A program made the translations under genes and the position numbers. Source: Curvibacter lanceolatus ATCC 14669 (GTDB lineage: Bacteria; Pseudomonadota; Gammaproteobacteria; Burkholderiales; Burkholderiaceae_C). Taken from it: a stretch of DNA of 64,000 bases. The stretch lies in NCBI RefSeq assembly GCF_000381265.1, contig NZ_KB906282.1:1-64000 (forward strand), written 5' to 3'. This document shows, piece by piece, positions 1-64,000 of this stretch. Positions within the stretch are counted from its first letter, which is position 1. Each line of letters starts with the position of its first letter. The notes under the pieces were generated by a model that had not been told where the DNA came from, searched no databases, and worked only from the letters and a program-made list of their open reading frames with translations.

Positions 1-1172
<1,172 letters not shown>

Positions 1173-1281
1173 TTTCAATCTCCAAAAAGAGCGACCCCGT
1201 GTGTGGTTTTACGTCTGCATCCAGTTGCTCAATCCCTCCGCACGGGAACAAAGGGGCACCGGATCGCAGACAAATGAGGAT

Positions 1282-1308
1282 GCCCCGCAGCCTATTCAGG
1301 CGCGGGGC
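1282..1308 (-). other. Intercistronic hairpin between fusA and tuf
   Basis: GCCCCGC (1282-1288) pairs with GCGGGGC (1302-1308), and the interior GCCT-ATTC-AGGC pairs again, giving an almost continuous stem. No T-run follows on the minus strand, so it is more likely an RNA-processing or stability element than a terminator. Confidence 0.5.
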
Positions 1309-1317
1309 AAGAGCCAA

Positions 1318-3420
1318 TTACTTGGCGCGAGCAGCCACGATGGCTTCAGCCACGTTGCGCGGAGCTTCGCTGTAGTGCTTGAACTCCATCGTGTAGGTGG
1401 CGCGACCTTGCGACATCGAACGCAGGGTGGTCGAGTAGCCGAACATTTCCGACAGCGGCACTTCGGCCTTGATGGCCTTGCCGCCACCGACCATGTCGTC
1501 CATGCCCTGCACCATGCCGCGACGGCTGGACAGGTCACCCATCACGTTACCGGCGTAGTCTTCAGGGGTTTCAACTTCCACAGCCATCATCGGCTCCAGA
1601 ATGACCGGGCTGGCCTTGCGGCAACCTTCCTTGAAACCGAAGATAGCGGCCATCTTGAACGCGTTTTCGTTCGAGTCCACATCGTGGTACGAACCGAAAG
1701 TCAGCGTGACCTTGACGTCCACCACCGGGTAGCCAGCGAGCACGCCGCTGTTCAGGGCTTCGATCACACCCTTTTCAACGGCAGGGATGTATTCGCGAGG
1801 AACCACACCGCCCTTGATGGCGTCGACGAACTCAAAGCCCTTGCCCACTTCGTTCGGCTCGACGGTGAACACCACGTGACCGTACTGGCCCTTACCGCCC
1901 GATTGACGCACGAACTTGCCTTCGACGTCAGCAACCGACTTGCGAATGGTTTCGCGGTAGGCCACTTGCGGCTTGCCCACGTTGGCTTCCACACCGAATT
2001 CGCGCTTCATGCGGTCAACGATGATTTCCAGGTGCAGCTCGCCCATACCGGCGATGATGGTCTGACCCGATTCTTCGTCGGTGTTGACGCGGAAAGACGG
2101 ATCTTCCGAAGCCAGACGTTGCAGGGCGATGCCCATCTTTTCCTGGTCGGCCTTGGTCTTGGGTTCCACAGCCTGACGGATCACGGGCTCAGGGAACACC
2201 ATGCGTTCGAGCATGACGATGGCTTCGGGATCACACAGGGTTTCACCCGTGGTGACGTCCTTCAAGCCCACGCAGGCAGCGATGTCGCCGGCGCGGATTT
2301 CGTCCACTTCCTGGCGCTCGTTGGCGTGCATCTGAACGATACGGCCGATACGCTCCTTGCGACCCTTCACCGGGTTGTACACCGTGTCGCCCTTGCTCAG
2401 AACGCCGGAGTAAACGCGGACGAAGGTCAGCTGACCCACGAACGGGTCGGTCATCAGCTTGAATGCCAGAGCCGAGAACTTCTCGCTGTCGTCGGCCTTG
2501 CGGCTGACCGGCTGCTCGTCGTCGTCGGTACCCGTCACCGGCGGAATGTCCACAGGCGAAGGCATCAGTTCGATCACGGCGTCCAGCATGCGCTGCACAC
2601 CCTTGTTCTTGAAAGCGGTACCGCACAGCATCGGCTGGATTTCGCAGGCGATGGCACGGGTACGCAGACCGTGGGTGATCTCTTCTTCGGTCAAGTCACC
2701 TTCTTCAAGGTACTTGTTCATCAGCTCTTCCGAAGATTCGGCAGCAGCTTCGACCATCTTTTCGCGCCATTCCTTGGCGGTTTCAAGCAGGTCGGCCGGG
2801 ATTTCTTCGAAGTTGAACTTCATGCCTTGCGAGGCTTCATCCCAGATGATGGCCTTCATCTTGCGCAGGTCCACAACGCCCTTGAAGTTTTCTTCAGCGC
2901 CGATGGGGATCACGATAGGCACAGGATTGGCCTTCAGGCGCAGCTTCATCTGGTCCACGACCTTGAAGAAGTTGGCACCGGTACGGTCCATCTTGTTCAC
3001 AAAGGCCAGACGCGGCACCTTGTACTTGTTAGCCTGACGCCACACGGTTTCAGACTGGGGCTGCACGCCACCCACAGCGCAGTACACCATGCAGGCACCG
3101 TCCAGCACGCGCATCGAGCGCTCAACTTCAATGGTGAAGTCAACGTGGCCGGGGGTGTCGATGATGTTGATGCGGTGCTCGGGGAAAGACATGTCCATGC
3201 CCTTCCAGAAGCAAGTCGTGGCAGCCGAGGTGATCGTGATGCCGCGCTCTTGCTCTTGTTCCATCCAGTCCATGGTGGCGGCGCCATCATGCACTTCACC
3301 GATCTTGTGGTTCACACCGGTATAGAACAGGATACGCTCGGTCGTGGTGGTCTTACCGGCGTCAATGTGAGCAGAAATACCGATGTTGCGGTAGCGCTCA
3401 ATGGGGGTCTTGCGGGACAT
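1318..3420 (-). CDS. fusA: Elongation factor G
   Basis: Ribosomal translocase GTPase of 700 aa, the usual length. The N-terminus [20 protein letters not shown] is typical; the P-loop is AHIDAGKT, switch II is DTPGHVDF, and the guanine-specificity motif NKMDRTGA is present. Domain IV contains GGKGQYGHV, a conserved stretch of EF-G. It lies between rpsG (69 bp upstream) and tuf in the standard str order. The fusidic acid target is complete and shows no truncation. Confidence 0.99.
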
Positions 3421-3439
3421 GAAATTTCTCCGTTAATCG

Positions 3440-3469
3440 CTGAGAGCCCGCACAAGGGCGGGCTCTCAG
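3440..3469 (-). promoter_or_regulatory. Perfect 12-bp hairpin in the rpsG-fusA spacer
   Basis: CTGAGAGCCCGC (3440-3451) and GCGGGCTCTCAG (3458-3469) form a perfect 12-bp stem closed by ACAAGG. It fills most of the 69-bp spacer between the rpsG stop and the fusA start. There is no T-run. It may act as an RNase-processing or translational-coupling element in the str mRNA. Confidence 0.6.
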
Positions 3470-3489
3470 ACGCGAGGGGATGGATCTGT

Positions 3490-3963
3490 TTAGAAGCGGA
3501 AGTGGCTGAAAGCCTTGTTGGCTTCGGCCATGCGGTGAACTTCATCACGCTTCTTCATGGCACCACCACGGCCTTCGGTGGCTTCGAGCAGTTCGTTGGC
3601 CAGACGTTGGGCCATCGACTTTTCGCCACGCTTGCGGGCAGCTTCCTTGATCCAGCGCATGGACAGAGCCAGACGACGGACAGGGCGCACTTCCACAGGC
3701 ACTTGGTAGTTGGCACCGCCAACACGGCGGGACTTCACTTCGACCATGGGCTTCACGTTGTTGATGGCAACCGTGAAAGCTTCCAGGGCGTCCTTGTCAG
3801 GGTGCTTCTTGGCGATCAGGTCCAGAGCACCGTAAATGATGCGTTCTGCGACCGCCTTCTTGCCGCCTTCCATGATCACGTTCATGAATTTGGACAGCTC
3901 GACGTTACCGAACTTCGGGTCCGGCAGGATTTCACGTTTAGGGACTTCGCGACGACGTGGCAT
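3490..3963 (-). CDS. rpsG: 30S ribosomal protein S7
   Basis: 157-aa S7, which binds the 3' major domain of 16S rRNA and nucleates assembly of the 30S head. The N-terminus [19 protein letters not shown] is characteristic, as is [13 protein letters not shown] in the middle. The Shine-Dalgarno GAGGTGA stands 5-6 nt before the ATG. It is second in the str operon, 199 bp after rpsL. In E. coli S7 represses its own operon through the rpsL-rpsG spacer, and the long spacer here is the place to look for that site. Confidence 0.99.
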
Positions 3964-4162
3964 TTCTTCACCTCTATGCTTCAGTTGGCACCATTTCAGG
4001 TACCGCGAGCGCCATATGGCAACTCACTTACTCGACCCCGCGCCAACATGGCACTGTTCGGGTCACTACGTCTGAAGGCCAGCCAGGCCATTCAAACACC
4101 GATGTTTTTCAAAGCTGTGACGCTTTCGGGAACCATTCACCCGTGGCTGACAGCAAAACTGC

Positions 4163-4540
4163 TTAGGCCTTCTTCGGGCGCTTCGCGCCGTACTTGGAAC
4201 GCGACTGCTTGCGGTCTTTCACGCCTTGCAAGTCGAGCGAACCACGCACGATGTGGTAACGCACACCGGGCAAGTCCTTGACACGACCGCCACGAACCAG
4301 CACCACGCTGTGTTCCTGCAGGTTGTGGCCTTCACCGCCGATGTAGGAGATCACCTCGAAACCGTTGGTCAGGCGCACCTTGGCAACCTTACGCAGAGCG
4401 GAGTTAGGCTTCTTGGGGGTCGTGGTGTACACACGGGTGCACACGCCACGACGCTGGGGGGAGTTTTGCATCGCGGGGCTCTTGGACTTGGTCTTTTCGA
4501 CCTCGCGCCCCTGACGCACGAGCTGGTTGATGGTTGGCAT
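4163..4540 (-). CDS. rpsL: 30S ribosomal protein S12
   Basis: 125-aa S12, part of the decoding centre, starting [20 protein letters not shown]. The streptomycin-relevant lysines are wild type: K43 in [13 protein letters not shown] and K88 in [12 protein letters not shown] (numbering counts the initiator Met), so no resistance substitution is visible. It is the first gene of the str operon. A weak Shine-Dalgarno AGGGA precedes the ATG. Confidence 0.99.
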
Positions 4541-4755
4541 GAAACGTCCCTAAACGTTTGAAAATTACAAAAAAGCCGAGCAATCGACACCGCACGGCAC
4601 TGCACACGCGTGAAACGCGACCATCTGACCCGCCGCAACGAACCATCAGAACCACTTGTACAAACCAGCGAGCCATTCAAATGGATCTCTCGGCAGCCAC
4701 AGCAGGAACATGGTGCGTGCAGGTCAAATCAGATTGACGCGCAAATGTGCAACCC

Positions 4756-4808
4756 TTCGGAAATTCCGAAAAGCCTTCTACTGTATCAGGTCAGGCTTTT
4801 GGGGGCAA
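4756..4808 (-). promoter_or_regulatory. Candidate str operon promoter with palindrome at the start site
   Basis: On the minus strand, -35 TTGCCC (4803-4808), a 17-bp spacer and -10 TACAGT (4780-4785) point toward rpsL and predict a start near 4773, about 230 nt before the rpsL ATG. Immediately downstream lies the perfect inverted repeat TTCGGAA-A-TTCCGAA (4756-4770), covering roughly +3 to +17. The repeat may be an operator or a 5'-UTR hairpin. The 4541-4834 gap otherwise contains nothing I recognise. Confidence 0.4.
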
Positions 4809-4834
4809 GTACGGCTTGACAAAGCTTGGCCAAG

Positions 4835-5992
4835 TCACTTGATCCAGAGGCGCAAAGCATCCCAGGCACGGCCCATGACACCGGCCTGCTCTACGCCATC
4901 CAGGGCCAGCAAAGGCACCTCCAGCAGCGGCTGATCGGCCAGACTGACCTTCAGAGTGCCGACGGCCTGCCCTTTCTGCAAAGGTGCCACGATGGGATCC
5001 GGCCGGGTCACCTGGGTTTGCAACCTGCCGGCCATGCCAGCGGGCACAGCCACGACAATCGCCTCGGAGCGCCCCAGGCGGGCCGTGTTCTCCTTGCCCT
5101 TCCAGACGTTGGGCGTCACCACAGCTTGCCCAGCATCGAACAACTTGACGGCTTCATAGGCCGTATAGCCCCAGTTCAGCAATTTCTGGCTTTCGTTCGC
5201 TCGCGCGTTCTCACTGGCGGCGCCCAACACGATCGACAACAAACGACGCCCACCGACATTTGGAAAGTCCCTCTTGGACGTGGCCACCAGCCCGTAGCCT
5301 GCCGCGCTGGTGTGCCCCGCGCTCAGACCATCGACCGTCGGGTCCCGAAACAGCAGCAAGTTGCGGTTGCCGGTGTTCGTGGCCGACGTACCCTCGTAGC
5401 GGTATTGCTTGATGCCGTAGTAGCCGACGTACTCAGGAAAATCACGGATCAGGCGACTGGCCAGGATGCTCAGATCCCTGGCGGTGCTGGTGTGCCCGGG
5501 CTCCACCATGCCCTCAGGGTTCTTGTAAACGGTGTTCTTCATGCCCAAGGCCTTGGCCTGGGCATTCATGAGCTCAACAAAACGCTCGGCGGTGCCGCCC
5601 ACCCCCTCGGCCAGTGCCATCGTGGCGTCGTTGCCCGACTGCACCACCATGCCCTTGATCAAATCATCCACCGGCACCTTCATCTTGGGGTCGATGAACA
5701 TGCGGGATCCCGGCATCTTCCAGGCCCGCTCACTGACCGGCAGACGCTGCTTGAGATCGATCTTCCCCGCCTTCAGCGCATCAAAGACAAGGTAAGCCGA
5801 CATCAGCTTGGTCAATGAAGCCGGCTCCACCGGCGACTCGATGCCTTTCTCCGCCAGGATCTGATTGGCCGTCACATCCAGCAGCAGGTAGGATCGCGCT
5901 GCCACATCGGGGGCCTGAGGCACCTGCGCCGACACCGACAGCGCCGTCACCAGGGCCATGGACACCAGCAGAGCCTTGAAAAAACATCTCAT
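4835..5992 (-). CDS. PBP5/6-family D-alanyl-D-alanine carboxypeptidase (serine peptidase S11) with altered KTG box
   Basis: Periplasmic enzyme family that trims the terminal D-Ala from peptidoglycan pentapeptides. The chosen ATG gives 385 aa with a clean signal peptide (MRCFFKALLVSMALVTALS, cleavage near VSA/QV); an upstream in-frame codon would add 26 unlikely residues. The nucleophile motif SLTK (S59, K62) and SGN (S119-N121) are intact. The third motif, normally VDGLKTGHT, reads VDGLSAGHT, so the KTG lysine and threonine are Ser224 and Ala225. The PBP5 C-terminal beta domain follows (LGRSEAIVVAVPAGM, APLQKGQAVGTLKV), ending in a short amphipathic tail like the PBP5 membrane anchor. Either catalysis is altered or it has become a binding protein. 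The rest of the fold is well kept. Confidence 0.9.
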   Translation of the reverse strand: MRCFFKALLVSMALVTALSVSAQVPQAPDVAARSYLLLDVTANQILAEKGIESPVEPASLTKLMSAYLVFDALKAGKIDLKQRLPVSERAWKMPGSRMFIDPKMKVPVDDLIKGMVVQSGNDATMALAEGVGGTAERFVELMNAQAKALGMKNTVYKNPEGMVEPGHTSTARDLSILASRLIRDFPEYVGYYGIKQYRYEGTSATNTGNRNLLLFRDPTVDGLSAGHTSAAGYGLVATSKRDFPNVGGRRLLSIVLGAASENARANESQKLLNWGYTAYEAVKLFDAGQAVVTPNVWKGKENTARLGRSEAIVVAVPAGMAGRLQTQVTRPDPIVAPLQKGQAVGTLKVSLADQPLLEVPLLALDGVEQAGVMGRAWDALRLWIK

Positions 5993-6091
5993 GTGGGTAG
6001 AGCGCGCAGCGCAAAAAGAAAAGGGCCGAGAAGCCACGGCCAGGTCATGAGAGGGCCCAAAGCGCCCCAAAGTTCATGACGCAGCCCGTCA

Positions 6092-6727
6092 TCAGGGGCG
6101 CAAATGGCGAACCACCAAGGCCTTCAACAGGGGCAACTGCCCGTGAAAGAAGTGCCCCCCTCCGGGTACCACCGTCACCGGCAGGGCCTGGGGCCGCGCC
6201 CAATCCATGACTGCAGCCAGCGGCACCGTGTCATCTTGCTCGCCGTGCAGCACCAAGGCGCGCTCATGCGCCTCTGGCGGCAACTCAGCCACCTGGAAGC
6301 GCGAAGCGGCCGTACCCACCAACACCACCCGCTCAACCACCCGACTGGGCCAAGCGGCCTTGAAGGCATGGCTGGCGACATAGGCGCCGAAAGAGAACCC
6401 GGCGATCGCAAGGGGGCCATGGGGCGCCTGCTGCTCCAGGACGGCCAGAAAGTCGTCAATCTCCCCATGCCCCTCATCCCAGGCGCCGGCACTGGCTCCG
6501 ACACCCCGGAAGTTGAAGCGGACGGCATCCCAACCCGACTGGACAAAGGCCCGCGCCAAGGTCTGCACCACCTTGTTGTCCATGGTGCCGCCAAACAGCG
6601 GGTGGGGGTGGGCAATGATGGCAACACCCCTCGGGGCGCCACCTTCCGATAGGGTGGCCGCATCACGCAGGCCTTGCAGCGCCCCAGACGGGCCTGCGAG
6701 CTCAAGCTTCAGGGTTTGGGCATTCAT
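6092..6727 (-). CDS. Alpha/beta hydrolase of the HPHPxxGGTMDNKVV type
   Basis: 211-aa cytoplasmic serine hydrolase. The oxyanion-region motif HPHPLFGGTMDNKVV is diagnostic of this family of small alpha/beta hydrolases. The nucleophile elbow is GFSFGA, the acid is in GEQDDTVPL and the catalytic His in PGGGHFFHG. There is no signal peptide. Substrate unknown; the family is often listed as COG2945. It is separated from the upstream ferredoxin gene by a 70-bp spacer with a strong hairpin. Confidence 0.88.
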   Translation of the reverse strand: MNAQTLKLELAGPSGALQGLRDAATLSEGGAPRGVAIIAHPHPLFGGTMDNKVVQTLARAFVQSGWDAVRFNFRGVGASAGAWDEGHGEIDDFLAVLEQQAPHGPLAIAGFSFGAYVASHAFKAAWPSRVVERVVLVGTAASRFQVAELPPEAHERALVLHGEQDDTVPLAAVMDWARPQALPVTVVPGGGHFFHGQLPLLKALVVRHLRP

Positions 6728-6748
6728 GGCGGTACCTTCTCAAACAGG

Positions 6749-6779
6749 ACCGGGTCGCTCCGCCAGGACGCGACCCGGT
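6749..6779 (-). other. Perfect 10-bp intercistronic hairpin
   Basis: ACCGGGTCGC (6749-6758) pairs with GCGACCCGGT (6770-6779) around an 11-nt loop, between the ferredoxin stop and the hydrolase start. The downstream minus sequence CCTGTTTGAG is a poor U-tract, so it is probably a partial terminator or processing signal. Confidence 0.5.
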
Positions 6780-6797
6780 TCAACATCCAACAAAAAA

Positions 6798-7196
6798 TCA
6801 ACGCCCCAGGTGAGGCGGTGTCAGCAGGCGCTCGACCACCTTGCCATTCTTGAGGTGGGATTCGACGATCTCGTCCACATCGCTGGGGTCCACAAAGGTG
6901 TACCAGACAGCTTCGGGGTACACGACCGCCACCGGCCCGCCAGCGCAGCGGTCCAGGCAACCGGCCTTGTTCACCCGGACCTGCCCTGGCCCCGCCAAGC
7001 CTGCAGCCTTGACCTGCGCCTTGCATCGGTCAAAAGCCTCCTTGGCGCCGTGGTGAGCACAGCTGTCCTCACCATTGACGCGCTCGTTGAGGCAGAAAAA
7101 GATGTGCCGCTCGTAATAGGAGGGCTGCGCAGCAAGCTGCGGCGCACCATCGGCAACAGCGCCGGCGGCGGGCTTGACGGTAGAGGATTCAGACAT
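6798..7196 (-). CDS. Thioredoxin-like [2Fe-2S] ferredoxin
   Basis: 132-aa protein whose C-terminal ~100 residues form a thioredoxin-like [2Fe-2S] ferredoxin. The cluster ligands are visible as C-x10-C (FFCLNERVNGEDSC) and C-x3-C (AGCLDRC), followed by GGPVAVVYPEAVWY, typical of the family. The first ~25 residues are Ala-rich and probably disordered. Start at the ATG giving MSESSTVKP. Physiological partner unknown. Confidence 0.88.
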   Translation of the reverse strand: MSESSTVKPAAGAVADGAPQLAAQPSYYERHIFFCLNERVNGEDSCAHHGAKEAFDRCKAQVKAAGLAGPGQVRVNKAGCLDRCAGGPVAVVYPEAVWYTFVDPSDVDEIVESHLKNGKVVERLLTPPHLGR

Positions 7197-7252
7197 GGCG
7201 CCATTCTAGAGAGAAGCCAGAAAGAAGCCGCCTCACGGCGCCGCCCGCCCCC

Positions 7253-8365
7253 TCAACCCGGCTCGCGCCGGGCCATCCAACGGATCAGATACACCAGCGT
7301 GGCGTAGGGCCACAGCCAACCCACCCATTGCGCCAGACCATTGAAACGAATGAAGCGCCCCTGCTCCCAGGTCTGCAGGGTCTGGGCAAAGTAGGCGCTG
7401 GTCGGCGACTGATTCAGAATGGACAGATGGATGCCCAGCGCCAGCAGGCACAAGGCGGCGCAACCGCGGCGTGTCAGCCACAGCGATGGCAGAGCCAGCA
7501 ACAAGGCCAGCACCAGGCCCAACTGCACGGGCAGACTCAACCAGCTCCAGGCATGAACAGGGCCGTAACTCAAGGCGGCCGACAAGGCCGTGAAGCCCAG
7601 GCCCACACCCAGCACCAGCACCAGCATCGCCACCCGCCGAGGCAGAGAACGGACAATGCTGTAGGCCAGCAAACAAGGCACCAGGGCGCCCAAGGCCACA
7701 CACAGCAGTTCAGCACTCGGGATCAGGGGCTGCAGCTCCACATCGCGCACAGGCAGCCAATCGAGCAAGGGTGTGTCAGCCAACCAATCGGCCAGCCCCT
7801 CCTCGACCCGCTCCATGACCTGCCCCAAGCCCAAGGGCACCGCCGCCGGGAACAACAGGCCCACCGGCCACAGCGCCAACAACACCAGCGCCCCGCGCGA
7901 CTCCGGAACAAACCAGCGCGCGCGGAACAGACTCCAACGATCCAAGGCCCCCAGGCGCTCCAACGCCCACGCCGCCATGGCCCCCACGGCGCCGCCCAGG
8001 GCATTGAGAAACAGATCCACATTGGAGGGCACCCGCGAGGGCAGGTAACTCTGCAAACTTTCCATGGCCAGCGAGAGACAAAACGCTGCCCCCACCGCCA
8101 ACAGCAGAGGGCGCGCCAGCCTGCTGCGCAGCCCCCCCAGGGTGATCAGAAAGCCCAGGGGCCCATAGCCCAAAGCGTTCGACAGAACGTCAAATCCGGT
8201 CCAATACCTGGGCAGCGGCGCCAACAGAAAAGCAAAAGGCGATATGCCCTGGGTCCGCCACTCGCCAAACGGGTACAGGCTGGCATAAACAATCAGCGCC
8301 GCATACACCTGGGCCAGGGGCCAGGCTGCGCTTTTGTGTTCCGACACGGCACCGGCCTCTGCCAT
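7253..8365 (-). CDS. VanZ-like family membrane protein
   Basis: 370-aa polytopic membrane protein with about 8-9 hydrophobic segments. The N-terminal half carries the VanZ-like pattern (YASLYPFGEWR near the start, then DVLSNALGYGPLGFL and NVDLFLNALGGAVGAM). The family is named after the teicoplanin-resistance protein but its general function is unknown. The ATG overlaps the hemJ TGA by one base (TGATG), so translation is probably coupled to hemJ. The C-terminal half is a lineage-specific membrane extension. Confidence 0.85.
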   Translation of the reverse strand: MAEAGAVSEHKSAAWPLAQVYAALIVYASLYPFGEWRTQGISPFAFLLAPLPRYWTGFDVLSNALGYGPLGFLITLGGLRSRLARPLLLAVGAAFCLSLAMESLQSYLPSRVPSNVDLFLNALGGAVGAMAAWALERLGALDRWSLFRARWFVPESRGALVLLALWPVGLLFPAAVPLGLGQVMERVEEGLADWLADTPLLDWLPVRDVELQPLIPSAELLCVALGALVPCLLAYSIVRSLPRRVAMLVLVLGVGLGFTALSAALSYGPVHAWSWLSLPVQLGLVLALLLALPSLWLTRRGCAALCLLALGIHLSILNQSPTSAYFAQTLQTWEQGRFIRFNGLAQWVGWLWPYATLVYLIRWMARREPG

Positions 8366-8793
8366 CAAAACGGCTTGACCACCACCAGCACAACCGCCAC
8401 CAGCATCAGCAGCACCGGAGCCTCATTGAACCAACGGAACCAGACGTGCCCGCGCCGGTTCTGATTGTTCACAAACTGCCTGAGCAGCTTGGCGCAGACA
8501 TGGTGGTAAGCCAGAACCAACAGCACCACGGTCAGCTTGGCATGCATCCAACCGTTGCCCGGCCCGCGCCCGATGCCATAGCCCAGCCAGAGCACTGCCC
8601 CCAGGGCCAGCGCAGGAACGGCCAACAGGGTGGTGAATCGCAACAATTTGCGAGCCATCAGCAACAAGCGCTCCCGCTCTGCCACAGAGCCCACCGGCAC
8701 CATGGCCAAATTGACAAAAATGCGAGGCAGGTAAAACAGACCAGCAAACCAGCTGGCCACGAAGACGATGTGAAAGGCTTTGATCCAGAGCAT
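8365..8793 (-). CDS. hemJ: Protoporphyrinogen IX oxidase HemJ
   Basis: 142-aa four-helix membrane protein of the HemJ/CopD group, which oxidises protoporphyrinogen IX to protoporphyrin IX in heme synthesis. The start MLWIKAFHIVFVASWFAGLF matches the canonical HemJ N-terminus including the conserved His; the longer reading upstream has no such match. HAKL and the central WLGY segment also fit. A promoter places transcription exactly at this ATG. It is followed in coupled fashion by the VanZ-like gene, and hemB, another heme gene, lies upstream in the opposite direction. Confidence 0.9.
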   Translation of the reverse strand: MLWIKAFHIVFVASWFAGLFYLPRIFVNLAMVPVGSVAERERLLLMARKLLRFTTLLAVPALALGAVLWLGYGIGRGPGNGWMHAKLTVVLLVLAYHHVCAKLLRQFVNNQNRRGHVWFRWFNEAPVLLMLVAVVLVVVKPF

Positions 8794-8799
8794 GACCCC

Positions 8800-8827
8800 A
8801 GTGTAGAGCCAGATCTTTGCCTGTCCA
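8800..8827 (-). promoter_or_regulatory. hemJ promoter, apparently leaderless
   Basis: Minus strand: -35 TGGACA (8822-8827), 16-bp spacer, -10 TACACT (8800-8805). Counting seven bases from the -10 gives +1 at 8793, the A of the hemJ ATG. No Shine-Dalgarno precedes the ATG, consistent with a leaderless mRNA. Confidence 0.5.
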
Positions 8828-8875
8828 GAAGCCCCGGGCAAACCAGTGCCAAGCCTTGCTTTGCAGCAGGTGGGC

Positions 8876-8902
8876 AAAAAAAAACCCGGCCATGGGCCGG
8901 GT
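8876..8902 (-). terminator. Rho-independent terminator of the candidate sRNA
   Basis: Minus strand: CCCGGCC (8895-8901) / GGCCGGG (8885-8891) stem with a 3-nt loop and an extra T-A/A-T pair, followed directly by nine T. It cannot serve hemB (opposite strand) and lies 83 bp upstream of the hemJ start. Confidence 0.85.
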
Positions 8903-8974
8903 CAGGAAGCCTTTTTGCTGTCACACATCAAGGCACCCGCTCAGGGAGGAAAAGCGGGGAGCAGCAAGCTGCCC
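8876..8974 (-). ncRNA. Candidate small regulatory RNA with anti-Shine-Dalgarno loop
   Basis: Predicted ~99-nt transcript. It begins about 8974 (GGGCAGC...), folds a small GCAG-CTTG-CTGC hairpin, then a second hairpin CCCGCT (8953-8958) / AGCGGG (8936-8941) whose 11-nt loop reads UUUCCUCCCUG (8942-8952), complementary to Shine-Dalgarno sequences. It ends in a strong terminator: CCCGGCC-ATG-GGCCGGG stem with nine U (8876-8884). Its own promoter is at 8981-9009. hemJ downstream has a separate promoter, so this is not simply the hemJ leader. No ORF of note is inside. I do not recognise a known RNA family. Confidence 0.55.
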
Positions 8975-8980
8975 AGGGGT

Positions 8981-9009
8981 AATTTAGCAAAGTCACAGCC
9001 CAAACTCAA
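8981..9009 (-). promoter_or_regulatory. Promoter of the candidate sRNA
   Basis: Minus strand: -35 TTGAGT (9004-9009), 17-bp spacer, -10 TAAATT (8981-8986), predicted +1 at G8974. The rest of the gap to hemB (9010-9141) is AT-rich (about 39% GC by count), holds an 8-bp inverted repeat CAGGAAAT/ATTTCCTG (9011-9018, 9123-9130) and a direct repeat TTTCGTCA (9035-9042, 9116-9123), and presumably includes the hemB promoter. Confidence 0.55.
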
Positions 9010-9102
9010 GCAGGAAATTCAGATTTACACGACATTTCGTCAGAAAAAAGCCGCGTATCGCCACGAATTACCGGATATCCCAAAATTAATTGATATTTAT
9101 GA

Positions 9103-10179
<1,077 letters not shown>

Positions 10180-10213
10180 CACCACGCCGGCTGACACAAC
10201 ACTGCCACCCGCC

Positions 10214-11323
10214 ATGCGCATCTTCTCGATCCAAGGCTCGAACATCAGCGAGACCGACACCCTGCCCGAGCACCTGCCGGACCAGGGCTACCTGTGGCTC
10301 GCTTGCACGCGCCAGGAGTTCGAGCACCTGCAAGGGCGCCTGCAAGCGGCCTTGCTGACCTGGACAGGGCTGCAACTGGTGGACCTGCACGTCTCGGACC
10401 TGCTGAACAACCAGTTGCCCTCCCACTACGACTACACCTCGCAATACGATCTGCTGGTGTTTCGCAGGCTGGCCACGCGCCAGGGTGAAGGGGATGGTGC
10501 GCATCCAGGCGAGCCTCTGGTGCGCTCGCCGGCGCGCGGGGGGCCTCCCGTGTTGCGCCGTATCGACACCAGTCCGGTGGGCTTTGCCCTGTTCGACCAA
10601 TTGCTGCTCACCGTGCACCCCAGCGACTGCGGCGTGCGCGAGGCCTATGCCGCGCGTCTGCTCAACCAGGGCCATGCCGACCCGCGCCCCACCGGCTCAC
10701 GCGTCCCGGCCAACCCGGCCGACCTGATGCTGCGATTGGTCAATCTGATGGTGGACGGCTACCTGGAGCTGCGCCGCGAGCTGACCCGCCAGCTCGACCA
10801 CTGGCAAAGTTCTCTGCTCAAGCCCGGCACCCGCTTCAACAACTGGAGTGCCCTGCTGGAGGCACGCCTGTCCTTGCACCAGCTCGACGAAATCTGCGAG
10901 GACCAGCGCGCCGCCATCCAGGACTGGATCGATGCCCTGGAGACCCGGCCCGACGCCCACACCCCGGCCGAACAGCGAGAGCGGGATCTGCTGAAAGTGC
11001 GCAGCCGCGACGTGCTGGAGCACATCGAGCGCGTGGTGCACCATGTGCGCCGGCTGGAGCAAAGTGCCGAGACCGCGGTGCAGATGCATTTCTCGGCCCA
11101 GAGCAACCGCACCAACGACATCATGCGCACCCTGACGGCGCTGACCGCCGTGTTCCTGCCCCTGAACCTGATCGCAGGCATCTTCGGCATGAACTTCGAA
11201 TTCATCCCCCTGGTACACCGGGAGACCGGCTTCTGGTGGGCCATGGGCTCCATGGGCCTGATTGCATTGGGACTGATCGTGGTGTTCTGGCGCAAGCAAT
11301 ACCTGGCCAGAACCCGGCGTTGA
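10214..11323 (+). CDS. CorA/ZntB-family divalent cation transporter
   Basis: 369-aa inner-membrane channel or transporter of the CorA superfamily. A long cytoplasmic funnel domain with coiled-coil helices is followed by two C-terminal membrane helices carrying the signature GMN (IFGMNFEFIPLV) at the end of the first. The ATG at 10214 gives MRIFSIQGS; the reading extends further upstream only into hemB sequence. Could move Mg, Co or, if ZntB-like, Zn; the sequence alone does not decide. Confidence 0.9.
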   Translation: MRIFSIQGSNISETDTLPEHLPDQGYLWLACTRQEFEHLQGRLQAALLTWTGLQLVDLHVSDLLNNQLPSHYDYTSQYDLLVFRRLATRQGEGDGAHPGEPLVRSPARGGPPVLRRIDTSPVGFALFDQLLLTVHPSDCGVREAYAARLLNQGHADPRPTGSRVPANPADLMLRLVNLMVDGYLELRRELTRQLDHWQSSLLKPGTRFNNWSALLEARLSLHQLDEICEDQRAAIQDWIDALETRPDAHTPAEQRERDLLKVRSRDVLEHIERVVHHVRRLEQSAETAVQMHFSAQSNRTNDIMRTLTALTAVFLPLNLIAGIFGMNFEFIPLVHRETGFWWAMGSMGLIALGLIVVFWRKQYLARTRR

Positions 11324-11348
11324 GCCGGGCCGGGCCATACCGCACGGC

Positions 11349-12020
11349 TCATTGCGGAGCGGGGGGCGTCAGGCCGTGGTCACGCTCCAGCAGATCGGCC
11401 ACCAGCTCCAGGCGCAGCAAGGGGCTTTCCAGGCTCATCAACTGCTGCATCTGGGCCGCCGGCAAGCCCAGCAGCTCACACCAGCGGTTGGCCAGCCAAC
11501 CCGCGTCGTGCCACTGGTAGGGCTGGCGCACCGGCAGCTCCAACCCGGCCTGCGGCTGGCGTTGCACCTCGGCCTCGCCCTGGGCCACCAGGGTCTGCAG
11601 CGCACGCTGCACATGCAACAGGTCATCAGGCACCGCCACCAACGGATCGGCCGGCAACCACTCGGCCACCGGCGCCACCCACAGCCCATGCTTGAGACGC
11701 TGCGGCGTCGCCAGGCGAAACCGTTGCCCGCCCTCGCAGCGGATGACCATCAGCCCGGGCTGAGGCCGCTCCAACCCCACGATGTGCGCCAGGGTGCCCA
11801 CCGGCTGAAAGGCCTCAGGGGCCGAATCACCTGCACGTTGCACCTCCTGCCCCTGCAGCAAGGACACCACCCCAAAGGGACGACCTTCGCGGTGGCACTG
11901 GCCGATCATGTCCAGGTAGCGCACCTCGAAGATCTGCAGCGGCAGCCAGCCCCCCGGGAACAACACGGTTTGCAGAGGAAACAGAGGCAGGGCCTCATCG
12001 GCGGGGGGCAAGGAACTCAT
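11349..12020 (-). CDS. LON peptidase substrate-binding domain protein
   Basis: 223-aa stand-alone version of the LON N-terminal (PUA-like) domain: LPLFPLQTVLFPGGWLPLQI then FEVRYLDMI near the start, as in Lon proteases, but with no ATPase or Ser-Lys protease part. Such proteins are common in Proteobacteria and their role is unclear. It converges on the CorA-type gene (25 bp between stops). Confidence 0.88.
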   Translation of the reverse strand: MSSLPPADEALPLFPLQTVLFPGGWLPLQIFEVRYLDMIGQCHREGRPFGVVSLLQGQEVQRAGDSAPEAFQPVGTLAHIVGLERPQPGLMVIRCEGGQRFRLATPQRLKHGLWVAPVAEWLPADPLVAVPDDLLHVQRALQTLVAQGEAEVQRQPQAGLELPVRQPYQWHDAGWLANRWCELLGLPAAQMQQLMSLESPLLRLELVADLLERDHGLTPPAPQ

Positions 12021-12086
12021 GGCTGTACGCAGGGTGGTCAGGTGGCGCTGAAGCGATGATTGTCACCGCACCAGCGCCATCGCCCC

Positions 12087-12770
12087 TCAAGCCAGGTGCT
12101 GCGCAAAGAAGGCCAGCGAGCGCTCACGCGCCGTGTTGGCCGCAGCCTCGTCATAGGAACCGCGCTGATCGCAATTGAAACCGTGGTTGGCCGCATAGAC
12201 ATGCACCTGCACCTCGGGGTGGGCGGCCCGGAAGACCTCCACCGAGTCGAGCGGGATCCAGTGGTCCTGGTCGCCAAAGTGCGCCAGCACCGGCACCTGC
12301 GGCTGGCGCGCCACTTCGGCAGGGGTGGTCACGCCGCCGCCGTAATAGGCCACGGCCGCACTCAGGCCGGTCAAAGCTGCCGCCGCGCGCCAGACCAGCA
12401 AGCCACCCCAGCAATAGCCCACGATGCCCACCTTGCCTGCACTGGCCGCATGGTCGATGGCGGCCTGGATGTCTTGCATCACGCCCGGTGCAGGCAGGGC
12501 CTCGACAGCGGTCTTGTAGCCCAAACCCTCACCCATGTCGGCCTCGGCGTAGCCCAGCTCCACCCCGGGCTTGACCCGGTCGAACGTGGCCGGCGCCACG
12601 GCCAGGTAGCCCTGGGCGGCATAGCCGTCGGCCACCGAGCGGATGTGCGAGTTGACGCCAAAGATCTCCTGCAGCACCACGACGGCCCCCTTGGGCGTGC
12701 CGGCAGGCTGCGCCACATAGGCGGGGAACACATGGCCGTCAGCGGCCTTCAGATCGATGAATTGACCCAT
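12087..12770 (-). CDS. Dienelactone hydrolase family protein
   Basis: 227-aa alpha/beta hydrolase. The Cys nucleophile is in GYCWGG, the Asp in FGDQDHWIP and the His in ANHGFNC, giving the Cys-Asp-His triad of dienelactone hydrolases; the LQEIFGVN segment near residue 35 holds the conserved Glu. GGAG lies 6 nt before the chosen ATG; the open frame continues upstream into the opposite gene and was trimmed. Not in an aromatic-degradation cluster here, so the real substrate is uncertain. Divergent from the SDR gene across a 150-bp gap. Confidence 0.9.
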   Translation of the reverse strand: MGQFIDLKAADGHVFPAYVAQPAGTPKGAVVVLQEIFGVNSHIRSVADGYAAQGYLAVAPATFDRVKPGVELGYAEADMGEGLGYKTAVEALPAPGVMQDIQAAIDHAASAGKVGIVGYCWGGLLVWRAAAALTGLSAAVAYYGGGVTTPAEVARQPQVPVLAHFGDQDHWIPLDSVEVFRAAHPEVQVHVYAANHGFNCDQRGSYDEAAANTARERSLAFFAQHLA

Positions 12771-12920
12771 GGAAAACTCCTGTTGGAAAGTGGATGGCCC
12801 GCGGCAAGCCCGACAAAAACCGAGCCCTGCCGACGCCCGACGCAAAATAGCGCGAACACGCGTCGCCGGGCACAGGCGGCTTTTTACCCCAATTGACCCC
12901 ATCTGGCTGGAGACATGGAT

Positions 12921-13667
12921 ATGAGCAAAGTAGTGTTGGTCACCGGCGGCAGCCGTGGCATCGGTGCAGCGACGGCCTTGCTGGCGGCGCAGCAGGGCTA
13001 CGCAGTGGCCGTGAACTACACGGCCAACTCCCTGGCCGCGGACGAAGTGGTGCGCCAGATCCGCGCGGGCGGCGGCCAGGCGGTGGCGGTGCAGGCCGAC
13101 GTGGCCGACGAGGCCCAGGTGCTGGGCATGTTCGCCAAGATCGACGCCAAACTGGGGCGACTGAGCGCCCTGGTGAACAACGCCGGCGTGGTCGATGTCA
13201 CCGCCCGGGTCGAGGACATGAGCGTGGCCCGCTGGAGGCGCATGTTCGACATCAACGTGATCGGCACCATGCTGTGCGCCCGCGAGGCCGTGCGCCGCAT
13301 GAGCCACCGACACGGCGGTGAGGGCGGCACCATCGTCAACGTCTCCAGCGCGGCCGCCCGCCTGGGCTCACCGGGGCAGTATGTGGACTACGCCGCCGCC
13401 AAGGGCGCGGTGGACGCCTTCACCATCGGCCTGGCCAAGGAGGTGGCGGCCGAGGGCATTCGCGTCAATGCCGTGCGCCCCGGCCTGATCGAGACCGACA
13501 TCCACGCCTCGGGCGGGCTGCCCGACCGGGTGCGCGACCTGGCCCACCAGGTGCCTATGCAGCGCGGCGGCAGTGCCGAAGAAGTCGCGCAGGCGATTGT
13601 GTGGTTGCTGTCTGACGCGGCAAGCTACACGACCATGTCGCTGCTGGACGTTTCCGGTGGCCGTTGA
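12921..13667 (+). CDS. SDR-family oxidoreductase
   Basis: 248-aa classical short-chain dehydrogenase. The NAD(P) motif TGGSRGIG sits at the start, NNAG in the middle, and the catalytic Ser (VNVSSAAA) and YAAAK follow. GGAG is 8 nt before the ATG at 12921, which I prefer to the ATG at 12915, only 2 nt from it. Followed 31 bp later by a MaoC-type hydratase, a combination seen in acyl-CoA metabolism, but the substrate is not evident. FabG-like overall. Confidence 0.92.
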   Translation: MSKVVLVTGGSRGIGAATALLAAQQGYAVAVNYTANSLAADEVVRQIRAGGGQAVAVQADVADEAQVLGMFAKIDAKLGRLSALVNNAGVVDVTARVEDMSVARWRRMFDINVIGTMLCAREAVRRMSHRHGGEGGTIVNVSSAAARLGSPGQYVDYAAAKGAVDAFTIGLAKEVAAEGIRVNAVRPGLIETDIHASGGLPDRVRDLAHQVPMQRGGSAEEVAQAIVWLLSDAASYTTMSLLDVSGGR

Positions 13668-13698
13668 GCCACTCAAAACGCGCTTACACCCACCACCC

Positions 13699-14205
13699 AT
13701 GACCCAATCGCCACCCACCCTCCGCTTTTACTGGGAAGACCTGCACGTCGGTTTTCAGCGAGACCTGGGCACCATCAGCCCCAGCCGCGAAGACATCATC
13801 GCCTTCGCCAGCCAGTTCGACCCCCAGCCCTTTCACCTGGACGACGAAGCCGCCAAGGCCTCGGTGTTCGGGGCGCTGTGTGCCAGCGGCTGGCACACCT
13901 GCTCCATGGCCATGCGCCTGATGGTGACCAACTTCCTGCGTGAATCGTCCAGCCTGGGCTCACCGGGCCTGGAGGGCATCAAGTGGCTCAAACCGGTGTT
14001 TCCGGGCGACACCCTGAGGCTGCAGCACACGGTGCTGGAAAGCCGCCCCATGAGCAAACGCCCCGACGTGGGCCTGGTGCGCACCCAGTGGGAGATGTTC
14101 AACCAGCATGGTGACAAGGTGCTGCACATGGAAGGCTACGGCATGTTCCGCCGCCGCGAGCCAGCCACCGCATCGACCGCTGCACCCAAGGAATCCGCCA
14201 GCTGA
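13699..14205 (+). CDS. MaoC-family hot-dog dehydratase
   Basis: 168-aa MaoC/(R)-hydratase-like protein with a single hot-dog fold. The catalytic Asp-His pair lies in FDPQPFHLDDEAA and the following FGALCASGWHTCSMAM is typical of the family. Presumably hydrates enoyl-CoA thioesters. ATG at 13699 gives MTQSPPTLRFYWEDL. Co-directional with and close behind the SDR gene, so probably co-transcribed. Confidence 0.9.
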   Translation: MTQSPPTLRFYWEDLHVGFQRDLGTISPSREDIIAFASQFDPQPFHLDDEAAKASVFGALCASGWHTCSMAMRLMVTNFLRESSSLGSPGLEGIKWLKPVFPGDTLRLQHTVLESRPMSKRPDVGLVRTQWEMFNQHGDKVLHMEGYGMFRRREPATASTAAPKESAS

Positions 14206-14269
14206 CTCATGGAAAGCACCGTGTATCGGTGAATGGTTTCTGAAAGGTCGATGTGCGAGACTCAAGCGC

Positions 14270-14893
14270 ATGGACTTCAAGCCCCTTGTCACCCTGCTCG
14301 CCATCGTCAACCCACTGGCGATTGTTCCCTTCTTCATCCACTACACCCAGGATTTCACGCCCGCCCAACGCCGACGCACCATTGGCATTTCGGCCATCAG
14401 CACCTTTGCCGTGATCGCCATCAGCGCCATCCTGGGGCTGCAGATCCTGGATTTCTTCAGCATCTCGCTGCAGAGCTTCCAGGTCGGGGGCGGCACGCTG
14501 CTGCTGATCGGTTCGATCAACATGCTCAACGCCCAGCCGGCCGAAGCCAAGTCGAACGCCGACGAGGTCAATGACGCGGCCGCGCGGGCCTCGATCGCGG
14601 TCGTCCCCCTGACCATCCCGCTGCTGACCGGGCCCGCCACCATGTCCACCGTGGTGATCTATGCCGACAAGGCCCACACCTTCTGGCAGCATGCCGCCCT
14701 GGTGGGCTACGGAGCCGTGATCGCCCTGGCCACGGCCGTGTGCTTTTCGCTGGCCGAGCCCATTGCCCGCTTCCTCGGCAAGACCGGCATCAACGTGATG
14801 ACCCGACTCATGGGCCTGATCCTGGCCGCCCTGTCGGTGGAAGTGATGGCCGACGGCCTGGGCAAACTGTTCCCCATCCTGATGAGCCGCTGA
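14270..14893 (+). CDS. MarC-family integral membrane protein
   Basis: 207-aa protein with six predicted membrane helices. The MarC/UPF0056 features NPLAIVPFFI near the N-terminus and TIPLLTGPATMSTV in the middle are clear. Function of the family is unknown; the original link to multiple antibiotic resistance was not upheld. Start at the ATG giving MDFKPLVTLL. Confidence 0.92.
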   Translation: MDFKPLVTLLAIVNPLAIVPFFIHYTQDFTPAQRRRTIGISAISTFAVIAISAILGLQILDFFSISLQSFQVGGGTLLLIGSINMLNAQPAEAKSNADEVNDAAARASIAVVPLTIPLLTGPATMSTVVIYADKAHTFWQHAALVGYGAVIALATAVCFSLAEPIARFLGKTGINVMTRLMGLILAALSVEVMADGLGKLFPILMSR

Positions 14894-14907
14894 GCCAACG
14901 GCTCATC
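14881..14907 (+). other. Hairpin spanning the marC stop codon
   Basis: GATGAGCCG (14881-14889) and CGGCTCATC (14899-14907) form a perfect 9-bp stem with the TGA in its loop. No T-run follows. A 3'-end stabilising structure or weak terminator. Confidence 0.5.
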
Positions 14908-14917
14908 AGGCCTGCGA

Positions 14918-14977
14918 TTGATATCGGTCAAGGAAACCCCAAGCACCCAAGCGGTGCATGGCTTGCGTTTCTAGAAT
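14918..14977 (+). promoter_or_regulatory. FNR/Anr-like box and -10 element upstream of the chemoreceptor gene
   Basis: TTGATATCGGTCAA (14918-14931) matches the FNR consensus TTGAT-N4-ATCAA at nine of ten defined positions. A -10 TAGAAT at 14972-14977 predicts a start near 14984, putting the box centre near -60, close to the class I FNR position. No convincing -35 hexamer is seen, as expected for an activated promoter. Confidence 0.4.
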
Positions 14978-15068
14978 CACCGAGACGCCGCCTGACCGGC
15001 CATCCCAACCGGCAAGCCGGTTCAAGCCGCCGGGCCCCCGGCCGCGTCGCAGTCACAGGACCCTACCC

Positions 15069-16655
15069 ATGCAGAAACTTCCCATTGGCACCCGGCTCGC
15101 GCTGGGTTTCGGCCTTTTATTGCTGCTCACGCTGCTCAACACCGGCCTGGGCAACTGGCAATTGCAGACCGCCACCGAATCCACCCAGGCCATCATCGAC
15201 CAACCCCTGGCCAAAGAGCGGCTGATCTCCGACTGGTACCGCCTGATTCACAGCGCGGTGCGCCGCACAACCGCTATTGCGAAAAGCACCGATCCTTCGC
15301 TGGCCACCTTTTTTGCCGACGAGCAGAAACAATCGGCCGCCGACACCACCGCCATCCAGAAGCAGGTGGAAGGCCTGATGGTGAGCGCCGAGGAAAAGCG
15401 CTTGTTCGCAGAGATCTCGGACTTGCGCAAGGGCTACGTGGCAGCGCGCGACGATGTGATCCGCCTCAAGCGCGAGGGTCAGGCCGCCGAGGCCGACAAA
15501 CTGCTGGAAAGCGCCTTCCTGCCCACCGCCAGCCGGTACGTGGAACGCGTCAAGACCCTGCTTGAAATGCAACGCAAGGCCCTCGACCAGGCGGCCGCTC
15601 CGATCCGCGAAGCCAATGACCGCGCGCGCCACCTGATGTGGCTGCTGGGCAGCCTGTGCCTGGGTGTGGGGGTGGCCTGTTCGGTGCTCATCACGCGCAG
15701 CATCACCCAACCTGTGTCGCGCTCCCTCAAGGTCGCGCAACAGGTGGCCTCCGGCGACCTCAGTCCGCTGCCCCAACACCCACTCGCCAGCAGCGACAGC
15801 CGGGATGAAACCAGCCACCTGCTGCAGGCCCTGGGCACCATGCAGGCCTCGCTGACCCGGGTGATCCTGGGTATTCGGCAGTCTGCCGACAGCATCGCTA
15901 CCGCCAGCGCCGAAATCGCTACCGGCAACCACGACCTGTCGGTGCGCACCGAGCAGACCGCTGCCAGCCTGCAGCTCACTGCTTCGTCGATCGAGCAGCT
16001 CACCGGCAACGTGAAGCAGACCGCGGACGCCGCCCACACCGCCAGCGACCTCGCCTCCCACGCCACCGAGGTGGCCTCGCATGGTGGGGCTGTGGTGGCC
16101 CAGGTGGTGAGCACCATGGAAGCCATCAATGCGAGCTCGCGCCGCATCGCCGACATCACCGGCCTGATCGACAGCATCGCCTTCCAGACCAACATCCTGG
16201 CGCTGAACGCCGCGGTGGAGGCCGCCCGAGCCGGCGAGCAAGGCCGCGGCTTTGCCGTGGTGGCCAGCGAGGTGCGCACCCTGGCGCAACGCAGCGCTGA
16301 AGCCGCCCGCGAAATCAAGGGCCTGATCACCAGCAGCGTCGAGCGGGTGGAAGACGGCACCCGCCAGGTGCATGAAGCGGGCCGCACCATGGAAGACATC
16401 GTCAGTGCAGTCCAGCGTGTCACCACGGTGGTAGCCGACATTGCGGCGGCGGCGGCCGAACAATCCCAGGGCATTTCCCAGGTGAACAGCTCGGTCGGAC
16501 AACTCGACCAGATGACGCAGCAAAACGCTGCCCTGGTGGAACAGTCAGCTGCGGCCGCACAGAGCCTGCGCGAGCAGGCCGAACGGCTGACCCAAACCGT
16601 GGCCACCTTCAGCCTGGGCGCCACGGCCCCCGTGCGGGCGCTGCTGCCGGGCTGA
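15069..16655 (+). CDS. Methyl-accepting chemotaxis protein
   Basis: 528-aa chemoreceptor. N-terminal membrane anchor (residues ~8-28), periplasmic four-helix-bundle type sensor to ~190, second membrane helix ([20 protein letters not shown]), HAMP domain, then a long signalling domain with the conserved hairpin tip ([37 protein letters not shown]). No C-terminal NWETF-like CheR/CheB tether. It transmits to CheA-CheW, but no che gene is in the window. ATG at 15069 gives [14 protein letters not shown]. Ligand unknown; the FNR-like box upstream suggests expression at low oxygen. Confidence 0.95.
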
Positions 16656-16704
16656 GAACAAGCACAGCCGCCAGGACCTGGTCAAAAGCGCAAGCGCTAC
16701 AAAC

Positions 16705-16718
16705 TTGATACAGCGCAA
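16705..16718 (+). promoter_or_regulatory. Weaker FNR-like box upstream of ompW
   Basis: TTGATACAGCGCAA matches TTGAT-N4-ATCAA at eight of ten positions. It is about 127 bp before the ompW ATG in an AT-rich stretch. E. coli ompW is known to be activated by FNR. The promoter itself is not clear; TTTAAT at 16791-16796 is a possible -10. Confidence 0.3.
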
Positions 16719-16838
16719 ACAAATGGCACCCCCGGCATCGAGTCGGTTTTGAATTTGACATTCCGCAAGGTTTGACCGGGGTGATTTGAATTTAATAGCG
16801 ATACGGGGGCCGTCCCCGGTGATGTGAGAAAGAACACC

Positions 16839-17429
16839 ATGAAAAAGCAAGTGATGGCTGTCGCCGCTCTGTGTGCCCTGATGTCTGGCGCGGCCTTCGC
16901 CCAGCAAGCCGAAGGCCCCTGGCTGGTGCGCGCCCGCGCCGTGAATCTGCAAGCCTCCAATGGCGACACGACCGGCCTGGGCCTGTCGACCAACAACAAG
17001 TGGCTGCCTGAAGTCGACTTCACCTACTTCATCAACAAGAACATCGCTGCCGAGTTGATCCTGACCGTGCCGCAAAGCCAGACGCTGTACTCGAAGGGCA
17101 CCGCCATCGGCTCGTTCAAGCACCTGCCGCCGACCCTGACGCTGCAATACCACTTCGACATGAATGGCTTCAAGCCCTACGTCGGCGCCGGTATCAACTA
17201 CACCCGCCTGAGCGACATCAACCTGCCCGCAGGCGTGAGCGTGGACAGCAACAGCTTCGGCCCCGCCCTGCAAGTCGGTGTCGACATTCCGGTGGGCAAG
17301 AATTTGTACGTCAACTTCGACGTGAAAAAGGTTTACATCCGTACGGATGTGAGCGCCGCTGGCAGCAAGTTGGGGACCTTCAAGGTGGACCCCCTGCTGG
17401 TGGGTGTGGGTCTGGGCTGGCGTTTCTAA
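16839..17429 (+). CDS. ompW: OmpW-family outer membrane protein
   Basis: 196-aa eight-strand beta-barrel. Signal peptide MKKQVMAVAALCALMSGAAFA, then GPWLVRARAVNL as in OmpW, the central PPTLTLQYHF and GFKPYVGAGINYT, and a terminal LGWRF ending in Phe. A GTG 15 bp upstream is possible but the ATG at 16839 gives the normal signal peptide. OmpW is a narrow hydrophobic channel often linked to anaerobic or oxidative conditions. An intrinsic terminator follows. Confidence 0.92.
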   Translation: MKKQVMAVAALCALMSGAAFAQQAEGPWLVRARAVNLQASNGDTTGLGLSTNNKWLPEVDFTYFINKNIAAELILTVPQSQTLYSKGTAIGSFKHLPPTLTLQYHFDMNGFKPYVGAGINYTRLSDINLPAGVSVDSNSFGPALQVGVDIPVGKNLYVNFDVKKVYIRTDVSAAGSKLGTFKVDPLLVGVGLGWRF

Positions 17430-17455
17430 AAACTCGCCGCATTCGCCCAGTTGAG

Positions 17456-17485
17456 GCCAGCAGGTGCAAGCCTGCTGGCTTTTTT
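17456..17485 (+). terminator. Rho-independent terminator of ompW
   Basis: GCCAGCAGG / CCTGCTGGC perfect 9-bp stem, loop TGCAAG, then six T, 27 bp after the ompW stop. Confidence 0.93.
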
Positions 17486-17546
17486 GTTGCCTGAGCCCCT
17501 CCCACAAGGCCAGCTCAGGCACACACAGACAACATCGAACAGACAA

Positions 17547-17573
17547 CAAAAAACCCGCCTCGGCGGGTTTTTG
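17547..17573. terminator. Bidirectional terminator between ompW and hemerythrin genes
   Basis: AAAACCCGCC-TC-GGCGGGTTTT: the stem is flanked by A-rich sequence on the left and T-rich on the right, so it can end transcripts from both sides of the convergent pair. Confidence 0.85.
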
Positions 17574-17611
17574 TGTTGAATCAGGGCCCAGGCCCTGAGG
17601 TACAGCGGCGC

Positions 17612-18109
17612 TCAGGCGGCCAGCGCTTCCTCCGCGGTGTCGGAGCAGGTCGACCCGCCGCAGCCATGGATCTCACCCTGGGGCAGGGCATCGGGTGACG
17701 CCACCGCACCGGTTTCGGGGTCATAGCCCACGCGGCGCAGGTGCAGGGCCAAGGCCGCATCCATCGATTGCGCATGCTGCGGGAACCAGATGGCCAGCTC
17801 GGAGGCCATTTGACGCACCACGGCCAGATCGCCTGTAGCGCCGCGCACCGCCCCTTCGCGCATCACCTGCAACACCACCTTGTGCTGCATGGTGTGGCAG
17901 TTGGACGATGAGAACCGGGTGTCCTGCATCCAGCGGTCTTCACGGCCGAAGTGGTCATCGGTGTGGTCCACCAGTGCCTGCCAGTGTTGCAACAGGGTGT
18001 CGTCCGGGGCTGAGGCCACGACCGCCAGCAGATCGACGAATTCACGGTGTGTGTCGTCCATCAAAGGCAGGTCCAGCGACAGGGCGTCGCTCCATTCGAG
18101 CTGGTTCAT
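17612..18109 (-). CDS. Bacteriohemerythrin
   Basis: 165-aa four-helix protein with an O2-binding di-iron site. Ligand pattern visible: His in DDTHREF, H-x3-E in DHFGREDRW, H-x3-H in CHTMQHK and H-x4-D in HAQSMD. The ATG is preceded by GGAGAA. The C-terminal ~30 residues add a tail with CGGSTC, a Cys pair not part of the hemerythrin fold. Probably binds, stores or senses oxygen; it stands alone rather than fused to a signalling domain. Confidence 0.9.
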   Translation of the reverse strand: MNQLEWSDALSLDLPLMDDTHREFVDLLAVVASAPDDTLLQHWQALVDHTDDHFGREDRWMQDTRFSSSNCHTMQHKVVLQVMREGAVRGATGDLAVVRQMASELAIWFPQHAQSMDAALALHLRRVGYDPETGAVASPDALPQGEIHGCGGSTCSDTAEEALAA

Positions 18110-18234
18110 GAGGGTTCTCCGGGTGTGCGCAATCGCGGCAGCATAAGCGCGAGCGCTCTCCCAGGATTTGATCCAGGTCAGCCAGCGGCCGCCAAGGCCC
18201 TGCCAGGCACCGGGCGCCGCCAGCGCCCAGCCTG

Positions 18235-18429
18235 TCAGGGCTTGCGGCGCGTGCGTTGGGCCAGCGAGGGCGCGGCCTTGAAGGGCCAGGCCACCGAGGC
18301 CTTGGCCCAGGCCGGCGTACCCGACGTGGCTTGCGCATCGGCTTCGGCCGAGGGCAGTGCAGCCCGTGCGGGCGGTGTCTGGGGTGTGGCGCCACCCTTG
18401 GGCGGTGCATTCTTCCGGGTGTCTGACAT
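18235..18429 (-). CDS. Small basic, Pro/Ala-rich hypothetical protein
   Basis: Unrecognised 64-aa ORF starting MSDTRKNAPPKGG and ending AQRTRRKP. A good ribosome-binding site (GAGGGAG) lies 4-10 nt before the ATG. No membrane segment; predicted disordered. It precedes the hemerythrin gene on the same strand by 125 bp. The Shine-Dalgarno is the main argument that it is real. The flanking 18430-18670 holds nothing I can identify. Confidence 0.4.
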   Translation of the reverse strand: MSDTRKNAPPKGGATPQTPPARAALPSAEADAQATSGTPAWAKASVAWPFKAAPSLAQRTRRKP

Positions 18430-18670
18430 GGGGCTCCCTCGGGGCGTGATCGCCCTCATTGATGTGAGTGGATGATAGGCGGCAGACGAAGTTCCCCCGC
18501 CGCAGATCCAGTCCAGGCAACCTTCGATCAAGCTACCTGCACCAATGGACTCAACGAAGGGACCCATCGGCAGGTTGACGCCCCAGCGAGCTCAGGCAAA
18601 TCATTTTCAAACGCCAGGCCGGTTGCGGCCCAGGATGGGTGTCCCGGACCGGGGGCCACCCGTCCGACGC

Positions 18671-19330
18671 TCAGCGGGCCCGCTCCAGCCACTGCCCCAA
18701 GGTGTGTGCCACCTGATCGGTGGCCCGTGTCAGCGCCAGCACACCGCCCACTGCGTCGGCGCTGGCTGCGGGCTCGCGCGCCGTGAAGACCTGCTGGGCC
18801 AACAGCGTTTCCCCCGCAGGGCTGTTGTCGACCAGGGTGGCGCGCAGGCGCACCAGCGCCTGGCTTTGGCTGGGGCTGTCAAACACCTGGGTGAACTCTT
18901 CCAGTTCCAGGCGCAGCACCCGCACAGGCTGGTTGTCGGCACGCTTGAGCGCCGCACTCTCACCCGCACTCATGACCGTGTAACGCGCCGACAGATGATC
19001 GCGCAGGCGCTGCCGGATCAGCTGCGCCGGTGGCAAGGTCCAGCGGGCCTGCGCATAGGGGCGCAGTTGCTGGTCCCCCGCGTAGGCCAGGCGGTACAGC
19101 ACGGCGCTCGACCCCTCGAACACGCCCACGGGCTCCAGGTCGGCCAGCGCCAGCACGGGCAAGGGCTTGGCCGGCGGCGTGGCGGCATCGGCCTGCGCCA
19201 GGCCGGGGCCGAAATCGTACTGGGCAGGGCGCACCGGGCGTTCAGGCAGGGCCGAACAGCCGCCCAGCAAGAGGAGGGCCGCAGCCCAGGTGGCCGACAG
19301 TACCCGGCGATCCTTCAAATAGGGGGTCAT
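18671..19330 (-). CDS. ABC-type transport auxiliary lipoprotein (PqiC/ABC_trans_aux type)
   Basis: 219-aa outer-membrane lipoprotein. Signal peptide ends in the lipobox LLGGC. The rest fits the PqiC-like component of MCE transporters (ALADLEPVG, YRLAYAGDQQLRPYAQARW). AGGAG stands 9 nt before the ATG at 19330; a GTG nine codons upstream is less likely. Last gene of the four-gene MCE operon. Confidence 0.88.
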   Translation of the reverse strand: MTPYLKDRRVLSATWAAALLLLGGCSALPERPVRPAQYDFGPGLAQADAATPPAKPLPVLALADLEPVGVFEGSSAVLYRLAYAGDQQLRPYAQARWTLPPAQLIRQRLRDHLSARYTVMSAGESAALKRADNQPVRVLRLELEEFTQVFDSPSQSQALVRLRATLVDNSPAGETLLAQQVFTAREPAASADAVGGVLALTRATDQVAHTLGQWLERAR

Positions 19331-19353
19331 GACAAGGTTCTCCTGGATCAGGT

Positions 19354-20337
19354 TCACGGGCGGCTCAGGGCGGCCGGGGCGCGAAAACCGGGCTCACCCG
19401 GGCCGGGCTCGACCTGGCCATGGCCAAACAGCAGCGATTGGGGGTTGTCGTTGATGCCGGTCACGGTGCGCCCCAGCTGGCGCGCCGCGCGGGCGCTGTC
19501 TTCGGTGAAGCGGTTGACCCGTGGCAATGTGGTCGAGCCCAGGGTGTCGGTGACATGGGACAGGGCCTCGGTGCCTTGGGCGATGCGGTCCAGCGGGCCG
19601 TCCTTCTCGTTCAGGCGATGGGCCGTCTGCGCGATTTCGCCCGACATGCGCCCCACTTCGGCGGCACTGTTCTGCACGGCCTTCAGGGTCTGGGAGGCGT
19701 CCCGCGTCAGCGCCGGCACGGCCGCCAGCGCAGGCTCAACATGGGTCTTCACCGTGCCATTGAGGGTGGCGGTGATCTCGGCCACGTTGGCCGCAGCCTG
19801 CCCGATGTTGCCCAGCATCTGCGACAGGCGCTTCTGGTTGTCGTCAGACAAGGTCTGCGCGATGCGCTGCGTGGCGTCCTGGATCTGCGACAGCAGCTCA
19901 GGGGCCTGCTCGGTGAGCTTGCCCAGTTGCGAGGTGACCAGGGGCAGGCGCGGCAGCCCGTCTTCGCCACTGGGCAGGGGCTCCTGGGCCTGGCCGGCAT
20001 CGTCCAGCAGCACATAGGCGAGACCCGTGACCCCTTGGTAGGCCAGGGTGGCAAAGGTGGTGGCGGTCAGGGGGGTCTTTTCCTCCACAGAGATGCGGAT
20101 CAGCACATTGCCTTTGGCTTCGTTGTCGAAGCCGATCTGGGTGACCTTGCCCACGGCCACCCCCTTGTAGCGCACGGGGGCCTGGGGTTGCAGGCCGGTG
20201 ACGCTGTCGCGGGTGGAGAGCTCCCAGGACTGGTATCGCCCCTTGTCACGCGTGAGCCAGAAGCCCAGTGACAGCAGCAGCAGGGTGACCACCAGCACGA
20301 AGGTGCCGGCGGCCATGGCGTGGGATTTGTTTTCCAT
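19354..20337 (-). CDS. MlaD/PqiB-type MCE-domain protein
   Basis: 327-aa periplasmic substrate-binding component anchored by one N-terminal helix (AAGTFVLVVTLLLLSLGFWL). A single MCE domain follows (residues ~40-120: GLQPQAPVRYKGVAVGKV, GVTGLAYVLLDD), then a long alpha-helical coiled region (~150-300), which in other MCE proteins forms a tube or needle across the periplasm. It probably shuttles lipids between the permease and the outer-membrane lipoprotein encoded next. Confidence 0.92.
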   Translation of the reverse strand: MENKSHAMAAGTFVLVVTLLLLSLGFWLTRDKGRYQSWELSTRDSVTGLQPQAPVRYKGVAVGKVTQIGFDNEAKGNVLIRISVEEKTPLTATTFATLAYQGVTGLAYVLLDDAGQAQEPLPSGEDGLPRLPLVTSQLGKLTEQAPELLSQIQDATQRIAQTLSDDNQKRLSQMLGNIGQAAANVAEITATLNGTVKTHVEPALAAVPALTRDASQTLKAVQNSAAEVGRMSGEIAQTAHRLNEKDGPLDRIAQGTEALSHVTDTLGSTTLPRVNRFTEDSARAARQLGRTVTGINDNPQSLLFGHGQVEPGPGEPGFRAPAALSRP

Positions 20338-20361
20338 GTGCGGTGTTCCTCGAACGTGGGC

Positions 20362-21210
20362 TCAGAGCGTGGGAGAGGCCTGGGAAGAGGCCTGGGTAGG
20401 GGCCGGGGCCATGGCCCGGCGCCCGCGCTCGCCCTGGAAGAAGTCGTGGATGAAGGGGTGGTCCAGGCCGGCCACCACCAGCGGTGTGTCGGTGAACAGC
20501 ACTTTCTGGCTGGCCAGCACGGCCACCCGGGTGGACAGCGCAAACAGCGTGTCCAGGTCGTGCGTGACCATGATCACCGTCAGGCCCAGCTCGGCGTGCA
20601 GGTCCTTGAGCAGGTCGCAGAAGTCGTCCGAGGCATGCGGGTCCAGGCCCGCCGTGGGCTCGTCCAGCAGCAGCAGGGGCGGGTCCATGATGAGCGCACG
20701 CGCCAGGGCCACCCGCTTGATCATGCCGCCCGACAGGTCGGAGGGCCGCTTGTGCGCATGCTGGGGGCCCAGGCCCACCATCTGCAGCTTCACATAGGCG
20801 GCGTCGGTCACCACGTCGGCAGGCAAGGTGCCCAGCTCACGCAGCGCAAAAGCGATGTTGTCCAGCACGCTGAAAGCCGAAAACAAGGCGCCCTGCTGAA
20901 ACAGCATGCCCACCCGGCTGGAGGCGCCGTGGCGGCCCAGCTCGGCCGCGGGCTGCCCGAGCACCTGCACGCTGCCCCGGGCAGGGTGCTCCAGGCCCAG
21001 CATCTGGCGCAGCAGCACGGTCTTGCCGGTGCCCGAGCCTCCGACCAGGGTCAGCACCTCGCCGCGGCGCACCTGCAAGGCCAGGTCACGGTGGATCACC
21101 ACCTCGGATTTGCCACGGCCGAACACGGTCCACAGGCCCTGGATATCGACCACGGGTGCGGCGCCGGCTGACAGAACGGGCGTGGCAGAAGGCATGGCTG
21201 TCGCGTCCAT
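20362..21210 (-). CDS. MlaF-type ABC transporter ATP-binding protein
   Basis: 282-aa ATPase of an MCE-type lipid transporter. Walker A GGSGTGKT, signature LSGGM, Walker B LLLLDEP and the H-loop VTHDLDT are intact; the FQQGALFSAF Q-loop is typical of MlaF. The ATG overlaps the permease TGA by one base, so the two are coupled. The N-terminal ~20 residues are an Ala-rich extension. Confidence 0.93.
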   Translation of the reverse strand: MDATAMPSATPVLSAGAAPVVDIQGLWTVFGRGKSEVVIHRDLALQVRRGEVLTLVGGSGTGKTVLLRQMLGLEHPARGSVQVLGQPAAELGRHGASSRVGMLFQQGALFSAFSVLDNIAFALRELGTLPADVVTDAAYVKLQMVGLGPQHAHKRPSDLSGGMIKRVALARALIMDPPLLLLDEPTAGLDPHASDDFCDLLKDLHAELGLTVIMVTHDLDTLFALSTRVAVLASQKVLFTDTPLVVAGLDHPFIHDFFQGERGRRAMAPAPTQASSQASPTL

Positions 21211-22481
21211 CAGATGCCCACATCCTTGAACAGGATGGCGAACAGCGCGTCCACCAGAATCACCACGGTGATGGAGGTCACCACCGAAGCCGTGGTGCCC
21301 TGCCCCAGGCTTTCGGTGTTGGGCTTGACGCCCAGGCCGTAATGGCAACCCACCAGCGCGATCAGGATGCCGAACACCACCGACTTGCCCGTGGCCAGCG
21401 CCAGGTTGCTGGCCTCGACGGCCGCTGGCAGCGCCTGCATGAAAAACGCCGGCGTGACCTTCAGCGCCAGATCGCTGGCCAGCATGCCGCCGGCCAGCGA
21501 GGCCAGCGTGGTCCACACCGAGATCAGCGGCATGGCGATCGCCAACCCCAGCGCCCGCGGCATGACCAGGCGGAAGCCATGGGCGATGCCCATCACCCGC
21601 ATGGCGTCCAGTTCCTCGGTCACCCGCATCACCCCGATCTGCGCCGTGATGGCCGAACCCGAGCGGCCCGCCACCAGGATCGCGGCCAGCAAAGGCCCCA
21701 GCTCCCGGATCAGCGAAATGCCAAGAATGTTGACGATGAAGGCCTCGGCCCCGAACTGACGCAGTTGCAGCGCCATCAGGTAGGCCAGCACCACGCCGAT
21801 CAGAAAACCCACCAGTGCGGTGATCGGCATGGCCGTGGCCCCCATCTGGTAGAGATGGCCAGACAGATCACGCCAGGGAGCGTCACGCGGGGCCCGCAGC
21901 AGCTGGACGAAATCGAGCAACAGCTGCCCTTGCATGCGCACATAGTCGCGCGCATGGCCCAAGCCTTTGAGCACCCGCACCCCCAGGTGGTCGATGGCCG
22001 ACCGGGTGCCGTCACTGGAGGGCTCGGTGCGGGGCTGCCCAGGCGGCAGGGTCAAACGCGCCACACGCTCCAGCATCTGGCGCTGCAGGGCATCGACCTG
22101 CAACTGCGCCGGCCACTGCATGCCCCATTGGCGCCACAGCAATTGCGCGCCCACATGGTCCAGCCGCTGCAGCCCGCTCAGATCCCAGGACAGCGCTCCG
22201 GCTTCACCACCGCCCGCCGGCGCCAAGGCCTGCAGCAGCTGGCGAGCCACCCCTCGATCGGCCAGCGCCGCCGCCGTCCAGTGGCCCACGGGCGCAGCAC
22301 AGCGACCCTGGGCGGTATCGCGCCATGCAAGGCTGGGAGGAGACAGGGCAGCGTCGGTCACAAGGCAAGATTGGGGCAAAACTGGCACATCGTAACGCCA
22401 GCCAGCCCGGGCTCTCAAGGCGGCGGTGGCACGAGAGCAAATAGGTTGCAAAGCAACACAAAACTGACGTTCGGACAACAC
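21210..22481 (-). CDS. MlaE-type permease with N-terminal STAS-like domain
   Basis: 423 aa. Residues ~40-140 look like a STAS (MlaB-like) domain (GALSWDLSGLQRLDHVGAQ); from ~185 the MlaE permease follows with its five helices and conserved ELGPLLAAILVAGRSGSAI and GVMRVTEELDAMRVMG. MlaB and MlaE are separate proteins in E. coli, so this is a fusion that builds the regulatory subunit into the permease. No ATG occurs in the first ~100 codons; the GTG at 22481 is the outermost start and another GTG (VTDAALSP) is possible. Starts 15 bp after the LysR gene, which may read through into it. Confidence 0.9.
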   Translation of the reverse strand: MLSERQFCVALQPICSRATAALRARAGWRYDVPVLPQSCLVTDAALSPPSLAWRDTAQGRCAAPVGHWTAAALADRGVARQLLQALAPAGGGEAGALSWDLSGLQRLDHVGAQLLWRQWGMQWPAQLQVDALQRQMLERVARLTLPPGQPRTEPSSDGTRSAIDHLGVRVLKGLGHARDYVRMQGQLLLDFVQLLRAPRDAPWRDLSGHLYQMGATAMPITALVGFLIGVVLAYLMALQLRQFGAEAFIVNILGISLIRELGPLLAAILVAGRSGSAITAQIGVMRVTEELDAMRVMGIAHGFRLVMPRALGLAIAMPLISVWTTLASLAGGMLASDLALKVTPAFFMQALPAAVEASNLALATGKSVVFGILIALVGCHYGLGVKPNTESLGQGTTASVVTSITVVILVDALFAILFKDVGI

Positions 22482-22496
22482 GCCCTGGCCACACCC

Positions 22497-23408
22497 TCAA
22501 GCCCAGACCGCCGCCAGGGCCGCACAGGCGCAGGCCAGGACCGGGTCGTCGCGGCGGGCCGCCGGGTAGACAAAGGCCAGGTCGCAGTCCAGGCTGACCG
22601 CATCGGCAATCACCAGCCCCCGGGCCTGGCTCTCGCGCATGGCAATCGAATCACGCACCAGGCTCAGGCCCACGCCGGAGCGCACCAGGTCCAGCATGCT
22701 GGACTCCTGGTCCACCAGGGCCACCCAGCGGGGCTCCAGGCCTGCGGGCGAGCCAGCCCCCAAGACCCGCGCCAGCAGCCGGTGGTGGGCCGAAGCCGGG
22801 GGCGTGGCCAGCCAGGGCAGGGCCGCCAGCCCCCTCCAGCCGCGCCCCTGCACCTGCGGCCCCCAACCTGCAGGCGCCAGCACCCGGTAGGTGAACCGCG
22901 TCAGGGTGAGCTGGGCCAGGGGCTCGGGCGGCGGCTGGTCGGGCTCGGCCAGGTAAAAGCCCCCATCCAGCGCATTGCGCTGCACCGCGTCCCAGACATC
23001 GCCGCTCATGGCCTGGCGCAGCTCGGTGCGCACCTGCGGAGCGGCCTCGACCAGGTGCCTGAGAAAAGCGCCCAGGCGGGTGAACTCGGGGTCGAGGATG
23101 GTGCCGATGCGCAGGCTGCCGCGCACCGTGGTGTGCAGGCGCTGGGCCGCCTGGGCAAAATCGACCAGGGCCCCCAAGGCACGCTCGGCCTGGGGCAGCA
23201 AGGCCGCGCCATCGGCCGTCAGCACCAGGCCGCGCGGGCTGCGGCTGAACAGGCTCAAGCCGGTGGCCTGGGCCAGGGCTTTGAGCTGCAGGCTGACCGC
23301 GGGCTGCGACAGGTGCAGGCGTGCCGCCGCCCGCGACACACTGCCCTCGCGGGCCACCATGACGAAGGCGCGCAGGCTTTGGGGGTCGGTCATGAGGGAC
23401 GGTGACAT
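22497..23408 (-). CDS. LysR-family transcriptional regulator
   Basis: 303-aa LTTR. Winged helix at the N-terminus (SLRAFVMVAREGSVSRAAAR, LSQPAVSLQLKALA) and a periplasmic-binding-like effector domain. The ATG at 23408 follows AAGGGA. Divergent from the GMC oxidoreductase gene across 143 bp, the usual arrangement for an LTTR controlling its neighbour. The effector is unknown. Confidence 0.93.
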   Translation of the reverse strand: MSPSLMTDPQSLRAFVMVAREGSVSRAAARLHLSQPAVSLQLKALAQATGLSLFSRSPRGLVLTADGAALLPQAERALGALVDFAQAAQRLHTTVRGSLRIGTILDPEFTRLGAFLRHLVEAAPQVRTELRQAMSGDVWDAVQRNALDGGFYLAEPDQPPPEPLAQLTLTRFTYRVLAPAGWGPQVQGRGWRGLAALPWLATPPASAHHRLLARVLGAGSPAGLEPRWVALVDQESSMLDLVRSGVGLSLVRDSIAMRESQARGLVIADAVSLDCDLAFVYPAARRDDPVLACACAALAAVWA

Positions 23409-23463
23409 GGGTGCAATCCCTTTTTGATATTTGCCGTTCTTATAAGACAGTTTTGAACAACTC

Positions 23464-23528
23464 ATTGGATTCATCGGCCAATCTGCCCGAAACTGCAGCC
23501 CACACCGCCAACGAATCATGAGATTGGC
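23464..23528. promoter_or_regulatory. Candidate LTTR operator between lysR and the GMC oxidoreductase gene
   Basis: Three ATTGG/CCAAT half-sites: ATTGG 23464-23468, CCAAT 23478-23482 (an inverted pair with a 9-nt gap) and ATTGG 23523-23527. The latter two extend to the perfect 8-bp inverted repeat GCCAATCT (23477-23484) / AGATTGGC (23521-23528). Confidence 0.4.
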
Positions 23529-23551
23529 AAATAAACGCCCACGGAGACACC

Positions 23552-25279
23552 ATGAGCCAAGCCACCGCCCCGACCACCACCGCCGAGGCCTTGTTCGACT
23601 ACATCGTGATCGGCGCCGGCACGGCGGGCGCCCTGATGGCCAACCGGCTCAGTGCCGACCCCCAGCGCCGGGTGCTGCTGATCGAGGCGGGGCGCAAGGA
23701 CGACTACCACTGGATCCACATCCCGGTGGGCTACCTGTACTGCATCGGCAACCCGCGCACCGACTGGCTCTACCAGACCGAGCCGGCCGCCGGCCTGAAC
23801 GGGCGCACCCTGCGTTACCCGCGCGGCAAGACCCTGGGCGGCTGCAGCAGCATCAACGGCATGATCTACATGCGCGGCCAGGCCCGCGACTACGAGCATT
23901 GGGCCGAACTGACGGGTGACGACGCCTGGCGCTGGCAGCAGGTGCTGCCCGAGTTCATGCGGCACGAAGACCACTGGCGGCTGGACGCCCCAGGCCAGTC
24001 GCCCGCCAGCTTCGAGAAACTGCACGGCCATCGTCGAACCGGCAGCACCGGGGAATGGCGGGTCGAGAAGCAGCGCCTGCGCTGGGACATCCTGGACGCC
24101 TTTGCCCAGGCGGCCCAGCAGGCGGGGGTGCCGGCCAGCGACGACTTCAACCAGGGCAGCAACGAGGGCGTGGGCTATTTCGAGGTGAACCAGAAAAGCG
24201 GCTGGCGCTGGAACTCGGCCAAGGCCTTTTTGCGCCCCACCTGCTATGCGCGCCCCAACTTCGAACTCTGGACCCAGGCCCAGGTGGCGCGCCTGCTGCT
24301 TGAAACCCAGGCCGACGGCAGCCGGCGTTGCACCGGCGTGCAGGTCTGGAACGGCAGCGAGATGGTCACGGCCCGGGCCAGTGCCGAGGTGGTGCTGTGC
24401 GCGGGCAGCATCGGCACGCCGCAGATCCTGCAACTCTCGGGCATCGGATCGGCGCCTGAGCTGCTGGCCCGTGGCATTGCGCCCCAGGTCGACCTGCCCG
24501 GGGTGGGCCACAACCTGCAGGACCACCTGCAGATCCGTGCCGTGTTCAAGGTGCAGGGTGTGAAGACGCTCAACACCCTGGCCAACAGCCTGTGGGGCAA
24601 GGCCATGATCGGCCTGGAGTACGCCTTGAAACGCAGCGGCCCCATGAGCATGGCGCCCAGCCAGCTGGGCGCCTTCACGCGCAGCCGGCCCGATCTGCCC
24701 CACCCCAACCTCCAGTACCACGTGCAGCCCCTGAGCCTGGACGCCTTCGGCGATCCGCTGCACAGCTTCAATGCCTTCACGGCCAGCGTGTGCAACCTCA
24801 ACCCCAGCAGCCGCGGCACGGTGCTGGTGAAAAGCCCGCGCTTCGACGAAGCCCCCGCCATCGCCCCCAACTACCTCAGCACCGAGGAAGACCGCCAGGT
24901 GGCCGCCGACAGCCTGCGCCTGACGCGGCGCATCGTGGCCCAGCCCGCGCTGGCACGCTACCAGCCCGAAGAATTCAAGCCCGGCACCCAATACCAGACC
25001 GATGAGGAGCTGGCCCGACTGGCCGGCGACATCGCCACCACCATCTTCCACCCCGTGGGCACCACGCGCATGGGGCGGGCCGACGACCCGCAGGCGGTGG
25101 TCGACTCCCGCCTGCGCGTGTTCGATGGCGTGGCTCAGCCGGGCCAGGCACGGCGCACCATCGCCGGCCTGCGTGTGGTCGATGCCGGCGTGATGCCCAC
25201 CATCACCAGCGGCAACACCAACAGCCCCACCCTGATGATGGCCGAGCGCGCCGCCGGCTGGATCACCGGGCGCAGCTGA
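23552..25279 (+). CDS. GMC-family FAD oxidoreductase (choline/alcohol dehydrogenase-like)
   Basis: 575-aa flavoprotein. The FAD Rossmann motif IVIGAGTAGALMANRLS is at the start, the GMC signature 1 region reads GKTLGGCSSINGMIYMRG, signature 2 lies near GSIGTPQILQLSGIG, and the C-terminal active-site block contains HPVGTTRMG and the final SGNTNSPTLMMAERAA. No signal peptide. Probably oxidises a primary or polyethylene-glycol-like alcohol or choline-type substrate; the exact one cannot be read. Ribosome-binding site CGGAGA before the ATG. Confidence 0.95.
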   Translation: MSQATAPTTTAEALFDYIVIGAGTAGALMANRLSADPQRRVLLIEAGRKDDYHWIHIPVGYLYCIGNPRTDWLYQTEPAAGLNGRTLRYPRGKTLGGCSSINGMIYMRGQARDYEHWAELTGDDAWRWQQVLPEFMRHEDHWRLDAPGQSPASFEKLHGHRRTGSTGEWRVEKQRLRWDILDAFAQAAQQAGVPASDDFNQGSNEGVGYFEVNQKSGWRWNSAKAFLRPTCYARPNFELWTQAQVARLLLETQADGSRRCTGVQVWNGSEMVTARASAEVVLCAGSIGTPQILQLSGIGSAPELLARGIAPQVDLPGVGHNLQDHLQIRAVFKVQGVKTLNTLANSLWGKAMIGLEYALKRSGPMSMAPSQLGAFTRSRPDLPHPNLQYHVQPLSLDAFGDPLHSFNAFTASVCNLNPSSRGTVLVKSPRFDEAPAIAPNYLSTEEDRQVAADSLRLTRRIVAQPALARYQPEEFKPGTQYQTDEELARLAGDIATTIFHPVGTTRMGRADDPQAVVDSRLRVFDGVAQPGQARRTIAGLRVVDAGVMPTITSGNTNSPTLMMAERAAGWITGRS

Positions 25280-25285
25280 GCCTCT

Positions 25286-26461
25286 TCAGCGCAGCTCCCA
25301 GGTCTTCAGCACCTGGGTCGGGCCGAAGTGCTCGTCGAAACCCAGCACCTGGATCTGCACGCGGTTGTCGGCATACACCTTCACATCCGCCCAGGCATAG
25401 AAGCGGTCGAAGGGGTTGCTGCTCTGCCCGGGCCAGGCCGCAAAGGGCGAGCCGCCCGAGCCCACGATCACCTGCCAGGCCCGCCCCCCCTGCGCCAGCC
25501 GGGGCTGCGAGGCATGGTAGATGTGCTGGTGGCCGCAGAAGTAGGTGGCGCCATAGGCTTCGATCACGTCCCAGAAGGCCTCGCGCAAGGCGGGTCGCAC
25601 GTTCAGACCGTCCTCACGCTCGGCCACCCCGGCCTGGAACTCATACACATAGGCCATCTTGTGGCCGAACACGAAAAAGTGCTGCGCCCCGCGCGCCTTG
25701 GCGGCCGCCAAGTCGGCGCGCAACCAGCGCACCGGCGCCGAGCTGTCGAAGCCGACCGGGTCGGTGTTGATGACGGCCAGGTGCACGGCGCCCACGTCGA
25801 ATGAATAGCTGAGCTGCTGCTGCGGTGTGCTGACGCCATCGCTGCCCGGCGCAGGGGCGTGGGATCGGTTCCAGGCCTGGGCGGGCTGCCCGGTGAGCCG
25901 GCTCCAGCGGGTCTCGTCCAGGATCAGGTCCCCCATGTTGGCCCGCCAGGCATCTTCCAGCCAGGCTTGCGCCAACTTCTCGGTGCGCCCATTGGGCAGC
26001 CGGGTCGGCACCTGAACCTCGTGGTTGCCCGGCACCGGCAGCACGTAAGTGCCCTGCTCCATCAACCCGGCCACCATGCCGCGCCAGTAGGCGTACTCGC
26101 GCTCGACCTGGGTGGCATCCCGGGTGTAGCCCATGATCATGTCGCCGTTGAAGACCAGGGCCTGCGGCCGCACCGCAGCCATCTCGCGGGTCATGCGCGC
26201 CAGCACCTGGGTGGCCTGCAACCAGCGCCGGTCCTGCCCCGTCAAGCCCGGGGCGCGCGGGTCATGCCGGCTGTCGCCCACGGTGGTGAAGTGAAACACC
26301 GGGGCCGGCGGCTCGGCGCTCGCCTTCGGCGCTAGTGCAGACGCGGGCACCGAGGGTGTCACAGCAGATGCCGCGGCAGGCAGAACGCTCTCGGGGGCGG
26401 CGCAGGCCGACAGCAGCCAGGCGCAGCAGCCCGCCAGAAGCCAATTCAATCGCAATGTCAT
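25286..26461 (-). CDS. Metallophosphoesterase lipoprotein
   Basis: 391-aa calcineurin-like phosphoesterase with a lipoprotein signal (MTLRLNWLLAGCCAWLLSAC). Metal-binding blocks: VGDSRHD, FNGDMIMG, PVPGNHE, FVFGHKMAY and FCGHQHIYH. The first block is GDSR rather than the common D-x-H, as in several secreted members. A Pro/Ala-rich linker joins the lipobox to the domain. Converges on the GMC gene (6 bp between stops). Substrate unknown. Confidence 0.88.
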   Translation of the reverse strand: MTLRLNWLLAGCCAWLLSACAAPESVLPAAASAVTPSVPASALAPKASAEPPAPVFHFTTVGDSRHDPRAPGLTGQDRRWLQATQVLARMTREMAAVRPQALVFNGDMIMGYTRDATQVEREYAYWRGMVAGLMEQGTYVLPVPGNHEVQVPTRLPNGRTEKLAQAWLEDAWRANMGDLILDETRWSRLTGQPAQAWNRSHAPAPGSDGVSTPQQQLSYSFDVGAVHLAVINTDPVGFDSSAPVRWLRADLAAAKARGAQHFFVFGHKMAYVYEFQAGVAEREDGLNVRPALREAFWDVIEAYGATYFCGHQHIYHASQPRLAQGGRAWQVIVGSGGSPFAAWPGQSSNPFDRFYAWADVKVYADNRVQIQVLGFDEHFGPTQVLKTWELR

Positions 26462-26646
26462 GGGCAGCCCTCTCGCTCGCACACCGGAAACCTCAGGAGG
26501 CGCAGAGCTTAACGCCTGCCAGTCCGGCGGGGATATGTATCCATTTGTCACAACAACGTCAACGGCATGTCACGGGGCCTCACTAGATTCCCGGGGTTCC
26601 CCTTGGCTTGACCTCGCATCCCACCCTTCGCAGAAGAACTCATAAC

Positions 26647-28905
26647 ATGTCCCACGTCTGTCCTTTCCCAACACGCACCCTGACGCGCCTGCTGTCGCTG
26701 GCCCTGATCTCCCTGGGGGCCTCGCAGGCCGCCCTGGCCGACACCGTTGACCTCGGCACCGTCGGCGGCAGCGGCGGCGCCGCCGCCACCCCGACTGTGA
26801 AAGCCGAACGCGGCACCGCCGCCTCGGTGGCTCCGACCCAGGCCAGCCTGAAGGCCACCCAGCCCCAGTCCATCATCTCGCGCGCCTTCATCGAAGACTC
26901 GACCCCGCCCACCGGCAACTTCAACACCATCACGGCCATCGCCCCCAGCGTGGCCTCGATGCCGTCCACCAACGGCCCCGGCCTGGCCGACCAGAAGATG
27001 AGCCTGCGCGGCTTCCAGGACGGTGAGTACAACGTCACCTTCGACGGCATCCCCTTCGGCGACTCGAACGGCCCGACCCACCACTCGACCGCCTACTTTC
27101 CGGCCTCGGTGATCGGCGGCATGGTGATAGAACGCGGCCCGGGCAATGCCAGCAACATCGGCTATTCGACCTACGGCGGCAGCGTCAACCTGTTCTCCAA
27201 GACGCCGTCGGAAAAGCAGCAGGTGCAGGTGTATGGCTCGGTGGGTTCATGGGGCACGGTGCTGGAAGGCATTGCCTACGAAAGCGGCCGCATGGAGGGC
27301 AGCGATGCCACCCTGCAGCTCAATGCCCAGCACATGGGCGCCAAGGGCTACCTGACGCACAACGACCAGGTCAACAAGAACATCACTGCCAAGTACCAGC
27401 GCCCGGTGGGCGACAGCACCCTGCTGACACTGTTCATGAGCCTGGCCGATGTGAAGACCAACACGCCAGACAACGCCACCGGCCCGACGCGCGCCCAGGT
27501 GAACGCCATGGGCATGAACTACAGCCTGAACGGCAACCCGCGCAGCCAGGGCTACTACGGCTACAACTACGCCGCCAAGCAGACCGACATGGAGTATGTG
27601 CGCCTGCAAAGCCGGCTCGCCTCGGGCTGGGAGATCGACAACAACGCCTACACCTATGCCTACACCAACAGCACCACGGCCGGCCAGGACCCGTCGCTGT
27701 ACAACGGCAGCGCCGACTCCAGCCTGAGCTTCACCAACCTGCTCAAGAAGCCGGTCACCCTGGCCAATGGCGATGTGCCGGGCTACTTCAAGCTCAACAT
27801 GTACCGGGTCTGGGGTGATGTGTTCAAGGCCACGAAACAGTTTGACGCCGGGCTGCTGCGCACCGGCTTCTGGTACGAGGGCTCGCGCACCCAGCGCCAC
27901 AACCTCGAGGCCGACCTGACCACCGGCCAGCAACTGCCTGGCGCCAACGCCTCTTACCCGACCGGCGTGGTGACCTCGTCCAACTTTGCCGAGCAGAACT
28001 CGAACTGGCACCAGGTGCAACCCTTTGCCGAATTTGAATGGGCCGCCGCCAAGGGCCTGACCGTGACCCCCGGCCTGAAGACCATGTGGTACCACATGGG
28101 CCTGAAGTCGGCCCTGAACCAGAAATCGCTGACCCCGCAGGACTACCAGTACACCTACCACGCCGTGCTGCCCTTCCTGACCGTGAACCAGCAGCTCGAC
28201 GGCAGCAACTCGCTGTACGCCCAATACGCCAAGGGCATGCAGGTGCCTTTCCTGGGGGTGGGCTCGCCCAACAGCGCCGCCCCCGATCCGCAGACCACCA
28301 CCAATTACCAGGTGGGTGCCGTGCACAAATCGGATGCGCTCACGCTGTCGGGTGACATCTACTACATCACGGTCAACAACCTGCAGCTCAACACCGGCAC
28401 CAGCGCCAACCCGAACTACATCAACGCCGGTGGCGCCATCTACAAGGGCATCGAAGGCGAGGCCACCTACATGATCGGCCAGGGCCTGGCCGCCTACGGC
28501 AACGTCGGCGTCAACAGCGCCAAGTACAAGGCCGGCAATGCGGCCAACGGCCAGCCCACCGGGGATGTGCCCAACGCCCCCAACGTGACCACCGCCCTGG
28601 GTGCGCTCTACAACATCGGCCCCTGGAACGCCTCGCTGATCTTCAAGCGCATCGGTGAGCAGTACAACGCCAAGCTGGGCAGCAAGCTCAACCACATCGA
28701 CAACACTGACCTGAACGTGGCCTACACCTTCAAGAACGTGGGTGCGTTGATGGGCGCCAAGGCCCTGAAGCTGCAGTTCAGCGTCTTCAACCTGACCAAC
28801 AAGCAGAACCTGGTTGCCGTGAGCGGCCCGCTGAGCAGCGCCTCCACCCAGTACCAGTGGCAGGCACCGCGCAGCTACATGCTGTCGGCCCGCGCCGACT
28901 TCTGA
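26647..28905 (+). CDS. TonB-dependent outer membrane receptor
   Basis: 752 aa. Signal peptide to about residue 31 (ASQAALA), plug domain with SLRGFQDGEYNVTFDGIPF and VIERGPGNASNIGYSTYGG, then a 22-strand barrel ending YMLSARADF with terminal Phe. The plug begins with a Ser/Gly/Ala-rich stretch rather than a classic TonB box, although VDLGTV near the mature N-terminus may serve. Followed by exbB, exbD and tonB, so it has dedicated energisation. Ligand unknown; no siderophore genes are near. Confidence 0.94.
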   Translation: MSHVCPFPTRTLTRLLSLALISLGASQAALADTVDLGTVGGSGGAAATPTVKAERGTAASVAPTQASLKATQPQSIISRAFIEDSTPPTGNFNTITAIAPSVASMPSTNGPGLADQKMSLRGFQDGEYNVTFDGIPFGDSNGPTHHSTAYFPASVIGGMVIERGPGNASNIGYSTYGGSVNLFSKTPSEKQQVQVYGSVGSWGTVLEGIAYESGRMEGSDATLQLNAQHMGAKGYLTHNDQVNKNITAKYQRPVGDSTLLTLFMSLADVKTNTPDNATGPTRAQVNAMGMNYSLNGNPRSQGYYGYNYAAKQTDMEYVRLQSRLASGWEIDNNAYTYAYTNSTTAGQDPSLYNGSADSSLSFTNLLKKPVTLANGDVPGYFKLNMYRVWGDVFKATKQFDAGLLRTGFWYEGSRTQRHNLEADLTTGQQLPGANASYPTGVVTSSNFAEQNSNWHQVQPFAEFEWAAAKGLTVTPGLKTMWYHMGLKSALNQKSLTPQDYQYTYHAVLPFLTVNQQLDGSNSLYAQYAKGMQVPFLGVGSPNSAAPDPQTTTNYQVGAVHKSDALTLSGDIYYITVNNLQLNTGTSANPNYINAGGAIYKGIEGEATYMIGQGLAAYGNVGVNSAKYKAGNAANGQPTGDVPNAPNVTTALGALYNIGPWNASLIFKRIGEQYNAKLGSKLNHIDNTDLNVAYTFKNVGALMGAKALKLQFSVFNLTNKQNLVAVSGPLSSASTQYQWQAPRSYMLSARADF

Positions 28906-28945
28906 GGCACGGAGCCCCCGGCCCCACGGACCTCCACCCGCCGAC

Positions 28946-28968
28946 CGGGGCCAGCCATGCTGGCCCCG
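28946..28968 (+). other. Perfect 10-bp hairpin between receptor gene and exbB
   Basis: CGGGGCCAGC / GCTGGCCCCG with loop CAT, 40 bp after the receptor stop and 45 bp before exbB. No T-run, so partial termination or mRNA processing may set receptor versus ExbB levels. Confidence 0.5.
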
Positions 28969-29013
28969 TCTGCCTTCCGAGCCCCCCCACTGACAACCCA
29001 GCCAGAGCCTGAC

Positions 29014-29664
29014 ATGACCCCCTCCAAACTCTTTGAATTGGCCAACGCCTCCGGCGGCACCCTGTACCTGATGGGCCTGCTGCTGCTGATCGCCCTGACC
29101 GTGATCATCGAACGCAGCCGCCACCTGCTGAACATGCAGCAAGCCGGCGTCGACCTGATGAACGCCCTGCGCGAGGACCCCGCCCTGCAGGCGCCCGCCA
29201 CCCAGGTGCTGCTGAAAAAGCATGCCGACCAGCCGCATGTGCGGGTGATCCGCAGCTTGGACAACGAGCCGATCGATTCGTCCACCGAAACCGCCGCCGG
29301 CCACGTCGAAGAATCGCTGATGCACGAGGTGCCGCTGCTGGACCGCTCGCTGTGGGTGCTGGACACGGTCATCACCCTGGCCCCGCTGCTGGGCCTGTTC
29401 GGCACCATCGTGGGCATGTTCCGCGCCTTCTCGGTACTGGACGACGTGCAGAACGGGGCCAGCCAGGTCACTGGCGGCATTGCCGAAGCCCTGATTGCCA
29501 CCGCCTGCGGCCTGTTCATCGCCATGCTGGGCCTGATCTTCTTCAACTGGCTGAGCACCCGGGTGCGGGTGATCGTGCACCAGCTCGAAACCCTCAAGAT
29601 CATGCTGTTGAACCGCCGCCGCCCGCAGCCTGCGCAGCACCCCTCGCACCTGAAGGCCGTGTGA
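29014..29664 (+). CDS. exbB: ExbB/TolQ/MotA-family proton channel
   Basis: 216 aa with three membrane helices; the central cytoplasmic region and the second and third helices carry ITLAPLLGLFGTIVGMFRAF and GGIAEALIATACGLFIAML, the proton-channel signature. With ExbD it powers TonB. ATG at 29014 gives MTPSKLFELANASGG. Confidence 0.95.
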   Translation: MTPSKLFELANASGGTLYLMGLLLLIALTVIIERSRHLLNMQQAGVDLMNALREDPALQAPATQVLLKKHADQPHVRVIRSLDNEPIDSSTETAAGHVEESLMHEVPLLDRSLWVLDTVITLAPLLGLFGTIVGMFRAFSVLDDVQNGASQVTGGIAEALIATACGLFIAMLGLIFFNWLSTRVRVIVHQLETLKIMLLNRRRPQPAQHPSHLKAV

Positions 29665-29670
29665 GCTGCC

Positions 29671-30066
29671 ATGCGTTACTTCGAAACCAAGAAAGCCCGC
29701 ATCGAGATCATTCCGATGATCGACATCATGCTGTTCCTGCTGGTCTTCTTTGCCATGATGACCCTGAAGATGATCCCCACCTCGGGCCACCTCAGCAAGC
29801 TGCCCACCAGCAGCACGGCCACGGCCATGCCCTCGCCCAAACTGTTGGTCGAGGTGCATGAGGACGGCTCGCTGCACGTTGACGGGCAAAGCCTGCCGGC
29901 GCCCCAGCTGACCGCCCTGGTCAAGCAACGCGACGCCGCCCACCTGGCCGTCACCATCGCCGGCGGCGAGCACGTCAACCTGCAGCAGCTGATGGGCGCC
30001 ATCGACGCCGTGCGCCTGGGCGGCGCCACCCAGATCGGCCTGGCGGCCCGCACCGTGCAGCCATGA
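29671..30066 (+). CDS. exbD: ExbD-family biopolymer transport protein
   Basis: 131 aa, one N-terminal membrane helix with the conserved proton-carrying Asp in IIPMIDIMLFLLVFF, then a small periplasmic domain. 6 bp after exbB; its stop overlaps the tonB start by 4 bp. Confidence 0.95.
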   Translation: MRYFETKKARIEIIPMIDIMLFLLVFFAMMTLKMIPTSGHLSKLPTSSTATAMPSPKLLVEVHEDGSLHVDGQSLPAPQLTALVKQRDAAHLAVTIAGGEHVNLQQLMGAIDAVRLGGATQIGLAARTVQP

Positions 30067-30782
30067 GCAGCCTGTCCGCCGCCCGGCCATGCGCCATGCC
30101 GCTGCCCGCACACACCCCACTTTGGCAGTCCTTCGGCGCAGCGCTGACCCTGGAAGCTGCGGCCGTGGCCGGCCTGCTGGTCTGGCTGAGCCTGCACCCG
30201 GCCGAGCCACCGCTGCGCGTGCTGCCGCTGCAGATCGAGGCGGCCCCCGCCCCCACGCCCCAGGCACCGCCAACACCGCCGGTGAGCAAGCCGCCCCCAC
30301 CGGTGCCGGCGCCCCAGCCCGTGCAGCGCGCGCCTCGCCCTGCCGCCGCCCCGGCCGCAGCGTCGGTGCCGGCGCCCCCGCTGCCGATGAGCAGCGCCCC
30401 CAGCGAGGTGGCAGCCGCCCCCCCGGTGCAGGCCGCAGCGCCCGTGGCAGCGGCCGCACCACCGGCGCCGCCCCCCGCTCCACCGCCCGCCGGCCCGGTG
30501 GGGCCTTCGCCCGAGTACATCGCCAAGGTGCGGGCCGCCGTGCAGGCCGCCTTCATCTACCCACCGGCGGCCGTGGCCGCGGACTTCCATGGACGCACCC
30601 GGGTGGCCTTCACGCTGCGCGGCACCACCCCGACCAACGCCCGGGTGCTGGTGGGCAGCGGCATGGGCCTGGTGGACCGTGCCGCGCTGCAATCGGTGCA
30701 GTCGGCCAGCTACCCACCGCCGCCCCCCGACATGAAGGTGGCCGAGGCACAGTTCGAGGTGTGGGTGGAGTTCAAGCCCTGA
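30063..30782 (+). CDS. tonB: TonB energy-transducing protein
   Basis: 239 aa. N-terminal membrane anchor (~residues 24-46), a long Pro/Ala-rich periplasmic spacer (~50-150), and a C-terminal TonB domain with YPPAAVAADFHGRTRVAF and the final FEVWVEFKP. Links the ExbBD motor to the outer-membrane receptor encoded at the head of the operon. Confidence 0.94.
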   Translation: MSSLSAARPCAMPLPAHTPLWQSFGAALTLEAAAVAGLLVWLSLHPAEPPLRVLPLQIEAAPAPTPQAPPTPPVSKPPPPVPAPQPVQRAPRPAAAPAAASVPAPPLPMSSAPSEVAAAPPVQAAAPVAAAAPPAPPPAPPPAGPVGPSPEYIAKVRAAVQAAFIYPPAAVAADFHGRTRVAFTLRGTTPTNARVLVGSGMGLVDRAALQSVQSASYPPPPPDMKVAEAQFEVWVEFKP

Positions 30783-30794
30783 CCGCGGTCAGGG
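30777..30794. other. 18-bp perfect palindrome over the tonB stop
   Basis: CCCTGACCGCGGTCAGGG contains the tonB TGA and sits between the convergent tonB and 30819 genes. As RNA it folds from either strand with a CGCG loop; there is no T-run. Probably 3'-end protection or a weak bidirectional terminator. Confidence 0.5.
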
Positions 30795-30818
30795 GCAGGT
30801 CTGAGGCCAGGCGCGGGT

Positions 30819-31145
30819 TCAGCGCAGGCCGCCGATGTAGCGCGGGGCCTCCGGGTCGGGCGGGCTGGCCGGGGTGGCGGCGCGCAGGCCCACCCGCGCC
30901 AGCGCCTGCTCACGCGCCGACACGGCCGCCGCAGGCCGGGGGTTCCAGGCCTGCTCCAGCTTGTCGGCCCACTCCGCCAGGTCGGCGTGCGCCCCTTCCT
31001 GGGCCGCACTGCGCGCCACCCGCACCATTTCAGCCGCATAGTCGGCATTGATGGCCATCCACTCGGTATCCGTCACCCGGCCGGCCTTGCGACGCAGCAA
31101 GACATGCAGGTGGGCCGCGATGGCCAACTTTTCACTGGCAAGCAT
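30819..31145 (-). CDS. Conserved-looking hypothetical protein
   Basis: Unrecognised 108-aa soluble, largely helical protein (MLASEKLAIAAHLHVLLRRK ... DTEWMAINADYAAEMVRVAR), with a Pro-rich tail ending APRYIGGLR. GGAGAA stands 8 nt before the ATG. It sits 48 bp downstream of amt on the same strand, so it may be co-expressed with ammonium transport. No known domain seen. Confidence 0.7.
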   Translation of the reverse strand: MLASEKLAIAAHLHVLLRRKAGRVTDTEWMAINADYAAEMVRVARSAAQEGAHADLAEWADKLEQAWNPRPAAAVSAREQALARVGLRAATPASPPDPEAPRYIGGLR

Positions 31146-31193
31146 GAGCGGTTCTCCAGACAAATTCCATCGGGCACATCAAGCGTCGGGGCC

Positions 31194-32543
31194 TCATGCC
31201 CCCAGGTGCTCGCGGTGCTGGGCCACGTCCAGGCCGCCTTGTTCGCTGGCCTCGTCCACGCGCAGGCCCACCAGCACACGGGTCAGCCCCAGCACCACCC
31301 AGGTCATCACCAAGCTGTAGCCCAGCACGGCCACGGCGCCCAGGGCCTGCACCACCAGTTGCCCCTTGGCACCACCCACCGTCGGGTTGGCCAACAGGCC
31401 CGTCATCAGGCAGCCGACCAGGCCCCCGATGCCGTGAACGCCAAAGACGTCCAGCGAGTCATCGGCACGCAGCAGGCGCTTGAGGCCGGTGGCGCCCCAA
31501 TAGCAGGCCAGCCCGGCCACCGCGCCGATCAGCACGGCCGAGGCCGGCGTCACATAGCCCGAAGCCGGCGTGATGGCCACCAGGCCCGCCACCACCCCGG
31601 AGCACAGCCCCAGCAGCGAGGGGCGGCGACGGCGCACCCATTCCCCCAGCATCCAGGCCAGGGCACCGGCACAAGCGGCCAGGTGGGTGACCAGCATGGC
31701 CAGGCCGGCACGACCGTCGGCGGCCAGGGCCGAGCCGGCATTGAAGCCGAACCAGCCCACCCACAAGAGGCCTGTGCCGACCATGGTCAAAGCCAGGCTG
31801 TAGGGTTCAAAGGGTTCGCGCCCATAGCCCTGGCGCGGCCCCAGCACATAGGCACACACCAGGCCTGCCGCACCGGCATTGATGTGCACCACGGTGCCGC
31901 CGGCAAAATCCAGCGTCCCGAGCTGCGCCATCCAGCCGCCAGGCTCCCAGGCCCAGTGCGCCACCGGGGCATACACCAGCAGCGACCACAGGCCGGCAAA
32001 CCACAACAGGGCGGAAAAGCGCATGCGCTCGACCAGCGCGCCCACGATCAGGGCCGGCGTGATGACGGCAAAGGTCAGCTGGAACATGGCGAACACCGAC
32101 TCGGGCACATGCGGCGCCAAATGGCTGACCGCGACCTGGGCGCTGTCTTTCACGTAGTCCATGCCCGCAAAGCCGGCCCGTGCCAGGCTGCCCAGCCAGG
32201 GCGTGCCCGGCGTGAAGGCCAGCGAATAGCCCAGGCCCAGCCACAACAGGCTGACCAGCGCCGCCACCGCCAGCACGCTGGCCATGGTGTTGATGACGTT
32301 CTTGCGGCGCACCATGCCGGCATAGAACAAGGCCAGGCCGGGCAGGGTCATGAGCAGCACCAGGGCGGTGGCACTCAGCATCCAGGCCGTGTCGGCCGGG
32401 TTCAGGCTGGCTTCGGGCACCAGGCCCGGGCGGGTGATCGCCACCGCCGACTCGGCCTGGGCCGTACAGACCGCACAGGCCCAGCCCACCGCTCCAACCA
32501 TCTTGCCAACCACCTTGCTGTATCCCAACACTCGTGCGCGCAT
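31194..32543 (-). CDS. amt: Ammonium transporter
   Basis: 449-aa Amt/Rh-family channel for ammonium. A signal-like first segment (VGAVGWACAVCTAQAESA) is followed by about 11 membrane helices. Signature DFAGGTVVHINAGAAGLV includes the conserved Asp and first pore His; the second pore His is in FGVHGIGGLVG. The ATG at 32543 has GGAGG just upstream. No glnK/PII gene is adjacent, unlike the common glnK-amtB pair. A sigma-54 promoter and NtrC-like sites precede it. Confidence 0.95.
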   Translation of the reverse strand: MRARVLGYSKVVGKMVGAVGWACAVCTAQAESAVAITRPGLVPEASLNPADTAWMLSATALVLLMTLPGLALFYAGMVRRKNVINTMASVLAVAALVSLLWLGLGYSLAFTPGTPWLGSLARAGFAGMDYVKDSAQVAVSHLAPHVPESVFAMFQLTFAVITPALIVGALVERMRFSALLWFAGLWSLLVYAPVAHWAWEPGGWMAQLGTLDFAGGTVVHINAGAAGLVCAYVLGPRQGYGREPFEPYSLALTMVGTGLLWVGWFGFNAGSALAADGRAGLAMLVTHLAACAGALAWMLGEWVRRRRPSLLGLCSGVVAGLVAITPASGYVTPASAVLIGAVAGLACYWGATGLKRLLRADDSLDVFGVHGIGGLVGCLMTGLLANPTVGGAKGQLVVQALGAVAVLGYSLVMTWVVLGLTRVLVGLRVDEASEQGGLDVAQHREHLGA

Positions 32544-32575
32544 CCTGCCTCCAGGGGTTCTTCTGGCGCCCAAGC

Positions 32576-32591
32576 TGCATGACTCATGCCA
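32576..32591 (-). promoter_or_regulatory. Sigma-54 promoter of amt
   Basis: Minus strand TGGCATGAGTCATGCA: -24 GG and -12 GC are separated by exactly 10 bp, fitting TGGCAC-N5-TTGCA with two changes. Predicted start near 32565, 22 nt before the ATG. The sequence is also nearly palindromic, so an operator reading is possible. Confidence 0.6.
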
Positions 32592-32607
32592 GGGTCGGCA
32601 TGGGGTC

Positions 32608-32688
32608 TGGTGCACAGACGGGGGCAGGGAAACCCCCAATGCACCGAAATGGTCCAAAGTTATACATTTCATGCACTCGCGACGGGCA
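32608..32688 (-). promoter_or_regulatory. NtrC-like enhancer sites upstream of amt
   Basis: TGCACCGAAATGGTCCA (32640-32656) matches the NtrC consensus TGCACCA-N3-TGGTGCA at 12 of 14 positions. A weaker copy TGCACTCGCGACGGGCA (32672-32688, 9 of 14) is centred exactly 32 bp further upstream, the spacing of the E. coli glnA enhancer pair. A half-site TGGTGCA is at 32608-32614. Relative to the predicted start the two full sites are near -83 and -115. Confidence 0.55.
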
Positions 32689-32784
32689 CACAGTGACCTG
32701 TCATGGCGGGGGATCGAGGAGACAAACCTTCAAAACAACCAGAACATCATCTGGACGGTGCTCAAAGAAGCTGCCGCAACCTGA
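32671..32784 (+). CDS. Possible 37-aa leaderless peptide upstream of an intrinsic terminator
   Basis: ATG at 32671 opens a frame of 37 codons (MHSRRAHSDL ... ending WTVLKEAAAT) whose stop is 4 nt before a terminator stem. No Shine-Dalgarno; a -10-like TATACA is at 32661-32666. It overlaps the NtrC-like sites. May be a leader peptide, part of a small RNA, or chance. The remainder of the 332-bp amt-TSUP gap is described by the neighbouring entries. Confidence 0.2.
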   Translation: MHSRRAHSDLSWRGIEETNLQNNQNIIWTVLKEAAAT

Positions 32785-32788
32785 CAAA

Positions 32789-32812
32789 GGCGCCCGTATG
32801 GGCGCCTTTTTT
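32789..32812 (+). terminator. Orphan plus-strand intrinsic terminator
   Basis: GGCGCCC (32789-32795), loop GTAT, GGGCGCC (32800-32806), six T. No annotated plus-strand gene lies upstream within 2 kb; the TSUP gene starts 64 bp downstream. It must end a short unannotated transcript or attenuate the TSUP leader. Confidence 0.85.
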
Positions 32813-32862
32813 ATTGGCTGATCGGCTTATCACAGCCTCCTGGCGGGCCGTGCGGGCAATGC

Positions 32863-32868
32863 GACAAT
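32863..32868 (+). promoter_or_regulatory. -10 element of the TSUP gene, start at the ATG
   Basis: GACAAT ends 7 nt before the ATG at 32876, which would put +1 at or one base before the start codon. No good -35 hexamer is seen at the expected spacing, and there is no Shine-Dalgarno. Confidence 0.3.
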
Positions 32869-32875
32869 CCGCCGA

Positions 32876-33634
32876 ATGGACTTCTTTCTTGTATCGCTGG
32901 CCTCGCTGCTGGCTGGATTCATCGATTCGATCGTCGGCGGCGGCGGCCTGGTTCTGGTACCGGCCCTGTTTGCCATCTACCCCACCACACCGCCGGCCAC
33001 CCTCTTCGGCATCAACAAGAGCGCGTCGATCTGGGGCACGGGCATCGCCACCTGGCAGTACCAGCGCCGCGTGAACCTGCGCTGGCCCACCCTGCTGCCG
33101 GCTGCGGCAGCGGGTTTTGCCGGGGCCTTTGCCGGTGCCTGGGCCGTGACCCAGATCTCGCCCGAGTTCCTGCGCCGCCTGCTGCCCCTGATCCTGATCG
33201 GTGTGCTGATCTACACGCTGGCCCGCAAGGAACTGGGGCGCCACCACGCGCCGCGCTTTTCGGGCCTGCATGAAACCGCGGCGATCAGCCTGATCGGGCT
33301 GGTGATCGGCTTCTACGACGGCTTTTTCGGCCCCGGCACGGGCAGTTTCTTTGTCTTCCTGCTGGTGCGCTGGCTGGGCTACGACTTTCTGAATGCGTCG
33401 GCCAACGCCAAGCTGCTGAACACCGCCACCAACCTGGCCGCGCTGATCCTGTTCAGCCTCAAGGGCCATGTGTGGTGGCACTATGCGCTGCCGCTGGCCG
33501 CCGCCAACGTGCTGGGCAGCGTGCTGGGCACGCGGCTGGCCTTGAAGCACGGTGCCGGCTTTGTGCGCGGCGTGTTCATTGCCGTGGTGTCGGTCCTGAT
33601 CCTGAAAACAGGCTACGACGCCTTCCTGCGCTGA
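32876..33634 (+). CDS. TSUP-family (TauE/SafE) membrane permease
   Basis: 252 aa, about eight membrane helices in two related halves, each with the family pattern: GFIDSIVGGGGLVLVPAL in the first and IGFYDGFFGPGTGSFFVF in the second. Family members export sulfite, sulfoacetate or other organosulfur anions; no substrate can be read here. Converges with mrdA (39 bp between stops). Confidence 0.92.
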   Translation: MDFFLVSLASLLAGFIDSIVGGGGLVLVPALFAIYPTTPPATLFGINKSASIWGTGIATWQYQRRVNLRWPTLLPAAAAGFAGAFAGAWAVTQISPEFLRRLLPLILIGVLIYTLARKELGRHHAPRFSGLHETAAISLIGLVIGFYDGFFGPGTGSFFVFLLVRWLGYDFLNASANAKLLNTATNLAALILFSLKGHVWWHYALPLAAANVLGSVLGTRLALKHGAGFVRGVFIAVVSVLILKTGYDAFLR

Positions 33635-33673
33635 GGCCGGCGGGTCAGCGCCCGCCCCCGCCAGACCGGTTCG

Positions 33674-35656
33674 TCAATGGTTGGCGCCGCGGGCCGGCAA
33701 CTGGCCCTGCGACAGATCGGGCAGGCCGGGCACCTCAGACACCTTGCGCGGGGTGCCCATCGGGGTCTGGGCCTGGCCGGCCTGCACCGCGGCCAGGTCC
33801 TGCTCACTCGGGTATTGCTGCATCAGCCAGTAATCGAACACCCGGCGCGCGATCGGCGCCGCCGCGGCACCACCCCAACCCGCATTCTCGACCACCATGG
33901 CCAGGGCAATCTGCGGGTCCTGGGCCGGGGCGAACGCCATGTACAGCGCGTGGTCGCGGTAACGCTCGGACAGCTTGGCGGCGTCGTACTTCTCGTTTTG
34001 CTTGACCGTCACCACCTGGGCGGTACCGGTCTTGCCGGCAGCCACATAGCCGGCGCCCCGGAAGGCCGTGGCCCCGGTGCCCTCGCTGTTCACGCCCACC
34101 AGGGCATTGCGGATGACGGCAATGTTGGCGGGCTTGGCGGTCAGCTCGGCCTTGATTTCCTGCAGTGTGTCCTGCGACTGGCGGGTCACCACATCGGTCA
34201 CCTGCCGGACCAGGTGCGGCTTCATCTTGACGCCGTTGTTGGCCAGCACACCGGTGGCCGTGGCCAGCTGCAGCATGGTGAAGTTGTTGTAGCCCTGGCC
34301 GATGCCCAGCGAGATGGTCTCGCCCGCGTACCAGCGCTTCTGCTCGGGGCGCTTGTAGGCATTGCGCTTCCATTCGGTGGAGGGCAGAATGCCGCGCACC
34401 TCACCGAAGATGTCGATGCCGGTGAGCGAGCCGAAGCCGAACTTCTGCATCTCGTCATGGATCAGGTCCACGCCCATGTCGTTGGCCAGCATGTAGTAGT
34501 AGGTATCGCACGACTGCACGATCGACTTGTACATGTCCACCGTGCCGTGGCCGCCTTCCTTGTCGTCGCGGAAGCGGTGGTTGCCGAACATGAAATAGCC
34601 CGGGTCGTAGATGGTCTGCTGGGGCGTGCGCTTGCCGGTCTCCAGCGCGGCCAGGGCCATGAAGGGCTTGTAGGTGGAGCCCGGCGGGTAGGTGCCACGC
34701 AGGGCCCGGTTCAGCAGGGGCTTGTCGGGTGACTCGTTGAGGGCGGCCCAGTTCTCCTGATCGATGCCGTCCACAAACAGGTTGGGGTCGAAGGTGGGCT
34801 TGCTGACAAAGGCCAACACCTCGCCGGTCTTGGGGTCCAGCGCCACCAGGGCGCCACGGCGGTCGCCGAACAGGTCTTCCACCAGCTTCTGCAGCTTGAT
34901 GTCGATCGACAGCATCACGGTGTTGCCCGGGGTGGCGGGGTGGCTGGCCAGGCGCCGCACAGCGCGGCCGCCGGCCGAGGTTTCCATCTGCTCGACGCCG
35001 GTGATGCCGTGCAACTGCCGCTCGAAGCTCTGCTCCACGCCCAGCTTGCCGATGTACTCGGTGCCGCGGTAGTTGGCCTCGTCGTCCGAATCCTGGATGT
35101 CTTCCTTTTCCTTCTGGTTGACGCGGCCGATGTAGCCGATCACATGGCTGGCCAGCGGCCCATAGGGGTAGTTGCGGAACAAGCGGGCCTTGATCTCGAC
35201 GCCTGGAAAACGGAAGCGCTGGGCGGCAAAGCGGGCCACCTCTTCATCAGACAGCCGGGTGCGGATGGGCAGCGACTCGAAGCTCTTGGACTCTTCGACC
35301 AGCTTCTTGAAGCGGCGCCGGTCGCGCGCCTGGATGTCGACCACCGTGGCCAGGCCATCGATCACCTCGTCCAGCGGGCCGGCCTTGGAGGGCGTGATCT
35401 CCAGCGTGTAGGCCGAGTAGTTGGTGGCCAGCACCACGCCGTTGCGGTCCACGATCAGGCCCCGGTTGGGCACGATGGGCACCACGGCCGTGCGGTTGTT
35501 CTCAGCCTGTTCGGCCAGGTCCTCGTGGCGCACCACCTGCAGGTAGATCAGGCGGGCCACCAGCAGCGAAAAACAGATCAGCACCACCACGCCCGCCGCC
35601 ACCACGCGGGTGCGGAAGCGCCACAGGTCGACCTCGACGTTGCGCAGCTCGGTCAT
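33674..35656 (-). CDS. mrdA: Penicillin-binding protein 2 (elongasome transpeptidase)
   Basis: 660-aa class B PBP that cross-links peptidoglycan during rod elongation with RodA and MreBCD. One membrane anchor (~residues 18-38), dimerisation domain, then transpeptidase motifs GSTYK (S327, K330), SCD (S382-D384) and KTG (K542-G544). The C-terminal ~50 residues form a Gln/Pro-rich tail. 4 bp overlap with mreD. rodA, which normally follows, is absent here. Confidence 0.97.
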   Translation of the reverse strand: MTELRNVEVDLWRFRTRVVAAGVVVLICFSLLVARLIYLQVVRHEDLAEQAENNRTAVVPIVPNRGLIVDRNGVVLATNYSAYTLEITPSKAGPLDEVIDGLATVVDIQARDRRRFKKLVEESKSFESLPIRTRLSDEEVARFAAQRFRFPGVEIKARLFRNYPYGPLASHVIGYIGRVNQKEKEDIQDSDDEANYRGTEYIGKLGVEQSFERQLHGITGVEQMETSAGGRAVRRLASHPATPGNTVMLSIDIKLQKLVEDLFGDRRGALVALDPKTGEVLAFVSKPTFDPNLFVDGIDQENWAALNESPDKPLLNRALRGTYPPGSTYKPFMALAALETGKRTPQQTIYDPGYFMFGNHRFRDDKEGGHGTVDMYKSIVQSCDTYYYMLANDMGVDLIHDEMQKFGFGSLTGIDIFGEVRGILPSTEWKRNAYKRPEQKRWYAGETISLGIGQGYNNFTMLQLATATGVLANNGVKMKPHLVRQVTDVVTRQSQDTLQEIKAELTAKPANIAVIRNALVGVNSEGTGATAFRGAGYVAAGKTGTAQVVTVKQNEKYDAAKLSERYRDHALYMAFAPAQDPQIALAMVVENAGWGGAAAAPIARRVFDYWLMQQYPSEQDLAAVQAGQAQTPMGTPRKVSEVPGLPDLSQGQLPARGANH

Positions 35657-36174
35657 AGCGGCCGGTTTTCATCGCGATCCGGCGGGCGCCGTTGCGGCGC
35701 CAGCAACACCCAGGACGTCAGCGGCCACAACAAGGCCTCCAGCGTGCCGGCGAGCAGGAACCAGAACCCCGGGAAGATGCCGCCCAGCAGCACCCGCAAA
35801 GCCAGCTCGATCAGGTGCGCCCCCAGGAACAGGGGCAGCAACTGCAGCGCCTGCGAGGGCACGCTGAACCACAGCAGGCGGCGCTGCATCTGCGTGGCCA
35901 GGTAGCTCAAGCCGGCATAGACCAGGGCATGCTGGCCCAGCAGCGCCGACTGGTGCACATCCATGACCAGGCCCAGCACAAAGCCCGCGCCGATGCCCAC
36001 CCGCTGGGGTTGGTGCACCGACCAGAACATCAGCAACAGCAGCAGCACATCGGGCATGCCCGGCATGCGGCCCAGCGGCAGCAGGTTGACCAGCAGGCCC
36101 ACCACCACCGAACCCCAGATGAAGACCGGATTGGCCGGCAGCAACAGCTGCTGGCCGCTGGCTTTGCCCATCAT
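35653..36174 (-). CDS. mreD: Rod shape-determining protein MreD
   Basis: 173-aa inner-membrane protein with five to six hydrophobic segments (VVVGLLVNLLPLGRMPGMPD, GAGFVLGLVMDVHQSALLGQ). The ATG overlaps the mreC stop (ATGA), so translation is coupled. Confidence 0.95.
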   Translation of the reverse strand: MMGKASGQQLLLPANPVFIWGSVVVGLLVNLLPLGRMPGMPDVLLLLLMFWSVHQPQRVGIGAGFVLGLVMDVHQSALLGQHALVYAGLSYLATQMQRRLLWFSVPSQALQLLPLFLGAHLIELALRVLLGGIFPGFWFLLAGTLEALLWPLTSWVLLAPQRRPPDRDENRPL

Positions 36175-37088
36175 TTGCGGCCTCCCTTGCGCTGCGGCGC
36201 GGCGGGTTCAGGTTGCGGACGTGGCGGCACCTGGTCGCCCAGGGGGCTCAGCACCATCACGTGGCGCGAGGCCATCACCAGGCCCAGGGGCACGCAATGG
36301 ATGCGCGCAAAAGCCGAATCGGCCCGGCGCTCGACCTTGTCGACCCGGGCCACCGGCAGGCCCGGCGGGTAGACGCCATCGACCCCGCTGGTGGACAGCA
36401 GGTCGCCGGCCTGCACGTCCGCATTGGCGGGCATGTAGCGCAGTTCCAGGCCACCGCCGTTGGCGATCGGGTCGCCATAGGCCACGCTGCGGGCGCCGGT
36501 GCGGGTGTTGAGCACGGGGATGGCGAAATCGCGGTCGATCACCAGGGTCACTTCGGCCAGCAGCGGGTCGACCCGCGTCACCTGGCCGAGCACGCCGGCC
36601 TCGTCGATCACGGGCGAGCCCAGCGCCACGCCCTTGATCTGCCCGCGGTCGATGATGACGCGCCGGGTGTAGGGGTCGGGCGCGTCGTACAACACCTCGG
36701 CCGCCTGGGCCTCGGACTTGAAGCGCTCGCGCAGCGCCAGCAGCTCGCGCAGGCGGGTGTTCTCCTGCAACAACTGCTCGACCTGATTGGAGCGCTGCGA
36801 CTGCTCGGCCAACTTGCGGCGGGCCTCTTCCTCGACCATCTGGGCCGAGTGCAGGGATTCAAAGTATTCGGCCGCCGACTGACCCGCACGCACCGGTTGC
36901 AGGGCCACCCATTGCAGCGGGTACAGCGCCGTATCGACCGCCGCCCGCAGGGGGTGGGTCAGGTGAAAGCGCGCATCGGCCACCATCAGGAACACCGACA
37001 GGGCACTGAAGAACAACAGCCGGGTCAGCGGTGTTGGCCCTTGCCGGAAGAGCGACGGCGCGTTGCGGTCCAGGGTTCCCAGAGGCAT
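36171..37088 (-). CDS. mreC: Rod shape-determining protein MreC
   Basis: 305 aa. Membrane helix at ~22-38, coiled coil at ~70-120 (EEEARRKLAEQSQRSNQVEQ), then a periplasmic beta-rich domain (VIIDRGQIKGVALGSPVID, GDLLSTSGVDGVYPPGLPV). The C-terminus is Pro/Lys-rich. Scaffold linking MreB, MreD and PBP2. Confidence 0.96.
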   Translation of the reverse strand: MPLGTLDRNAPSLFRQGPTPLTRLLFFSALSVFLMVADARFHLTHPLRAAVDTALYPLQWVALQPVRAGQSAAEYFESLHSAQMVEEEARRKLAEQSQRSNQVEQLLQENTRLRELLALRERFKSEAQAAEVLYDAPDPYTRRVIIDRGQIKGVALGSPVIDEAGVLGQVTRVDPLLAEVTLVIDRDFAIPVLNTRTGARSVAYGDPIANGGGLELRYMPANADVQAGDLLSTSGVDGVYPPGLPVARVDKVERRADSAFARIHCVPLGLVMASRHVMVLSPLGDQVPPRPQPEPAAPQRKGGRK

Positions 37089-37120
37089 GTTCGGCTAGAC
37101 CCAGGTGTCACCAGAATCGC

Positions 37121-37153
37121 AAAAAGCCGGCCGCCTTGCTGACGAACCGGCTT
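37121..37153 (-). terminator. Weak terminator or attenuator after mreB
   Basis: AAGCCGG (37147-37153 complement) and CCGGCTT (37124-37130 complement) form a 7-bp stem with a 16-nt loop followed by TTT in the mreB-mreC spacer. Partial termination here would keep MreB in excess over MreCD-PBP2. Confidence 0.45.
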
Positions 37154-37171
37154 GATGCGGACATGGTGGTG

Positions 37172-38215
<1,044 letters not shown>

Positions 38216-38407
38216 TCAAAATCCTCTCAGGCACGGCATGCGCTTCGGCCCGCCGTCGCCTCAATTTTCGGGGTCAGTTACAGGGTCACCAGGGGTCAAA
38301 ATGAGCGGTTTTTAGCTCAATTACCAGCACTTTGGGGGGTAACGCGACAAAGACGGGATAATACCCGATCCCCTGTGAATAACTTCCTCCGATCCCCTCG
38401 GAACACT

Positions 38408-38427
38408 GCTGCGACAGCGGCTTTTTT
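38408..38427 (+). terminator. Possible attenuator in the gatC leader
   Basis: GCTGC-GACA-GCGGC (one G-U pair) followed by six T, 24 bp before the gatC ATG. Short stem; may be an attenuator for gatCAB or chance. The 38216-38450 gap otherwise holds GATAAT at 38355-38360 as a possible gat -10. Confidence 0.3.
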
Positions 38428-38450
38428 CAGATACCACCCGCTCAAACTCT

Positions 38451-38750
38451 ATGGCCCTCACCTCTCAGGACATAGCCCGGATCGCCAACCTGGCCCGGCT
38501 GGAACTTCAACCCGCCGAAAGCGAGCGCATGCTCACCCAGCTCAATGGCTTTTTTGACATCGTCGAAAAAATGCGCGCCGTCGACACCACCGGTCTGGAG
38601 CCGCTGGCCCACCCGGTGGCCGCCATCCAGGAGGTGGCCCTGCGTCTGCGCGACGACATCGCCAGCGAGCCCAACCAGCGCGAGGCCAACCAGCAAAGCG
38701 CGCCCGCCGTGGAGCGGGGCCTGTTCCTGGTGCCCAAGGTGATCGAGTAA
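38451..38750 (+). CDS. gatC: Asp-tRNA(Asn)/Glu-tRNA(Gln) amidotransferase subunit C
   Basis: 99-aa GatC that stabilises GatA-Gat[14 protein letters not shown] near the start and the [17 protein letters not shown] segment are typical. First of gatC-gatA-gatB. Confidence 0.97.
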
Positions 38751-38762
38751 GGAATCGTTCGA

Positions 38763-40259
38763 ATGACCTCCCCTGCATTGCACGACCTCAGCGTGGCCGA
38801 ACTGGCCCGCCAACTCCAGAAACGTGAAGTCTCCGCCGTCGAAGCGGCCCAGCACTTTCTCGGCCGCATCCAGGCCACCCCTGAACTCGGGGCTTTTGTC
38901 GCCCTGAACGAAGAAGCCACCCTGACCCAGGCCCGGGCCGCCGATGAGCGGATTGCGGCCGGCCAGGCCCGCGCCCTGGACGGTGTGCCGATCGCACACA
39001 AAGATATTTTTGTTACAAAAAACTTCCCCAGCACCGCCGGCTCCAAGATGCTGGCCGGCTACCAGTCGCCCTTTGACGCGACCGTGGTCACACGCCTGGC
39101 CGATGCCGGTGCGGTGACCCTGGGCAAGCTCAACTGTGACGAATTCGCCATGGGCTCGGCCAACGAGAACTCGGCCATCGCCCCACTGGGCTTCGAGCAA
39201 CCCGCCCCCGTGCGCAACCCCTGGGACAGCAGCCGCGTGCCCGGCGGTTCGTCGGGCGGCAGCGCTGCGGCCGTGGCGGCGCGCCTGGCCCCGGCCGTGA
39301 CCGGCACCGACACCGGCGGCTCGATCCGCCAGCCCGCCAGTTTTTGCGGCATCACCGGCATCAAGCCCACCTACGGGCGCGCCTCGCGCTACGGCATGAT
39401 CGCCTTCGCCTCCAGCCTGGACCAGGCCGGCCCCATGGCCCGCAGCGCCGAAGACTGTGCCCTGCTGCTGTCGGCGATCTGCGGCCCCGACCCGGACCGC
39501 GACTCGACCTCGCTCGACGTGCCGGCCGAAGACTTCTCGCGCAGCCTGAACGACTCGATCGAAGGCCTGCGCATCGGTGTGCCGGCCGAGTTCTTCGGCG
39601 AAGGCCTGGCCCCTGATGTGCGCGCCGCCGTCGATGGCGCCCTGAAGGAGTACGAAAAGCTGGGCGCCACCCTGGTGCCCATCAGCCTGCCCCGCACCGA
39701 GCTGTCGATCCCGGTCTACTACATCATCGCCCCGGCCGAGGCCAGCTCCAACCTGAGCCGCTTTGACGGCGTGAAGTTCGGCCACCGCGCCAAGGACTAC
39801 GGCGACCTGACCGACATGTACAAGAAGACCCGCGCCGAAGGCTTTGGCGACGAGGTCAAGCGCCGCATCATGATCGGCGCCTATGTGCTGTCGCATGGCT
39901 ATTACGACGCCTACTACCTGCAGGCGCAGAAGATCCGCCGCATGATTGCCGACGACTTCCAGCAGGCTTTCAAGAGCTGTGATGTGATCGCCGGCCCCGT
40001 GGCCCCCACCGTGGCCTGGAAGCTGGGCGAGAAATCGGCCGACCCGGTGGCCAACTACCTGGCCGACATCTTCACCCTGCCCGGCTCGCTGGCCGGCCTG
40101 CCCGGCATGAGCCTGCCCGCCGGTTTCGGCGAGGGCGGCATGCCGGTGGGCCTGCAGCTGATCGGCAACTACTTCGGCGAATCCCGCCTGCTGAACGCAG
40201 CGCACCGATTCCAGCAAGCCACTGACTTCCACCTCCGCCGTCCGGAGGGGGTGAAGTGA
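38763..40259 (+). CDS. gatA: Asp-tRNA(Asn)/Glu-tRNA(Gln) amidotransferase subunit A
   Basis: 498-aa amidase that releases ammonia from glutamine for tRNA transamidation. The Ser-cisSer-Lys triad is visible: K80 in PIAHKDIF, S163 in [12 protein letters not shown] and S187 in [12 protein letters not shown]. 12 bp after gatC. Confidence 0.98.
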
Positions 40260-40260
40260 T

Positions 40261-40339
40261 GCCCCCACGTTCCTCACTTCGTGTATTCACTGCCCCCCAA
40301 GGGGGCGCTGGGCTCCTTTGGGGCGGCCCGGCAGGAGCC
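40261..40339 (+). repeat. Intergenic GC-rich palindromic repeat, copy A
   Basis: About 78 bp filling the gatA-gatB gap. It begins GCCCCCACGTTCCTCACTTC, contains CTGCCCCCCAAGGGGGCG and ends TTTGGGGCGGCCCGGCAGG. The inverted copy at 57330-57402 aligns over its whole length with roughly four in five bases identical. Internal complementarity (CCCCC/GGGGG, GGGGCGGCCC) suggests a folded RNA or a REP-like element. Confidence 0.75.
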
Positions 40340-40344
40340 CAATC

Positions 40345-41793
40345 ATGAGCAGCAACAAATTAGTGCATGGCTATGAAGTCGTGATCGGCTTCGAAACCCA
40401 CGCCCAGCTCTCCACCCAGAGCAAGATCTTCAGCCGCGCGCCCACCGCCTTCGGCGCCGAACCCAACACCCAGGCCTGCGCCGTGGACCTCGCCCTGCCC
40501 GGCACGCTGCCGGTGATGAACAAAGGCGCCGTCGAACGCGCCATCGAGTTCGGCCTGGCCATTGGCTCGCACATCTCGCCCAAGAGCATTTTTGCGCGCA
40601 AGAACTACTTCTACCCCGACCTGCCCAAGGGCTACCAGATCAGCCAGTTCGAGATCCCGGTGGTGGTGGGCGGCCAGGTGGAGTTCTTCCTCGGGGACGA
40701 GAAGAAGACCGTGCGCCTGGTGCGCGCCCACCTCGAAGAAGACGCGGGCAAGTCGCTGCACGAAGACTTCATCGGCCAGTCGGGCATCGACCTGAACCGC
40801 GCCGGCACGCCGCTGCTCGAGATCGTCACCGAACCCGACATGCGCTCCAGCGATGAAGCCGTGGCCTACGCCAAAGAGCTGCACAAGATCGTCACCTGGA
40901 TCGGCATCTGCGACGGCAACATGCAAGAAGGCAGCTTCCGCTGCGATGCCAACGTGTCGGTGCGCAAGCCGGGCCAGCCCCTGGGCACGCGCCGCGAGAT
41001 CAAGAACCTGAACAGCTTCAAGTTCATGCAGCAGGCCATCGACTACGAGGTGCGCTGGCAGATCGACCAGATCGAGGACGGCCACGCCATCCAGCAGGCC
41101 ACCGTGCTGTTCGACCCCGACACCGGCGAAACCCGCGCCATGCGCACCAAGGAAGACGCGGCCGACTACCGCTACTTCCCCGACCCCGACCTGCCCCCGC
41201 TGGTGATTGCCGACGAATGGGTGCAGCGCGTGAAGGCGGCCATGACCGAACTGCCGCGCACCATGGCGGCCCGCTTCGTGGCCGACTACGGTCTGCCCGA
41301 GTACGACGCCACCACCCTGACCCAGAGCAAGGCCATGGCGGCCTACTTTGAAACCGCAGCCAAAGCCAGCGGCCAGGCCAAGCTGGTCAGCAACTGGGTG
41401 ATGGGCGAGCTGTCGCGCCGCCTCAACAGCGGCGAAGCCAGCATCGAAACCGCCCCCGTGAGCGCGGCCCAACTGGCGGCGCTGGTGAGCCGCATTGCCG
41501 ATGGCACCATCTCCAACAACGCAGGCAAGCAGGTGTTTGAAGCCCTCTGGAGCGGCGAAGCCAGCGAAGTGGATGCCGTGATCGAAGCCAAGGGCCTCAA
41601 GCAGATGAACGATTCGGGCGCGCTCGAAAAGATCATCGACGAGGTGATTGCCGCCAACGCCGACAACGTGGCGCAGTACAAGGCCGGCAAGGAGAAAGCC
41701 TTCAACGCCCTGGTCGGCCAGGTGATGAAGGCCAGCAAGGGCAAGGCCAACCCAGGCCAGGTCAACGAACTGCTCAAGAGCAAACTGGCCTGA
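40345..41793 (+). CDS. gatB: Asp-tRNA(Asn)/Glu-tRNA(Gln) amidotransferase subunit B
   Basis: 482-aa GatB, which phosphorylates and amidates Glu-tRNA(Gln) or Asp-tRNA(Asn). [20 protein letters not shown] at the start, the cradle signature [18 protein letters not shown] and [13 protein letters not shown] are characteristic; a YqeY-like tail domain closes the protein. AGGAG lies 9 nt before the ATG at 40345. Its presence fits a lineage that uses indirect Gln- and/or Asn-tRNA charging. Confidence 0.98.
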
Positions 41794-41832
41794 GGCCGGT
41801 GGCTGCCTGGGCCCCCGTGGCCCGGGCCGCGC

Positions 41833-42456
41833 TCAGCGCGCACCGCTCCAGAGCTGGCCCAGGCGCTGCAACTCGCGGTCAAAGCGCTGGTTGATGCGCT
41901 TTTTCTCCTGCCCCTGCTCGTCGATGAAGCGCAACTGCGCCTGCTCGGCCGCCAGGTTGTCCTGCTGCCGCATGCGCAGCGCCAGCGGGGCCTTGGCCGG
42001 GTCGCGGCGGTAGAACTCGAACTCGGTGTCGATGGCCTTGCGCTGGGCCTTCAGGTCTTCGATGCGGCGCTGCGCCAGCAGCACCACCTCATCGACTTGC
42101 TTGAGGGCCTCGCCACGCTCAGCGTCGTGCGAAGCCCGGTTGGGGTAGCGCGCCAGCAGGGCCCGGTCGCGCCGCTTTTCTTCGGCAATGCGCGCTTGGT
42201 CTTCGGCGGCAAGGCGCTGACGCACCTCTTCGGCGGCGCGCTCCTCAGCCGTCTGGCTGGGTGGGATCTGGCGTTTGACGGTACCGCTGGGGTTGAGCTC
42301 GCGCTGCTCACGGTCCAGACACTCGGGGATCGGCCGATCCGAGGTGATGCGCCGGCCCTTGCCGTCCACGCAGGTGAAGATGGCTTGGGCATGGGCCAAC
42401 TGCAGTCCGCCCTGGACAGCCAGCAAGCCCATCACGGCCCAAACCCTTATCGTCAC
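41833..42456 (-). CDS. DUF4124-domain periplasmic protein
   Basis: 207 aa. Signal peptide (VMGLLAVQGGLQLAHAQA), then the short DUF4124 beta unit (IFTCVDGKGRRITSDRPIPE), then a long Arg/Glu/Ala-rich helical region likely to be coiled coil. The start is a GTG with AAGGA 6 nt upstream, 3 bp after the pyrE stop, so the two are probably one transcript. Function unknown. Confidence 0.85.
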   Translation of the reverse strand: MTIRVWAVMGLLAVQGGLQLAHAQAIFTCVDGKGRRITSDRPIPECLDREQRELNPSGTVKRQIPPSQTAEERAAEEVRQRLAAEDQARIAEEKRRDRALLARYPNRASHDAERGEALKQVDEVVLLAQRRIEDLKAQRKAIDTEFEFYRRDPAKAPLALRMRQQDNLAAEQAQLRFIDEQGQEKKRINQRFDRELQRLGQLWSGAR

Positions 42457-42459
42457 TCT

Positions 42460-43158
42460 TTATCCTTCATCCACCCCATAGCGTTGGCGGTAGGCCAGAA
42501 CACGCTCGTGATCCGCTGCCGAACCACCCTGCCCGGTTTGCTGCAGATACTGTAACAAGTCCGCCAGCCTGGCAACGGCACAAACCTGCAAACCCAGCCG
42601 ATCCCGGACATATTGCACAGCGCTGTAGGGCACGTCCTGTCCGTTTTCGGTGGCTTTCTCCTGCCGATCCAGCGCCAGGGCCACGGCATGGGGCTGAGCG
42701 CCCGCGGCCTGGATGATGGCGATCGACTCGCGCGCGGCCGTGCCGGCGGACATCACGTCGTCAACAATCATCACGCGGCCCTTCAACGGGGCCCCCACCA
42801 GAGTGCCGCCTTCGCCATGGTCCTTGGCCTCTTTGCGGTTGTAGGCAAAGGGCACGTTGCGCCCCAGGCGCGCCAGCTCGATGGCCACGGCCGCGGCCAG
42901 CGGAATGCCCTTGTAGGCCGGGCCGAAAATCATGTCGAACTCGATGCCGCTGTCCAGGATCCGTTTTGCATAGAATTCCGCCAGCCGGCCCAACTTGGCG
43001 CCGTCGTCAAACAGCCCGGCATTGAAAAAATAAGGGCTCAGGCGGCCTGCCTTGGTCTTGAATTCACCGAAGCGCAGCACCCCTGCATCCACCGCAAACT
43101 GCACAAAATCCTGGGCCAACGGGTCTTGTCCAGACCCTTGCACGCTCTCAACCACCAT
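42460..43158 (-). CDS. pyrE: Orotate phosphoribosyltransferase
   Basis: 232 aa; makes orotidine 5'-phosphate from orotate and PRPP in pyrimidine synthesis. YFFNAGLFDDG near the start and the PRPP-binding motif VMIVDDVMSAGTA are clear. AAGGA stands 7-8 nt before the ATG. That ATG overlaps the ATG of the divergent exonuclease gene (CATG), so the pyrE ribosome-binding site lies inside the other gene. Confidence 0.96.
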   Translation of the reverse strand: MVVESVQGSGQDPLAQDFVQFAVDAGVLRFGEFKTKAGRLSPYFFNAGLFDDGAKLGRLAEFYAKRILDSGIEFDMIFGPAYKGIPLAAAVAIELARLGRNVPFAYNRKEAKDHGEGGTLVGAPLKGRVMIVDDVMSAGTAARESIAIIQAAGAQPHAVALALDRQEKATENGQDVPYSAVQYVRDRLGLQVCAVARLADLLQYLQQTGQGGSAADHERVLAYRQRYGVDEG

Positions 43159-43957
43159 GGGGAATTCCTTGTTCAAATTAACCAGCCTCAATCTCAACGG
43201 CATCCGGTCGGCCACCACCAAGGGCGTCGAAGCCTGGATTGCGGCCACGCAGCCGGATTGTATTTGCGTGCAGGAGATCAAGGCCCAGGCCCCCGACCTG
43301 GCCGGCCGCTTCGAAGAACTGGCCAGCCTCAAGGGCCACTTTCACCTGGCCGAGAAAAAAGGCTACTCAGGCGTGGGCGTCTACACCCGCCATGAACCCA
43401 GCGATGTGGTGCTGGGCTTTGATGGCGGCGAGTTCGATGCCGAAGGCCGCTATGTCGAGTTGCGCTTTGACACCCCCCAGCGCAAGTTCTCCATCATCAG
43501 CAGCTACTTTCCCAGCGGCTCTTCGGGCGAGGAACGCCAGCAGGCCAAGTTCCGCTTCCTGGCCCTGATGCACCCGCACCTGATGGCCCTCAAGCAGCAG
43601 CGCGACTTCGTGCTGTGCGGCGACATCAACATCGCCCACCAGCAGGCCGACCTGAAGAACTGGAAGGGCAACCAGAAGAACAGCGGCTTCCTGCCCGAAG
43701 AGCGCGCCTGGATGACCCAGTTGCTGGCCGACGGCCTGGTCGACGTCTACCGCCGCCTGCAGTCCGACACCACCGACGCTTGCTACACCTGGTGGAGCAA
43801 CCGCGGCCAGGCCTACGCGAAGAACGTGGGCTGGCGGCTGGACTACCACCTGGCCACCCCCGCCATCGCCGAAACCGCCCGCACCGAGGCCATCTACAAA
43901 GGCGAGAAGTTCAGCGACCACGCGCCGATCACGGTGGAGTACGAACTGGCGCTCTGA
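43157..43957 (+). CDS. xth: Exodeoxyribonuclease III
   Basis: 266 aa from ATG 43157, or 262 aa from TTG 43169. AP endonuclease/3'-exonuclease for base-excision repair: LTSLNLNGIRSA (Asn), CVQEIKAQ (Glu), YSGVGVYTR, LCGDINIAHQQ (Asp-Asn) and the terminal SDHAPITVEY (Asp-His). The TTG has GGGGAA just upstream and gives MFKLTSLNLNG, the usual family start, so it may be the true one. Divergent from pyrE with no spacer. Confidence 0.94.
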   Translation: MGNSLFKLTSLNLNGIRSATTKGVEAWIAATQPDCICVQEIKAQAPDLAGRFEELASLKGHFHLAEKKGYSGVGVYTRHEPSDVVLGFDGGEFDAEGRYVELRFDTPQRKFSIISSYFPSGSSGEERQQAKFRFLALMHPHLMALKQQRDFVLCGDINIAHQQADLKNWKGNQKNSGFLPEERAWMTQLLADGLVDVYRRLQSDTTDACYTWWSNRGQAYAKNVGWRLDYHLATPAIAETARTEAIYKGEKFSDHAPITVEYELAL

Positions 43958-44120
43958 CACCGCACAGCCCATGGCCGGCGCACGATGCGCCTGCACGGGC
44001 AGGCCGTCGCCGGATCTGATTCAGGTTTTTTAGGAATGAAGATCCACTAAACCCAGCTTTTTTTTGAGCGTCTTTCTGCGTACGCTGCGCCCAGGATCAT
44101 TTTTCATCCAGGAGCTGACC

Positions 44121-45074
44121 ATGAAGAAACTCTTAACCGCACTGGCCGTGGTGCTGTCGCTGGGCCTGGCGACCGCCTCCATGGACGCCGAGGCCGCCAA
44201 ACGCATGGGCGGCGGCAAGTCCGTCGGCACCCAACGCGAGGCTGTGCAGAACAAGGCACCGTCCAGCCCGGCCACCCAGACCAGCCCCAGCGCCGCACCT
44301 GCAGCGCCGGCTGCCGCCGCAGGCACGGCCGCCGCCCGCAAACCTTCTTGGGCGGGGCCGCTGGCCGGCCTGGCCGCCGGCCTGGGCATCGCCGCCCTGG
44401 CTTCCCATTTCGGCTTTGGCGAGCAACTGGCGTCGATGCTGATGATGGGCCTGCTGGCCGTCGCCGTCATGGCCGTGATCGGCTTCTTCCTGCGCCGGCG
44501 CGGCCAGGCTGCCGGCAGCGCCAACTCGGCGCCCGGGCTCACGCCAGCTGCCATCGGCGCGGGCGCGCCCTACGCCACCACCCCCCAGGCCACGCAGCCG
44601 GAAAACGCCTACAAGGTCGCGCCATCCTCGAATCCCCTGAGCACCGGCTCGGGCTCGCTGATCGGCTCGGCCCTGCAGCCTGCCACCCCAAGCACCGCGT
44701 GGCCGGCCGACTTCGACCGGGCGGGCTTCGAACACCATGCGAAGGCCAACTTCGTGCGACTTCAGGCGGCCTATGACAGCGGCCAGGTTGAAGCCCTGCG
44801 CGAGTTCACCACGCCGGAGCTGCTGGTCCAACTGCAGCAGGAGCTGGTCGAGCGCGGCCCGGCCCCGCAGCGCGGCGAGGTGCTGCAACTCCAGGCCCAG
44901 GTGCTTGACGTGGCACAGGAGGCCCAGCGCTACCTCGTGAGCGTGCGTTTCACCGGCTTCATCCGCTACGGCGCGGGCATCGACGACGAGGTGTTCGACG
45001 AGATCTGGAACCTCAGCAAGCCTCTCACTGGTGCCGCGGGCTGGGTGCTGGTCGGAATCCAGCAGGCCGACTGA
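44121..45074 (+). CDS. Tim44-domain membrane protein
   Basis: 317 aa. Signal peptide (MKKLLTALAVVLSLGLATAS), an Ala/Pro/Ser-rich low-complexity part, a Gly-rich hydrophobic block (~75-125), and a C-terminal Tim44-like domain from ~205 (ARANF-like AKANFVRLQAAYDSGQVEAL, FIRYGAGIDDEVFDEIWNL). The domain resembles the mitochondrial Tim44 lipid-binding fold; the bacterial role is unknown. AGGAG before the ATG. Confidence 0.9.
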   Translation: MKKLLTALAVVLSLGLATASMDAEAAKRMGGGKSVGTQREAVQNKAPSSPATQTSPSAAPAAPAAAAGTAAARKPSWAGPLAGLAAGLGIAALASHFGFGEQLASMLMMGLLAVAVMAVIGFFLRRRGQAAGSANSAPGLTPAAIGAGAPYATTPQATQPENAYKVAPSSNPLSTGSGSLIGSALQPATPSTAWPADFDRAGFEHHAKANFVRLQAAYDSGQVEALREFTTPELLVQLQQELVERGPAPQRGEVLQLQAQVLDVAQEAQRYLVSVRFTGFIRYGAGIDDEVFDEIWNLSKPLTGAAGWVLVGIQQAD

Positions 45075-45140
45075 ACGGATCGGTGCCGCCAGGCCCGGCC
45101 CTCACAGGTCTGGGCATCCAGCCTGGCAATCCGGCACGAA

Positions 45141-45171
45141 GACAGAACCCGGGCGATGCCCGGGTTCTGTC
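45141..45171. other. Perfect 14-bp hairpin after the Tim44-domain gene
   Basis: GACAGAACCCGGGC / GCCCGGGTTCTGTC with loop GAT, 66 bp past the stop, followed by CGTTTCGG. A very stable stem with a weak T-run; probably the 3' end signal of the upstream gene. The rest of the 374-bp gap to the TerC gene holds the promoter below and a GC-rich stretch with no feature I recognise. Confidence 0.6.
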
Positions 45172-45353
45172 GTTTCGGGGCGGCCTCCGGGCCCGCCGCG
45201 CAGCGGGCGCACCCCACGCAGCCGCCACCACGGGTGGGATCCGATCGGTTCTGCCTGTCATGGCGCAAAGCGTGAAAAAGCTTGAAACCGCGCGATGTGG
45301 CCCCGATCCCCGGAGCACGTGACAGCAGGCCGTGGCGCAGTTTCATTCAGTTT

Positions 45354-45382
45354 TTGACGAAGTAAAAAGACGGAAATATCCC
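45354..45382 (+). promoter_or_regulatory. Candidate promoter of the TerC gene
   Basis: -35 TTGACG (45354-45359), 17-bp spacer, -10 TATCCC (45377-45382), in an AT-rich patch; predicted start near 45389, 60 nt before the ATG. No yybP-ykoY (Mn) riboswitch pattern is seen in the leader. Confidence 0.4.
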
Positions 45383-45448
45383 GATTTATTAACTACATTC
45401 CCAGACACCAAGTTCGCATCCCCCGTCAACCCTCACCCAAGGCCCCCC

Positions 45449-46408
45449 ATGCAAACCGTCGCGCCTCTCTGGTTGTGGCTCACCTTCGGAGCCATCGTCC
45501 TGGTCTCGCTGTTCATCGACTTCGTCGTGCTGCGCAAGCAAGGCGCGCATGAGATGGGGGTCAAGGAGGCCCTCAACTGGTCGGTGGTGTGGGTGGCCTT
45601 GAGCTTTCTGTTCAACGGCCTGCTGTGGTGGGCGGTGAAGGACACGACAGGCTCCACCGAACTGGCCCACACGCGTTCGCTGGAGTTCCTGACCGGCTAC
45701 CTGATCGAGAAATCACTGGCCGTGGACAACATCTTCGTGTTCCTGATGATCTTCACCTACTTCGCGGTGCCGCCGCAGTTCCAGAAACGGGTGTTGATGA
45801 TCGGCATCGTCGGCGCCATCGTGCTGCGGACCGTCATGATCCTGGTGGGTGGCTGGCTGCTCTCGGAGTTCCACTGGGTTCTGTATGTCTTCGGTGCCTT
45901 CCTGCTGCTCACGGGCATCAAGATGTGGTGGGCGGCTGGCAAGGAGCCCTCGCTCGACGACAACCCGGCACTCAAGCTGCTGCGCCGCCTGCTGCCCGTC
46001 AGCCGGCACTACGACGGCGAAAACTTCTGGACCGTTGAGAACGGCCAGAGGATCGCCACGCCCCTGTTCATGGTGATCTGCCTGATCGCCCTGACCGATG
46101 TGATCTTCGCGGTCGACTCCATCCCCGCCATCTTTGCCATCACCAGTGACCCATTCATTGTCCTGACCAGCAATGTGTTTGCCATCCTGGGGCTGCGCGC
46201 CATGTATTTCCTGCTGGCGGCCGTGGCCCACAAGTTCCACCTGCTCAACTACGGCCTGGCGGTGATCCTGATGTTCATCGGCGCCAAGATGTGCCTGATC
46301 GATGTCTACAAGGTGCCGGTGCTGGTCTCGCTGGGCGTGGTGGCCGCGATCCTGGCCCTGACCATGGTGCTGAGCCTGCGCAAGGCCGCGCCGCAACCCA
46401 GGGCCTGA
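45449..46408 (+). CDS. TerC/Alx-family integral membrane protein
   Basis: 319 aa with about nine membrane helices. Family signatures: EFLTGYLIEKSLAVDNIFVF and ALTDVIFAVDSIPAIFAIT, whose acidic residues probably bind metal. E. coli Alx is linked to Mn export and to alkaline pH; other members to tellurite resistance. ATG at 45449 gives MQTVAPLWLWLTFG. Converges with the NhaR-like gene. Confidence 0.94.
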   Translation: MQTVAPLWLWLTFGAIVLVSLFIDFVVLRKQGAHEMGVKEALNWSVVWVALSFLFNGLLWWAVKDTTGSTELAHTRSLEFLTGYLIEKSLAVDNIFVFLMIFTYFAVPPQFQKRVLMIGIVGAIVLRTVMILVGGWLLSEFHWVLYVFGAFLLLTGIKMWWAAGKEPSLDDNPALKLLRRLLPVSRHYDGENFWTVENGQRIATPLFMVICLIALTDVIFAVDSIPAIFAITSDPFIVLTSNVFAILGLRAMYFLLAAVAHKFHLLNYGLAVILMFIGAKMCLIDVYKVPVLVSLGVVAAILALTMVLSLRKAAPQPRA

Positions 46409-46429
46409 GGCCCCGCCCAGCCTCGCCCC

Positions 46430-47314
46430 TCAGGCCGCGGCCTGCAGCAGCCGCTGCACGATGGGGTGCTGCACCTTGCGCTCGGTGCCGATGGCATAGA
46501 AATGCTCGGTTACCCCCTCGCAGGGGCCGATGCGGCGCACCGGGTAGTGGGCCTGCAGATCCTCATGGGCCAGCTCCGAGGCCGGGAACACGCCCATGCC
46601 GCTGGCGCCGAAGGTCTTCAGCAAGGCACTGTCCTCGAACTCACCGACCACCCGCGGGCGCACCCCCTGCTGCTCGAACCAGGCATCCAGCCGCGCCCGC
46701 AAGGCGGTGTGGCCCGTGGGCAGCAGCACCGGCACATCGGCCAGGCTGGCCGGGAAGCGTCTGCTGCAGGACTCGGCCATGGCCGCCGTGCCATACCAGG
46801 CGATCGACGAGGTGCCCATGGCATGGCTGTAGAGCTTGATGTTCGGGTTGACGGGAGCCGGCCGGTCAGACAGCACCACATCGAGCCGGTGCAGCGCCAG
46901 CTCACCCAGCAGGTCGTCGAGCTCGCCTTCATGGCACAGCAGGCGCAGGTGAGTGACCTCCATGATCGGGTTCAGGAGGCTGCGCACCACCAGCTTGGAC
47001 AGCCCGTCGCAAATCCCCACGGCCAGCCGCACCATGGGCGCGCTGACCGCATCGCGCACCCGCATGGGCAGGCTCTCGCCGAGCTGGAAGATCTGGTCCG
47101 CCTGCTGCATGGCGGCGATGCCCGCATCGGTCAGCACCAGGCCCCGCCCGGCCGGCTTGAGCAGCGCATAGCCAAGCGAGCGCTCCAGCTCCCGGACCTG
47201 GGCACTGATGGTCTGCACCGCCATGCCCAGACGCTCGGCCGCCTTGGAGATACCTCCCTCCTTGGCCACCACCCAGAAGTAGTACAGGTGCTTGTAGTTG
47301 AACGAGGCGCTCAT
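46430..47314 (-). CDS. nhaR: NhaR-like LysR-family regulator
   Basis: 294 aa. The N-terminus NYKHLYYFWVVAKEGG and the C-terminal GEFEDSALLKTFGASGMGVF and RKVQHPIVQRL match the NhaR branch of LysR proteins, which activates a Na+/H+ antiporter in E. coli. No antiporter is nearby; the neighbours are TerC (convergent) and an HPF-like protein (divergent), so its targets may be these. Confidence 0.9.
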   Translation of the reverse strand: MSASFNYKHLYYFWVVAKEGGISKAAERLGMAVQTISAQVRELERSLGYALLKPAGRGLVLTDAGIAAMQQADQIFQLGESLPMRVRDAVSAPMVRLAVGICDGLSKLVVRSLLNPIMEVTHLRLLCHEGELDDLLGELALHRLDVVLSDRPAPVNPNIKLYSHAMGTSSIAWYGTAAMAESCSRRFPASLADVPVLLPTGHTALRARLDAWFEQQGVRPRVVGEFEDSALLKTFGASGMGVFPASELAHEDLQAHYPVRRIGPCEGVTEHFYAIGTERKVQHPIVQRLLQAAA

Positions 47315-47419
47315 GGGATGAACTCAGTATTTTTGGGATATTCGATGCGAAATTATCTGCTTTTACTGAAGTCTTTCGCCCCCTATCTTCGAGTCTCCAT
47401 TCACTCACTGGAGATCGTC

Positions 47420-47761
47420 ATGCAGGTCATTTTCGAATCACGCCACCCCGACGGCAGCGAGCTGCGCGAGCAGGCCGTGGCACGCGTGAGGTTTGCAATG
47501 CGTCGGCTTAGCGCGCTGGTGCCGCGGGCCAAGGTACGGCTCTCCGACGTCAACGGCCCCCGGGGCGGGGTCGACAAGCGCTGCCAACTGGCCCTGAGCA
47601 CGGTGGGGGCGGGCGAGGTCGTCATCACCACGCTGGCCCAGGACTGGCGCACGGCACTGGACCTGTCCCTGGGCCGGGCCACGCGCGCGCTGAAGCGTGC
47701 CCTGCGCCGTCAGCAAAAGCCGGCGCGCACGCGCTGGGCAAGCCGGGCCATCGAACCTTGA
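47420..47761 (+). CDS. HPF/RaiA-like ribosome-associated protein
   Basis: 113 aa resembling the S30AE/hibernation-factor fold: MQVIFESRHPDG start, RLSDVNGPRGGVDKRCQL in the middle and a basic C-terminal helix (RATRALKRALRRQQK). GGAG is 7 nt before the ATG. Shorter than long HPF and lacking its C-terminal dimer domain. Likely binds ribosomes under stress. Divergent from the nhaR-like gene; between them a TTCG-ATG-CGAA palindrome could be an LTTR site. Confidence 0.75.
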   Translation: MQVIFESRHPDGSELREQAVARVRFAMRRLSALVPRAKVRLSDVNGPRGGVDKRCQLALSTVGAGEVVITTLAQDWRTALDLSLGRATRALKRALRRQQKPARTRWASRAIEP

Positions 47762-47796
47762 TACCCACGCTCTCAGTGGGCGCCAGGCGCTTCGCC

Positions 47797-47946
47797 ATGA
47801 CCCAGCCCCTCCGATCGGTCCTCTTCCGGCCCGAGGTGCTGCGCAACACCTACGCCCTGCGGGTCATGACGCTGCTCAGCCTTGGCGTCGATCTGCAGAC
47901 ACGCCGGCAGTTGCAGTGGACGCACCCCGGCCCACACAGGATTTAA
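47797..47946 (+). CDS. Doubtful 49-aa ORF
   Basis: ATG at 47797 (MTQPLRSVLFRPEVLRN...) runs to a TAA at 47944. No Shine-Dalgarno and no recognisable domain; listed because the gap between the HPF-like and ATPase genes is otherwise empty of genes. Confidence 0.15.
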   Translation: MTQPLRSVLFRPEVLRNTYALRVMTLLSLGVDLQTRRQLQWTHPGPHRI

Positions 47947-47948
47947 CA

Positions 47949-47987
47949 TATAGTTACATTACGCGCTGACCCTGTGCTGCACAGGGT
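47949..47987 (+). promoter_or_regulatory. -10-like element and 8-bp inverted repeat before the ATPase gene
   Basis: TATAGT (47949-47954) could be a -10. It is followed by ACCCTGTG-CTG-CACAGGGT (47969-47987), a perfect 8-bp inverted repeat ending 3 bp before the AAGGA Shine-Dalgarno region. It could be an operator or a 5'-UTR hairpin. No matching -35 is seen. Confidence 0.35.
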
Positions 47988-48006
47988 CCGGGAAGGACGC
48001 GATCAG

Positions 48007-50034
48007 GTGACAGAGCCCCAACAAGAAGGGTCGGCGCCTGAAACCCACCAAGTCCTTTTTGATCGCGCCTTCATGACTGCACCGCCAGCCTCTTCCGTGA
48101 ACCCGCCCCTGCGTCCGGCCACCAGCCGCGAACTCTGGGACGGCCTGCATGCCCACCACCCCACCCTGAGCCGGGCCCGACACCTGGGCGAGGCCCTGCA
48201 GCAAAGCGGTCTGGTGGGGCGCGCCACCATCGAGAGCGCGCTGGCCCACCAGCAAAAGCAAAGGCGCAATGCGCCCCCGGGCGAACACCACGACAAGACC
48301 CTGCTCGGCCAGATCCTGGTGCGCAACGGCATCCTGAGCGAAGCGCAATTGCAGGCCGCCATCGCCGCCTGGCTGGGCGACCCGGTGATCGACCCGCGCC
48401 AGCTCTCGCCCGATCCCAGCGCCCTGGCCCTGGTGCCGCGCCATGTGGCCGAGCGCGAATCGGTGCTGCCCCTGCTGCTCGAAGACGAGGTGCTGGTGCT
48501 GCTGATGGCCGATCCCTGGGACCAACGTCTGCTCGATGAGCTGCGCTTTCTGACCCAGCACCGCTTGTTGCCGGCCCTGGCCGCACCCGGCACGCTGCAG
48601 CCCACCATTGCCCGCTTCTACCCCCGCCAAACCGGCGGCACCGGGCCGACGGGCACCTCGGCCACGGTTGACGCGCCCAAGGTGCTCAATGCCCACGCTC
48701 TGGCCAGCGAACTGGCCCCCAGCAGCGATGTTGAAACCCACACCGACGCCGATCAGGTCAACGAATCCGACAACACGCTGGTGCGCCTGATCAACACCTT
48801 GATCAGCGAGGCCCAGGCCCACCGGGCCTCCGACATCCACATCGAGATGCAGCCGGCACCGGCGCCGGTGCGCATCCGGCTGCGCGTGGATGGGCGCCTG
48901 ATCAACTACCTGGAAGTGCCCTGCCACTGGCGCTTTGCCCTGGTCACCCGGCTCAAGATCATGGCCGGGCTGGACATCTCGGAACACCGCAAGCCGCAGG
49001 ACGGCAAGATCGACTTCTCGCGCTTCGGCAACTCGCGCCTGGAGATGCGCACGGTCACCGTGCCCACCTCGCAAGGCCTGGAGGACGTGGTGCTGCGCCT
49101 GCTGGGCAGCCACCGCCCACTGCCGCTGGACAGCATCGGCCTGAACCCCGCCAACCTGCAGGCGCTGCGCGCCATGGCCCAGAAAAGCTACGGCCTGATC
49201 CTGGTCTGCGGCCCCACGGGCAGCGGCAAGACCACCACCCTGCATTCGCTGATCCGCGACATCAACACCGAGGACCGCAAGATCTGGACGGCCGAAGACC
49301 CGGTCGAGATCACCCAGGAGGGCCTGCGCCAGGTGCAGATCAACCCGCGCATCGGCTGGACCTTTGCCGCGGCCATGCGCACCTTTTTGCGCGCCGACCC
49401 CGACGTCATCATGATCGGCGAGATGCGCGACGAGGAGACGGCCCGCATCGCGGTGGAAGCCTCGCTCACCGGCCACCTGGTGCTGTCCACCCTGCACACC
49501 AACTCGGCCCCCGAGAGCGTGGGCCGCCTGCTGGAAATCGGACTCGACCCCTTCAACTTCTCCGACTCGCTGCTGGCCATCCTGGCCCAGCGCCTGGTGC
49601 GCCGGCTCTGCCCGCACTGCCGCGAGGCCCAGGCTGCCACCCCCGAGGCGCTGCAGGCCCTGGCCCGCCAGTACCTGCTCAGCGCCAGCGATGGCACGGC
49701 CCAACCGAGCACGGAGGAGGTGCAGCGACAGATCATCCACTGGCAGCACAGGCATGACCAGGGCCCGCAAGGCCAAGGCCTGATGCTGTACCGCGCCCAC
49801 GAAGCCGGCTGCCCGCACTGCGAGCACCACGGCTACCTGGGGCGCCTGGGCCTGCACGAGCTGATGCTGAGCAGCGACACCATCCGCAGCCAGATCCGCC
49901 ACCGCGCCAGCGGCAGCGAACTGCGCCAGAGCGCCCTGGCCGCCGGCATGAAAACCTTGCGGCAGGACGGCATCGAGAAGATGCTGCACGGCCTGACCGA
50001 CCTGAGCGAGGTGCTGGCGGCCACCAATCTGTGA
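48007..50034 (+). CDS. GspE/PilB-family secretion or pilus ATPase
   Basis: 675-aa hexameric ATPase. N-terminal GspE/MshE-type domain (LLGQILVRNGILSEAQLQAA), Asp box ASDIHIEMQ, Walker A GPTGSGKTTT, Walker B VIMIGEMRDEETA, His box LTGHLVLSTLHTN and a tetracysteine zinc element (CPHC ... CPHC, ~65 residues apart). The GTG at 48007 has AAGGA 9 nt upstream; an ATG at 48073 and a GTG at 47974 are alternatives. No other type II secretion or type IV pilus genes are near, so it is an orphan here. Confidence 0.93.
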   Translation: MTEPQQEGSAPETHQVLFDRAFMTAPPASSVNPPLRPATSRELWDGLHAHHPTLSRARHLGEALQQSGLVGRATIESALAHQQKQRRNAPPGEHHDKTLLGQILVRNGILSEAQLQAAIAAWLGDPVIDPRQLSPDPSALALVPRHVAERESVLPLLLEDEVLVLLMADPWDQRLLDELRFLTQHRLLPALAAPGTLQPTIARFYPRQTGGTGPTGTSATVDAPKVLNAHALASELAPSSDVETHTDADQVNESDNTLVRLINTLISEAQAHRASDIHIEMQPAPAPVRIRLRVDGRLINYLEVPCHWRFALVTRLKIMAGLDISEHRKPQDGKIDFSRFGNSRLEMRTVTVPTSQGLEDVVLRLLGSHRPLPLDSIGLNPANLQALRAMAQKSYGLILVCGPTGSGKTTTLHSLIRDINTEDRKIWTAEDPVEITQEGLRQVQINPRIGWTFAAAMRTFLRADPDVIMIGEMRDEETARIAVEASLTGHLVLSTLHTNSAPESVGRLLEIGLDPFNFSDSLLAILAQRLVRRLCPHCREAQAATPEALQALARQYLLSASDGTAQPSTEEVQRQIIHWQHRHDQGPQGQGLMLYRAHEAGCPHCEHHGYLGRLGLHELMLSSDTIRSQIRHRASGSELRQSALAAGMKTLRQDGIEKMLHGLTDLSEVLAATNL

Positions 50035-50128
50035 ACACCGCCCAGCGCTGCGGTTCATGTCTGCCCGCCAGAAGTTCGGTACATTGGCCGGCAGTTCATT
50101 GTCTTGTTCACAGCCCCCTGATCCACCC

Positions 50129-50767
50129 ATGCTCCACTACCTCACCCTCCCCGTCACCGCCTTCCAGCAGAACTGCTCCCTGGTCTGGTGCGATGAAACC
50201 CGGCAGGCGGCCGTGATCGACCCCGGTGGCGATCTGGACCGGTTGCTGGCCGAAGTCGAGCGCCTGGGCCTGAAGCTGGAACAGATCTGGCTCACCCATG
50301 CACACATCGACCATGCCGGGGGCACCGGCGAGCTGGCACGGCGGCTGCAACTGCCCATCATCGGGCCGCACCCAGGCGATCAGTTCTGGATTGATGGTCT
50401 GCCTGAGCAGAGCCGCATGTTCGGCTTTCCGGTGGCCGAGGCTTTCACGCCCACGCGCTGGCTGGCCGACGGCGACACGGTGCAGATCGGGCGCCACACG
50501 CTGCAGGTGCGGCATTGCCCGGGGCACACGCCGGGCCATGTGGTGTTCTACTCGCCCGAGATCCAACGGGCCTTTGTGGGCGATGTGCTGTTTGCCGGCA
50601 GCATCGGGCGCACCGACTTCCCCCAGGGCAACCACCAGCAGCTGATCGACAGCATCACCCAGCGGCTGTGGCCCATGGGCGACGACACCGTGTTCATCCC
50701 CGGGCACGGACCCGAGAGCACCTTCGGGCGCGAACGCCAGAGCAACCCCTACGTCGGGGGCACCTGA
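50129..50767 (+). CDS. MBL-fold metallohydrolase (glyoxalase II-like)
   Basis: 212-aa metallo-beta-lactamase fold. Zinc-binding THAHIDH (H57, H59, D61, H62), then HCPGHTPGHVVF, FVGDVLFAGSIGRTD and IPGHGPESTFG. Closest in layout to glyoxalase II-like thioesterases (YcbL type), shorter than classical GloB. No signal peptide. No Shine-Dalgarno is obvious. Confidence 0.92.
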   Translation: MLHYLTLPVTAFQQNCSLVWCDETRQAAVIDPGGDLDRLLAEVERLGLKLEQIWLTHAHIDHAGGTGELARRLQLPIIGPHPGDQFWIDGLPEQSRMFGFPVAEAFTPTRWLADGDTVQIGRHTLQVRHCPGHTPGHVVFYSPEIQRAFVGDVLFAGSIGRTDFPQGNHQQLIDSITQRLWPMGDDTVFIPGHGPESTFGRERQSNPYVGGT

Positions 50768-50797
50768 GCGCGGGCGCCCACGTGAGGCGCGCGCCCC

Positions 50798-52129
50798 TCA
50801 GCCGGCGCTGGGCAGGGTCAGCACAAAGCGGGCACCACCGCCCTCGCGGTCTTCGCAGTGCACGGTGCCACCATGGCGCTCGGCAATCGACTTGACCAGG
50901 GCCAGCCCCAGGCCCACACCACCTTCACGTTCGCTGGCGCCGGGCAGGCGGTAGAAGGGCTCGAAGATGCGCTCGCGCTGCTCCGGTGGCACGCCTGGGC
51001 CCCGGTCGCACACGGCCAGCAGGATCATCGGGCCCTGGCGTGACAGCTGCACCGAGATGTCGCCACGCCCATAGCGGCGCGCGTTCTCGAGCAGGTTGCG
51101 CACGGCACGCCGCATCAGCTTGGACACGCCGTTGACGACCAACTCGCCACTGCCTTCGGCCGCCTCCAGATCCGCATCCACGCGGGCGGCCTCTTCAGCC
51201 GCCAGGCCGATGAGGTCGACCTTTTCGAGCGTGCCCATGTCAGCCTCGCTGGAGTCAAGCCGGCTGGCCAGCAGGATCTCGTCGATCAGTTGGTCCAGTT
51301 CGCCAATGTTGCGCTTGATCTCGTCGCGGAAGGCCGGTGAGGCTTGCTCACCCAGCAACTCCACCCCCATGCGAATGCGCGCCAACGGCGAGCGCAGCTC
51401 GTGCGAGGCATTGGCCAACAGCTTTTTGTGCGACTGCATCAGGGTTTCGATGCGCTCGGCAGCGAGGTTGAAGCGGCCGGCCAGGTAGGCCACTTCGTCG
51501 TGCCCTTTCACCGGCACACGCACCGACAGATCACCATCGCCCCAGCGCTCCACGCCACGCTGCAATTGCTCCAGGCGCCGGGTCAGCTTGCGGATGATGG
51601 GGTAGGTCGCCAGGGCCACCGCCACCGCCGCCAAGCCCAAGGTCCAGAAAAAGCCAAAGGGTGGGCGGCTCCAGAAATTGCGCGGCGGGCGCGGCAGGTG
51701 CACGTTGAGCACTTCGCCGTTGTGCATGGTGACCACAAACTCCGGGCCGTGGCGCACAGCCTCCAACGGTGACCTCTCGCCTCGGGGCGGACCTTCGCCT
51801 TCAGCCGGACCACCCGGGGGTGGCGGGTGCGGCCCATCCGCAGCCCTCGGGCCAGGCTCACCCCGCGGCGGCTCGCGCCCATCCGGGTGAGAACCATTGT
51901 GGCGCAGCGCGCCCGCCCCCACCACCTCGCCGGCGGCATTGCGCACCACCGCTTCGAGCAGCGGCGGCTCGGTCGTCACGCGCCAGGCCCAGGCCACACC
52001 CAGGGTGAGCAAGGCCATGGCCAGCAGCACGGCCAGCCAAATGCGGACATACAGGCGCCGGGTCAGGCGCTGCAAAGGGGAGCCGGTGAAGGCGCTGGGC
52101 GATACCGCCAGGGGTGGAGGTGTGGACAA
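50798..52129 (-). CDS. Sensor histidine kinase, CpxA-like
   Basis: 443 aa. Membrane helices at ~30-50 and ~160-178 enclose a periplasmic segment of ~110 residues of which ~45 are Pro/Gly/His/charged low complexity (GSHPDGREPPRGEPGPR...). HAMP follows, then H-box LLANASHELRSPLARI (H243), N-box NLLENARRYG, G1 DRGPGVP and G2 GGVGLGLALV. The start is a TTG with AGGA 6 nt upstream, 2 bp after the response-regulator stop. Confidence 0.93.
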   Translation of the reverse strand: MSTPPPLAVSPSAFTGSPLQRLTRRLYVRIWLAVLLAMALLTLGVAWAWRVTTEPPLLEAVVRNAAGEVVGAGALRHNGSHPDGREPPRGEPGPRAADGPHPPPPGGPAEGEGPPRGERSPLEAVRHGPEFVVTMHNGEVLNVHLPRPPRNFWSRPPFGFFWTLGLAAVAVALATYPIIRKLTRRLEQLQRGVERWGDGDLSVRVPVKGHDEVAYLAGRFNLAAERIETLMQSHKKLLANASHELRSPLARIRMGVELLGEQASPAFRDEIKRNIGELDQLIDEILLASRLDSSEADMGTLEKVDLIGLAAEEAARVDADLEAAEGSGELVVNGVSKLMRRAVRNLLENARRYGRGDISVQLSRQGPMILLAVCDRGPGVPPEQRERIFEPFYRLPGASEREGGVGLGLALVKSIAERHGGTVHCEDREGGGARFVLTLPSAG

Positions 52130-52131
52130 GA

Positions 52132-52842
52132 TCAGTCCTGTTGCTTGGCAAACACGTAGCCAACGCCACGCACGGTGAGAATGCGCTTGGGCGACTTGGG
52201 ATCGGCCTCGATGGCCAGGCGGATGCGCCCCATGTGCACGTCGATGGAGCGGTCAAAGGCTTCCAGCTCACGGCCGCGCACGGCCTCCATGATCTGGTCG
52301 CGGGTCAGCACCCGGCCGGCGCGTTCGGCCAGGGTGATCAGCAGGTCGAACTGGTAAGAGGTCAGCTCGCAGGGCTGGCCTGACACGGTGACGCTGCGCG
52401 CGTCGCGGTCGATCTCCAGCGAGCCGAAGCGCATCACCTGCGAGGGCGCGCCGGGCTGGTCGCCCTTGCGGCGCAGGATGGCGCGGATGCGTGCCAACAG
52501 CTCGCGCGGCTCGAAGGGCTTGGGCAGGTAGTCGTCGGCCCCCAGCTCCAGCCCGATGATGCGGTCCATCGGGTCGCCCTTGGCGGTCAACATCAGGATC
52601 GGGGTCTGGGCCTGGGGCCCCTGCAGCGAGCGGATGCGGCGGCAGATCTCCAGGCCGTCCAGATCGGGCAGCATCAGGTCCAGCACCACCAGATCGGGGT
52701 TGTTGCCCTGGCTTTGCAGCCGCTCCAGACCGGCATGACCGGTGGCGGCGTGGCTGACCGCAAAGCCGGACTGGCCCAGGTATTCGCCAACCATCTGGGC
52801 CAGGCGGGCGTCATCTTCAATCATCAGGAGCTGGGTGTTCAT
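52132..52842 (-). CDS. OmpR-family response regulator, CpxR-like
   Basis: 236 aa. Receiver domain with phosphorylation site D55 (LVVLDLMLPD) and K108 (YLPKPF); winged-helix DNA-binding domain with ELTSYQFDLLITLAERAG and FDRSIDVHMGRIR, closest in wording to CpxR/RstA. A perfect CpxR box upstream supports the CpxR assignment and autoregulation. Partner kinase follows directly. Confidence 0.94.
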   Translation of the reverse strand: MNTQLLMIEDDARLAQMVGEYLGQSGFAVSHAATGHAGLERLQSQGNNPDLVVLDLMLPDLDGLEICRRIRSLQGPQAQTPILMLTAKGDPMDRIIGLELGADDYLPKPFEPRELLARIRAILRRKGDQPGAPSQVMRFGSLEIDRDARSVTVSGQPCELTSYQFDLLITLAERAGRVLTRDQIMEAVRGRELEAFDRSIDVHMGRIRLAIEADPKSPKRILTVRGVGYVFAKQQD

Positions 52843-52910
52843 GCAAGGCTTCGGTGTAAAGTTTCTTGACAGATGATCAATTTTTCTTGTACGGGGCGAT
52901 TGAAGAGACC

Positions 52911-52925
52911 GTAAAGAAAAGTAAA
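52911..52925 (-). promoter_or_regulatory. CpxR box upstream of the response regulator gene
   Basis: GTAAA-GAAAA-GTAAA (read on the plus strand) is an exact match to the CpxR consensus GTAAA-N5-GTAAA. It is 69 bp before the regulator ATG; another GTAAA half-site is at 52856-52860. TTGATC-N16-TACACC on the minus strand between them could be the promoter. Confidence 0.55.
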
Positions 52926-52953
52926 CAGAACATCACACCCCGCTGACATGGGC

Positions 52954-54321
52954 TCAGCCCCGAGGGCCCTGCGGCGCCTGAGGCGCCTGAGGAGCCTGGA
53001 CGGGGATGCGCGAAGCCAGCGCCACCAACAGCAGCACGGGCAGCCCCAGCAAAGCGGTGCTGGTGAAGAACGAGCCATAGCCAAAGCTGTCGACATAGCG
53101 GCCCGAAAAACCGGCCAGCCATTTGGGCAGCAGCAGCATGATGGAGCTGAACAGCGCGTACTGGGTGGCCGAGTAACTGATGTTGGTGAGCGAAGACAGG
53201 TAGGCGATGAAGGCGGCCGAGGCAATGCCGCCGGCCAGGTTGTCGGCCGACACCACAAAGACCAGGCCCGTCACGTCATGCCCGCGCGTGCCCAGCCAGG
53301 CAAACAGCAGGTTGCTGGCCGCACTCAGCACGGCCCCCAGCATCAACACCCGCATCACCCCCAGGCGCAATGACAGCGCCCCCCCGATGAAGGCCCCGGC
53401 CAGGGTCATCACCACGCCATACACCTTGGTGACGGCCGCCACCTCGTCCTTGGTGAAGCCCATGTCCACATAAAAGGGGTTGGCCATGATGCCCATCACC
53501 ACATCGCTGATGCGGTAGATCGCGATCAGGCCCAGGATCAGTGCCGCCTGCCAGCGGTAGCGGCGCAGAAAGTCGGCAAACGGGTCGACCAGGGCGCCAC
53601 GCAACCACTCCAGGGCATTGCGCGCCGGCGGCAGGGCCGCGCGCACCGGCTCGGCCGACAGCAGCACGGTGATCAGGCCCACCGCCATCGAGGCGGCCAT
53701 CACCAGGTAGGCGCGCTGCCAGGCCAGGTGCTGGTAGGCCTCGGCGCCCGGTGTTTCGGCCCGTGCCGCCACCCACAGCACACCGGCGCCAGCCCAGATC
53801 ATGGCCAGGCGGTAACCCGTCTGGTAAGAGGCCGCCAGCACCGCCTGCTCGTTGCTGGGGGCCGATTCGATGCGAAACGCGTCCAGCGCGATGTCTTGCG
53901 TGGCCGAGCCGAAGGCCACCACCAGGGCAAAGACCACCAGGGCATGCAGGTCCTGCTGCGGATCGGTCAGCGCCATGCCGGCCAGGCCGCCCATCACCGC
54001 CAACTGCGACAGCAGCAGCCAGCTGCGCCTGCGGCCCAACCAGTGCGTGAGGCCGGGCAGGGGCATGCGGTCCACCAGGGGTGCCCAGGCCCACTTGAAG
54101 GCATAGGCCAGGCCGACCCAGGACAGGTAACCGATGGTGGTGCGGTCGACCCCCGCCTCGCGCAGGCGAAAGCTCAGCGTGCCCAGCACCAGCAGCAGGG
54201 GCAGGCCGGCGGCAAAGCCCAGTGCCAGCATGCGCAGGCTGGCGGGCTCCAGGTAGACCTTCAGGGTCTCCAGCCATGACTTGCGGGTGGGGGGCTCGGG
54301 GCTGGCGCTGGCTTGGTTCAT
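52954..54321 (-). CDS. ampG: AmpG-family muropeptide MFS transporter
   Basis: 455 aa, 12 or more membrane helices. MFS features of AmpG: ALGFAAGLPLLLVLGTLSFR at the start, ATQDIALDAFRIE in the middle and YFCL-like SLTNISYSATQYALFSSIML later. Imports GlcNAc-anhydroMurNAc peptides for recycling. The C-terminus carries a QAPQAPQAPQGP repeat. Start MNQASASPEPP; the -10 nearby suggests a leaderless message. Confidence 0.92.
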   Translation of the reverse strand: MNQASASPEPPTRKSWLETLKVYLEPASLRMLALGFAAGLPLLLVLGTLSFRLREAGVDRTTIGYLSWVGLAYAFKWAWAPLVDRMPLPGLTHWLGRRRSWLLLSQLAVMGGLAGMALTDPQQDLHALVVFALVVAFGSATQDIALDAFRIESAPSNEQAVLAASYQTGYRLAMIWAGAGVLWVAARAETPGAEAYQHLAWQRAYLVMAASMAVGLITVLLSAEPVRAALPPARNALEWLRGALVDPFADFLRRYRWQAALILGLIAIYRISDVVMGIMANPFYVDMGFTKDEVAAVTKVYGVVMTLAGAFIGGALSLRLGVMRVLMLGAVLSAASNLLFAWLGTRGHDVTGLVFVVSADNLAGGIASAAFIAYLSSLTNISYSATQYALFSSIMLLLPKWLAGFSGRYVDSFGYGSFFTSTALLGLPVLLLVALASRIPVQAPQAPQAPQGPRG

Positions 54322-54327
54322 GCGGGA

Positions 54328-54333
54328 ATAATA
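54328..54333 (-). promoter_or_regulatory. -10 element of ampG at leaderless distance
   Basis: TATTAT on the minus strand ends exactly seven bases before the A of the ampG ATG (54321), so +1 would coincide with the start codon. No Shine-Dalgarno. A matching -35 is weak. Confidence 0.35.
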
Positions 54334-54364
54334 AGCGCTGGTCCACTGCACACATTCCTTGCCC

Positions 54365-55249
54365 ATGCTTGAGCGCGCACTGCCTCACTTCAACCGTTCC
54401 CCAGCCCGGCGGCACCGCCCTGCCCGGCTGTCCGCCCTGTGGCCCGCCTTGTCATTGGCACTGGCACTGGCACTGGCCTGGGGGGCGGCCGCCCCCGCGC
54501 AGGCCCAGGGCGTGAGCGAATCCGTGGGCAAGAACTCGGCCTTCACCGGCCTGGTGTCGGCCAGCCAGGTCGAGCAGGCCGCGGTGCAGCAATATGGCCA
54601 GATGCTGCGCGAGGCCCAGGCCAAGAACGCGCTGGGCAGCGACAACCACCCCCAGGTGCTGCGCCTGCGCAACATCGCGCGCCGCATCATCCCCTTCAGC
54701 TACGGGTGGAACCCCCGCGCGCGTGAATGGCGCTGGGAGGTGAACCTGATCGGCTCCAAACAGATCAACGCGTTTTGCATGCCCGGCGGCAAGATCGCCT
54801 TCTACACCGGCATCCTGGACCAGCTCAAGCTGAGCGACGACGAAGTGGCCATGGTGATGGGCCACGAAATCGCCCACGCCTTGCGCGAGCATGCCCGCGA
54901 GCGCATGGGCAAATCGGCCGCCACCAACATCGGGGTGAACGTGCTCAGCCAGGTGCTGGGCTTTGGCCAGGTGGGCCAGACCCTGACGCAGTACGGCGCC
55001 CAGTTGCTGACCCTCGAGTTCAGCCGCGAGGACGAGTCCGAGGCCGATCTGGTGGGCATGGAGCTGGCGGCGCGCGCCGGCTACGACCCGCGGGCCGGCG
55101 TCACGCTGTGGGAGAAGATGGGCGCCGCCAGCAAGGGGGCGCCGCCGCAGTTCCTCTCCACCCACCCCTCGGGCAAGACCCGCATTGCCGACATCGAGCG
55201 CAACCTGCCCAAGGTGATGCCGCTTTACGAAGCCAGCCGCCAGCGCTGA
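54365..55249 (+). CDS. M48-family zinc metallopeptidase
   Basis: 294 aa. N-terminal signal segment (~25-48, ending APAQAQ), then an M48/Oma1-type peptidase with HEIAH (H167, E168, H171) and the third-ligand region EDESEADLVGMELAARAGYD; STHPSGKTRIADIE near the C-terminus is typical of periplasmic LoiP/BepA-like quality-control proteases. Divergent from ampG with 43 bp between starts. Confidence 0.92.
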   Translation: MLERALPHFNRSPARRHRPARLSALWPALSLALALALAWGAAAPAQAQGVSESVGKNSAFTGLVSASQVEQAAVQQYGQMLREAQAKNALGSDNHPQVLRLRNIARRIIPFSYGWNPRAREWRWEVNLIGSKQINAFCMPGGKIAFYTGILDQLKLSDDEVAMVMGHEIAHALREHARERMGKSAATNIGVNVLSQVLGFGQVGQTLTQYGAQLLTLEFSREDESEADLVGMELAARAGYDPRAGVTLWEKMGAASKGAPPQFLSTHPSGKTRIADIERNLPKVMPLYEASRQR

Positions 55250-55250
55250 T

Positions 55251-56090
55251 TCAGTTGCCCTCCGGCAGGGCTTCGGCCAGCGCCCGCAAGGCCGCCGAAG
55301 GGTGGCCGCGCCGTGTCACCAGCCAGGTGGTCTGCTGCGCCCAGGGTTCGGGCAGGGGCTGCACCTGCAGGCCGCGCGGGTCCAGGCCGCGCAGCACCGC
55401 CGCCGGCACCAGGGCCAGCCCCATGCCGGCCGACACGGCGGCCACCAGCGCGTGGTACGAACCGATCTCGATGCCCGCACTCACCGCCCGCCCCTGGGCC
55501 TGGGCCCAATCCAGGGCCACCTCGCGGTAGGCGCAGCCGGTGCTGAAGGTGACCAGGGAGGTGAGCTCGCCCAGAGCGGCCCCGCTGGGCGCAATCAGCA
55601 CCAGCGCCTCCTGGTAGGCCGGCTGCCACTGCAGGGCGGGTCGGTCGGCCGGGCCGGCCACCAGGGCGGCATCCACCTCGTGCTGCTCCAGCGCCTGCAG
55701 CATGGCGCCGGTGGTGCCCGTGCGCACCGCCAGGCGCATGCCGGGCTGCTGAGCACGCAGGTGCGCCAGCACGGGGGCAAGGCGCACGGCCGCGGTGCTC
55801 TCCATCGAGCCGATGCGCAGCACCGCGCCCTGACCGGTGCCGGCCAGCTCCTGGCGCAAGGCACTCATGTCGCGCACCAGGGCGGCACTGCGCTCGTACA
55901 GGTGCCGACCCTCGGGCGTGAGCTGCAGGCGCCGGCCCGTGCGCTCGAACAGGGCGCAACCCAGGTCGCGCTCCAAGGCGCCCAGCCGGGCCGAGATGCT
56001 GGACTGCACCCGGTGCAAGCGGCTGGCGGCGGCGGTGACGCCACCGTGCTCCACCACGGCGCGGAAGGTCTGAAGGTCGGCAAAGTCCAT
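55251..56090 (-). CDS. LysR-family transcriptional regulator
   Basis: 279 aa. Winged helix DLQTFRAVVEHGGVTAAASR and HRVQSSISARLGALE, then an effector domain. ATG at 56090. Divergent from the nitronate monooxygenase gene across 83 bp; its stop abuts the M48 gene stop. Confidence 0.93.
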   Translation of the reverse strand: MDFADLQTFRAVVEHGGVTAAASRLHRVQSSISARLGALERDLGCALFERTGRRLQLTPEGRHLYERSAALVRDMSALRQELAGTGQGAVLRIGSMESTAAVRLAPVLAHLRAQQPGMRLAVRTGTTGAMLQALEQHEVDAALVAGPADRPALQWQPAYQEALVLIAPSGAALGELTSLVTFSTGCAYREVALDWAQAQGRAVSAGIEIGSYHALVAAVSAGMGLALVPAAVLRGLDPRGLQVQPLPEPWAQQTTWLVTRRGHPSAALRALAEALPEGN

Positions 56091-56101
56091 GGCGCGTTCA
56101 G

Positions 56102-56151
56102 TTCGTTCAAATCGATGGTTTCGTTCATTTTTATTCGTTGGACTCGATTTG
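56102..56151. promoter_or_regulatory. Candidate LTTR operator between lysR and the nitronate monooxygenase gene
   Basis: Perfect 8-bp inverted repeat CAAATCGA (56108-56115) / TCGATTTG (56144-56151) plus direct repeats TTCGTTCA (56102-56109, 56120-56127) and a partial third TTCGTT at 56134-56139. The island is markedly AT-richer than its surroundings. Confidence 0.4.
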
Positions 56152-56173
56152 TCACGCCGCCGAGAATGCCCCC

Positions 56174-57220
56174 ATGAACACACCTGTACCCACCCCTCCT
56201 TCAAATCGCTCGCATGGCGCTTTGAGCACCCGTTTCAGCCAACGCTTCGGCCTGCGCCTGCCGGTGGCCCTGGCCCCGATGGCCCTGGCCTCCGGCGGCG
56301 CCCTGAGCGCGGCCTGCGCCCAGGCCGGCGCCCTGGGCCTGGTGGGTGGTGGCTACGGCGACCTGGACTGGACCCGGCGCGAATACACGCTGGCCCGGCA
56401 ACTGGGGGCCGCGGCACAGGCAGAAGCCCGCATCGGCTGCGGCTTCATCACCTGGAAGCTCGATCAAGACGCCTCGGCCCTGGACTGGCTGCTCGACCAG
56501 GCCGACGAGGCCCTGCCCCGCGCCCTGATGCTGTCCTTCGGCGACCCGCGCCCCTATGCGGCGCGCCTGCAGGCGCGTCGCATCCCCCTGATCTGCCAGG
56601 TGCAGCGCCTGGAGCAGGTGCCCCAGGCGCTGGAGGCCGGGGCTGAAATCATCGTGGCGCAAGGCGCCGAGGCCGGCGGCCACGGCATGAACTCGCTCAA
56701 TGGCCGCGCCACCTTCACCCTGGTGCCCGAACTGGCCGACTGGCTGGCCGCGCATGCGCCCGCTACCCTGCTGTTGGCCGCCGGCGGCGTGGCGGACGGG
56801 CGCGGCCTGGCCGCCGCCCTGGCGTTGGGTGCCGATGGGGCTCTGGTGGGTTCGCGCCTGTGGGCCAGCGCCGAAAGCCTGGCCCCGGCCGGCGCCAAGG
56901 CCCAGGCCCAGGCCAGCACGGGCGACGGCACCGCGCGCTCGGAGGTGTTTGACATCCTGCGCCGCAAGAACTGGCCCGCCCCCTACGACTTTCGCGCCCT
57001 GCGCAACCCGCTGCACCGGCAGTGGGAATCCCGCATTGAAGCGCTGCGCGCCGCCCCCGAAGCCGCCCGTGCCGCCTACGACCAGGGCGTGGCGGCGGGC
57101 GACTTCAACGCCGCCCACGCCACCGTGGGCGAGGCCGTGGGCCTGATCCACGACTGCCCACCCGCCGCCGAACTGCTGCAGCGCATGGCCGAACAGGCGC
57201 AGATGCTGCGCAAAGCCTGA
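56174..57220 (+). CDS. Nitronate monooxygenase family flavoprotein
   Basis: 348-aa FMN-dependent TIM barrel that oxidises alkyl nitronates in characterised members. PVALAPMALASGGALSAACA at the start, AQGAEAGGHGMNS with the GGHG segment that carries the catalytic-base His in this family, and LAAGGVADGRGLAAALALGA with GALVGSRLWAS for phosphate binding. The divergent LysR gene is its probable regulator. Confidence 0.92.
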   Translation: MNTPVPTPPSNRSHGALSTRFSQRFGLRLPVALAPMALASGGALSAACAQAGALGLVGGGYGDLDWTRREYTLARQLGAAAQAEARIGCGFITWKLDQDASALDWLLDQADEALPRALMLSFGDPRPYAARLQARRIPLICQVQRLEQVPQALEAGAEIIVAQGAEAGGHGMNSLNGRATFTLVPELADWLAAHAPATLLLAAGGVADGRGLAAALALGADGALVGSRLWASAESLAPAGAKAQAQASTGDGTARSEVFDILRRKNWPAPYDFRALRNPLHRQWESRIEALRAAPEAARAAYDQGVAAGDFNAAHATVGEAVGLIHDCPPAAELLQRMAEQAQMLRKA

Positions 57221-57329
57221 GGACGGACCCACCCGCACAGGGCCGGACAGGGCAAAGTGCGACTGTGGTGACCGTCAGGTCACCTTACTGGGTCCAGCAG
57301 GGCCTGCAACGAAGAGATCAGGCCGGCGC

Positions 57330-57402
57330 CGGGCCGCCCCAAGGCGGCCTGCGGCCCCCTTTGGGGGCAGCGACCACACGCAGTGAGGGAGCGTGGGGGC
57401 CC
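57330..57402 (-). repeat. Intergenic GC-rich palindromic repeat, copy B
   Basis: Inverted copy of the element at 40261-40339: read on the minus strand it contains GCCCCCACGCTCCCTCACTG, CTGCCCCCAAAGGGGGCCG and CTTGGGGCGGCCCGGCGCCG. It abuts the 3' end of the glycosyltransferase gene. The gap 57221-57329 shows nothing else. Confidence 0.75.
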
Positions 57403-58376
57403 TACTCTCTCCAAGGCTGATCGAACGCTGAGCCGGCCATGTGCGGGCGCTGTGCGTTCAAGGCTTCACCCGCCAGCACCTGCTCATAACACTGCAGGTA
57501 GCCACGCGCCATGGCCCCGGCGCTGAAGCGCTCCAGCACATGGGCGTGGCAGGCGCGGCGGTCGCCCTGCCAGCCGCGCACGGCTTCGGCCAAGGCCGAG
57601 GCGCTGCTGCTGAGGGTGCCACAGCCCTCGGGCACCAGCTCGGGCAAGGCGCCGTAGGGGGTGGCAAACACCGGGCAGCCAAAGTACAGGCTCTCGATCA
57701 CCGCCAGGCCAAAGGGCTCGTGCCAGCGCACCGGCAGGATCAAGCCGCTGGAGGCATTGAGCAGGTCGAACTTCTGCTGCCCGCCCACCATGCCGAAGAA
57801 ATGCACCCGCGGCGACCAGGTGAAGCGAAAGCCGCGGCGCAGGTTGAGCCGCGTGCCGCCCAGCACATCCAACTCCACCCCGGCCAGCGCCGCCACACGG
57901 ATCGCACCCTTGACGTTCTTGACCCGCCAGGCCGCCTTGCCCAGAAAGTGGTGATGGCCGCGTGCCCGCCCGAAATCAACCGGGCCGTAGGCCTGCCAGT
58001 CCAGCCCGTTGTGCACAAAGCGCTGGCTGCCATGGCGCTCGGCATGGTTGCGCGAGACAAACACCGTGTTGAGCGCCAGCGGGTCCGGGTCGCGGCCATT
58101 GCCGTGCTCGGTCACCAGAAAAGGCCGCCCGATGTCTTCCTTGGGGTTGAACTGGAAGTGCACCACGTCCACATCGGCCGGCACCTGCTCGGCCCAGCTG
58201 AGGCCCGGACGGATCGGCAGCACCTGCGCAAAGTCGCAGTGCGAGCCCTCGGGCACCAGGTAGCTGACGCGGTGGCCCATCTGCACCAGGGCGTGGCCCA
58301 GATCCCAGATCACCCGTTCGGTGCCCCCATAGGCAAACACCGGGATCGGTGCGTGGTTGACCAGCAGCACATGCAT
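57402..58376 (-). CDS. Glycosyltransferase family 4 protein
   Basis: 324-aa GT-B glycosyltransferase. MHVLLVNHAPIPVFAYGGTE is a typical GT4 start with the Gly-rich loop, and RWHEPFGLAVIESLYFGCPV carries the E-x7-E motif that binds the sugar nucleotide. Last gene of the glycan cluster, 12 bp after the ligase-like gene. Acceptor unknown. Confidence 0.88.
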   Translation of the reverse strand: MHVLLVNHAPIPVFAYGGTERVIWDLGHALVQMGHRVSYLVPEGSHCDFAQVLPIRPGLSWAEQVPADVDVVHFQFNPKEDIGRPFLVTEHGNGRDPDPLALNTVFVSRNHAERHGSQRFVHNGLDWQAYGPVDFGRARGHHHFLGKAAWRVKNVKGAIRVAALAGVELDVLGGTRLNLRRGFRFTWSPRVHFFGMVGGQQKFDLLNASSGLILPVRWHEPFGLAVIESLYFGCPVFATPYGALPELVPEGCGTLSSSASALAEAVRGWQGDRRACHAHVLERFSAGAMARGYLQCYEQVLAGEALNAQRPHMAGSAFDQPWRE

Positions 58377-58388
58377 GGCGAGCCCTCC

Positions 58389-59681
58389 TCAGGCCTGTGC
58401 CGCGGGCGTAGCGGCGGCGTCTTCTTCGGGGGGGGCCTGCAGCGCGGCGTACAGCAGCAGGGTCACGAACAGGTAGAACATGGTGCCGCTGTTGTGCCCC
58501 AGAAAGGCCTGCGTCAGGCCAAAGCCGAGGTAGCACAGCGGCAGCATCAGGCCGGCCAGTTGCAGCGCATGGCGCTCGGGTGGCAGGCGGCAGCCGGCAC
58601 GCGGCCAGAACAGGCACAGCACCACGCCGTACAGCGCCAGCACCGAAGACAGGCCCAGCAGGCCACGCTTGGCGAACACATCCAGGAACTCGTTGTGCGC
58701 GTGGCCGTACTTCAGCACCTCGGCCGGGGCCTGGCCGGCGGCGACCAGGCGCTCTTTCTCTTCCACATAACCGGCCAGGGTCCAGCCCAGCAAGGGCTTT
58801 TGCAGGCCCATGTTCCAGGCCAGGCGCCAGTGCGCCAGCCGCTGGCCCACCGAGTTCTCGGAGGTGCCCAGTTCCTCATACTGACGCGCCTCGCTGACGG
58901 CCTGCTCCAGGCGCAGCTTGAGCGTGGGGCCCATGGCCGTCACCAGCACGCCCAGGCACACCGCCAACGCGGCCAGCGCCCCCAGCAGGCGCCGGCCCGG
59001 CACACGGTGGCGCAACAGCAACACCAGAGCCGGCAAGGCAAACGCCAGCGCCAGCCAGCCGCCCCGCGACTGCGACAGCAGCGAAGCCGTCAGCCCCAGC
59101 GCCACGCCCAGGCCCAGGCCAGCACGCCACAGCCCGGCCCGCGGGCCGGCCTGCCAGGTGACCGCGCCCACCAGGCACATCATGGCCATGAGCAGGCTCA
59201 GGTTGCCGTACTGGATGGCATTGGTGAAGCCCTCGGCCCGCCATTCGCCCAGCACGCCGTATTGGTACAGCGCCACCGCACCGCTGAGGCAGGCCCCCAC
59301 GGCCAGCCCGGCCCAGAGGGCCCGCGGGCGCGGCGGAAAGCGCAATGCAAAGAACAGGCAGGGCAAGGCCAGAAAGTACTTGAGGGGCTTGTCCAGGCTG
59401 CGCCAACTGCCCTGGCTGATGAGGGCGTCGATCAGCCAGTCCATGCCCACGAACAGCAGCACCCCCACCAGCCAGCGGGCGCGCGGCCATTGCAGCGGCT
59501 GGCGCCACCAGCGCGGTGCGGTGGCCAAGGCGGCCAACAACAGCAAGCCGGCCCCCCACGAATACCCGCTGGGCAGGCACAGCGACAGCGCCGGCAGCAA
59601 AAAGGCCGCCAGCGTGCAGACATGCCGGGCCATCGCCTCCGTGGGCGAGGGCTGACCCGGGAGGGGAGAAGCAGGGTTCAT
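58389..59681 (-). CDS. O-antigen ligase-like (WaaL/RfaL) membrane protein
   Basis: 430 aa, about 11-12 membrane helices. The large periplasmic loop holds the Wzy_C-type block with RLAHWRLAWNMGLQKPLLGW and GHAHNEFLDVFAKRGLLG, including the conserved His. Probably joins O-antigen or another polysaccharide to lipid A-core. The ATG follows the upstream gene's stop by 2 bp. Confidence 0.88.
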   Translation of the reverse strand: MNPASPLPGQPSPTEAMARHVCTLAAFLLPALSLCLPSGYSWGAGLLLLAALATAPRWWRQPLQWPRARWLVGVLLFVGMDWLIDALISQGSWRSLDKPLKYFLALPCLFFALRFPPRPRALWAGLAVGACLSGAVALYQYGVLGEWRAEGFTNAIQYGNLSLLMAMMCLVGAVTWQAGPRAGLWRAGLGLGVALGLTASLLSQSRGGWLALAFALPALVLLLRHRVPGRRLLGALAALAVCLGVLVTAMGPTLKLRLEQAVSEARQYEELGTSENSVGQRLAHWRLAWNMGLQKPLLGWTLAGYVEEKERLVAAGQAPAEVLKYGHAHNEFLDVFAKRGLLGLSSVLALYGVVLCLFWPRAGCRLPPERHALQLAGLMLPLCYLGFGLTQAFLGHNSGTMFYLFVTLLLYAALQAPPEEDAAATPAAQA

Positions 59682-59683
59682 GC

Positions 59684-60496
59684 TCAACGCCCCACCGACT
59701 GGCTCAGGCTGTCACGGTCGTAATACAGCGCGGCGTAGCGGAAGAAGCACTCCAGTGCAATGAAGAAGCAAAACAGAAAGCCCGGCCCGCCCCCCATGAA
59801 GCCCAGACGGAACACATACAGGCGCAAAAAGATGGCAAAGGCCGAGGCCATGCCGCGCAGCACACCGCCGCGCTTGCCAGCGGCCGCGCGCTTGGCCGCG
59901 CCCAGCATCGAATACTGGGTGAGCTTTTCGAGGCTGCCGCGCACCGTCTCGCGCGAGTAGTGCAGCAACTTGGCCTTGAAGGCGTGGCGCGGCAGGGGCT
60001 GGCCGCCATCGCGAAGCACGGCGTGTTCGTGCACCACCCCGTCAAAGCGCTCGATCATGTCGCGGCGGAACATGCGGTCCAGGCGCGACTGCGACAGAAA
60101 GTGCTTGAGCTCGCGCCCGTAGGCCACCACGCTCCATTCGATCTGCCACACCGCGCGCTCATTGGAGCGCACTGCGGCTTCGATCTCGGCCTGCAGCGCG
60201 GGGGTGACCACCTCGTCGGCATCGAGGTAGAACAGGTAGTCGCCGGTGGCGTGGGCCAGCAGCCGGGTGCGCTGCACGGCAAAGCCCTGCCAGTCGGGGT
60301 ACAGGTGCACCTCGGCGCCCAGGCGCCGGGCGATGGCCACGGTGTCGTCGGTGCTGCCGCTGTCCACCACCACCACCTGGTCGGCAAAGGCGGCGCTGCG
60401 CAGGCAGTTCTCGATGCGGTGCGCCTCGTTCTTGGTCAGGACGCCGATGGTCAGGGTCGGCCGGTCGGCGCGCACAGCGGTGGAAGGTGTCGGCAT
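59684..60496 (-). CDS. Glycosyltransferase family 2, WaaE/KdtX-like
   Basis: 270 aa. GT-A fold with IGVLTKNEAHRIENCLRS, VVVDSGSTDDT and the metal-binding YLDADEVV; LLHYSRETVRGSLEKLTQYS and a hydrophobic C-terminus fit LPS inner-core beta-1,4-glucosyltransferases of the WaaE type. Between two other glycan genes, with 2-28 bp spacers. Confidence 0.9.
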   Translation of the reverse strand: MPTPSTAVRADRPTLTIGVLTKNEAHRIENCLRSAAFADQVVVVDSGSTDDTVAIARRLGAEVHLYPDWQGFAVQRTRLLAHATGDYLFYLDADEVVTPALQAEIEAAVRSNERAVWQIEWSVVAYGRELKHFLSQSRLDRMFRRDMIERFDGVVHEHAVLRDGGQPLPRHAFKAKLLHYSRETVRGSLEKLTQYSMLGAAKRAAAGKRGGVLRGMASAFAIFLRLYVFRLGFMGGGPGFLFCFFIALECFFRYAALYYDRDSLSQSVGR

Positions 60497-60524
60497 GGTG
60501 GGTTCGAGAAAAGTGGGTGCGGCA

Positions 60525-61424
60525 TCAGGCCTGCGGCGGCAACTGCCACACGCCGCGCAGGCGGCCCCAGGCGCGCGCCAGGTGCTTGGGCGACAGCAGC
60601 AAGGCCCGGGCCAGCACGTTCAGGGCGGCCGAAGCCATCAGGCGCCGATGCGCCCGGCGCCCGGCCGCCACGCCCAGGTGCTTGGCCATGAAGCGGATCT
60701 TGGACTGCGCATGGTGGTAGCCGCGCCAGTACTCCGAGCGCCAGGGCCGGGGCCCGCGCACCGAGCCGCGCGACAGGTGGGTGACGCGGATGTCGGGCAG
60801 CACCAGGATCTGGCCCTGGCGCTGGAACACGCGCAGGCACAGGTCCTCGTCCTCGTAATACAGAAAGAAGCGGGGGTCGAAAAAACCCACCGGCGCCATG
60901 GCCGCCATGTTCAGCAGCATGACCGCGGCGCAGGCATAGCCCACGGCCAAGGGGCCCTCGGCGGCCCCTGTGCGGGGCTTCCAGGCATGACGCGGCCAGC
61001 TGTAGTTGACCTGCAGGCTGCCGTCGCTGTCGGTGAGCTGGGGCACCAGCACACTGGCGTCAGGCCACTGGCGCGCAGCCTGCACCAGGGCCGCAATGGC
61101 CTCGGGCGTGAGCACGCAGTCGGGGTTCAGCAGCAGCGCATAGGGCGTGCGCACCTGGGCCAGACCGGCGTTGTTGGCCACGCCATAGCCCTTGTTGGCG
61201 TCCAGCCGCAACAGGCGTGCACCGGGCAGGCAATGCGCCACCTGGGCCGGCGTGTCGTCCTGGCTGGCGTTGTCCACCACGATGACATGCGGCAGGCGTG
61301 CCAAAGCCTGCCCCAGCACCGGCAGGCAGTGACCACTGTTGTAGGTCACCACCAGCACAGTGACCTGGGCCAGCAGCGCCTCCAGCGGCACATCGGGCAG
61401 GTCGTCGGTTTCCGGGGCGCTCAT
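60525..61424 (-). CDS. Glycosyltransferase family 2 (rhamnosyltransferase-like)
   Basis: 299 aa. VLVVTYNSGHCLPVLGQAL, VVDNASQDDT and LLLNPDCVL (D-x-D equivalent), then FFDPRFFLYYEDEDLCLRV, the usual ED-E acceptor motif of rhamnosyl- and galactosyltransferases in LPS and capsule loci. First gene of the tight four-gene glycan cluster. Confidence 0.9.
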   Translation of the reverse strand: MSAPETDDLPDVPLEALLAQVTVLVVTYNSGHCLPVLGQALARLPHVIVVDNASQDDTPAQVAHCLPGARLLRLDANKGYGVANNAGLAQVRTPYALLLNPDCVLTPEAIAALVQAARQWPDASVLVPQLTDSDGSLQVNYSWPRHAWKPRTGAAEGPLAVGYACAAVMLLNMAAMAPVGFFDPRFFLYYEDEDLCLRVFQRQGQILVLPDIRVTHLSRGSVRGPRPWRSEYWRGYHHAQSKIRFMAKHLGVAAGRRAHRRLMASAALNVLARALLLSPKHLARAWGRLRGVWQLPPQA

Positions 61425-61464
61425 GCCGGACGAGTGGGTGTGGGGCCCGCGGGCCGCCAGGGCA

Positions 61465-61671
61465 TCAGTGGTGATGCGACACCACTTCGCCCGCCTTCAG
61501 GCGGTACACCGTGCCGCAATAGGGGCACTTGGCTTCGCCGGTGCGGGCCACGTCCAGGTACACCTTGGGGTGGCTGTTCCACAGCTTCATGTCGGCCTTG
61601 GGGCTGGGGCAGAAAACGCCCCCCTGGGCGTTGAGGTCTTTGGCCAGCAGTTCAACAGCAGCGCTACTCAT
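61465..61671 (-). CDS. CHCC-type zinc-finger domain protein
   Basis: 68 aa. One Cys in GGVFCPSP, His in LWNSHPKVYLD and the pair CPYCGTVYRL give the C-H-C-C zinc site of this small family, whose mitochondrial relative is complex I subunit NDUFS6. Ends in HHH. 38 bp after ilvE on the same strand. Confidence 0.9.
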   Translation of the reverse strand: MSSAAVELLAKDLNAQGGVFCPSPKADMKLWNSHPKVYLDVARTGEAKCPYCGTVYRLKAGEVVSHHH

Positions 61672-61709
61672 GGGGTCCCTTTTTTTGGAATGGGGTGATG
61701 CAATGACGC

Positions 61710-62648
61710 TCAGACCGGGCTCAGCCAGTGGGCGTATTGGGGGTTGCGGCCGTTCACGATATCGAAGAACGCCGACTGGATTTTTTCGGTGATGGGCCCG
61801 CGCGAGCCGATGCCGATCTCGATGCGGTCGAGTTCGCGGATCGGGGTCACCTCGGCGGCCGTGCCGGTGAAGAAGGCCTCATCGGCGATGTAGACCTCGT
61901 CGCGGGTGATGCGCTTTTGCACGATCTCGAGGCCCAGGTCCTTGGCGATGTGGAACACGGTGTTGCGGGTGATGCCATTCAGGGCACCGGCCGACAGGTC
62001 GGGCGTGTAGATCACGCCGTTCTTCACGACGAAGATGTTCTCGCCTGCGCCCTCGGACACAAAGCCCGACGAATCCAGCAGCAGGGCTTCGTCGTAGCCG
62101 TCGTCGGTGGCTTCCATGTTGGCCAGGATCGAGTTGGTGTAATTGCTCACCGCCTTGGCCTGCGTCATCGTGATGTTGACGTGGTGGCGGGTGTAGCTGG
62201 AGGTCTTGACGCGGATGCCGCGCTTGAGGCCCTCTTCACCCAGGTAGGCGCCCCAGGCCCAGGCTGCCACCATCAGGTGGATGGTATTGCCCTTGGGGCT
62301 GACGCCCAGCTTTTGCGAGCCGATCCAGGTCAATGGGCGCAGATAGCAGCTCTCCAGCTTGTTTTCGCGCACCACGGCCTTCTGGGCCTCGTTGACCTCT
62401 TCCTTGCTGAAGGGCAGCTTCATGCGCAGGATCTTGGCGCTGTTGAACAGGCGCTCGGTATGCTCCTCCAGGCGGAAGATGGCCGTGCCGTTCACCGTGT
62501 TGTAGGCACGCACACCTTCGAAGGCGCCACAGCCATAGTGCAGGGTGTGGGTCAGGACGTGGATCTTGGCGTCACGCCAGTCGACCATCTGGCCATCCAT
62601 CCAGATCTTGCCGTCGCGGTCGGCCATTGAAGGGGCGAGTGTGCTCAT
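61710..62648 (-). CDS. ilvE: Branched-chain amino acid aminotransferase
   Basis: 312-aa fold-type IV PLP enzyme that interconverts Val/Leu/Ile and their 2-oxo acids. The PLP lysine is K165 in MTQAKAVSNYTNS; HVLTHTLHYGCGAFEG at the start and GSGENIF-like SEGAGENIFVV later are typical. ATG at 62648 gives MSTLAPSMADRDGK; the frame extends upstream but without family likeness. A 7-bp hairpin (CCCGGCA-CAA-TGCCGGG, 62696-62712) is in the leader. Confidence 0.97.
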   Translation of the reverse strand: MSTLAPSMADRDGKIWMDGQMVDWRDAKIHVLTHTLHYGCGAFEGVRAYNTVNGTAIFRLEEHTERLFNSAKILRMKLPFSKEEVNEAQKAVVRENKLESCYLRPLTWIGSQKLGVSPKGNTIHLMVAAWAWGAYLGEEGLKRGIRVKTSSYTRHHVNITMTQAKAVSNYTNSILANMEATDDGYDEALLLDSSGFVSEGAGENIFVVKNGVIYTPDLSAGALNGITRNTVFHIAKDLGLEIVQKRITRDEVYIADEAFFTGTAAEVTPIRELDRIEIGIGSRGPITEKIQSAFFDIVNGRNPQYAHWLSPV

Positions 62649-62729
62649 GCGCTTGTGTCCTTGGGTGTTTGCCGTCGCTGATGCGATAACCCCGCCCCGG
62701 CACAATGCCGGGCAGGTCAAAACACGATT

Positions 62730-63158
62730 TTAAGGGGCCGGCGCGGCGTCGGAATCGTCGCCCTCACTCACAGGGGGGCGGTACAGGGTCCATTTCACCA
62801 GCCGGCCATTGAGGAACTCGGCCGTCACATGCGACTTGGAGCCATCGGTCCAGCGGAAAACCTCGGGTTGCTCGTCCTTGGGCGAGAGCTGTTCACCCAA
62901 GGCGCGGGTCAGCGCCAGCACGTGCAGCATGGCCACGCCCGGGCGCAGCTTGGCGTTGAGCATGACCGCGCTGCCCACATAGCCGATGGGGTTGTTGTTG
63001 GCCCGCTTGAGCACCTGCATGAGGCGGGTGTAGTGCATCAGCACCCACATCACCACGCCCCCCAGGGCCACCGCCACCCCACCCAGGCCATAGGCCCGGT
63101 AGGACATCGCCACCAGCAGGATGCCGCCCACGGGCACCAGGATTTTCTTGAAATTCAT
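62730..63158 (-). CDS. Small two-helix membrane protein of unknown function
   Basis: 142 aa. Two N-terminal membrane helices (~5-20 and ~26-42), a basic segment LMQVLKRANNNPIGYVGSAV, and a soluble part ending in an acidic Pro/Ala tail. No domain I can name with certainty. Lies between radA and ilvE, all on the same strand. Confidence 0.8.
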   Translation of the reverse strand: MNFKKILVPVGGILLVAMSYRAYGLGGVAVALGGVVMWVLMHYTRLMQVLKRANNNPIGYVGSAVMLNAKLRPGVAMLHVLALTRALGEQLSPKDEQPEVFRWTDGSKSHVTAEFLNGRLVKWTLYRPPVSEGDDSDAAPAP

Positions 63159-63226
63159 GCGCGCATTGTCCTATGAGCGTGCCCCCTGGGGCCTTGTGGC
63201 TTGTGCGTAGCGGGGCGCGCCTGGGC

Positions 63227-64000
63227 TCACTCGAACTCGCGGCGGATCAGGTCGATGGCCTCGTCCACCCGCTCCACCGCATGCACGGTCAGGCCCTCGA
63301 TGGGCTTTTTGGGGGCGTTGGCGCGCGGCACCACGGCCACGCTGAAACCCAGCTTGGCGGCCTCCTTGAGCCGCTCCTGCCCGCGCGGGGCCGGGCGGAT
63401 CTCGCCGGCCAGGCCCACTTCGCCAAAAGCCAGAAAGCCCTTGGGCAGGGCCTTGCCGCGCAGCGACGAGGTGATGGCCAGCAGCACGGCCAGGTCGGCC
63501 GCCGGCTCGCTGATGCGCACACCGCCCACGGCGTTGACGAACACGTCCTGGTCCATGCAGGCCACGCCGGCATGGCGGTGCAGCACGGCCAGCAGCATGG
63601 CCAGGCGATCCCGCTCCAGGCCCACGCTGAGGCGGCGCGGGCTGGGGCCGCCACCGTCCACCAGGGCCTGGATCTCGACCAGCAGCGGGCGCGTGCCCTC
63701 CAGCGTGACCAGCACGCAGCTGCCGGGCACCGGCTGGCTGTGCTGAGACAGGAAGATGGCGCTGGGGTTGCTCACCCCCTTGAGGCCGCGCTCGGTCATG
63801 GCGAACACACCGATTTCGTTGACCGCCCCGAAGCGGTTCTTGATGGCGCGCACCAGACGGTGGGTGGAGTGGGTGTCGCCCTCGAAGTACAGCACCGTGT
63901 CCACCATGTGCTCCAGCACGCGCGGGCCGGCCAGCGCCCCCTCCTTGGTGACATGGCCGATCAGCACGATGGCAATGCCCGTGCCCTTGGCCAGCCGCGT
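63227..64000 (-). CDS. radA: DNA repair protein RadA (5' end outside window)
   Basis: C-terminal ~257 residues of RadA/Sms, a RecA-like helicase for recombination intermediates. Visible: the end of the RecA core (AIVLIGHVTKEGALAGPRVL), the RadA-specific KNRFG motif (IKNRFGAVNEIGVF), and the Lon-like domain (VGGVRISEPAADLAVLLAI, GEVGLAGEIRP). The zinc finger and Walker A lie beyond position 64000. Confidence 0.96.
   Translation of the reverse strand, partial: TRLAKGTGIAIVLIGHVTKEGALAGPRVLEHMVDTVLYFEGDTHSTHRLVRAIKNRFGAVNEIGVFAMTERGLKGVSNPSAIFLSQHSQPVPGSCVLVTLEGTRPLLVEIQALVDGGGPSPRRLSVGLERDRLAMLLAVLHRHAGVACMDQDVFVNAVGGVRISEPAADLAVLLAITSSLRGKALPKGFLAFGEVGLAGEIRPAPRGQERLKEAAKLGFSVAVVPRANAPKKPIEGLTVHAVERVDEAIDLIRREFE

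Follow-up and report, generated by a model that had tools for sequence, protein, structure and literature searches.

Within the window, the 64,000 nt of Curvibacter lanceolatus ATCC 14669 DNA that were analysed, the minus strand carries at 8974-8876 a member of the catalogued small RNA family anti-hemB (RF02837). Our preferred reading, which we consider likely, is that this is a trans-acting sRNA whose exposed loop masks ribosome-binding sites, and that an ancestral link to envelope stress has been rewired to housekeeping control in the window's bacterial family. When the window was run with cmscan against 4227 Rfam families, the only match over cut-off was RF02837 at 8960-8876 (67.9 bits, cut-off 49.5), and its E-value of 9.6e-14 means that it is not a chance hit. 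The first-pass annotation had called the RNA unannotated. That is right for the raw sequence, but not in the sense of an uncatalogued kind of RNA, since the family is in Rfam.

The putative promoter consists of a -35-like TTGAGT (9009-9004, minus strand; TTGAAA in several relatives), a 17-nt spacer and a -10-like TAAATT (8986-8981), with six bases between the latter and the predicted 5' end at G8974. This pair is absent from the output of a simple sigma-70 scan of 8600-9300. The predicted 99-nt RNA folds into four hairpins: H1 at the 5' end (8974-8959); H2 (8958-8936), a stem exposing the CU-rich loop UUCCUCCCU at 8951-8943; H3 (8934-8909), whose loop carries GUGUGACAGC; and an intrinsic terminator (8903-8876) comprising a hairpin at 8903-8883 and nine T at 8884-8876. 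The minimum free energy is -45.2 kcal/mol (z -3.62), and none of 200 dinucleotide shuffles was as stable. The promoter sequence, the G at the predicted start (8974), the CU-rich loop, the nine-U terminator and the 99-nt length that had been claimed were all confirmed on the minus strand. These signals suggest that the RNA is transcribed in C. lanceolatus, independently of its neighbours and as far as the intrinsic terminator, whose U-tail would be a likely Hfq site. Downstream and co-directional is a hemJ-like gene (8793-8365, minus strand; TIGR00701, 110.5 bits, cut-off 138.05). On the other side lies the divergent hemB gene for porphobilinogen synthase (9160..10179, plus strand, start codon chosen by eye; NF006762, 517.1 bits, cut-off 297).

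Comparison with relatives gave good evidence for this structure. An alignment was made of 45 of 47 sequences (L014 and L043 were left out, and the window stands for L015). RNAalifold found 18 pairs in it, 15 of them with changes on both sides. In a recount, 92.3% of the cells were paired against a shuffled mean of 82.8%, and 101 cells were doubly changed against a shuffled mean of 31. None of 500 shuffles was as high on any of five measures; since the rows share ancestry, shuffling overstates covariation, and sliding the partners, a control that preserves relatedness, cut the paired cells to 28-53%. All six pairs of H1 had double changes. All but two bases of H1 fall outside the Rfam match on its 5' side, so the RF02837 model seems truncated there, and this covarying hairpin outside the model is a new observation. 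H3 is missing from the 45-sequence consensus because the lineages align badly there; by eye, an H3-like stem is present in most single folds of the 45 rows. A second alignment, of 25 of the 29 loci from the window's family, had H2 and H3 mostly invariant and no H1 in the RNAalifold consensus. The comparison across relatives that had been proposed thus found the stems and the CCUCCC loop kept, with compensatory changes. It supports the idea of a separate trans-type sRNA whose CCUCCC loop is conserved, CTCCC occurring within the first 35 nt in 112 of 116 loci.

Other parts of the RNA are lineage-specific. TGACAGC is found in H3 in 22 of the 29 loci of the window's family but in none of 19 loci from the rest of the order or 68 from the rest of the class (here the GTDB class, in which betaproteobacteria rank as an order). 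The terminator-loop site TCCCCTTT occurs in 13/19 loci of the rest of the order, 2/68 of the rest of the class and 0/29 of the window's family; under a looser rule, a CU run in the terminator part is found in 16/19, 38/68 and 1/29, respectively. The H3 loop of the window family's RNAs is common to named Variovorax, Ramlibacter, Polaromonas, Rhodoferax and other loci, from which the window's family appears to be Comamonadaceae.

RF02837 was over cut-off in 45 of 60 genomes (the window's own counted), in 14 of 274 genomes of a class sample and in 11 of 299 genomes of a phylum sample. In the class sample 124 of the 274 genomes matched at E <= 0.001, and all 13 genomes that matched at E <= 1e-6 in the phylum sample belong to the window's class. 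Three of 14 control genomes, E. coli included, also matched at E <= 0.001 below cut-off, which shows that an isolated weak match may arise by chance.

RNAs of this family have been detected in Burkholderia. The consulted part of PMC5688073 identifies ncS04 of Burkholderia cenocepacia as anti-hemB, 105 nt long, with Northern blot and 3' RACE data and a citation for Hfq binding; ncS04 was unchanged in all seven qPCR conditions tabulated there. According to the excerpted text of PMC4603805, ncS04 lies between BCAL0264 and BCAL0265 in the orientation <- -> <- and co-purified with Hfq. The relevant portion of PMC3521395 lists the anti-hemB of B. pseudomallei as a trans-acting RNA, and a review (PMC6321483), in the section consulted, gives Salmonella RybB as the predicted homologue of Bc7. 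Bc7 is probably ncS04, because Rfam uses the name 'Burkholderia RNA 7' and Hfq co-purification is common to both. The identifier RF02837 was not found in the literature, in a search mostly of papers available without subscription. The window RNA resembles ncS04/Bc7 in its match to the covariance model, the divergent hemB and its length (105 nt versus about 99 nt predicted here). It differs in having hemJ and not engB as its other neighbour, in the promoter TTGAGT-N17-TAAATT, in its extra conserved H3 loop and in lacking the TCCCCTTT site.

Neighbouring genes were sought by tblastn within 1.5 kb of the RNA or to the contig end, and NCBIfam models confirmed EngB, PolA and HemB in representative cases. 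Within the window's family (29 loci), divergent hemB occurs in 26 cases, hemJ downstream in 25 and engB or polA in none; at the window itself tblastn found neither polA nor engB. In the rest of the order engB adjoins the RNA at all 19 loci (16 convergent downstream, three upstream co-directional), and divergent hemB is present at 15. The rest of the class was supplemented with a second set, the next 40 class matches by score, for which most extra copies in one genome and G223 were passed over. Among the resulting 68 loci hemB was never found; engB is convergent at 39 and polA upstream at 37. One or both of polA and engB were found at 56 (52 in the usual orientation) and neither at 12. As the covariance search did not use neighbours, the presence of these genes independently supports the weaker class matches as genuine. 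The RF02837 cut-off misses many class members with polA or engB adjoining. In four of the 68 loci (L214, L220, L233 and L242) the RNA is reversed relative to both polA and engB. No hemJ was found downstream in the rest of the order (0/19) or of the class (0/68).

Named loci were taken from the 80 listed of at least 120 pattern matches, 65 of those 80 having the stem and terminator. Among these 65 listed loci engB is nearby in 34, including Burkholderia ambifaria, Cupriavidus, Pandoraea, a Gallionellaceae, Nitrosospira and Ectothiorhodospira mobilis. The significance earlier attached to the placement between two heme genes is not supported, since the neighbours change between lineages. What is new is that engB adjoins the RNA in the order outside the window's family, and that in the rest of the class polA and engB mark the slot occupied by ErsA and Spot 42.

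RybB is a sigma-E sRNA, and the sigma-E promoter consensus is GGAACTT-N15..17-TC. We scanned 95 nt upstream of the model (18 loci for the order group, L043 being left out with less than 80 nt upstream) for at least six of the seven bases of GGAACTT, a spacer of 15-17 and then TC plus an A in the last two of five positions. Such a site precedes 1/29 loci of the window's family, 16/18 of the rest of the order and 51/68 of the rest of the class, against shuffled means of 0.16, 0.20 and 0.60 and 0/115 on the reverse strand; the rule was written after many of the sequences had been seen, so these counts are a pattern more than a test, with the shuffles and reverse strand as a safeguard. It is missed by two order loci and 17 class loci. 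No GGAACTT-N15..17-TC site was found in the 95 nt before the window RNA. The motif goes with the RNA and not with hemB, because 51 class loci have it where hemB does not adjoin. Sigma-70-like sites had the opposite distribution (20/29 in the family, 2/18 in the order, 12/68 in the class; shuffled means 1.2, 1.0 and 2.9). Those of the family are TTG...TANNNT pairs with a 16-18-nt spacer, for which the shuffled maximum was 4.

The named loci complicate this picture. The sigma-E-like site is found in 26 of the 65 listed, namely 1/26 with the family's H3 loop and 25/39 of those lacking it. Both loop and site are absent at 14 loci, among them Burkholderia ambifaria, Burkholderia sp. TSV86, a Caballeronia, three Cupriavidus, a Gallionellaceae, a Sulfurimicrobium and a Nitrosospira. 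In Paraburkholderia and Pandoraea, GAAACTT precedes TATCATA and can be read either way. By their sequence, the GGAACTT-type sites would be true sigma-E promoters. A further new finding is that the sigma-E-like promoter present across much of the range of RF02837 gives way to a sigma-70-like one in the window's family. By eye, loci of Hydrogenophaga and similar ones (L055, L060, L086, L113, L121, L172) have a TGTCA...TGACAGG palindrome, perhaps a regulator site, ahead of the RNA.

RpoE itself (TIGR02939, cut-off 236.15) scored over cut-off in all six genomes taken from outside the window's family (298-328 bits) and in six of eight inside it (249-257 bits). The window's own genome has an RpoE over the cut-off; the best scores in G015 and G021, both in the window's family, are 100 and 47 bits. 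The lower scores would fit a loosened sigma-E control in that family, the sample being small and hand-picked. Over much of its range, then, the RNA has a sigma-E-like promoter and an adjoining engB, often with polA opposite in the rest of the class. In the window's family engB does not adjoin, hemJ is usual and the promoter is sigma-70-like, and therefore the RNA has probably moved from envelope-stress to housekeeping control.

The slot beside engB raises the question of kinship with two known sRNAs. Spot 42, a sigma-70-transcribed and CRP-repressed RNA, occupies the order polA-spf-yihA(engB) in E. coli K-12, a slot that RF02837 often has in the rest of the class; it belongs to another RNA family, scoring 122.8 bits to RF00021 and giving no RF02837 match at E 1. 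ErsA of Pseudomonas likewise lies beside engB with polA. We compared 23 engB loci from the family of a genome carrying RsmY. Thirteen matched RF01719 (Pseudomon-1/ErsA) over cut-off at 81-134 bits, L330 was below it (40.1 bits) and nine had no such match. Only one of the 23 matched RF02837 (21.7 bits, E 0.81), and ErsA was rejected as a sequence member of RF02837. Conversely, 8700-9200 of the window had no RF01719 match up to E 1. In front of ErsA lies a sigma-E-like promoter (for example TGAACTT-N16-GTCAGA), and its terminator loop is CU-rich; by eye the RNA body differs, with no H2 CUCCCUGAG hairpin, and the two are separate Rfam families. Because slot and promoter are common and the RNA bodies differ, we propose kinship by position and not membership.

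ErsA is described, in the excerpts consulted, as sigma-22 dependent, Hfq-assisted and pairing at the algC ribosome-binding site, and the consulted part of a review (PMC8395346) calls it a functional orthologue of Spot 42. A tentative extension, which we rate as possible but short of an even chance, is that anti-hemB, ErsA and Spot 42 descend, each in its own lineage, from a single sRNA gene beside engB that was driven by the envelope-stress sigma factor; the betaproteobacterial version would have kept sigma-E in most families, and the window's family, with its lower RpoE scores, would have switched to a housekeeping promoter. Of this, the tie between ErsA and Spot 42 has been published before; the inclusion of anti-hemB is new. 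No statement tying anti-hemB to ErsA was found in a literature search mostly of papers available without subscription. ErsA is not mentioned in the consulted part of PMC5688073, and a review covering both RNAs draws no link between them in the part consulted.

What does the RNA act on? CCUCC is the core of the anti-Shine-Dalgarno sequence of 16S rRNA. The constant H2 loop (U)UCCUCCCUG contains CCUCC, and UUCCUCCCU is the likely pairing seed. The loop would most likely repress translation of several mRNAs by pairing at their GGGAGG-type ribosome-binding sites. The example of published CU-loop sRNAs makes it plausible that the CCUCCC loop masks Shine-Dalgarno sites. For Bordetella S17, compensatory mutations reported in the consulted part of a preprint (PMC11722255) fit pairing at ribosome-binding sites, and for ncS27 the relevant section of PMC5688073 reports a growth effect reversed by antisense of the CU region, which also fits such pairing. 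S17 and the RF02278 double-hairpin/toxic sRNAs (ncS27, ncS03) have, as here, a CU-rich anti-ribosome-binding-site loop and an intrinsic terminator, but the window RNA scores only 23.1 bits to RF02278 (cut-off 50) and has four hairpins, not two. The CcsR or cuckoo RNAs belong to Alphaproteobacteria, and their CCUCCUCCC motif is a point of comparison. Trp leader, rnk, Hrs1 and SorX were rejected as identities, all matches being below cut-off.

A strict 9-nt complement of the loop, CAGGGAGGA, was sought before ATG in five genus genomes and found 10 times (two in the window's genome) against none for the backwards pattern, a control that also reverses the ATG. One site precedes a 36-aa ORF common to G000, the window's own genome, and G002; of those common to G005 and G006, one precedes short ORFs and one a 184-187-aa ORF. 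No site in the five genomes was common to more than two close species. The complement of the second loop, GCTGTCACA, occurred before ATG 31 times against 13 backwards in the five genomes (13 against 3 in the window's own), and only L288/L289 paired as likely orthologues. Porins were tried as targets of the loop and rejected. Of 30 porin loci, nine had starts that looked right (MKK... or LKK...), and their pairing energies were -6.2 to -11.8 kcal/mol, compared with a mean of -12.3 for 41 window ORFs. This negative result is weak, because the gene calling was crude and got most of the remaining porin starts wrong, as well as many ORFs of the background. No convincing conserved target was thus found among the CAGGGAGGA and GCTGTCACA complements before ATG in five genomes and the 30 porin loci.

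The Rfam name implies action on hemB, by antisense or by Shine-Dalgarno pairing. Divergent hemB occurs at the window and in 41 of 76 loci, and on the opposite strand in 51 of the 65 usable named loci among those listed, and hemB is the predicted target of Bc7 in the consulted section of a review (PMC6321483). But hemB is not a universal neighbour, being within 1.5 kb at 0/68 rest-of-class loci; the RNA starts 186 nt from the hemB start codon, which makes overlap with a short 5' UTR unlikely; and the whole RNA pairs with the hemB start region worse than most shuffles do (192/200 as good or better). We consider action on hemB very improbable. Pairing with hemJ was no better than chance (76/200 shuffles as good), nor was that of the loop alone (50/200 for hemB, 113/200 for hemJ). 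Heme regulation by pairing was rejected on these grounds, and the link to heme made in the first-pass annotation is not supported.

Somewhat less remote, though still improbable, is that the RNA is a leader or attenuator of hemJ, starting at 8974 and mostly stopping at the hairpin before the gene. Consistent with this, hemJ is co-directional downstream in 25 of the family's 29 loci, and the promoter of its own that the first-pass annotation had given it is a weak match: TGGACA-N16-TACACT at 8827-8800 is marginal (one found against a shuffled mean of 0.2) and stops 7 nt short of the likely hemJ ATG (8793). There is also a sub-threshold Trp-leader match to the window RNA (23.2 versus 41 bits). 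At 16 of the 19 order loci outside the window's family, however, the RNA points at a convergent engB, not at hemJ. Some read-through into hemJ is possible. The RNA probably acts on neither hemB nor hemJ in particular.

A free-standing sRNA that masks ribosome-binding sites, the reading we prefer, could also have relatives in the same genome. Three further RF02837-like loci score 36-43 bits there: C8:194518-194587 (L049), C29:59700-59763 (L050) and C26:37357-37426 (L051). The loop of L050 is UUUUCCUCCCUGAG, the same as in the window RNA, on a different stem, and all three are possible sibling sRNAs. It is conceivable, if on balance doubtful, that the window RNA is one of several such CU-loop RNAs with redundant targets, so that its deletion would have no visible effect; L049-L051, however, score below the RF02837 cut-off of 49.5 bits. 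Such redundancy would be an addition to the preferred explanation rather than an alternative. Weak matches of this kind also occur in genomes G002, G003 and G007. Multi-copy RF02837-like RNAs are found in G230:C33 (four), G322:C3 (four) and G568 (five), and in two copies each in G209, G321, G165 and G207; in class genomes they are mostly tandem, about 150-340 nt apart.

The comparative result argues against the heme-based family name. If the tentative extension to ErsA and Spot 42 is true, a core envelope-stress sRNA of many Betaproteobacteria carries a misleading heme name in Rfam. The comparison also offers two testable ideas on RF02837, RpoE as its regulator and a kinship with the ErsA/Spot 42 locus, and it provides an apparent example of a conserved sRNA that switched sigma factor from one bacterial family to another.
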